Virus record (IMG/VR): IMGVR_UViG_3300042731_005494
Coordinates: 1-21,526 of that record
Length of the DNA: 21,526 bases
Source of the DNA: a virus
Reading direction: 5' to 3' (one strand)
A program made the position numbers and the translations under genes. Positions 1 to 21,526 of the stretch are shown here, in pieces (positions within the stretch are counted from its first letter, which is position 1; each line of letters opens with the position of its first letter). Below the pieces are notes generated by a model. That model ran no database searches, had not been told where the DNA came from, and saw only the letters and a list, made by a program, of their open reading frames with translations.

Positions 1-1
1 C

Positions 2-508
2 AATGTTCGTGATGTCGTGGGATGTCTTCCAATCTGGATTGACGACACCACGTCAATAACATCGGCCGATGTCCGAAATGTCGCATTTAAGCACGCTGAG
101 GAGCACGGTCTTGACCTACTGGTACTCGACCACCTCGGGCATCTCCGTGACAAGGGCAAGGATCTCTATGAATCCACAACGGCGGCCGCTCGAACGATTG
201 TCGAGATTCCGAAACAGTTGAACATCCCAGTGCTTTGCCTACACCAACTCAGCCGAGAGACGGAAAAGCGGTCTTCAAAAATTCCCGAGCTGGGCGATCT
301 CCGACAGACCGGAGAGCTCGAACAGCTCGCGCGCGTGGTCTGGTTGCTTCATCGTCCGAGGTATTACGACGAATCGAAGGACGAGAACGAACTGACTTTT
401 ATCATCGCGAAGAATTCGCATGGGCGGACTGGCAAACTGCGTCTTCATTGCGACCTACAACACATGCACGTTGGCGATTACCAGCGAGCTGGGGAGGCGG
501 AATACTGA
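2..508 (+). CDS. Replicative DnaB-type helicase, C-terminal part (5' end outside window)
   Basis: The reading frame is open from base 2, so the gene begins upstream of the window; the GTG at 17 is internal. The visible 168 residues match the RecA-like ATPase domain of DnaB-family replicative helicases. There is a Walker B strand (LLVLDHLGHL, with the Asp in the usual place). It is followed by the sensor segment PVLCLHQLSRETEKR and the DLRQTGELEQLA motif, which corresponds to the DnaB 'SDLRESG-IEQDAD' block. The family unwinds DNA ahead of the fork as a hexamer. The Walker A motif must lie upstream of the window. The stop codon overlaps the next start as TGATG. A phage-encoded helicase here suggests that a replication module ends at the left edge. 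Confidence 0.9.
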   Translation, partial: NVRDVVGCLPIWIDDTTSITSADVRNVAFKHAEEHGLDLLVLDHLGHLRDKGKDLYESTTAAARTIVEIPKQLNIPVLCLHQLSRETEKRSSKIPELGDLRQTGELEQLARVVWLLHRPRYYDESKDENELTFIIAKNSHGRTGKLRLHCDLQHMHVGDYQRAGEAEY

Positions 509-714
509 TGACTATTGAACAGGGGCTTCTGACCGATAGGGAATACATCATCCTATTGGAAGCGAAAATAAGGATGCTTGAGAGGCGATTCTCCAAGGCA
601 TCAGCAGAACAACCACGAATCGACCCGGATAAAGCTGATGCTACCCGGCAGGCGATGGAACATCTCGGATGGATACCGAGAGACTACATTCGAAGACAAG
701 GAGGGGTGTACTAA
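508..714 (+). CDS. Small phage protein, unknown function (68 aa)
   Basis: The ATG at 508 shares its A with the helicase TGA stop (TGATG) and has a GGGGAGG ribosome binding site about 12 bases upstream. Those two facts decide the start, although the same frame stays open further upstream inside the helicase gene. The protein is 68 residues and predicted helical. Its N-terminal half (TDREYIILLEAKIRMLERR) could form a short coiled coil, and the C-terminus reads HLGWIPRDYIRRQGG. I do not recognise the family. Position right after a helicase suggests a replication accessory role, which is inference only. Confidence 0.65.
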   Translation: MTIEQGLLTDREYIILLEAKIRMLERRFSKASAEQPRIDPDKADATRQAMEHLGWIPRDYIRRQGGVY

Positions 715-845
715 TGCGACTAATAAAAACAAAAACCAAAAAGTCGAGAATTGAAATCATGTTCTGGATGCTGGTGTTCCTGTTTGGCTTCGGGGCTCTG
801 GCATCGATAACAGCTCTAATCGAACAGATCTGGAGGGCGCTATGA
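714..845 (+). CDS. Single-span membrane peptide (43 aa)
   Basis: This short gene starts at an ATG sharing its A with the previous TAA (TAATG) and sits behind a strong AAGGAGG site at 698-704. It encodes 43 residues: a basic N-terminus rich in Lys and Arg (about residues 2-12), then one hydrophobic helix from about residue 15 to 37 (MFWMLVFLFGFGALASITAL), then a short polar tail ending IEQIWRAL. The positive-inside rule predicts N-in topology. Its stop overlaps the next start as ATGA. The size and topology fit a phage small membrane protein. A holin or antiholin role is possible because a lytic transglycosylase gene lies 310 bp downstream, but nothing in the sequence proves it. Confidence 0.6.
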   Translation: MRLIKTKTKKSRIEIMFWMLVFLFGFGALASITALIEQIWRAL

Positions 846-1144
846 TTATTCCAGACACCAAAAAGAAAGGATATAAGATGGCAACTTTGAAAAGCAGATT
901 CGCACTAAGACAGGAAGTTCGAGATACGATCACCGGATATGAAGGGGTGGTGACCGGCCTCACCTTTTGGCTTAACGGTTGTATTCGAGTCAGTGTCCAA
1001 TCCAAAACACTCAAGGACGGGAAGCCGTTGGAGCCAGAGTGGTTTGACGAGCAGCAGGTGGAGGCCGTAGCACCCCCGCCTAAAGCAAATAAGAAAGCGG
1101 AATCCAAGTCACCCGGTGGTCCAATGAAGGATCCGAAGTTTTAG
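842..1144 (+). CDS. Small phage protein, SH3/KOW-like strand pattern (100 aa)
   Basis: The start at 842 overlaps the preceding stop as ATGA and has a GGAGG site at 831-835. A second in-frame ATG at 878, behind AAAGGA, could give an 88-residue form. The central part (RFALRQEVRDTITGYEGVVT, then LNGCIRVSVQ and EWFDEQQVE) looks like the small 'hydrophobic-Gly-Gln-Val-Arg-Asp...Gly-Val-Val-Thr-Gly' proteins found in many phages and fits a small beta-barrel. The last 25 residues are Pro/Lys-rich and probably disordered. The product is likely cytoplasmic; function unknown. The gene at 4591 encodes a protein with a similar strand pattern and G-I-V-T-G turn. Confidence 0.75.
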   Translation: MIIPDTKKKGYKMATLKSRFALRQEVRDTITGYEGVVTGLTFWLNGCIRVSVQSKTLKDGKPLEPEWFDEQQVEAVAPPPKANKKAESKSPGGPMKDPKF

Positions 1145-1154
1145 GAGGTGCTGC

Positions 1155-1634
1155 ATGATGACCTCGGTATCGGCAATAATATTCATCCTGTTATCCACTA
1201 CTCCCAATCGTCTCCTGTACCGTGACGCCAATGCGCGGGATACGATGTCACGTCACTTTGTCGACGCGGGCGAACGATACAACATCGAACCGTCCCTACT
1301 CGTTACCTGGTCGTTCTACGAGTCGTCGTTTCGGGTGGACGCCGAGGGAGCCCTGGGAGAGGTCGGTCTCTTTCAGGTCCACGGCAAGCACCGGAAAGCC
1401 TGTGAGGGCGAACACGACCTATCCACAGCGCGGGGGCAGGTAATGTGCGGGGCGATGCTCATAGATATGGATAGACGCTACTGCGGAAGCCTGGAGCGCG
1501 GTCTGTGGCGATATGCGTCTGGCCGATGCAGGGGGACACCGAGGGCGCGGAGGATAACGGCGTTTAGACTGCGGCGGCTGGAAAGGCTCAGAGGAAGAGT
1601 CCAGAAAGGGAAAGCCAATGGAAAAGGGGATTGA
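1155..1634 (+). CDS. Lytic transglycosylase (SLT-like) with N-terminal signal or anchor
   Basis: This 159-residue protein carries a compact lysozyme-like transglycosylase domain. The sequence shows the catalytic region YESSFRVDAEG (Glu56 as the probable catalytic acid) and the GEVGLFQVH block (68-76) typical of SLT/goose-lysozyme-type enzymes, followed by a C-terminal RYASGRC segment. The first ~17 residues are hydrophobic (SVSAIIFILLS), so the enzyme is probably exported or membrane-anchored and would act on periplasmic peptidoglycan. An AGGAGGTG site at 1143-1150 supports the ATG at 1155. The family cleaves the MurNAc-GlcNAc bond with formation of a 1,6-anhydro product. It could be the phage endolysin (signal-arrest style), or a wall-degrading virion or entry enzyme; the gene context does not decide. 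The extreme C-terminus is Arg-rich. Confidence 0.85.
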   Translation: MMTSVSAIIFILLSTTPNRLLYRDANARDTMSRHFVDAGERYNIEPSLLVTWSFYESSFRVDAEGALGEVGLFQVHGKHRKACEGEHDLSTARGQVMCGAMLIDMDRRYCGSLERGLWRYASGRCRGTPRARRITAFRLRRLERLRGRVQKGKANGKGD

Positions 1635-1821
1635 TTACTACTATGGTGCAATAATAGGGCAGATAAAACCCGAAATAGATCAGGTTTCCAATAATGCAGA
1701 GATAGATCCCGTCGAAAAGGCAATCGCCATTGCGCACTTGAAAATGGAAGCATTCAAGACTGCTGCAACAGTAGCCGGCATGGTCGTGTCGTTTATATCC
1801 GCTATCCAAGAGGAACAGTGA
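1618..1821 (+). CDS. Small protein with hydrophobic C-terminal segment (67 aa)
   Basis: The start ATG at 1618 lies 17 bases inside the end of the transglycosylase gene, behind a purine-rich AGAAAGGGAAAG stretch that resembles the leaders at 7283 and 7537. The 67-residue product has an amphipathic N-terminal half (residues 1-40), then a moderately hydrophobic helix TAATVAGMVVSFISAI near the C-terminus. Following directly after a wall-degrading enzyme, it could be a holin-like partner, but the hydrophobic stretch is only about 16 residues, short for a transmembrane helix. I do not recognise the family. Confidence 0.6.
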   Translation: MEKGIDYYYGAIIGQIKPEIDQVSNNAEIDPVEKAIAIAHLKMEAFKTAATVAGMVVSFISAIQEEQ

Positions 1822-1828
1822 GGCAGTG

Positions 1829-2191
1829 ATGCACCCAGGATTACCATTGACAGGAAAGAATCTGCCACCCGGTTGGGTTGAAATTCCATCGCGCAACTAT
1901 CATGGAGTATGGCGCAACAATAAAAAGAACCTTGCGGTGATCGCCTCATTCGCGCAATACGGTGACGGGAAATTCTGGCTGCACCTGTCGATATCTCACA
2001 GGCGCAGAATTCCGACATACGACGAACTGATCTACCTCAAGCGCCACTGGATAGGCGACGACATGAAAGCGGTGATGGTGTTCCCAGAGGCAAAGGAACA
2101 CGTCAACATCCATCCGAGGTGTCTGCATCTGTTTTGCTGCTTGGATGGCGATCCGCTTCCGGATTTCACGATGGGTAGCGGGAGCATATGA
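1829..2191 (+). CDS. DUF7694-like phage protein (120 aa)
   Basis: I chose the ATG at 1829 over the adjacent in-frame GTG at 1826; a GAGG site lies just upstream. The protein is 120 residues. It reads as the small phage family with the pattern W-L-H-L-S-I-S, then P-T-Y-D-E-L, a 'hydrophobic F-P-E-A-K-E-H-V-N-I-H-P' block, and a C-terminal L-H-L-F-C-C-L-D-G-D-P-L-P-D-F, which I recall as DUF7694. The molecular function of that family is not known to me. It sits in a run of coupled small early genes, and its stop overlaps the next start as ATGA. Confidence 0.75.
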   Translation: MHPGLPLTGKNLPPGWVEIPSRNYHGVWRNNKKNLAVIASFAQYGDGKFWLHLSISHRRRIPTYDELIYLKRHWIGDDMKAVMVFPEAKEHVNIHPRCLHLFCCLDGDPLPDFTMGSGSI

Positions 2192-2415
2192 AAGACTGGA
2201 TTCACTACCTTGTCGGGCTCCAAGAATCCCGTACTGGGAAACCGCGCAACCGCCACGAGCTGAGGTTTCTATTCCAATGGATTCACGACGAATGCAAGTT
2301 GCGGTGGCCGAAGGTGAGCAAACGAGAGGTGTGGGGGATAGTTAGAAAAATTGATGGGTACGACTTTGAAAGGCAGGAAGATGGCAACAGCGAAAAGAAA
2401 AGAAGTATGGGTTAG
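2188..2415 (+). CDS. Small hypothetical protein (75 aa)
   Basis: The ATG at 2188 overlaps the previous TGA as ATGA and has a GGGAG site eight bases upstream. The product is basic, 75 residues, Trp-rich and predicted helical, with no transmembrane segment. Motifs such as NRHELRFLFQWIHDECK and SKREVWGIVRKI suggest a small nucleic-acid-associated or adaptor protein, but no family is recognised. It overlaps the start of the Lar-like gene by 35 bases. Confidence 0.65.
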   Translation: MKDWIHYLVGLQESRTGKPRNRHELRFLFQWIHDECKLRWPKVSKREVWGIVRKIDGYDFERQEDGNSEKKRSMG

Positions 2416-2776
2416 TTCGATTGATGGATGTGGTCACGGCGATGAAAAACTTTCCAATGTCATTTGGCGTGACATGGAATTGCTGATGTCGAAGCGTGGA
2501 TCGTGGAAGGATTCCCCAATTTCATTCATCTTCGACAACAAAGAAACACTATATGAGATGCTTGGCCAATTGATAGAAGAAGATGTCCCAGATGTATCAA
2601 AGCGAGCAGAACACTGCAAATACTGTGATGGATCATCCAGGCCATACAAGGTGCCCGGCAAAAAGGAGTACTTCATTAAATGTGGTTCCTGTGGATTGTG
2701 CTCACCTGCATTTCCGACGCCAGATGAAGCGGTGGAATACTGGAATATCAACAAATGCCAGAGGGGTAAACCATAA
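2381..2776 (+). CDS. Lar-like zinc-ribbon protein (restriction alleviation family)
   Basis: The C-terminal half (about residues 76-125) shows the Lar-type ribbon: Cys79-x2-Cys82, then Cys101-x2-Cys104, and the closing PTPDEAVEYWN. This resembles the family 'CPFCG...V.C..CG..GP...T..EAI..WN'. Family members include Rac prophage Lar, which eases type I restriction by modulating the host enzyme; whether this protein does so is inference. The N-terminal 70 residues are extra relative to typical 60-90 residue Lar proteins and have no recognised domain. I set the start at ATG 2381, behind AGGCAGGAAG, rather than the in-frame TTG/ATG at 2351/2354. Two methyltransferase genes downstream fit a shared anti-restriction role. 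The stop overlaps the next start as TAATG. Confidence 0.75.
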   Translation: MATAKRKEVWVSSIDGCGHGDEKLSNVIWRDMELLMSKRGSWKDSPISFIFDNKETLYEMLGQLIEEDVPDVSKRAEHCKYCDGSSRPYKVPGKKEYFIKCGSCGLCSPAFPTPDEAVEYWNINKCQRGKP

Positions 2777-3102
2777 TGAGTGGGTCAAAAGAGATGAAGC
2801 ACTATCGCATGAAAGAAACGATAAGGCTGTTCCGAGAGGGCAAGAGTCGCGAAGAGATCATGGAGATACTCGGCATCGCCAAGAGCACGGTGAACGTTTA
2901 CCTGCACAACAGCGGGTACTCCCCGAAGACAAACCACAGAGACAACGTAATCGCCGTGGGAAGACTTGCCGATCTAGGTTCGACACCGATGCCGATGCCA
3001 GCGCGCAAGAAAATGTCGAACATGCGTTGGCCCATCTTGCGCAAGAGGGAGACGATGAGGAGACCGGAGAGCCCCACTGGGCTCACGCGGTGGCCCGGCT
3101 GA
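2776..3102 (+). CDS. Helix-turn-helix DNA-binding protein; C-terminus probably read in the -1 frame
   Basis: The first ~50 residues form a clear HTH of the resolvase/sigma-like type: MKETIRLFREGKSREEIMEI, then the turn LGIAK and a recognition helix STVNVYLHNSGYSP. After about residue 58 the frame becomes unconvincing (PMPMPARKKMSNMRW, ending TRWPG), and its stop leaves a 37-base gap. In the -1 frame the same DNA encodes a coherent acidic helical tail whose stop at 3143 overlaps the next start as ATGA, as nearly all neighbouring genes do. I therefore think the native protein is about 120 residues with a frame change around 2950-3010, or that an indel exists. The GAGGGG site upstream of ATG 2776 is good. 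Likely role: a DNA-binding regulator or replication/packaging accessory. Confidence 0.7.
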   Translation: MSGSKEMKHYRMKETIRLFREGKSREEIMEILGIAKSTVNVYLHNSGYSPKTNHRDNVIAVGRLADLGSTPMPMPARKKMSNMRWPILRKRETMRRPESPTGLTRWPG

Positions 3103-3143
3103 TTCTGGCGATTGAAACAATCATACAGCGAGGACCAACATGA
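2955..3143 (+). other. Minus-one-frame coding segment, likely true C-terminus of the HTH protein
   Basis: This stretch, in the frame one base behind the HTH gene, is open and reads as a plausible protein: an acidic run (DTDADASAQENVEHALAHLA), then GEPHWAHAVARLILAIETII. It lacks an ATG or GTG near its beginning; the only in-frame candidate start is TTG at 3027 without a ribosome binding site. Its TGA at 3141-3143 overlaps the ATG of the next gene (ATGA). Coordinates of the left edge are approximate. Confidence 0.45.
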
Positions 3144-3325
3144 GTCGCCTCTCAATATACTGTGGACAATGCGCTTGGTACAGTTGGCACAGTTGCCTTT
3201 GCACTCTCAACGATTTTGCAGGATGCGAAACCAGACCGTTCAATACGGATGCATCATGCTGTCATTGGTATGTCGGCAATGTTAAAGCGTGCTGGAATGC
3301 GCACGGAGAGGAGATAGAGGAGTGA
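3140..3325 (+). CDS. Cys-rich small protein, probable zinc binder (61 aa)
   Basis: The start overlaps the preceding -1-frame stop as ATGA, behind a GAGG site. The 61-residue product has nine cysteines, in the order CGQC, CLC, GC, CC and C, with aromatic residues between them (YCGQCAWYSWHSCLCTL). This C-x2-C...C...TRP...CC-x-W-Y pattern is like many short phage proteins thought to bind a metal. The protein at 4422 has a related layout (C-W-E-C...C...Y-C-D-G-F). No signal peptide is seen. Function unknown. The stop overlaps the next GTG start as GTGA. Confidence 0.65.
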   Translation: MSRLSIYCGQCAWYSWHSCLCTLNDFAGCETRPFNTDASCCHWYVGNVKACWNAHGEEIEE

Positions 3326-3966
3326 AACCCTATTACGAGGAATCAGGGATTACAATTTTTAATTGCGATTTCCGGGATGTGTTTGACTCGATATGCGCTG
3401 ACGTACTGGTTACCGACCCGCCATATGGGATAGGGTTTAGCAGTGGAATGAAAGGACGGTTAGGCGACTGCTCAATAAAAGGCGATCTGGATACCGTTGC
3501 CCGTGACACACTGCTTGACGCATGGGGTGAACGCCCTGCTCTTGTGTTTGGAACATGGAAAATTGCTCGCCCGATAAATACTCGACACTTACTTATATGG
3601 GAGAAAGGTGAACATGTTGGCATGGGGGATCTTTCGTTGCCATGGAAGCCAAACCATGAGGAGATATATGTAATCGGAAGAGGTTTCTTTGGAAGGCGAA
3701 GAGGATCCGTGTTGCGACATTTGGCTGTAGCGGGCTGCGTAGGACGAAGAAAATCAAGATGGCATCCAATGGAAAAGCCCGTGTCTCTAATGATGGACTT
3801 AATATCCTGTTGCCATCGCGGTGTAATCCTGGATCCGTTTGCTGGATCTGGGACAACACTGGTTGCGGCAAAGGCGCTTGGGTATCGAGCTGTTGGTGTT
3901 GAAATAGAAGAGACGTATTGTCGGTCAGCTATTCAGCGTCTTGCGCAAGGAGTGCTTGCGGTGTGA
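3322..3966 (+). CDS. DNA methyltransferase, beta-class (N4-cytosine or N6-adenine), 214 aa
   Basis: The protein shows motif IV VTDPPYGIGF (DPPY at residues 32-35) near its start and the AdoMet-binding motif I LDPFAGSGTTLVAA (FAGSGTT, 173-179) near its C-terminus, with HPMEKP (148-153) between them. That order, catalytic motif first and AdoMet motif last, is the beta class of amino-methyltransferases. These transfer a methyl group from AdoMet to the exocyclic amine of adenine or cytosine. I chose GTG 3322, which overlaps the preceding stop as GTGA and has GAGATAGAGG upstream; an ATG at 3289 is in frame but lacks this coupling. Lambda-type phages use such orphan enzymes to escape host restriction or to regulate genes. 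No cognate endonuclease gene is seen. Confidence 0.9.
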   Translation: MKPYYEESGITIFNCDFRDVFDSICADVLVTDPPYGIGFSSGMKGRLGDCSIKGDLDTVARDTLLDAWGERPALVFGTWKIARPINTRHLLIWEKGEHVGMGDLSLPWKPNHEEIYVIGRGFFGRRRGSVLRHLAVAGCVGRRKSRWHPMEKPVSLMMDLISCCHRGVILDPFAGSGTTLVAAKALGYRAVGVEIEETYCRSAIQRLAQGVLAV

Positions 3967-3988
3967 AATACTCAACAATTAATCAACC

Positions 3989-4012
3989 GCCCCAACGGGG
4001 CAAGGAGGAAGC
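3989..4012 (+). promoter_or_regulatory. Small GC hairpin abutting a strong ribosome binding site
   Basis: GCCCC-AAC-GGGGC (3989-4001) is followed immediately by AAGGAGG and the ATG at 4013. The hairpin has no T-run, so it is not a classical terminator in itself. Placing a hairpin directly against the Shine-Dalgarno sequence resembles the layout of the minus-strand operon at 11.4-13.3 kb. Confidence 0.4.
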
Positions 4013-4366
4013 ATGAAAGTGCTATTTATAATTGGACTGATGTTTGTATTTCTGGGATGCAGCGGCGCGAGGATCACCCCCGATCTTGCTGCGCCGAAGT
4101 GTGACGCGGTGGAGGCCCATCTGGTGGAGGTCGGGTGCTTCAACGACGAGAAGTGCGCAGGGTTCGTGAAAGAGATCGTGAAGGAGCATATCACGAGCCG
4201 CATGCCGGAAGGAGTGGAGTTTGAGCCCTACTGCGACATCGCGCTGATGTCCGGATTACTGCCGGTCGACTGCGTCATGAAGGCTGTGGATGTCCCGGGG
4301 ATTCTGAAATGTGTTCGGGACTGGGTCGGACAGTTGGACCGTGCGGAGAGGGCTTCGACTCTGTAG
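4013..4366 (+). CDS. Predicted lipoprotein, Cys-rich (117 aa)
   Basis: The N-terminus is a lipoprotein signal: MKVLFIIGLMFVFLGC, with lipobox F-L-G-C and Cys16 as the probable lipidated residue. The mature part (about 101 residues) carries further cysteines (KCDAVEAH, VGCFNDEKCAGF, PYCDIA, DCVMK, LKC), an even number consistent with disulfides in the periplasm. No enzymatic motif is seen. In phages, small lipoproteins may be Rz1-type spanins or morons that change the cell surface. Rz1 is usually Pro-rich and paired with an overlapping Rz, and neither is visible here, so a moron role is somewhat more likely. The start is fixed by AAGGAGG at 4002-4008. A terminator-like hairpin follows at 4381. 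Confidence 0.75.
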   Translation: MKVLFIIGLMFVFLGCSGARITPDLAAPKCDAVEAHLVEVGCFNDEKCAGFVKEIVKEHITSRMPEGVEFEPYCDIALMSGLLPVDCVMKAVDVPGILKCVRDWVGQLDRAERASTL

Positions 4367-4378
4367 GTTTGACTGCGC

Positions 4379-4408
4379 TGGGAGGGGATGGCCCCTCCTG
4401 GTGTTTTT
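4379..4408 (+). terminator. Probable Rho-independent terminator after the lipoprotein gene
   Basis: A 7-bp stem GGAGGGG / CCCCTCC (4381-4387 and 4392-4398) with loop ATGG is followed by TGGTG and five Ts. The five bases between stem and T-run weaken it. It lies 14 bases after the lipoprotein stop and before the ribosome binding site of the next gene, so it may attenuate rather than fully end transcription. Confidence 0.45.
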
Positions 4409-4421
4409 CAAGGGAGACATC

Positions 4422-4607
4422 ATGAAGAGAAAAAAGTCTTGCTGGGAATGCTTCTACTTCTTCTATGGCGGATCAGGCAATGAGGGAGATTGCGAGAACC
4501 AAGAGAGTGAGCACTACGCAGAACGTATTCATCAAGATCGGTATTGTGATGGCTTTTCACCGATACACGGCAATATGGAGGATTTCTACGATGACGACGA
4601 AGATTGA
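4422..4607 (+). CDS. Small Cys-containing acidic protein (61 aa)
   Basis: I set the start at ATG 4422, behind AAGGGAG (4410-4416), because upstream in-frame sequence crosses the terminator hairpin and reads poorly. The 61-residue product begins MKRKKSCWECFYFFY, has C-x2-C, a later C-E-N and Y-C-D-G-F, and ends in a very acidic run (FYDDDED). Four cysteines spaced as two pairs suggest a metal site. It resembles the product at 3140 in layout. Function unknown. The last 17 bases overlap the next gene. Confidence 0.65.
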   Translation: MKRKKSCWECFYFFYGGSGNEGDCENQESEHYAERIHQDRYCDGFSPIHGNMEDFYDDDED

Positions 4608-4839
4608 GCTCGGCATGCACGTTCGGGCGAAAAGTAGCTTTCCGGTCATATTGATTATCGACGGGAGAGGGAAAAGGATAGCAGACATCCAATTTGGCAT
4701 GGAGGGGATAGTCACCGGCTTTGATCGCGGCATCCCGATTGTCAATGTTATTGACTATCTTCTCCCTGTTACCCTGAAGCAATTCGATGAATTGTGGGAA
4801 GTCACCGATTTCAAAACGACCGGTCGAGGCACCAATTGA
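4591..4839 (+). CDS. Small phage protein, KOW/SH3-like pattern (82 aa)
   Basis: The ATG at 4591 lies behind GGAGG (4577-4581) and inside the end of the previous gene. The 82-residue product starts MTTKIELGMHVRAKSSFPVI, then ADIQFGMEGIVTGFDRGIPI and a C-terminal FDELWEVTDF. The 'hydrophobic-Gly-x-x-Val-Arg...Gly-x-Val-Thr-Gly' signature is shared with the protein at 842 and with many small phage proteins that probably fold as a five-stranded barrel. No enzymatic residue pattern is evident. The stop overlaps the methyltransferase start as TGATG. Confidence 0.7.
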   Translation: MTTKIELGMHVRAKSSFPVILIIDGRGKRIADIQFGMEGIVTGFDRGIPIVNVIDYLLPVTLKQFDELWEVTDFKTTGRGTN

Positions 4840-5507
4840 TGACTCAACAGCTCTGCAAATGGTGTGGGGTGGTGCCCGTCGAGAAGCACCAAACCTATTG
4901 TTCCAAACGGTGCAGGCAAGCCGCCTATCGGTTTCGGCGTCTGTCGCACCTCGAGGCGACGACCAGGGAACCGAAGCGACTGGCCTACGCCGACCCACCC
5001 TACCCCGGGATGGCGAAAAAGTACCACCAGCATGAAGACACCTACCAGAGAGAGGTAGATCATGAGCGTCTGCTCGAGCAGCTGGCGACATACGATGGGC
5101 GGGCGCTGTCAACGTCGTCGAAGGCCTTGCGCGACATCCTCCCCCTTTGCCCACCGGAAGTCAGGGTATGCGCATGGGTGAAGCCTATCGGAGCGTCGCC
5201 GAGGACTCGAGGTCTACACTCGACATGGGAGCCACTGATTGTGAAACAGGCCCGTGTCGTTCACGCCGGCGTCCGTGACTGGATCTCAGCTCAGCCGGCC
5301 AGGTTCGGTGGGACGCTCATGGGTCGAAAGCCGATTGCATTCTGTGCGTTCTTGTTCGAAGCGCTTGCTGCAGCGCCGGGCGACATGTTTGACGATTTGT
5401 TTCCTGGCACCGGGATTGTGTCGGCGGCTTGGAGGGAGTTTGCGTCGTCCCGGTACCGGAGCGACAGTGTCGTCGAGGACCTGGATAGAAAGGCAGTTAG
5501 AACGTGA
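4839..5507 (+). CDS. Zinc-finger DNA methyltransferase-like protein (222 aa)
   Basis: Starting at ATG 4839 (TGATG overlap), the protein has an N-terminal four-Cys finger: Cys6-x2-Cys9-x11-Cys21-x3-Cys25, followed by RQAAYRFRR. It continues with a catalytic-type AYADPPYPGMAK (DPPY 52-55), a central GRALSTSSKALRDILPLCPP, and a C-terminal DDLFPGTGIVSAAW (FPGTG 188-192), which I read as the AdoMet-binding loop. The motif order again places catalysis before AdoMet binding. I recall this as a phage/actinobacterial family annotated only as SAM-dependent methyltransferase. The finger may direct DNA binding. Together with the enzyme at 3322 and the Lar-like protein, it suggests that phage DNA is modified. 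An in-frame start at 4794 lies inside the previous gene and lacks coupling. Confidence 0.8.
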   Translation: MTQQLCKWCGVVPVEKHQTYCSKRCRQAAYRFRRLSHLEATTREPKRLAYADPPYPGMAKKYHQHEDTYQREVDHERLLEQLATYDGRALSTSSKALRDILPLCPPEVRVCAWVKPIGASPRTRGLHSTWEPLIVKQARVVHAGVRDWISAQPARFGGTLMGRKPIAFCAFLFEALAAAPGDMFDDLFPGTGIVSAAWREFASSRYRSDSVVEDLDRKAVRT

Positions 5508-5770
5508 TGAAAAAATTTAAACCAGATGAAGAGGTCTATTATTTTGACGGAATTTCTGTGCCTAGAAAAGTTAAGATAATTTGCAAGCATACTGAAAAAT
5601 GTAATGACAATTTGAGGTACAAGATACAGTTCCTGGACAGAAATCCTGAATCATACTCAGCTCATAGAATTACATTTGATTGGTATCTGTATCCGGATTT
5701 GAAGAGTGTGAAAAAGGCGGTTAGAAAACACATGGACATACTTTCGGCATGGATTATGCGGCCATTTTGA
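5507..5770 (+). CDS. Small hypothetical protein, AT-rich gene (87 aa)
   Basis: GTG 5504 and ATG 5507 are adjacent in frame; ATG 5507 shares its A with the preceding TGA (TGATG). The 87-residue protein begins KKFKPDEEVYYFDGI and continues with strands such as RKVKIICKH and RYKIQFLDR, then ITFDWYLYPDLKSVKKAVRK. It may be another small beta-barrel with a C-terminal helix. Base composition is clearly more AT-rich than the methyltransferase gene beside it, which could mean separate acquisition. Function unknown. Confidence 0.65.
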   Translation: MKKFKPDEEVYYFDGISVPRKVKIICKHTEKCNDNLRYKIQFLDRNPESYSAHRITFDWYLYPDLKSVKKAVRKHMDILSAWIMRPF

Positions 5771-5783
5771 GTCGCTCATAACT

Positions 5784-5815
5784 CGAGGTGACAATGAACA
5801 TGGAGTGTCATCTCG
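5784..5815. terminator. Inverted repeat between convergent genes (possible bidirectional terminator)
   Basis: CGAGGTGACA (5784-5793) and TGTCATCTCG (5806-5815) form a 10-bp stem with one G-U pair and a 12-base loop. It lies in the 59-bp gap between the + gene ending at 5770 and the minus gene ending at 5830. There is no T-run, so termination is an inference from position. It also contains the TGACA/TGTCA core seen in the boxes at 8648-8792. Confidence 0.35.
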
Positions 5816-5829
5816 GTACCGGGGCGACA

Positions 5830-6615
5830 TCAGCCCCTGTCCCGGAACGAGCGATTAATTTTGATCTGTCGAATCACGGCATCGCGATAAATCGTGTCGA
5901 GCTTTTTGACGATGACCGCGGTGGCTGGCTCAAGCCAGCGATGGGGCGAGGTCAGCACAGTGGGGCGCTCGGCCGAGTAAATCATCTGGAGCCTGGCTCC
6001 CTTCGGCCATCCGGAGCCCTTTTTACGTCCACCGAGAACGCGGTAGAATCCAGTGGGTCGTCCCCATGGGTCGTTACGCTTGGTGACGAATACAACCCGC
6101 TGGCCGCTTGCTACGGCGTCTCTGACGGCAACGACTGTTCGTCCCCTCCCGCGCACCCGGGCCGAGGGGGGCTTGACCATGTTCAGCCAGTTTCGGCGCT
6201 GGAGCTTGCGGGTGCGCTTCCGGGCTTGCCCTTGTCCCGCTGCCGCGCTGGTGGGGATGGCGACACCGTGCTTGCCCGTCTTTTTCTGGGTGAACCCTTC
6301 CTCCTGTTTGGCCATGTATTCCTGGGTGGAGCCCACGACGGATTCCATCTGGTCGATACGACGGGCAAAGGTATTTTTGAATCGGACGGAGCGTCTTGTG
6401 AAAGTGTTCCTTTCAGTGAACTTTCTGGAAATATTTCGTTTTGCGAGATCGGAGGTTTTGTAGGCCGCGGTGTTCAGCGTGTCCCGGACGGCATAGGGGA
6501 GGGCGTGCTTCCCGAATCGGTCGAGGTCATTTTCGAGCTGTTCAATCGGCCGCATATCCAGTACAATTTTGAACAAAAGCTTCACCTCCACGTCGATCTT
6601 AACACGGGGAAGCAT
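5830..6615 (-). CDS. gpZ-like virion morphogenesis protein, inverted relative to the head genes (261 aa)
   Basis: This is a very basic 261-residue protein. It has a helical N-terminal part (PYAVRDTLNTAAYKTSDLAKR, then KFTERNTFTRRSVRF), a conserved-looking VGSTQEYMAKQEEGF, a long Arg/Lys-rich middle and a C-terminal LTSPHRWLEPATAVIVKKL. This layout matches the phage minor tail protein Z / neck-type proteins that help complete or join head and tail. The complementary frames are open too, but they lack any such pattern. The gene should sit after the FII-like gene in lambda order; here it is about 12 kb upstream and reversed. The start is uncertain: ATG 6615, GTG 6585 and ATG 6555 are all in frame and none has a convincing ribosome binding site. 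Only 18 bp separate ATG 6615 from the divergent lipoprotein start. Confidence 0.75.
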   Translation of the reverse strand: MLPRVKIDVEVKLLFKIVLDMRPIEQLENDLDRFGKHALPYAVRDTLNTAAYKTSDLAKRNISRKFTERNTFTRRSVRFKNTFARRIDQMESVVGSTQEYMAKQEEGFTQKKTGKHGVAIPTSAAAGQGQARKRTRKLQRRNWLNMVKPPSARVRGRGRTVVAVRDAVASGQRVVFVTKRNDPWGRPTGFYRVLGGRKKGSGWPKGARLQMIYSAERPTVLTSPHRWLEPATAVIVKKLDTIYRDAVIRQIKINRSFRDRG

Positions 6616-6633
6616 CGAGAAAAAGGCAAGAAA

Positions 6634-7251
6634 ATGAAAGTAAAAACATGGATTTTGGTGATTTTTTGGGTGGTTATCGGATGTGACACCGAACCGAATA
6701 AGTCAGAAGAAGAGCTCGACGGGGCAATCGAGGTCATCGATTCTGAGTCTGATACCGGGCCGGAATCAGATGCGGATACAGATGCCGATACAGACAGCGA
6801 CACGGACGCGGATACTGACTCAGACACCGATACCGATACCGATAGTGACACCGATTCTGATACGGACACAGATACGGATACCGACACGGATGCGGACGTT
6901 CCTGCGGATGGGGATTCGTGCAACGAGGCGGATGGGCGGTATTGTAATGATGGCAGTGGAACACTGAGCGGATTCTGGTATCAGGATTGCGTTTACTATG
7001 GCGGAGAGACTTTCATATCGCCGGACTGTGAGCATAGCGGTTGCTGTCAAATGCCGTCGCTTTGTCCCACAGATGATTCACGTTTTGAGTGCATAGATGG
7101 CGACGATGGGTCTAAAATAGCAGATCAATGCCGAGCAAAGGGGGGCTCAACCAGGTGGGACTATCTGTGCGGGTATGAGAGCGAGTCAAGTATAGGCACC
7201 ATATTCATAAGATATGGAGGATGCTGCGGGCCTGGAGTGGATGCTGAATAA
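6634..7251 (+). CDS. Cys-rich lipoprotein with Asp-X repeat linker (205 aa), moron candidate
   Basis: The N-terminus MKVKTWILVIFWVVIGCDTE is a lipoprotein signal with Cys17 as the lipidation site. Residues ~46-88 (bases 6769-6897) are a strict D-x-D-x repeat (x is T, S or A; 22 Asp in 43 residues). A C-terminal domain of ~115 residues with twelve cysteines follows, including two CC pairs (GCCQM, GGCCGPG). A flexible acidic stalk plus a disulfide-rich domain implies display on the cell surface or in the periplasm. Asp at +2 after the Cys is an inner-membrane retention signal in enterobacteria; whether that holds in this host is unknown. Such DTD linkers are frequent in Myxococcota lipoproteins. 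Lambda also carries a lipoprotein moron (bor) left of cos, so a lysogenic-conversion role is plausible. The start is ATG 6634, behind AAAAAGGCAAG; the frame continues upstream only as the shadow of the minus-strand gene. Confidence 0.8.
   Translation: MKVKTWILVIFWVVIGCDTEPNKSEEELDGAIEVIDSESDTGPESDADTDADTDSDTDADTDSDTDTDTDSDTDSDTDTDTDTDTDADVPADGDSCNEADGRYCNDGSGTLSGFWYQDCVYYGGETFISPDCEHSGCCQMPSLCPTDDSRFECIDGDDGSKIADQCRAKGGSTRWDYLCGYESESSIGTIFIRYGGCCGPGVDAE
6769..6897 (+). repeat. Six-base-period Asp-X coding repeat
   Basis: Forty-three codons alternate GAY with ACN, GCN, AGY or TCN, giving a 6-bp periodicity (GATACC, GACACG, GATGCG and so on). Third positions vary freely, so the repeat is old or selected at protein level. 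It may expand or contract by slippage in whole DX units without breaking the frame. Confidence 0.85.
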
Positions 7252-7266
7252 AGGGGAAGATGATGA

Positions 7267-7293
7267 CTCTACACTCCAAACCAGAAAGGCAAA
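7267..7293 (+). repeat. Leader repeat, copy A (CTCTACACTC ... AGAAAGGCAAA)
   Basis: CTCTACACTC (7267-7276), 6 bases, then AGAAAGGCAAA (7283-7293). The same two blocks recur at 7519-7547 upstream of the next gene, separated by 8 bases. The purine block probably acts as the ribosome binding site for the downstream gene. Confidence 0.55.
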
Positions 7294-7309
7294 GAAAGAA
7301 AATGAAAAC

Positions 7310-7531
7310 ATGCACAACAGGACAAAAAGGTACATAATTGTCGAAATCGAGTCTATTTACCGAGTTATCGACGTGGTAACGGCGCGACTCAAGGGGTCGT
7401 ATACGGACTCAGCGTCAGCCGATAGGGCTGTGATTGGGTTCCTTATCGAGGACGGCGCCCTCAGGCCGGGATGCCCGCATTGCCCGTATCACCAGCACTT
7501 GAGAGGGATGGAGAGTTGCTCTACACTCTGA
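7310..7531 (+). CDS. Small hypothetical protein (73 aa)
   Basis: I set the start at ATG 7310 because the frame further upstream overlaps the lipoprotein gene end. The purine stretch AGAAAGGCAAAGAAAG precedes it. The 73-residue product reads MHNRTKRYIIVEIESIYRVI, then SADRAVIGFLIEDGALRPGC and a C-terminal CPHCPYHQH. The C-x2-C-x2-H-x-H group at the end may bind a metal. There is no signal peptide. Family not recognised. Confidence 0.55.
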   Translation: MHNRTKRYIIVEIESIYRVIDVVTARLKGSYTDSASADRAVIGFLIEDGALRPGCPHCPYHQHLRGMESCSTL

Positions 7532-7547
7532 TGATGAGAAAGGCAAA
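7519..7547 (+). repeat. Leader repeat, copy B
   Basis: CTCTACACTC (7519-7528) forms the last codons (Ser-Thr-Leu) of the gene at 7310. AGAAAGGCAAA (7537-7547) then leads directly into the ATG at 7550. It is the second copy of the element at 7267-7293, consistent with a local duplication of a gene end plus leader. Confidence 0.55.
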
Positions 7548-7549
7548 CC

Positions 7550-7840
7550 ATGAGCAAAAAGCAACCCAACCCTCCACCCCCAAGCATATCGAAACGACCT
7601 TCGCCCCCACCGGCCCCACCGATGAAACGACTGACGCCACCAATCCTAAAGGGCTGTTCGGTTGGCTTTTCTACGCTGCTGCTGACTCGTCAGTGTCCAT
7701 TACTGCTGTCCATCGAGTATGCTGATTGGCTCATTGATGAAGATGGTGACTATGACCCGTGGATTGACGAGCCATTGAGCGAGGAGGCCACCGCAGCCCT
7801 GCAGAGGATTGCGGATCCGGATAGCTGGGAGATTTGGTAG
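7550..7840 (+). CDS. Pro-rich small protein with acidic C-terminus (96 aa)
   Basis: The ATG at 7550 follows AGAAAGGCAAACC. Residues 3-31 are a Pro-rich, basic, probably disordered region (PNPPPPSISKRPSPPPAPP). A hydrophobic middle (VGFSTLLLTRQCPLLLSI) follows, then an acidic C-terminus (ADWLIDEDGDYDPWIDEPLS ... DPDSWEIW). Another frame is open over the first half and also reads smoothly, so a frame error in the middle cannot be excluded; the acidic tail is the best supported part. Function unknown. Confidence 0.5.
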   Translation: MSKKQPNPPPPSISKRPSPPPAPPMKRLTPPILKGCSVGFSTLLLTRQCPLLLSIEYADWLIDEDGDYDPWIDEPLSEEATAALQRIADPDSWEIW

Positions 7841-7844
7841 GCGA

Positions 7845-7952
7845 ATGCGTAAGCGACTGAGAAAGAAGAAGCGGAAGATGTTTCTGGAGAGTCTGCCCAC
7901 GGGAGACCCTGGTTTTGATCGGTTCTCCAGGGCGCTGTGTAAGATTGTGTAA
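7845..7952 (+). CDS. Very basic micro-protein (35 aa)
   Basis: ATG 7845 begins a 35-codon frame four bases after the previous stop. The product starts MRKRLRKKKRKMFLESLPTG and ends DRFSRALCKIV. The extreme N-terminal charge suggests nucleic-acid binding. A GGGAG lies 15 bases upstream, so the ribosome binding site is weak. Short phage proteins beginning 'MRKRLRKK' are common, which is the main support besides position. Confidence 0.4.
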   Translation: MRKRLRKKKRKMFLESLPTGDPGFDRFSRALCKIV

Positions 7953-8378
7953 TCCGCAGTCGAAACCGGAATCTGCCTTTGTGCATGGTGCACCATTCCT
8001 TTCTGATAGCCTGAACGAGCTATCTACGTGCTGTTTCCAGACCCTGAAACGTGCGTTGATGTTGCGAAAAGGCAAAGTCTGTGGTAGCTTAAAAAAGATT
8101 GTTTCTAGGCTACGTTGCCTGTATTTTAAAACCCCTAGAAGTGTCAGCTACCAGGGGTTTTTTTGTATGCGTCTAGTCCAACTATCACTCCATATCAAAC
8201 AGGAGGTCATCGTTGATGTCGTCCACCCATCGGTAGACTGTTTGACGACTACCTGGCATTCCCATCTGAAACGCACCGACACCGATACCGACCTGGGAAT
8301 TCTTGTCGAACCCGAGAACCTCATATACACTGTGGGGCGCTGAGGGTGGGCGACCTGCGAAGCAGGAAGGTTCGACAG
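7953..8378. other. Gene-poor stretch with hairpins, a terminator and a minus-strand ORF remnant
   Basis: No confident gene occupies these 426 bases. They contain a 10-bp palindrome TGGTGCACCA (7986-7995), a hairpin GATAGC-CTGAACGA-GCTATC (8005-8024), and a strong terminator at 8128-8164. A start-less minus-strand frame (8185-8388) has protein-like sequence. The 175 bases before the terminator could hold a small RNA, but I see no convincing promoter. Confidence 0.5.
8128..8164 (+). terminator. Rho-independent terminator
   Basis: AAAACCCCT (8128-8136) pairs with AGGGGTTTT (8153-8161) around a 16-base loop, and the T-run extends to 8164. On the opposite strand the stem is followed by TTTTAAAA, so it can also work leftward. 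It ends the moron-like + block that starts near 6634. Confidence 0.85.
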
Positions 8379-8388
8379 ATGATAATGA
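8185..8388 (-). pseudogene. Possible remnant of a DNA-binding (HTH-like) gene
   Basis: The minus strand is open from the TAG at 8389-8391 down to a TGA at 8185-8187, but it has no ATG, GTG or TTG in its first half. The C-terminal part reads as a plausible protein: SVYEVLGFDKNSQVGIGVGA, then PGSRQTVYRWVDDINDDLLF. The QTVYRWVDDI segment resembles an HTH recognition helix. It overlaps the start of the + gene at 8379. It ends just before the bidirectional terminator, as a real minus-strand gene would. It may be decayed, frameshifted or spurious. Confidence 0.25.
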
Positions 8389-8576
8389 CTAGGCCAGCTG
8401 AGTACACCATGTTTGAGCAGTTTCGAGAACTCCAAGAGTATCGCGCCAGTGAGGATCTCAAAGAGGCGATACAGCGCGTCGTAACTGCCATTGTGGCGGG
8501 CAAAGTCACGATGGAGGATATTCAGCAGACCGTGGAGCGCAAGCAGCTACCGCGCCTTGTCTCGCGGGTCCTGTGA
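8379..8576 (+). CDS. Small helical protein (65 aa)
   Basis: The start is decided by AGGAAGG at 8364-8370, eight bases before ATG 8379; an in-frame GTG at 8346 has no such site. The 65-residue protein is predicted almost fully helical (MFEQFRELQEYRASEDLKEA, then QRVVTAIVAGKVTMEDIQQT) with a basic tail. It has no recognised family. It is the last gene before the putative cos region, comparable to the small genes at the right end of the lambda map. Confidence 0.6.
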   Translation: MIMTRPAEYTMFEQFRELQEYRASEDLKEAIQRVVTAIVAGKVTMEDIQQTVERKQLPRLVSRVL

Positions 8577-8580
8577 CACA

Positions 8581-8600
8581 TGGGGGGAGGGGGTGCCGTG
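8581..8600. other. G-rich tract, candidate cosN position
   Basis: The sequence TGGGGGGAGGGGGTGCC begins five bases after the last gene stop. It lies 47 bases before the first GTTGACA box and about 230 bases before the small terminase gene. In lambda, cosN lies just left of cosB and upstream of the small terminase gene, with GC-rich cohesive ends. Only position and composition support this; no nick sites can be read from one sequence. Confidence 0.25.
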
Positions 8601-8647
8601 TTTATATGCGAATGCCGCCTCTCGCACAATCCCAGTAAAAAAAACGA

Positions 8648-8792
8648 GTTGACATTTTTAAGGGGTGTCAACTGTTGAAAAAAAGCTGTCAACCGAGCCG
8701 TTCTCTTGTCTAGTAAATAAGACAAAAAGTGTAGTTGACACACAGGGTTGACAAATTGACATATGTGCAGTTGACAAATTGACACTGTCAAC
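8648..8792. promoter_or_regulatory. Array of nine TTGACA-core boxes (candidate cosB / operator array)
   Basis: Exact GTTGACA occurs at 8648, 8734, 8747 and 8770. Its reverse TGTCAAC occurs at 8666, 8687 and 8786. ATTGACA occurs at 8755 and 8778. The unit GTTGACAAATTGACA is present twice, 23 bp apart (8747-8761 and 8770-8784), and the first two boxes form an inverted repeat with an 11-base spacer. The array sits directly upstream of the small terminase gene, whose product has a winged HTH like lambda gpNu1, which binds R sites in cosB. Each box is also a perfect -35 hexamer, so a repressor or activator array is the alternative. Confidence 0.8.
8706..8725. repeat. Inverted repeat inside the box array
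   Basis: TTGTCT (8706-8711) and AGACAA (8720-8725) form a 6-bp dyad with an 8-base spacer. It separates the left group of three boxes from the right group of six. In lambda an IHF-bending site sits between R sites; whether this AT-rich segment (TAGTAAATAA) plays that part is unknown. Confidence 0.4.
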
Positions 8793-8807
8793 TTCCTTGC
8801 TTATCCT
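8779..8807 (+). promoter_or_regulatory. Candidate promoter for the terminase operon
   Basis: TTGACA (8779-8784) is followed after exactly 17 bp by TATCCT (8802-8807), four of six matches to the -10 consensus. Transcription would start at or next to the ATG at 8814, implying a leaderless mRNA; no Shine-Dalgarno sequence is present before 8814. The -35 element is itself one of the array boxes. Confidence 0.45.
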
Positions 8808-8813
8808 GAACGT

Positions 8814-9407
8814 ATGAGCATTATCTCAAAGGGCGACTTCTCCAAGCTCGCGGGCATTTCCAAATCGACTGTGTCGAAGCTCATCGCTCGCGGCAGGATT
8901 CCCGAGACCGACGGCGGGATCGACGTGAGCACCCCCGAAGTCAAGTCATACCTGGAATTCCGAAATCGGAAGTCAGAACCGGCGACCCCCTCCACCTCGC
9001 CTCAATCGAAGCCGAAAAACAGGAAGTCCACCCCAAAGAAGAAACCGGAACCCCTTCCCGAGGCCCAGGACGATGACGAGATCACTGCCGGAATGAAGAG
9101 CAAGACCGCTCTCGAGATCCAAAAGCTCGCCGCCCAAGCTCGCCACCTCGAGCTCAAGAACGGCCAAATTGAACGCCGCCTCGTCGCTCGGGAGGTCGTC
9201 AAGAATGGTATCTTTGTACCCATTGAAACGATGTTCGTCCGCCTGCTCTCCGAGGGATCCAAGACCATCGCCGCCAAGGTGCATCCCATGATAAAGGGCG
9301 GCGCCCCGGTCGAAGAGATTGAAGAGGAGGTCCGGAAGCGCCTCACGGCATTTATCCGCCCGGCCAAGGCCGCGATGAAAAAGGCACTGCAGGTGCCCAA
9401 GGCGTGA
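8814..9407 (+). CDS. Terminase small subunit, lambda Nu1-like (197 aa)
   Basis: The N-terminal ~50 residues form a winged helix-turn-helix: ISKGDFSKLAGISKSTVSKL, then IARGRIPETDGGIDVSTPEV. A Pro/Lys/Ser-rich linker follows (about 55-85). A helical region (KTALEIQKLAAQARHLELKN) then begins a domain suited to multimerisation and contact with the large subunit, with the C-terminus rich in Lys and Ala. In lambda, gpNu1 binds R sites in cosB and the C-terminal half binds gpA. Length (197 versus 181 in lambda), HTH and position directly before the large terminase agree. No ribosome binding site precedes ATG 8814. The gene ends by a TGATG overlap with the large subunit. A box array upstream is the obvious candidate binding site. 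Confidence 0.85.
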   Translation: MSIISKGDFSKLAGISKSTVSKLIARGRIPETDGGIDVSTPEVKSYLEFRNRKSEPATPSTSPQSKPKNRKSTPKKKPEPLPEAQDDDEITAGMKSKTALEIQKLAAQARHLELKNGQIERRLVAREVVKNGIFVPIETMFVRLLSEGSKTIAAKVHPMIKGGAPVEEIEEEVRKRLTAFIRPAKAAMKKALQVPKA

Positions 9408-11398
9408 TGCTCGCGATTGACCAGATTGGAGCAGGCTGGGCATCCGAATACGTCGGAACGTTCACCGAGGAGCTCCTCGAGCTCTCCCCGGTGGAGTTCA
9501 ACGAGCAATTCCGATACATCCCCCCGTCCATATCCCGCTTCGGTGGCCCCCTCGACATGTCGCTCACGCCCTATTGGATAGAGATACTCGAATGCATGGA
9601 CATCCGCTCCCCCGTCCGGGAGGTGTCGGTTATGAAGGGTGTTCAAGTGGCGTACACCACCCTCGGGATTGAGGCGCCGATCTTCTATGTCGCCGGACAT
9701 CTGCGGACACTTCCGGTCCTATTCGCCACTATGGACAAGGAAATGATGGGGGAGCGGATGGAGGAGAACATCATCCCGATGTTCCAGTACTCCGACATGG
9801 ACATCTTCCAGTCCGCAGACATCGGCAACTTACGGAAGACTGGAAAGACCAAGAACCACCTACAGTGGAAGGGCGGCGGCTATCTGATTCCCTACGGGGC
9901 GAATAATATCAGCAAGATCCGCTCGTTTTCCATGCAGTACATATTCATGGACGAGATAGACGCGGAGACATGGGGCGGCAAGGTCACCGGAGGGGGCGAT
10001 AAGATCGCGCTGTTCAAAAAGCGAGCGCGAGCCTTTTGGGAAGTCCGCAAAATCATGATGGGGTCGACCCCGTTGATCGAGGGAACAAGCCGGATTGAGA
10101 GGGAGTTCAAACGCGGCGACCAGCGGGTCTACAAGTGCCGCTGCCTCAAATGTGGCTATCCCCAGCACCTCAGATGGAACGGCGTCAACAAGGAGACCGG
10201 CAAGGAGTACGGTTTCAAATGGGAATACAACGCCGAGGGTCAAGTTGATGCCGATACGGTTCGGTACCACTGCAAAAACTGCGATCACGAACACTTCGAA
10301 CACGACAAGCCGAAATTCATAAACAAAGGCAACTGCTCCTGGGAGCCAACAGCCACTCCGGTAGAGCCGAATATCCGAAGCTATCACGTTCCGTCCTTCC
10401 TGTCACCGGCCGGCCTCGGGCCGTGGTACGAGATTGTAAACGACTGGGTCTCTGCCATCGACCCGAAGACTGGCAAGGTTCGTGACATCGACCTGATGCA
10501 GTCGGTTTACAACAATCATTTCGGTGTACCGTTTAAGCTCCTTGGCGGAAGAGTCCGGTTCGAAGCGGTTTCGGCTCACCGGCGCCGTTTCTACTTCAAA
10601 GGACAGATACCGAACCGCGAAATCGAGAAGTGCTGCGACTCCGGGATTCTGTTTTTAACCTGCACGGTGGATGTTCACAAAGACAATCTGGCCGTTGCCG
10701 TGTGGGGATGGACGGCCAGTTTCACATGTTGGCTGATCGATTACCAGCGATTCAAGGATGATTCGGAAAATGGCTGCGAGGAAATCAAATCACCGGCTTG
10801 GGGCAGGCTTCAGGATATGATCGACAACGGGGTATGGACGGCGGATAATGGAAAACAATACCGCCTGTCGATGACACTCATCGATTCGAGCTGGAACACC
10901 TCTATCGTCGTCGAATTTTGTCAGCAGTGGGAATTCTGGGTGTTCCCAATCATGGGGCGAGAGAGGCCTGCCAAAGCTCAGACGATCAAGGAATTTGCCG
11001 AATTCACAACCCAGGCGGGGACAATAGGGTACAGAATCCTGGTCGACCACTACAAGGACCGGCTTGCCCCCGTGCTACGCAGGGATTGGCACCCGTCCGA
11101 AGGATCCCAGCCATCCTATACCTTCAACGCGCCACTTGATACCGATGACGACGAACTCAAAGAGTTGACCAAGGAATATAGAAGAAAGAAGGAATGGCCC
11201 AATGGCTACGTGACCTACTATTGGCACCGTCCCCATGGCGCTCAAAACGAACTTTGGGATCTCATGGTTTACGGGCACTGCTCGGTGGAGATTCTTGCCT
11301 GGTGGATTTGTGTGAGAGAACACCAGATGGAAGGGATCGACTGGTACCAGTTCTGGCAGTACTGCAAGAGCGGGGTGTTCTGGAAGGAGGCAGCCTAA
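9407..11398 (+). CDS. Terminase large subunit, lambda gpA family (663 aa)
   Basis: The protein matches the GpA packaging ATPase/endonuclease family. MKGVQVAYTT (Lys77) corresponds to the deviant Walker A of lambda gpA, in which the Lys precedes the loop (lambda Lys76). YIFMDEIDAE (Asp182, Glu183) is the Walker B. A Cys-rich ribbon follows (YKCRCLKCGY, then YHCKNCDHEH, about residues 241-295). The C-terminal nuclease domain shows LTCTVDVHKDNLAVAVWGW and LIDSSWNTS. It drives DNA into the prohead and cuts at cos. Length, 663 residues, is close to lambda gpA (641). I chose ATG 9407 (TGATG overlap) over the in-frame GTG 9404. The stop overlaps the stop of the convergent minus gene by a few bases, leaving no terminator between them. 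Confidence 0.95.
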   Translation: MLAIDQIGAGWASEYVGTFTEELLELSPVEFNEQFRYIPPSISRFGGPLDMSLTPYWIEILECMDIRSPVREVSVMKGVQVAYTTLGIEAPIFYVAGHLRTLPVLFATMDKEMMGERMEENIIPMFQYSDMDIFQSADIGNLRKTGKTKNHLQWKGGGYLIPYGANNISKIRSFSMQYIFMDEIDAETWGGKVTGGGDKIALFKKRARAFWEVRKIMMGSTPLIEGTSRIEREFKRGDQRVYKCRCLKCGYPQHLRWNGVNKETGKEYGFKWEYNAEGQVDADTVRYHCKNCDHEHFEHDKPKFINKGNCSWEPTATPVEPNIRSYHVPSFLSPAGLGPWYEIVNDWVSAIDPKTGKVRDIDLMQSVYNNHFGVPFKLLGGRVRFEAVSAHRRRFYFKGQIPNREIEKCCDSGILFLTCTVDVHKDNLAVAVWGWTASFTCWLIDYQRFKDDSENGCEEIKSPAWGRLQDMIDNGVWTADNGKQYRLSMTLIDSSWNTSIVVEFCQQWEFWVFPIMGRERPAKAQTIKEFAEFTTQAGTIGYRILVDHYKDRLAPVLRRDWHPSEGSQPSYTFNAPLDTDDDELKELTKEYRRKKEWPNGYVTYYWHRPHGAQNELWDLMVYGHCSVEILAWWICVREHQMEGIDWYQFWQYCKSGVFWKEAA

Positions 11399-11673
11399 GC
11401 CCATACCGCCCAAATCTGGACGCCTTTCTCACCAGGATGTACGCCAGCGGTCCCTATCTTGACAGCCCGCCCGGCGCGCTTCTTCCGTTTCCCGTATCGC
11501 TCCGGGTCCCCTCCCCCGTGGGCACATGTCTCGATTCTGAGCCGTGAAAGCTCATCTTCGGTGAGTCCCTTTATCACCTCGGCGAGCCGGTCGATCCGCT
11601 CTTGGGTGATGCCGCTCGGGACGTTCGCTTCGAGTAGTAGGCGAGCGGCCGTCACGGCCGCGTCGGTGCTCAT
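11395..11673 (-). CDS. Hypothetical protein, last gene of the minus-strand cassette (92 aa)
   Basis: ATG 11673 lies behind AAGGGGTGAGAG, and a dyad (GGCCGCGACC on the + strand, 11686-11695) abuts that site. The N-terminal ~60 residues look helical (SGITQERIDRLAEVIKGLTE, then DELSRLRIETC). The C-terminal third is basic and Gly-rich (GGGDPERYGKRKKRAGRAVK). No family is recognised. The start overlaps the preceding 25-codon frame as ATGA, and the stop overlaps the terminase stop tail to tail. Confidence 0.6.
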   Translation of the reverse strand: MSTDAAVTAARLLLEANVPSGITQERIDRLAEVIKGLTEDELSRLRIETCAHGGGDPERYGKRKKRAGRAVKIGTAGVHPGEKGVQIWAVWA

Positions 11674-11747
11674 CTCTCACCCCTTGGCCGCGACCACGGC
11701 AACCTGTGATTTCTGTGACGCTTCTCCATTCGGACGTAGTCTGTCAT
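11670..11747 (-). CDS. Translationally coupled 25-codon frame
   Basis: Its ATG (11745-11747) overlaps the TGA of the upstream gene as ATGA, and its TGA (11670-11672) overlaps the ATG of the downstream gene as ATGA. The peptide would be very basic, beginning MTDYVRMEKRHRNH and ending PRGER. It may be a real micro-protein or only a coupling bridge that lets ribosomes reach the last gene. No independent ribosome binding site is evident. Confidence 0.35.
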   Translation of the reverse strand: MTDYVRMEKRHRNHRLPWSRPRGER

Positions 11748-12232
11748 ACTGTCTCCGCCTCCAACAGCTCCGCCAGTACAAGGCACGCCTTGTTTTCCCA
11801 CACAGGAAGATCTGGACTGTCAACTCGAGCAGCTTTTTGGTATTTTTCGTGGTCTCGCAACCACTTGGCCTCCTTGACAATAGCACTCCGAAATGCATCG
11901 TGCCAACCTTTTGGCCCGAAATGGAACTGAGTCAAATGCGGACTCATCCACGCAATCAACTTACGGGCCCAGGACTCCGAGTCGTCTTCGCTGGCGCACG
12001 ACTCAATCAACATATCGTAGGTTAAGAATGCACAGCTTAATTTACAGGAGGAATCTGAAAGAAGTTCTTCTTTCACCGCCTCTCGTAATGGATTTAATAT
12101 TTGCTCTCTGGACAATTGCCAAGCCCAACCCGATGGGTCCTCCTTCAGACAATCCACGACACGCTGTTGCTTAGAATCTAATTCCAACTCTGTCGGCCCT
12201 CCGGCCATTACTTGATCTAATAATTCTCCCAT
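11744..12232 (-). CDS. Hypothetical protein of the minus-strand cassette (162 aa)
   Basis: I set the start at ATG 12232 because AAAGGAG lies eight bases upstream, preceded by a dyad at 12251-12265; in-frame ATGs at 12304 and 12334 lie inside the upstream gene and lack a site. The 162-residue protein is helical and Trp-rich: LELDSKQQRVVDCLKEDP, GWAWQLSREQILNPLREAV, a Cys-containing middle (SSCKLSCAFLTYDMLIESC), and SPHLTQFHFGPKGWHDAFRS towards the C-terminus. No known domain is recognised. There is no signal peptide or membrane helix, so it is cytoplasmic. As a moron product it could be a defence or exclusion factor, but no motif shows this. Confidence 0.6.
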   Translation of the reverse strand: MGELLDQVMAGGPTELELDSKQQRVVDCLKEDPSGWAWQLSREQILNPLREAVKEELLSDSSCKLSCAFLTYDMLIESCASEDDSESWARKLIAWMSPHLTQFHFGPKGWHDAFRSAIVKEAKWLRDHEKYQKAARVDSPDLPVWENKACLVLAELLEAETV

Positions 12233-12250
12233 CTTTACACTCCTTTGCTT

Positions 12251-12265
12251 GGCCGATAATCGACC
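12251..12265 (-). promoter_or_regulatory. Dyad abutting the RBS of the 12232 gene
   Basis: On the minus strand GGTCGATTATCGGCC is followed by AAGCAAAGGAG and then the ATG 18 bases after the dyad. In RNA all seven positions pair if one G-U is allowed. It is a partial third copy of the element at 12679-12740 and 12998-13059. Confidence 0.5.
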
Positions 12266-12266
12266 A

Positions 12267-12662
12267 CTATATGTTTTCTTCGGCGACGTAGATTCGGACG
12301 CCATCGCAATCCTCCACCCAGCCCCATGCTCCATTCTTGATTGCTGCCGGCGTAAGGCCGGCCTCGATAATCATTTTGTCACGAGCATCCTCAATCGAGG
12401 ATGCCTGAATTATCCCGCTTTCTCCGTCTGTTTTGTAGCAATATTGGTGAGTATCGGCAGCCATTTTCCACAAATAATTACCCCTAACAGTCTCCGCCTT
12501 CTTTATGGGACAAGTGTCACACTCATCCCCGACTCTTCCGGGGCACTCGCCACAGTCAAAATACTTCAGGACGCTTTCTGCATGTGCGAGCGTGAACTCT
12601 CCTTCGTATTGACACATTGCTGCCCATAGTTCGCTCTTTGTCCATGTTTTTTTCGTATTCAT
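12267..12662 (-). CDS. Cys-cluster protein of the minus-strand cassette (131 aa)
   Basis: ATG 12662 follows ACAAGGAGTATAAG. The 131-residue protein starts with a helical region (KKTWTKSELWAAMCQYEGEF), then a cysteine cluster YFDCGECPGRVGDECDTCPI (C-x2-CP...C-x2-CP), which could bind zinc or a metal cluster. After a linker, the C-terminal part SSIEDARDKMIIEAGLTP, then GAWGWVEDCDGVRIYV, looks like a compact alpha/beta unit. No known family is recognised. Spacing to the next gene is 34 bp and to the upstream gene 74 bp, the latter filled by the 62-bp element. Confidence 0.65.
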   Translation of the reverse strand: MNTKKTWTKSELWAAMCQYEGEFTLAHAESVLKYFDCGECPGRVGDECDTCPIKKAETVRGNYLWKMAADTHQYCYKTDGESGIIQASSIEDARDKMIIEAGLTPAAIKNGAWGWVEDCDGVRIYVAEENI

Positions 12663-12678
12663 CTTATACTCCTTGTCT

Positions 12679-12740
12679 TGGCCGAATCGGCCTCCACTCC
12701 CACCGTCACATAGTGGCGGGCAGGGTGGGGGTCGGTTCAG
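12679..12740 (-). repeat. 62-bp intergenic element, copy 2
   Basis: The copy spans from the stop codon of the gene at 12737 to the spacer before the ribosome binding site of the gene at 12662. It is the same length as copy 1 (12998-13059). The last 20 bases on the + strand (12721-12740) are identical between copies, the first 26 are nearly so, and the middle 16 are unrelated. It includes the perfect dyad GGCCGAATCGGCC (12680-12692) and an inner GGTGGG/CCCACC stem. Confidence 0.75.
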
Positions 12741-12982
12741 CGATCACATTTAAATCTGAATCTAGGCGCCGGTCGGCGCCTCTGAAAATCGATTGCTTCT
12801 TGTGGAGCAATAGGAAGCAGCGTACAGTCTGGCTCCGAACACTCCCGCCACCCTCCCGTATAGGAGAACAATTTCCATGTTCTCGACTCTTTCTCAAAGA
12901 GAAAGAGTCTTCCTTCTATGTTGTATCCCCATTCGGGGTATTTCGGATCGATACCACATACTTCTTTGTAATGCATTTTCAC
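12737..12982 (-). CDS. Small aromatic-rich protein of the minus-strand cassette (81 aa)
   Basis: GTG 12982 is six bases after GGAG (AAAAAAGGAGAGCAAAGTG); an ATG two codons later (12976) is the alternative. The product reads MHYKEVCGIDPKYPEWGYNI, then EGRLFLFEKESRTWKLFSYT and a Cys pair (REC, PDC), ending in a basic tail RRRPAPRFRFKCDR. The pattern of short beta-strands with many Trp, Tyr and Phe suggests a small beta-sheet fold. No family is recognised. Confidence 0.6.
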   Translation of the reverse strand: MKMHYKEVCGIDPKYPEWGYNIEGRLFLFEKESRTWKLFSYTGGWRECSEPDCTLLPIAPQEAIDFQRRRPAPRFRFKCDR

Positions 12983-12997
12983 TTTGCTCTCCTTTTT

Positions 12998-13059
12998 TGG
13001 TCGAATCAGTCGCCACTCCCACCCCCGAGATGTCTGGGACAGGGTGGGGGTCGGTTCAG
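12998..13059 (-). repeat. 62-bp intergenic element, copy 1
   Basis: It runs from the stop codon of the gene at 13056 to the spacer before the ribosome binding site at 12982. It shares its outer parts with copy 2 at 12679-12740. Inside, CCCACCC and GGGTGGG can pair in the transcript. The distal part (12999-13014) is a diverged form of the GGYCGA...TCGGCC dyad. Confidence 0.75.
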
Positions 13060-13223
13060 TCTGCAACGTAGATAAGACTGGGGTCTTCGCTGGCGATTTC
13101 CTCAGCATCCTCTACCGAGATGTCCTCTCGCGCGTCCTCAGTAGGATCGGCGTATTTGCTGAGCTTGGCTTCTGGGTTTGCTCGCTTGAATTCGATGGCT
13201 TCGTGTCCTGTTAAGTTTGTCAT
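13056..13223 (-). CDS. Small acidic protein, first gene of the minus-strand cassette (55 aa)
   Basis: ATG 13223 follows AAAGGAGAGACAG, a strong site. The 55-residue acidic product reads MTNLTGHEAIEFKRANPEAK, then LSKYADPTEDAREDISVEDA and ends EDPSLIYVAD. The charge pattern and codon use look coding. I think I have seen similar short phage proteins, but I cannot name a family. It is the promoter-proximal gene of an operon of six. Confidence 0.65.
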   Translation of the reverse strand: MTNLTGHEAIEFKRANPEAKLSKYADPTEDAREDISVEDAEEIASEDPSLIYVAD

Positions 13224-13240
13224 CTGTCTCTCCTTTGCTC

Positions 13241-13262
13241 ATGGTCGCTTCATTGCGACCAT
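13241..13262 (-). promoter_or_regulatory. 5'-leader hairpin of the minus-strand operon
   Basis: ATGGTCGC and GCGACCAT form a perfect 8-bp stem with a 6-base loop. It lies within a few bases of the predicted transcript 5' end and 17 bases before the ATG at 13223, next to AAAGGAG. It may stabilise the mRNA or control ribosome access. Confidence 0.6.
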
Positions 13263-13270
13263 CTGTACCT

Positions 13271-13299
13271 ACTATAGCGGACACATCCGGATGTGTCCA
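13271..13299 (-). promoter_or_regulatory. Promoter of the minus-strand cassette
   Basis: On the minus strand TGGACA (13299-13294) and TATAGT (13276-13271) are separated by exactly 17 bp; each matches five of six consensus positions for a sigma-70 type promoter. The predicted start is near 13264, 41 bases before the first gene. The spacer is almost filled by a perfect palindrome, so repression is expected. Confidence 0.65.
13279..13298. promoter_or_regulatory. Perfect 20-bp palindromic operator
   Basis: GGACACATCCGGATGTGTCC is fully self-complementary. It lies between and partly over the -35 and -10 of the minus-strand promoter, where a bound dimer would block RNA polymerase. I find no second copy in the window. 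Confidence 0.75.
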
Positions 13300-13330
13300 G
13301 CAAAAAAGTGAATCAGGCAAAATCTTTTTT

Positions 13331-13471
13331 TGAGACAATCTAAATAGCTGTATTTATTATATAATTATACAAGTGAGACATTTTTATACATTCTCGCTTG
13401 ACCAGTGAGACACTAATGAGACATACTTGTCTCAGAGAGACATTTTTGTCTCAATTTTGGGCTATGAGACA
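13331..13471. promoter_or_regulatory. Array of eight GAGACA-core boxes before the W-to-tail operon
   Basis: TGAGACA occurs at 13331, 13374, 13406, 13417 and 13465. The reverse TGTCTCA is at 13428 and 13447, and AGAGACA at 13436. Spacing in the core is 11, 11, 8 and 11 bp, near one helical turn, so bound proteins would sit on one face. The last box overlaps the ATG at 13471. An AT-rich stretch with TATAAT (13360-13365) lies inside, without a well-spaced -35. The region must provide expression of the late genes downstream of the minus-strand cassette. Confidence 0.8.
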
Positions 13472-13734
13472 TGGCATCAGCAATAACCGCAACATGGCTC
13501 CAATCTCGGATCGATAAGACCAAAACGGCCATCGAGGCCATCGAGGACGCTATTCTTGCGCTGTCTACTGGAAATCTCCAGAGCTACACGATTGATACAG
13601 GCCAGACCCGGCAGACGGTGACGAAGAAGGATATATCGCGGCTAAACGTCGAGCTCGACAAGCTCTATCTCCGCTTGGATTGGCTCGATACCAGACTCAA
13701 CGGCAGCGGGACAAGCCTGGTGAGGTCCGCATGA
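13471..13734 (+). CDS. Head-tail joining protein at the lambda W position (87 aa)
   Basis: The 87-residue protein is helical, with a central strand: ITATWLQSRIDKTKTAIEAI, then GNLQSYTIDTGQTRQTVTKK and a C-terminal helix ending DWLDTRLNG. The SYTIDTGQTRQTVTK pattern is typical of short proteins encoded between the large terminase and portal in lambda-like phages. There gpW (68 residues) closes the filled head and prepares it for gpFII. Homology to gpW itself is inferred from position and size. No Shine-Dalgarno sequence is seen; a TGAGACA box overlaps the start. The stop overlaps the portal ATG as ATGA. Confidence 0.7.
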   Translation: MASAITATWLQSRIDKTKTAIEAIEDAILALSTGNLQSYTIDTGQTRQTVTKKDISRLNVELDKLYLRLDWLDTRLNGSGTSLVRSA

Positions 13735-15389
13735 GCTGGGGCCGCCGCATCGAGGAAGAGGAGCTCCCCTGGATCTGGCCCGATTCGCCAGCAGCTGAAG
13801 AACCCGAACCGGTTCCGATTCAAGCCCAATCTCAATTCATTTCTCCACCGACAGGCACGTACGATGGGGCGAATTTCTGGGGAGGTGTTTCCGGCCAAAT
13901 CGATGAGATCGCGTCACTCGACTACTGGACACTTCGAGCCCGAAGTGGAGCCCTATTCCGGACGAACACCTATGCTATCGGAATTGTAAATCGCCTCGTT
14001 ACCAATGTGATCCACAAAGGATTGGAGCCGGAGTTTACGCCAGAAGAATCTGTCATCGGCGCGCCAAAGGATTCCCTCGTCGACTGGGCCAACAAAATGG
14101 AGAATCGCTACCGGCTCTACGGCAAGGCGAAAGACATTATCGATTGCAAGGGATACCGAATCGATGGAGAGCAACAAGCCCAAATCTACCAAGAGGCATT
14201 TATCGATGGGGACTGCCTGGTCATCAATCGACAGCACAAACCAACGGGACTCCCTCAGATTCAGATTGTCTCCGGCAACCGTGTGCAGACCCCACCCGAG
14301 CATGCGATGGACGAAAATATTGTCGACGGTGTAAAGCTCGACAAGAACGGCAAGCACCTCGGGTTCTGGGTCTATCAGGGAACCGATCACATTCTCAACG
14401 ACAGTTACGTCTACGTGCCTGCGCACGGGCCGAGGTCGGGTCGCCACACCGCTTGGCTTGTCTACGGTCCGAACAAGCGCGAGGACGACGTGCGTGGGAT
14501 GCCCGGGCTTGGCATGGCGATCCAGCCGCTCAATGAGATCCAGAAAAATAGGGACAGCGCTCAACTCAAATCATCGATCAATGCTATGATCATTGGATTC
14601 ATCAAGCGGGCACAAGAAGCCAAGATGATTCCTCACATCGGTAACGGAGCCGTGCGCAAGGACAGCGTCACAGATGACACGACGGGCGAAACGAGGCCCG
14701 TGGAGGTCAGCAGGATCCTGCCAGGGGTATGGTTTGGTTCGTTGCAGCCGGGCGAAGAACCAGTCCCGTATTCTGTCCATGGTACGGACGTGAATTTCGC
14801 GTCGTTCGAGTCGGCCATTGTAGCTGGCCTCTCATGGGCAATGGAGATTCCACCGGAGATTCTCCTACTGAGTTTCAACAGCAACTACTCGGCATCTCAA
14901 GCGGCTCTGCGCGAATTCATTATGGTGCTCGACGAGAAACGGGCACGGTTTGCTTCTCAGCACTGCCAGAATCTCATCGAGGAGTGGTTTATATCCGAGC
15001 TACTGCTTGGAAAAATCGAGGCCCCCGGGTTCCTCGAGGCGCTGTCCGACCCGATGCAATATGACGTCAAACAGGCTTGGCTATCAATCGATTGGATTGG
15101 CTCCATCAAGCCATCAGTCGACATTCTCAAAGAGGTCAATGCTCACAAGGCAATGGTCTCTGAGGGATGGGAGACAAACAGCCACGCCTCAAGGGCGCTC
15201 ACTGGTTCCAAGTTCGACAAGACGATCCGTAAACTGGAGAAGGAAAACCGCATGAAGGTAAAGGCGATGCGTCCCATCCTCGAGGCACAGCGCGAGTTTG
15301 GCGAGAAGAACGTCACCGATGCGATGAAAGCGCTCGGTATGGGAGTCTTTGATCCAACGGATATGGTCGAGGAGGAGGCCGCGGCATGA
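13731..15389 (+). CDS. Portal protein, lambda gpB family (552 aa)
   Basis: The start at ATG 13731 overlaps the previous stop as ATGA, behind a GAGG. The 552-residue protein has the layout of lambda-type portals. Early segments LDYWTLRARSGALFRTNTYA and IVNRLVTNVIHKGLEPEF are followed by a core with QEAFIDGDCLVINRQHKPTG, GMAIQPLNEIQKNRDSAQLK and SWAMEIPPEILLLSFNSNYS, and a helical C-terminus. The portal forms the dodecameric ring at one vertex through which DNA enters and to which the tail attaches. Length is close to lambda gpB (533). The last four bases overlap the protease gene. I see no truncation. Confidence 0.92.
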   Translation: MSWGRRIEEEELPWIWPDSPAAEEPEPVPIQAQSQFISPPTGTYDGANFWGGVSGQIDEIASLDYWTLRARSGALFRTNTYAIGIVNRLVTNVIHKGLEPEFTPEESVIGAPKDSLVDWANKMENRYRLYGKAKDIIDCKGYRIDGEQQAQIYQEAFIDGDCLVINRQHKPTGLPQIQIVSGNRVQTPPEHAMDENIVDGVKLDKNGKHLGFWVYQGTDHILNDSYVYVPAHGPRSGRHTAWLVYGPNKREDDVRGMPGLGMAIQPLNEIQKNRDSAQLKSSINAMIIGFIKRAQEAKMIPHIGNGAVRKDSVTDDTTGETRPVEVSRILPGVWFGSLQPGEEPVPYSVHGTDVNFASFESAIVAGLSWAMEIPPEILLLSFNSNYSASQAALREFIMVLDEKRARFASQHCQNLIEEWFISELLLGKIEAPGFLEALSDPMQYDVKQAWLSIDWIGSIKPSVDILKEVNAHKAMVSEGWETNSHASRALTGSKFDKTIRKLEKENRMKVKAMRPILEAQREFGEKNVTDAMKALGMGVFDPTDMVEEEAAA

Positions 15390-16498
15390 AGCTACTGATG
15401 CTCCAAGACGAAGTCGAGAGACTTGCATACCTGTTCGCCAGTGTCGTCGGGCAGCCCCTCCCGGAGGCAAAATCGAAAGATCGCGATCCTGTGCAGGTCA
15501 AGAACGGGGTTGCGACCATTAAGATAAAAGGGCCGCTCTATCCGAAGCGCAACTCTTGGCTCGACTATTGGGAAGAAGATTACGCGGTCTACTCGGAGAT
15601 CATTTCCGACGTAGCCGAGGCCCAATACAAGGGCGCCAAGCAAATTAATTTTGAAATCGACAGTCCTGGAGGGTATGTCGATGGTCTGTATGACGCGATG
15701 AAGGCGATTGCTTCGGCAAGCGTCCCGACGAGGACGATTGCCGGCGACACGCTCGCATCCGCGGCCTACATGCTGGCGTCACAAACCAATGAAATCATCG
15801 CCGAGAGCGAAGTCTCGGCAGTTGGAAGTGTCGGCATTGCAACAGCGATGTACGTGTCCGACAGAATCATCGACATTACCAACTCGGACAGTAGGAACAA
15901 GCGGCCGGACGTGACCACCGAAGAGGGGAAGAAGGTTGTCGAGGAGGAGCTCGACGACTTTTATGAGGTGTATGCAGAGATGATTGCAGCTGGCCGCAAG
16001 ACCACTGTCGACAAAGTCAAGCGAGACTACGGCCAAGGGGCCGTAATGACCGCCAGGACCGCCCTCCAGAAGAAGATGATTGACGGAATCATGAACAACC
16101 AGCCCGCCGAATCCAAGGCGGCAAAGATAGGAGACAAGATGGACCCGAAAACACTGAAGGAAGAGCACCGGGCCACGTATGACGCTGTTTTCAACGCGGG
16201 CAAAGAGGCGGGCTCCAAAGAGGAGCACGAGCGTGCCTGTGCTCACCTCATCCTCGCAGAAGGAAGCGGCGATGTCGAGGCGGCTCACAAGGCGATCAAG
16301 GACGGAGATGGCATCACCGAAATGGTGAAGGCGCAGCACATGTCAGCCGCTATGAAGCGCAACATGATCCAGGCTCGCCAGGACGACAACCCGCCCGAGA
16401 TCAACACCGCTGGCGATGCCGCTGCATTGACAGCCAGCCAGGACGAGAAGGACCGACAAGCCTTTTTGGCCAAACACAAGGGATGGGTGGTGGAATGA
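15386..16498 (+). CDS. S49-type head maturation protease with C-terminal scaffold, lambda gpC-like (370 aa)
   Basis: The first ~235 residues are a ClpP/SppA-fold serine protease: FEIDSPGGYVDGLYDAMKAI, the nucleophile region DTLASAAYMLAS (Ser125), then SAVGSVGIATAMY and YGQGAVMTARTAL. This family digests scaffold and portal tails inside the prohead. The remaining ~120 residues are helical, charged and Ala-rich, as expected for a scaffold. GAGGAGG lies ten bases before ATG 15386, and the start overlaps the portal stop as ATGA. Lambda gpC is 439 residues with the scaffold Nu3 nested in its 3' end, and the same arrangement appears here. Confidence 0.92.
   Translation: MKLLMLQDEVERLAYLFASVVGQPLPEAKSKDRDPVQVKNGVATIKIKGPLYPKRNSWLDYWEEDYAVYSEIISDVAEAQYKGAKQINFEIDSPGGYVDGLYDAMKAIASASVPTRTIAGDTLASAAYMLASQTNEIIAESEVSAVGSVGIATAMYVSDRIIDITNSDSRNKRPDVTTEEGKKVVEEELDDFYEVYAEMIAAGRKTTVDKVKRDYGQGAVMTARTALQKKMIDGIMNNQPAESKAAKIGDKMDPKTLKEEHRATYDAVFNAGKEAGSKEEHERACAHLILAEGSGDVEAAHKAIKDGDGITEMVKAQHMSAAMKRNMIQARQDDNPPEINTAGDAAALTASQDEKDRQAFLAKHKGWVVE
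16139..16498 (+). CDS. Nested in-frame scaffold protein, Nu3-like (119 aa)
   Basis: Inside the protease gene an AGGAG (16129-16133) lies five bases before ATG 16139, in the same frame. Translation from here yields 119 residues beginning MDPKTLKEEHRATYDAVFNA. They are highly charged and helical, ending LAKHKGWVVE. In lambda, Nu3 is made from an internal start in C and acts as the capsid scaffold, removed after assembly. The good internal ribosome binding site and the switch from protease fold to helical region exactly here support the assignment. Confidence 0.65.
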   Translation: MDPKTLKEEHRATYDAVFNAGKEAGSKEEHERACAHLILAEGSGDVEAAHKAIKDGDGITEMVKAQHMSAAMKRNMIQARQDDNPPEINTAGDAAALTASQDEKDRQAFLAKHKGWVVE

Positions 16499-17181
16499 TT
16501 ACGACTCACGAAACAAGAGACGATCTCATCCTGGGGAAATGCGAGTACGAAGCAGAGCTCGTTACAGCAGACCTAACAGGAACAGCGGGGAGTATCACGT
16601 CCGCAACGAACGAGACAGTGGATCAGGACACCAAGACCCTTGTTGTCTCGGTGGATGGTGGCGCCAACCAGACGGTCACGTTCGCTGGAACGACAAACAC
16701 GGCCGCGCTTATTGCCGCACAGGCCAATGCGCAGCTCGACGGATGCTCTGTAGAGGTCGACACCGGACATGTGAAGATCACCTCCGACTCCACGGGACTT
16801 GGCAGTTCCATCGCAATCGATGCCTCCAGTACCGCAACGCTCACATGGGATGCGGCCGTTGCTGGAACGGGCCAAAGCGCCACTTGGCCAAAGGGAACTC
16901 TTTTGGCCAGGAACACGAGCACCAAGAAGATGGGACCATACAGTGACTCGGGCTCAAACGGACTGAACGAGCCAACAGCGGTTCTGCCGCATTCGCTGAC
17001 GTTCGCGGCAAGCGGCGATCTCAGTGTCCGGGTGATCAAAGGTGGTCACTTGAACAAGACAAAACTTTCGAAACTCGATGACAGCACGGCAATTGATACG
17101 CTCGTCTTCGACAAACTCATCAAAAACAGCGGTATCACGTTCGAGGCAGTAAGAGACCTCGGCGGGACAGAGAGCTGGTAG
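16495..17181 (+). CDS. Head decoration protein D family with an inserted domain (228 aa)
   Basis: ATG 16495 overlaps the protease stop as ATGA; the in-frame GTG/ATG further upstream are inside the protease gene. The outer parts match lambda-type decoration proteins: an N-terminal arm (TRDDLILGKCEYEAELVTAD), then SATWPKGTLLARN, GSNGLNEPTAVL and VIKGGHLNKTKL. Lambda gpD is 110 residues; this protein is 228. The excess is a block of about 100 residues (about 30-128) between VTAD and SATWPKG, with repeated strands such as VSVDGGANQTVTFAGT and DTGHVKITSDSTGLGSS. I infer an extra beta-domain that would project from the capsid trimers and could bind glycans or surfaces. Confidence 0.8.
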   Translation: MITTHETRDDLILGKCEYEAELVTADLTGTAGSITSATNETVDQDTKTLVVSVDGGANQTVTFAGTTNTAALIAAQANAQLDGCSVEVDTGHVKITSDSTGLGSSIAIDASSTATLTWDAAVAGTGQSATWPKGTLLARNTSTKKMGPYSDSGSNGLNEPTAVLPHSLTFAASGDLSVRVIKGGHLNKTKLSKLDDSTAIDTLVFDKLIKNSGITFEAVRDLGGTESW

Positions 17182-17190
17182 GAGGGCAAA

Positions 17191-18294
17191 ATGGCCGTTT
17201 CTGATACGATTCAATTGCTGGAACCGTTCATCGAGGCAGATGAGGGACCGGCTGGTCTTTCCAGCTTGTTCAAGGTTCCAGTTGGTGGAATCCACAACAA
17301 AACGAAGGTGGAGTTCCATGTGATGCGGACATCCCGCAAGATCGCGCTTCCCGTTCGAGATCCCAGCGTGGGATATCGAAAGAATTCGCTGAAGAGCTTC
17401 ACTATCAAGGAGATTGTCCCGACAGTCTACAAGGAGGCGCTCACAATCGGAGCTGATGAAGTGATACAGGGGCGCACTATCGGTAAAACAATCTATGAAA
17501 ATCCAGCGATCATGGAGCAAATCCGAACAAAGGTTGCCCCTACAGTGATGGAGCTCCAGCAAATGATCAAGCTGGCAATCGAGCTCTACGGCTCTCAGGT
17601 GCTTCTATCTGCCACGGTGTCCTTATCAGATGAGAACGGGGTGGTTTTCACTGAGGACTTCGGGCCAAGAACGACACACTTTCCGAATGCATCGGTGGCA
17701 TGGACGACTACTGGATCCGCGGTTCCGTTCACTGACATGGCGGACCACTATGATGTGATTTCCACCAATGGCAAAAAGAGGGTCATGCGCTCCGTTATGA
17801 ATTCAAAGTGTTTTGACGATATGAAAAACACGGACCAATTCAAAGCCGGCGCGTCCAGCTCGTACACGGGTGAAATCTACCGTCTGGACGATAGTCGAGA
17901 TCCAATCCATCCGAGATTGCCCGCGGATTTCATCTTCAAGGGTGTACTCAAGGTGCGTGGACACGAGGTGGATCTGTACACATACGATGGGTACTATGAC
18001 GATCCGTCGACAGGAGCCGCTACCAAATACGTGCCCGACAACAAGGTGATCAGTGAAGCCGAGCCGAGGCTTGATGCGACGTTCGGGAAACTGAACAAGT
18101 TCGGTATCAACCAGGAGGCGGCTCGACTGGTACAGGGCGGACGAATGGCAGATCCAAATAAGCTTGCCGATCTTTCTTACAACATGTGGTTCTCTGAGGA
18201 TTATGAGGTGTTCAATTTCGGTGTAGGAACCCGCATTGCTTTGGCACCGATCACGATTGACCGATTCGGGACCCTAACCACGAAAGGATTCTAG
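17191..18294 (+). CDS. Major capsid protein, lambda gpE family (367 aa)
   Basis: TAGGAGGGCAAA directly precedes ATG 17191. The protein has the lambda E-type layout: N-terminal DTIQLLEPFIEADEGPAGLS, a central AMELQ-type helix (VAPTVMELQQMIKLAIELYG), VAWTTTGSAVPFTDMADHYD, then a domain with FIFKGVLKVRGHEVDLYTYD and a C-terminal YNMWFSEDYEVFNFGVGTRI. It would form the HK97-fold shell stabilised by the decoration protein. Length 367 versus 341 in lambda. Position after D and before FI/FII-like genes agrees with synteny. Confidence 0.92.
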   Translation: MAVSDTIQLLEPFIEADEGPAGLSSLFKVPVGGIHNKTKVEFHVMRTSRKIALPVRDPSVGYRKNSLKSFTIKEIVPTVYKEALTIGADEVIQGRTIGKTIYENPAIMEQIRTKVAPTVMELQQMIKLAIELYGSQVLLSATVSLSDENGVVFTEDFGPRTTHFPNASVAWTTTGSAVPFTDMADHYDVISTNGKKRVMRSVMNSKCFDDMKNTDQFKAGASSSYTGEIYRLDDSRDPIHPRLPADFIFKGVLKVRGHEVDLYTYDGYYDDPSTGAATKYVPDNKVISEAEPRLDATFGKLNKFGINQEAARLVQGGRMADPNKLADLSYNMWFSEDYEVFNFGVGTRIALAPITIDRFGTLTTKGF

Positions 18295-18296
18295 CC

Positions 18297-18605
18297 ATGG
18301 GTAAATCAAAACATATGCCATCGCCTGAATCTGTCACCGATACCGCCACGGGTATTGATGCGTCGAAGGACGACGTAATGCGAAACCCAGATGACAAGAC
18401 GGACGCGAAACAAAGCGAGTACGTGGTCGCGCCGGGGCGTTCGATTTGTGGAACCCTCAAAGGTATCATAGACGCTGGTTGCGCAGTTACTCCAAAATGC
18501 TTCCGTGGCAATTCCAATGCGATTTTTCGAGATCTTGTTGAACGAGGCGATGTCGTCACCAAGGCCGACTACGAATTGAAGCTCAAGGAGGCGGCCAAGA
18601 AGTAG
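18297..18605 (+). CDS. FI-position head protein (102 aa)
   Basis: The ATG at 18297 is two bases after the capsid stop, with AAAGGA inside the capsid gene end as ribosome binding site. The first ~40 residues are polar and probably disordered (PESVTDTATGIDASKDDVMR). The rest has the pattern YVVAPGRSICGTLKGIIDAG, then FRDLVERGDVVTKADYELKL, which is common in small proteins after lambda-type capsid genes. By position it would correspond to gpFI, which helps DNA packaging onto proheads, but sequence identity to gpFI is not claimed. Confidence 0.65.
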   Translation: MGKSKHMPSPESVTDTATGIDASKDDVMRNPDDKTDAKQSEYVVAPGRSICGTLKGIIDAGCAVTPKCFRGNSNAIFRDLVERGDVVTKADYELKLKEAAKK

Positions 18606-18989
18606 ATGTCCCTTCGAGATGAAGCGCATCTCGACCTGATCGAGATCATGAACGATGAAGAAACCGGCGGGGATCTGTGTACCATCACGAGCCCCGCTGG
18701 CGCCTTCCATGCGTTTCGAGTTTTCGGAAACGACATCCACCTCGCCATCGACCCGGGGACCGGTCAGTACGTGACCGGGAGGCAATCCTCCATCTCCGTG
18801 CTCATCTCCGAGCTGCTGGCCGTTGGCTTCGAGGTGATACGAGGTATTGCCGACAAGGATTCCAGGCCATGGGTGGTGGACACCGTCGATGTCAACGGCA
18901 TTCCAGGGAAATTCAAGGTCTCGGAATCCAACCCGGACAACGGGGCCGGACTGAACACGCTCTTTCTTGAGTTGTATGAAAGTGAATGA
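18606..18989 (+). CDS. Head-tail connector, FII-like position (127 aa)
   Basis: The ATG at 18606 follows the previous stop with no gap; AAGGAGG lies about 15 bases upstream, far but usable by reinitiation. Strand-rich segments GNDIHLAIDPGTGQYVTGRQ, then SSISVLISELLAVGFEVIRG and a C-terminal GKFKVSESNPDNGAGLNTLF resemble the short beta-proteins that seal the connector and receive the tail (FII-type and related). Length 127 versus 117 for lambda gpFII. I am confident of a virion connector role, less of the precise homolog. Confidence 0.65.
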   Translation: MSLRDEAHLDLIEIMNDEETGGDLCTITSPAGAFHAFRVFGNDIHLAIDPGTGQYVTGRQSSISVLISELLAVGFEVIRGIADKDSRPWVVDTVDVNGIPGKFKVSESNPDNGAGLNTLFLELYESE

Positions 18990-18992
18990 AGC

Positions 18993-19418
18993 ATGAGTAC
19001 ATTAAGCATGCCAATGCGCAACGCCATGAGAAATGCCGGCAATGCGCTTTTTGATGCAGGATCGGGCACCTACCCAACCCTGAGATACCGGACATCAGGT
19101 GACGCAGATCTATTGGTCATCAATCTCGACACGACCAAGGCCGTCGCCGATGCTGTTGATGCCGTGAGCACGTTCAATCCACCGGATGGCGAGGCGTCAT
19201 GGGTTGGCTATCAGCAGTTGCCATCAGCCGCAGGCACCGTCGCGAAGGTCGCCATATGCGACAAGGACGGCAACGTTCGAGAAACAGGATCCGCTGGAAC
19301 AACGGGCTCTGGTGAGGAATTCGAATTAACCTCGTTGACCCTCGCCACGGACATCCCGGTGACGTTCAGCGCGGCACCAACGGTCACCCAGCGCGAAACC
19401 TACGATCCGACACCGTAA
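18993..19418 (+). CDS. Virion structural protein of the connector/tail region (141 aa)
   Basis: The ATG at 18993 has no strong ribosome binding site and sits three bases after the previous stop. The protein begins with a helix (PMRNAMRNAGNALFDAGSGT), then beta-strands TLRYRTSGDADLLVINLDTT and NPPDGEASWVGYQQLPSAAG, ending in EFELTSLTLATDIPVTFSAA. Similar short proteins with this helix-plus-strand pattern occur between connector and tail genes of many siphophages; their exact role is not known to me. Confidence 0.6.
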   Translation: MSTLSMPMRNAMRNAGNALFDAGSGTYPTLRYRTSGDADLLVINLDTTKAVADAVDAVSTFNPPDGEASWVGYQQLPSAAGTVAKVAICDKDGNVRETGSAGTTGSGEEFELTSLTLATDIPVTFSAAPTVTQRETYDPTP

Positions 19419-19427
19419 GGAGGTGCG

Positions 19428-19760
19428 ATGAAGTCCATCTATCAGAAGCTCGATGTCGGACACACGTTCGATCTGGCCAGTGTCCCATGGTATGTCCGGG
19501 AGAAGTGGAGAGGAAAGATCTGTATCCAGCTTTGCAGCGAAAACAACGAAAGCTCGCGCGAGGAGACGGGCGGCATCTGGGTGAATCCAAGTGACTCCCG
19601 TTTTGCTGACGAGATCGCTCGCATCCTGGATCTGTCCAATCGAAACTTCAATCGGTGCGAAACATGCGCCGCGGCTGGGTACACGACATACGAAGAGCTC
19701 TGCTCTGGGTGCCAGAACAACGTCACTCAAATCAATCAGCTGAAAGCGATGCTTGGGTAA
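19428..19760 (+). CDS. Hypothetical structural-region protein with Cys pairs (110 aa)
   Basis: AAGGAGGTG (19419-19427 region) gives one of the best ribosome binding sites in the operon for ATG 19428. The 110-residue product has an aromatic N-terminus (KLDVGHTFDLASVPWYVREK), a middle TGGIWVNPSDSRFADEIARI, and a C-terminal FNRCETCAAAGYTTYEELCS-G-C. The C-x2-C...C-x2-C arrangement is a probable zinc site. No family is recognised. The stop overlaps the next start as TAATG. Confidence 0.6.
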   Translation: MKSIYQKLDVGHTFDLASVPWYVREKWRGKICIQLCSENNESSREETGGIWVNPSDSRFADEIARILDLSNRNFNRCETCAAAGYTTYEELCSGCQNNVTQINQLKAMLG

Positions 19761-21526
19761 TGCCGGTTCAGCGCCTCATAGGGAATGAGTGGTCTTCGGT
19801 GCCGACCGCATCGAGGCTACCCAATTACTATGGGGCGAACAAGTACACGGTTCTGTACACAGGCGTTGTAAAGTACATTCGAAATTATTCAATCTCATCC
19901 GGAAATCTCAAAGTCGCCGCCCATCTCGACAACGGATCCGATCACCCCGGTGACCTTCTGGCATCCAATGATGACGGGTATGCATGTTCTGGTTCATCGT
20001 GGAATGAAATTCCAATAGACGACTTTGCCGTCACGCAGAACGACGAAGTTTGGCTTGGTGGCAATTGCGATACCAACGGTACATTGTCTTCCAGCGCCGG
20101 CGGCACTCTGAGGTATGTCGCTGCGACATACTCAACGTGGGCGGCGTCTGATCCCTCGATTAATCTTCCGAGCACCTATGGGCATACTGTTGGAATGCAG
20201 GCATGGGGGTATATTCCCCCATCGATCAGCGGCATCAACTCGGGCAACCCCATCACACCTGGAGGATCGCTATCAGGTACCGGATCGGACTTCGAAACGG
20301 CACAAGGTGGCGGGAAGTTCGAGCTCTGTGACAACATCAATTATGATTCCGCCACGATCAAAGTAGAGCAGACGGTATCCACATGGGTAGACGATACCAT
20401 AACCGGCACCGTCGTCCAGGGCGGTCTATCGGCAGGAACCGTCTATGCTTTTGTAACGACAGATAGCGGCCAGAGAAACTCTGTCGGATTTGCGGTCACG
20501 CTGTCCGCGTCCACAAATGCATGCACGGGCAACATTCAGTCCCCCGCGTCGATATCTGCGTCTACCGGCACACAGTCAAACCAAGCATCAGCATCGGCGT
20601 TCTCTCCGGCCTCGGAGGCGGAGGCTTCGACGACGAGCGTCAATAGCGCATCTGGTGAAGCCTATTCACCAGCATCGGAGCACAGTGCAGGCGCCACCCA
20701 AGCAAATGAGGCGTCAGCAGATTTCCTGTCGCCGGCATCTAAGGTAGCGGCAACGGCGTCGAGCGCTAACATCGCATCAGGCAATGCCTATTCGCCAGCA
20801 CCAGAATATAGCGCCAACGCTACTCAGGCAAACGATGCGTCAGCATCTTTTTTCTCGCCAGCATCCGAGGCCAGCGCTACGGCGACCAATGCCGCAGTCA
20901 ACATTGCATCGGCGAACATCTCGTCGCCCGCCTCGCAAGCATCCGCATCGGCGACCCAGCAAAACATCGCAACGGCCGATTTCAGCTCCCCTGCGTCCGT
21001 CGCGCACGCGGTGGCCATCAACGCAATCCTCAACTACGCTTCCGCAGTCATTTACTCGCCGGCGTCGATGATGAACGCCACCGCGACCCAAGAGAACAAA
21101 GCGAGTGCCGCGATATGGTCGCCTGCATCGGTAATGAGCGCTTCCGAGTATCCATTTACCAGAGAGTGGATAATCCCATTGGTGACAGACATGGATGGAT
21201 TCGAGATTGTCAGAGACAGGATTGCCGAGATCTTGGCGCTCGAGACGGCGTCCCAACAGGCCCTTGCGGCCGCTGCTGGATACGATCCGAATGACTGGAA
21301 ATTCCTGGTCTACGCCGAGCGCATCGACCCGTGGGAGCTCTACCGAGACGGTGCGGACAAGACGCCAATCGTCAACGTCTGGTACGACTCGGATGTATTC
21401 GACAAATCGACATCCAATAACACGACGAGGCAGACGACTACCAGTCAATTCAATATTGACTGCTACGCTTGGGCGCCATCAAGACAGACAGTCGATGGCC
21501 ACGCCCCCGGGGATGAATCCGCGGCA
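19760..21526 (+). CDS. Multidomain tail-associated protein with SPAS repeats (589+ aa, runs off the window)
   Basis: The frame from ATG 19760 (TAATG overlap) has no stop to the right edge. Residues 1-152 are strand-rich with jelly-roll-like segments (YTGVVKYIRNYSISSGNLKV, then DHPGDLLASND). Residues 153-260 resemble an IPT/TIG domain (SISGINSGNPITPGGSLSGT, VSTWVDDTITGTV, VYAFVTTDSG). Residues 261 to about 457 hold ten S-P-A-S repeats of 21 or 23 residues. From about 459 the sequence changes to a phage domain (REWIIPLVTDMDGFEIVRDR, PIVNVWYDSDVF, FNIDCYAWAP, GHAPGDE) that I recall as a separate ~200-residue protein next to connector genes in other phages. The protein is therefore probably a virion component carrying an adhesive or stalk-like N-terminal extension. 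Its end is missing, so total length is unknown. Confidence 0.75.
   Translation, partial: MPVQRLIGNEWSSVPTASRLPNYYGANKYTVLYTGVVKYIRNYSISSGNLKVAAHLDNGSDHPGDLLASNDDGYACSGSSWNEIPIDDFAVTQNDEVWLGGNCDTNGTLSSSAGGTLRYVAATYSTWAASDPSINLPSTYGHTVGMQAWGYIPPSISGINSGNPITPGGSLSGTGSDFETAQGGGKFELCDNINYDSATIKVEQTVSTWVDDTITGTVVQGGLSAGTVYAFVTTDSGQRNSVGFAVTLSASTNACTGNIQSPASISASTGTQSNQASASAFSPASEAEASTTSVNSASGEAYSPASEHSAGATQANEASADFLSPASKVAATASSANIASGNAYSPAPEYSANATQANDASASFFSPASEASATATNAAVNIASANISSPASQASASATQQNIATADFSSPASVAHAVAINAILNYASAVIYSPASMMNATATQENKASAAIWSPASVMSASEYPFTREWIIPLVTDMDGFEIVRDRIAEILALETASQQALAAAAGYDPNDWKFLVYAERIDPWELYRDGADKTPIVNVWYDSDVFDKSTSNNTTRQTTTSQFNIDCYAWAPSRQTVDGHAPGDESAA
20540..21130 (+). repeat. 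Ten SPAS repeats of 63 or 69 bp (21/23 residues)
   Basis: Repeat starts (Ser-Pro-Ala-Ser/Pro) are at 20540, 20603, 20666, 20729, 20792, 20855, 20924, 20987, 21056 and 21119. The period is 63 bp except for two units of 69 bp. The loose consensus is S-P-A-S-x3-A-x-A-T-Q-x-N-x-A-S-A-x-aromatic. Codons differ strongly between units, so the repeat is kept at protein level rather than recently copied. Confidence 0.85.

Follow-up and report, generated by a model that had tools for sequence, protein, structure and literature searches.

In phage lambda, cos comprises cosQ, cosN and cosB, the last of which carries the sites R3, I1, R2 and R1 (PMC9026076). R3 occupies bp 50-65, within which the small terminase subunit (TerS) is thought to make its contacts at positions 55-63, a stretch of about 9 bp, and removal of 3 bp between cosN and cosB does severe harm (PMC9026076). 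Phage N15 has a simple cosB made up of a single R3 and a non-essential inverted rR2 (PMC4669245, PMC9026076). Differences in the recognition helix of TerS and in the R sites account for the packaging specificities of lambda and 21 (PMC4669245), and it is on experiments with lambda, 21 and N15 that lambda-like packaging specificity has rested so far.

The window analysed here, 21,526 bases long, is the whole of a virus record that covers part of a genome; it encodes a terminase of the lambda kind. The terS gene (8814-9407, plus strand, 197 aa) is followed by a gene for a lambda gpA-type large terminase, terL (9404-11398, plus strand; PF05876, PF20454), and then by portal, S49-type protease and E-type capsid genes. 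Residues 1-145 of TerS match phrog_57, the PHROG terminase small subunit family (E 4.5e-10), to which lambda Nu1 also belongs; a Pfam scan gave no match of the window TerS to PF07471 (Phage_Nu1), which lambda Nu1 matches at 2.5e-100. The predicted structure of its N-terminus contains helices at residues 6-13, 17-25 and 41-53 and a strand at 35-37 (pLDDT about 80), with the recognition helix placed at about residues 17-25. In a fold search the best PDB matches of this region were MerR-type helix-turn-helix (HTH) proteins, at weak scores (E > 0.3), and a PDB sequence search with TerS returned nothing useful. Elsewhere in the window, terL and the portal gene are separated by a block of minus-strand open reading frames (ORFs; 11395-13338), of which the two that were examined (11744-12334 and 12267-12662) are without a family match. 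A minor tail protein gene (5830-6615, minus strand; phrog_4688, E 2e-36) is located to the left of cos, opposite to the other late genes. In addition, the ORF at 5788-7251 contains an Asp/Ser/Thr-rich codon run (DTDADTDSDTD, about 6580-6920), the opposite strand of which shows matching long open frames.

Upstream of terS, seven exact copies of GTTGACA or TGTCAAC, four direct and three inverted, are packed into 145 bp (8648-8792). With 8598 counted as bp 1 (see below), they are box 1 (8648-8654, plus strand, bp 51-57), the inverted boxes 2 (8666-8672, minus strand, bp 70) and 3 (8687-8693, minus strand, bp 91), the direct box 4 (8734-8740, plus strand, bp 137), boxes 5 and 6 (plus strand, bp 150 and 173), and the inverted box 7 (8786-8792, minus strand, bp 190), which lies within the spacer of a putative promoter. 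Boxes 5 and 6 belong to a 15-bp unit, GTTGACAAATTGACA, that is present twice (8747-8761 and 8770-8784) at a spacing of 23 bp, and two ATTGACA sequences occur at 8755 and 8778. Only three further GTTGACA boxes are scattered over the other 21 kb, with 2.9 expected for the whole window; when any repeated 7-mer was counted per 145-bp stretch, the observed 7 compared with a maximum of 4 in 200 Markov-simulated windows. Count and simulation thus confirm that the array is real, and they bear out an earlier note on this DNA, which had described the seven exact and two ATTGACA boxes as well as the doubled unit and inverted pairs.

The position of the array relative to cos was established by comparison with relatives. 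TerL relatives were collected from phage records and IMG/VR; single-protein scans of viral contigs with TerS or TerL gave no matches and alignment queries were required, a nine-member TerS alignment being too diverse as a query and a five-member one returning no contigs beyond those in the set. A search with a guessed cosN pattern had no matches. Many of the relatives share a contig start base, which lies about 87 bp before terS in a wider clade and about 170-190 bp before it in the clade of the window, and complete contigs end at a fixed distance past a GGGTCCT or GGTACTG word. The 15-16 nt with which complete relatives begin recur at their end, reading GTGTTTATATGCGTAC in L035 and L036, ATGTTTGTATGCGCCC in L085, and GTTTTGATTCGACCG in L023 and L039. 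An assembly artefact was rejected because independent contigs end at the same homologous base, and the simplest cause would be staggered cutting followed by fill-in of the 5' overhangs when libraries were made. The ends of complete relatives map to window position 8598, and this homology indicates a putative cohesive end (cosN), GTGTTTATATGCGAAT, at 8598-8613 (plus strand); judging from these relatives, the window phage itself would be cut at 8598/8613, giving an overhang of 16 nt as opposed to the 12 nt of lambda. A cosQ-like GGGTCCT (8566-8572, plus strand) stands 32 bp to the left of the cohesive end; the same word is found 30 bp before the first base of lambda and also in L035, L036, L014, L043 and L079. 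To the right, the cohesive end is flanked by a conserved sequence, GCCGCCTCTCGCACAATCCC (8614-8633, plus strand), in which the word CTCGCACAA is kept across the wider clade.

Measured from this end, the array spans bp 51-195 and terS starts at bp 217 (191 in lambda). The first box begins at bp 51 in six lineages (the window, L084/L085, L035, L036, L014 and L015) and at bp 53 in L271, with one missing terminal base assumed for L084 and L014 (from L085 and a TGCG alignment) and the contig start of L015 taken as bp 1; in lambda, GTTTCC begins at bp 54. Box 1 would accordingly be the equivalent of R3, and the order of cosQ, cohesive end, R3-position site, inverted site, promoter-side sites and terS is that of lambda. 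The proposal in the earlier note that the array has the location of lambda cosB thus agrees with lambda in its cosQ word, cohesive end, R3 position and terS position. The note had also considered the boxes shorter than the lambda sites; this does not really hold, since the contacts of TerS within R3 are believed to cover about 9 bp only (PMC9026076). The window has at least seven short boxes of another sequence, compared with three 16-bp R sites in lambda.

These positions also bear on a different explanation, according to which the boxes act mainly as operators at the terS promoter, through which TerS or another regulator represses terS, and packaging recognition lies elsewhere. The first box keeps a fixed spacing from the cohesive end, whereas terS begins at differing distances from it: about 60 bp away in L271, 110-166 bp in the window clade and as much as 1.6 kb. 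The array of L014 is separated from terS by 1.5 kb that include a C-5 cytosine methylase gene and small ORFs; the boxes are at the genome end and absent at terS, and the 47-kb contig has no GGTTAACC elsewhere. L014 as a relative without the array was rejected, because the array lies at the other end of the insertion. No relative that keeps the terminase and has lost the array, a case named in the earlier note as refuting its reading, was found in the clade of the window. The Vibrio phages L005, L009 and L199 present an arrangement that favours operators: their GTTTCC boxes adjoin the terS promoter and stay with it in L005 and L199, despite an extra ORF (L005:160-1008, L199:174-977) that splits the cos-to-terS leader between the record start and the boxes and is without a Pfam family match. 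In this branch an operator role may dominate, and the arrangements of L014 and of the Vibrio phages both fit a site with two roles. An operator function is compatible with cosB. The notion that the boxes are mainly operators is considered improbable for the window, even though further evidence for such a function comes from the wider clade (see below).

Additional support for recognition by TerS is provided by the sequences of the boxes. They read GTTGAC in the window, L084/L085 and L271, GTTAAC in L035, L036, L014 and L015, and GTTTCC in the Vibrio phages and lambda. In the wider clade there is a pair of boxes, spaced by 10-11 bp and located near bp 41-47 and bp 52-58, with the words TTAACC, TTTACC, TTTCACC, TTGACC, TTTGCC and TTTGCA. 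Every box fits TT-NNN, in which NNN is phage-specific and falls into at least seven classes (GAC, AAC, TAC, CAC, GCC, GCA and TCC). The window clade itself consists of few lineages; covariation was analysed in 31 non-redundant wider-clade loci, the box-2 triplet being compared with every TerS column. The strongest columns correspond to L041 positions 18 and 20 (z 6.8 and 6.2), in the first part of the recognition helix; codon 2 of TerS also ranks high, as expected given that the start codon is in many cases overlapped by a third box in inverted orientation. In the reverse scan of DNA columns against TerS positions 18/20, z values were 4.5 and 5.2 for box 2 and 2.4 and 3.2 for box 1, with a lesser peak just past box 2 (3.9) and values near zero over cosN. 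With the rest of TerS held fixed, similarity of box 2 still followed similarity of the helix (partial Mantel r 0.49, p 0.0005), and the controls gave r -0.08 for the cosN flank and r 0.00 for the spacer; such tests reduce phylogenetic effects and do not remove them. The exact box-2 triplet is repeated in box 1 at 13 of the 31 loci (mean 4.4 and maximum 12 in 5000 shuffles). Boxes and recognition helix thus covary in related phages, the comparison that the earlier note had suggested.

Within the window clade, helices paired with GTTGAC read SKSTVSKLI, SPSAVSKLI and SKSAISKMI, and those paired with GTTAAC read SKAAVSKAI, TRSAVTMAT, SRPAISKAV and SKPAITRAI. The residue two before the end of these strings, L or M as opposed to A, splits the two groups (Fisher p 0.03, for a position chosen post hoc). 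The covariation in the wider clade bears on the suggestion that the boxes are bound by an unrelated regulator of phage or host, or by a replication initiator, as in an iteron-type origin close to cos. Short repeats in both orientations within an AT-rich region, where GC falls to 0.40, would resemble iterons, but the boxes still track the TerS helix once the remainder of TerS is taken into account, and phages with different boxes keep their position relative to the cohesive end. This alternative was therefore rejected as very unlikely. Instead, the GTTGACA boxes are very probably docking sites for the phage's own TerS beside the genome cut point, and the whole is best explained, with high confidence, as the cosB (8648-8792) of a lambda-type cos that includes cosQ at 8566 and the cohesive end at 8598-8613. 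A cosQ and cosN that are kept while the recognition element at the R3 position changes are also seen in the cos sites of PICI with Rpp proteins (PMC9026076); these satellites redirect the TerS of their helper, whereas the window phage would use its own.

The relationship between cosB and the terS promoter was also examined. A putative sigma-70-type promoter (TTGACA-17-TATCCT, 8779-8807, plus strand) has its -35 element at 8779-8784 and its -10 element at 8802-8807; it matches the consensus at 10 of 12 positions, and about 0.8 such sites would be expected by chance in the region. The earlier note had observed that every box is a -35 hexamer. Each does contain TTGACA, but only the copy at 8779-8784 has a -10-like hexamer at a proper spacing (17 bp), and the coincidence would mostly reflect the box sequence of this lineage. 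A row of alternative sigma-70 promoters, which the consensus inside each box could otherwise suggest, was rejected for want of a second proper -10; in addition, three boxes face away from terS, and relatives carry GTTAAC, which holds no -35 consensus, at the same places. Such a row is accordingly regarded as extremely unlikely. In L035, L036 and L014, one TTGACA is kept at the homologous promoter place despite GTTAAC boxes; it must therefore be held for another reason and is most likely retained as a -35 element.

The case for a promoter is stronger in the wider clade, where box 2 takes the place of the -35 element and a -10 with at least four of six matches follows at 16-18 bp in 24 of the 31 loci, compared with 1.9 expected. 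Moreover, the third inverted copy often reaches over the start codon, and the synonymous codon for Val2 tends to follow the box (7/12, p 0.017). These observations favour operators. In the window, the sequence at 8779-8807 is a likely terS promoter inside cosB; as the overlap of box and -35 recurs in the clade, coupling of cosB to terS expression through TerS autorepression is plausible. In the titles and abstracts found, a partial coverage of the literature, there was no report of a small terminase subunit that represses its own promoter or coevolves with the sites it binds. A broader proposal is that cosB of this large clade is also the terS operator, its TerS sites overlapping the -35 slot and often the start codon, with one TerS-DNA contact setting both packaging-site occupancy and terminase supply and having diverged into many mutually exclusive specificities, and that phages of the window type add a protein on a palindrome in place of IHF; this is put forward tentatively, as somewhat less probable than its opposite.

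The palindrome in question, TTGTCTAGTAAATAAGACAA (8706-8725), is located in the gap between the box groups, at the place of the IHF site of lambda. It has the form TTGTCT-8-AGACAA, and each of the five lineages of the window clade carries such a palindrome in its cos while the surroundings change; its arms TTGTC/GACAA are exact in four lineages and carry one change in L036, and it is otherwise nearly absent from window-clade genomes. Unlike in lambda, the IHF consensus WATCAANNNNTTR was not found in the array with up to one mismatch, the I1 position included. I1 is not essential to the lambda-type cosB class, because N15 also lacks it, and the palindrome is a possible I1 substitute.

As a mechanism, it can be proposed that the N-terminal HTH of TerS binds the GTTGACA boxes and that box 1, as the R3 equivalent, determines how far away the cut is made. 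TerS would then anchor the gpA-type TerL, which would introduce a staggered nick at 8598/8613 from which packaging would begin. The extra direct and inverted boxes may raise occupancy or support a looped complex, and TerS bound to the box in the promoter spacer would block RNA polymerase, probably lowering its own transcription.

The kind of site is already known, as is the specificity between recognition helix and R site in lambda, 21 and N15, in which both differ together between phages (PMC4669245). What appears new is the number of boxes, an R3 position that stays constant through many specificities, the palindrome, and the likely promoter within cosB; in contrast to lambda, 21 and N15, at least seven box classes are seen here in natural relatives at one fixed position. 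Like N15, the wider clade has a compact cosB with a box at the R3 position, and terS starts at about bp 87 (bp 89 in N15); unlike N15, it has a pair of boxes spaced by one helical turn, in many cases with a third at the start codon, and an overlap with a promoter, and the array of the window is complex. In this natural series the R3-position box stays fixed while its bases change with two or so residues of the TerS helix, which makes a recognition code testable. It also provides a rule for locating cos and orienting genomes in metagenomic phages of the clade, and suggests that cosB can double as a terS operator.

Another feature of the wider clade concerns the domain composition of TerS. In 11 of the 22 TerS scanned (e.g., L041:88-963), an FtsK gamma domain (PF09397, E 3e-15) follows the N-terminal HTH, and PHROG 13700 labels the proteins bearing it as FtsK/SpoIIIE-like. 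A KOPS-like word, GGGNAGGG, is present between box 2 and the -10 element in 4 of 50 cos leaders (L002, L017, L020 and L229), and together with the FtsK gamma domain it suggests that these TerS may read a second DNA word.
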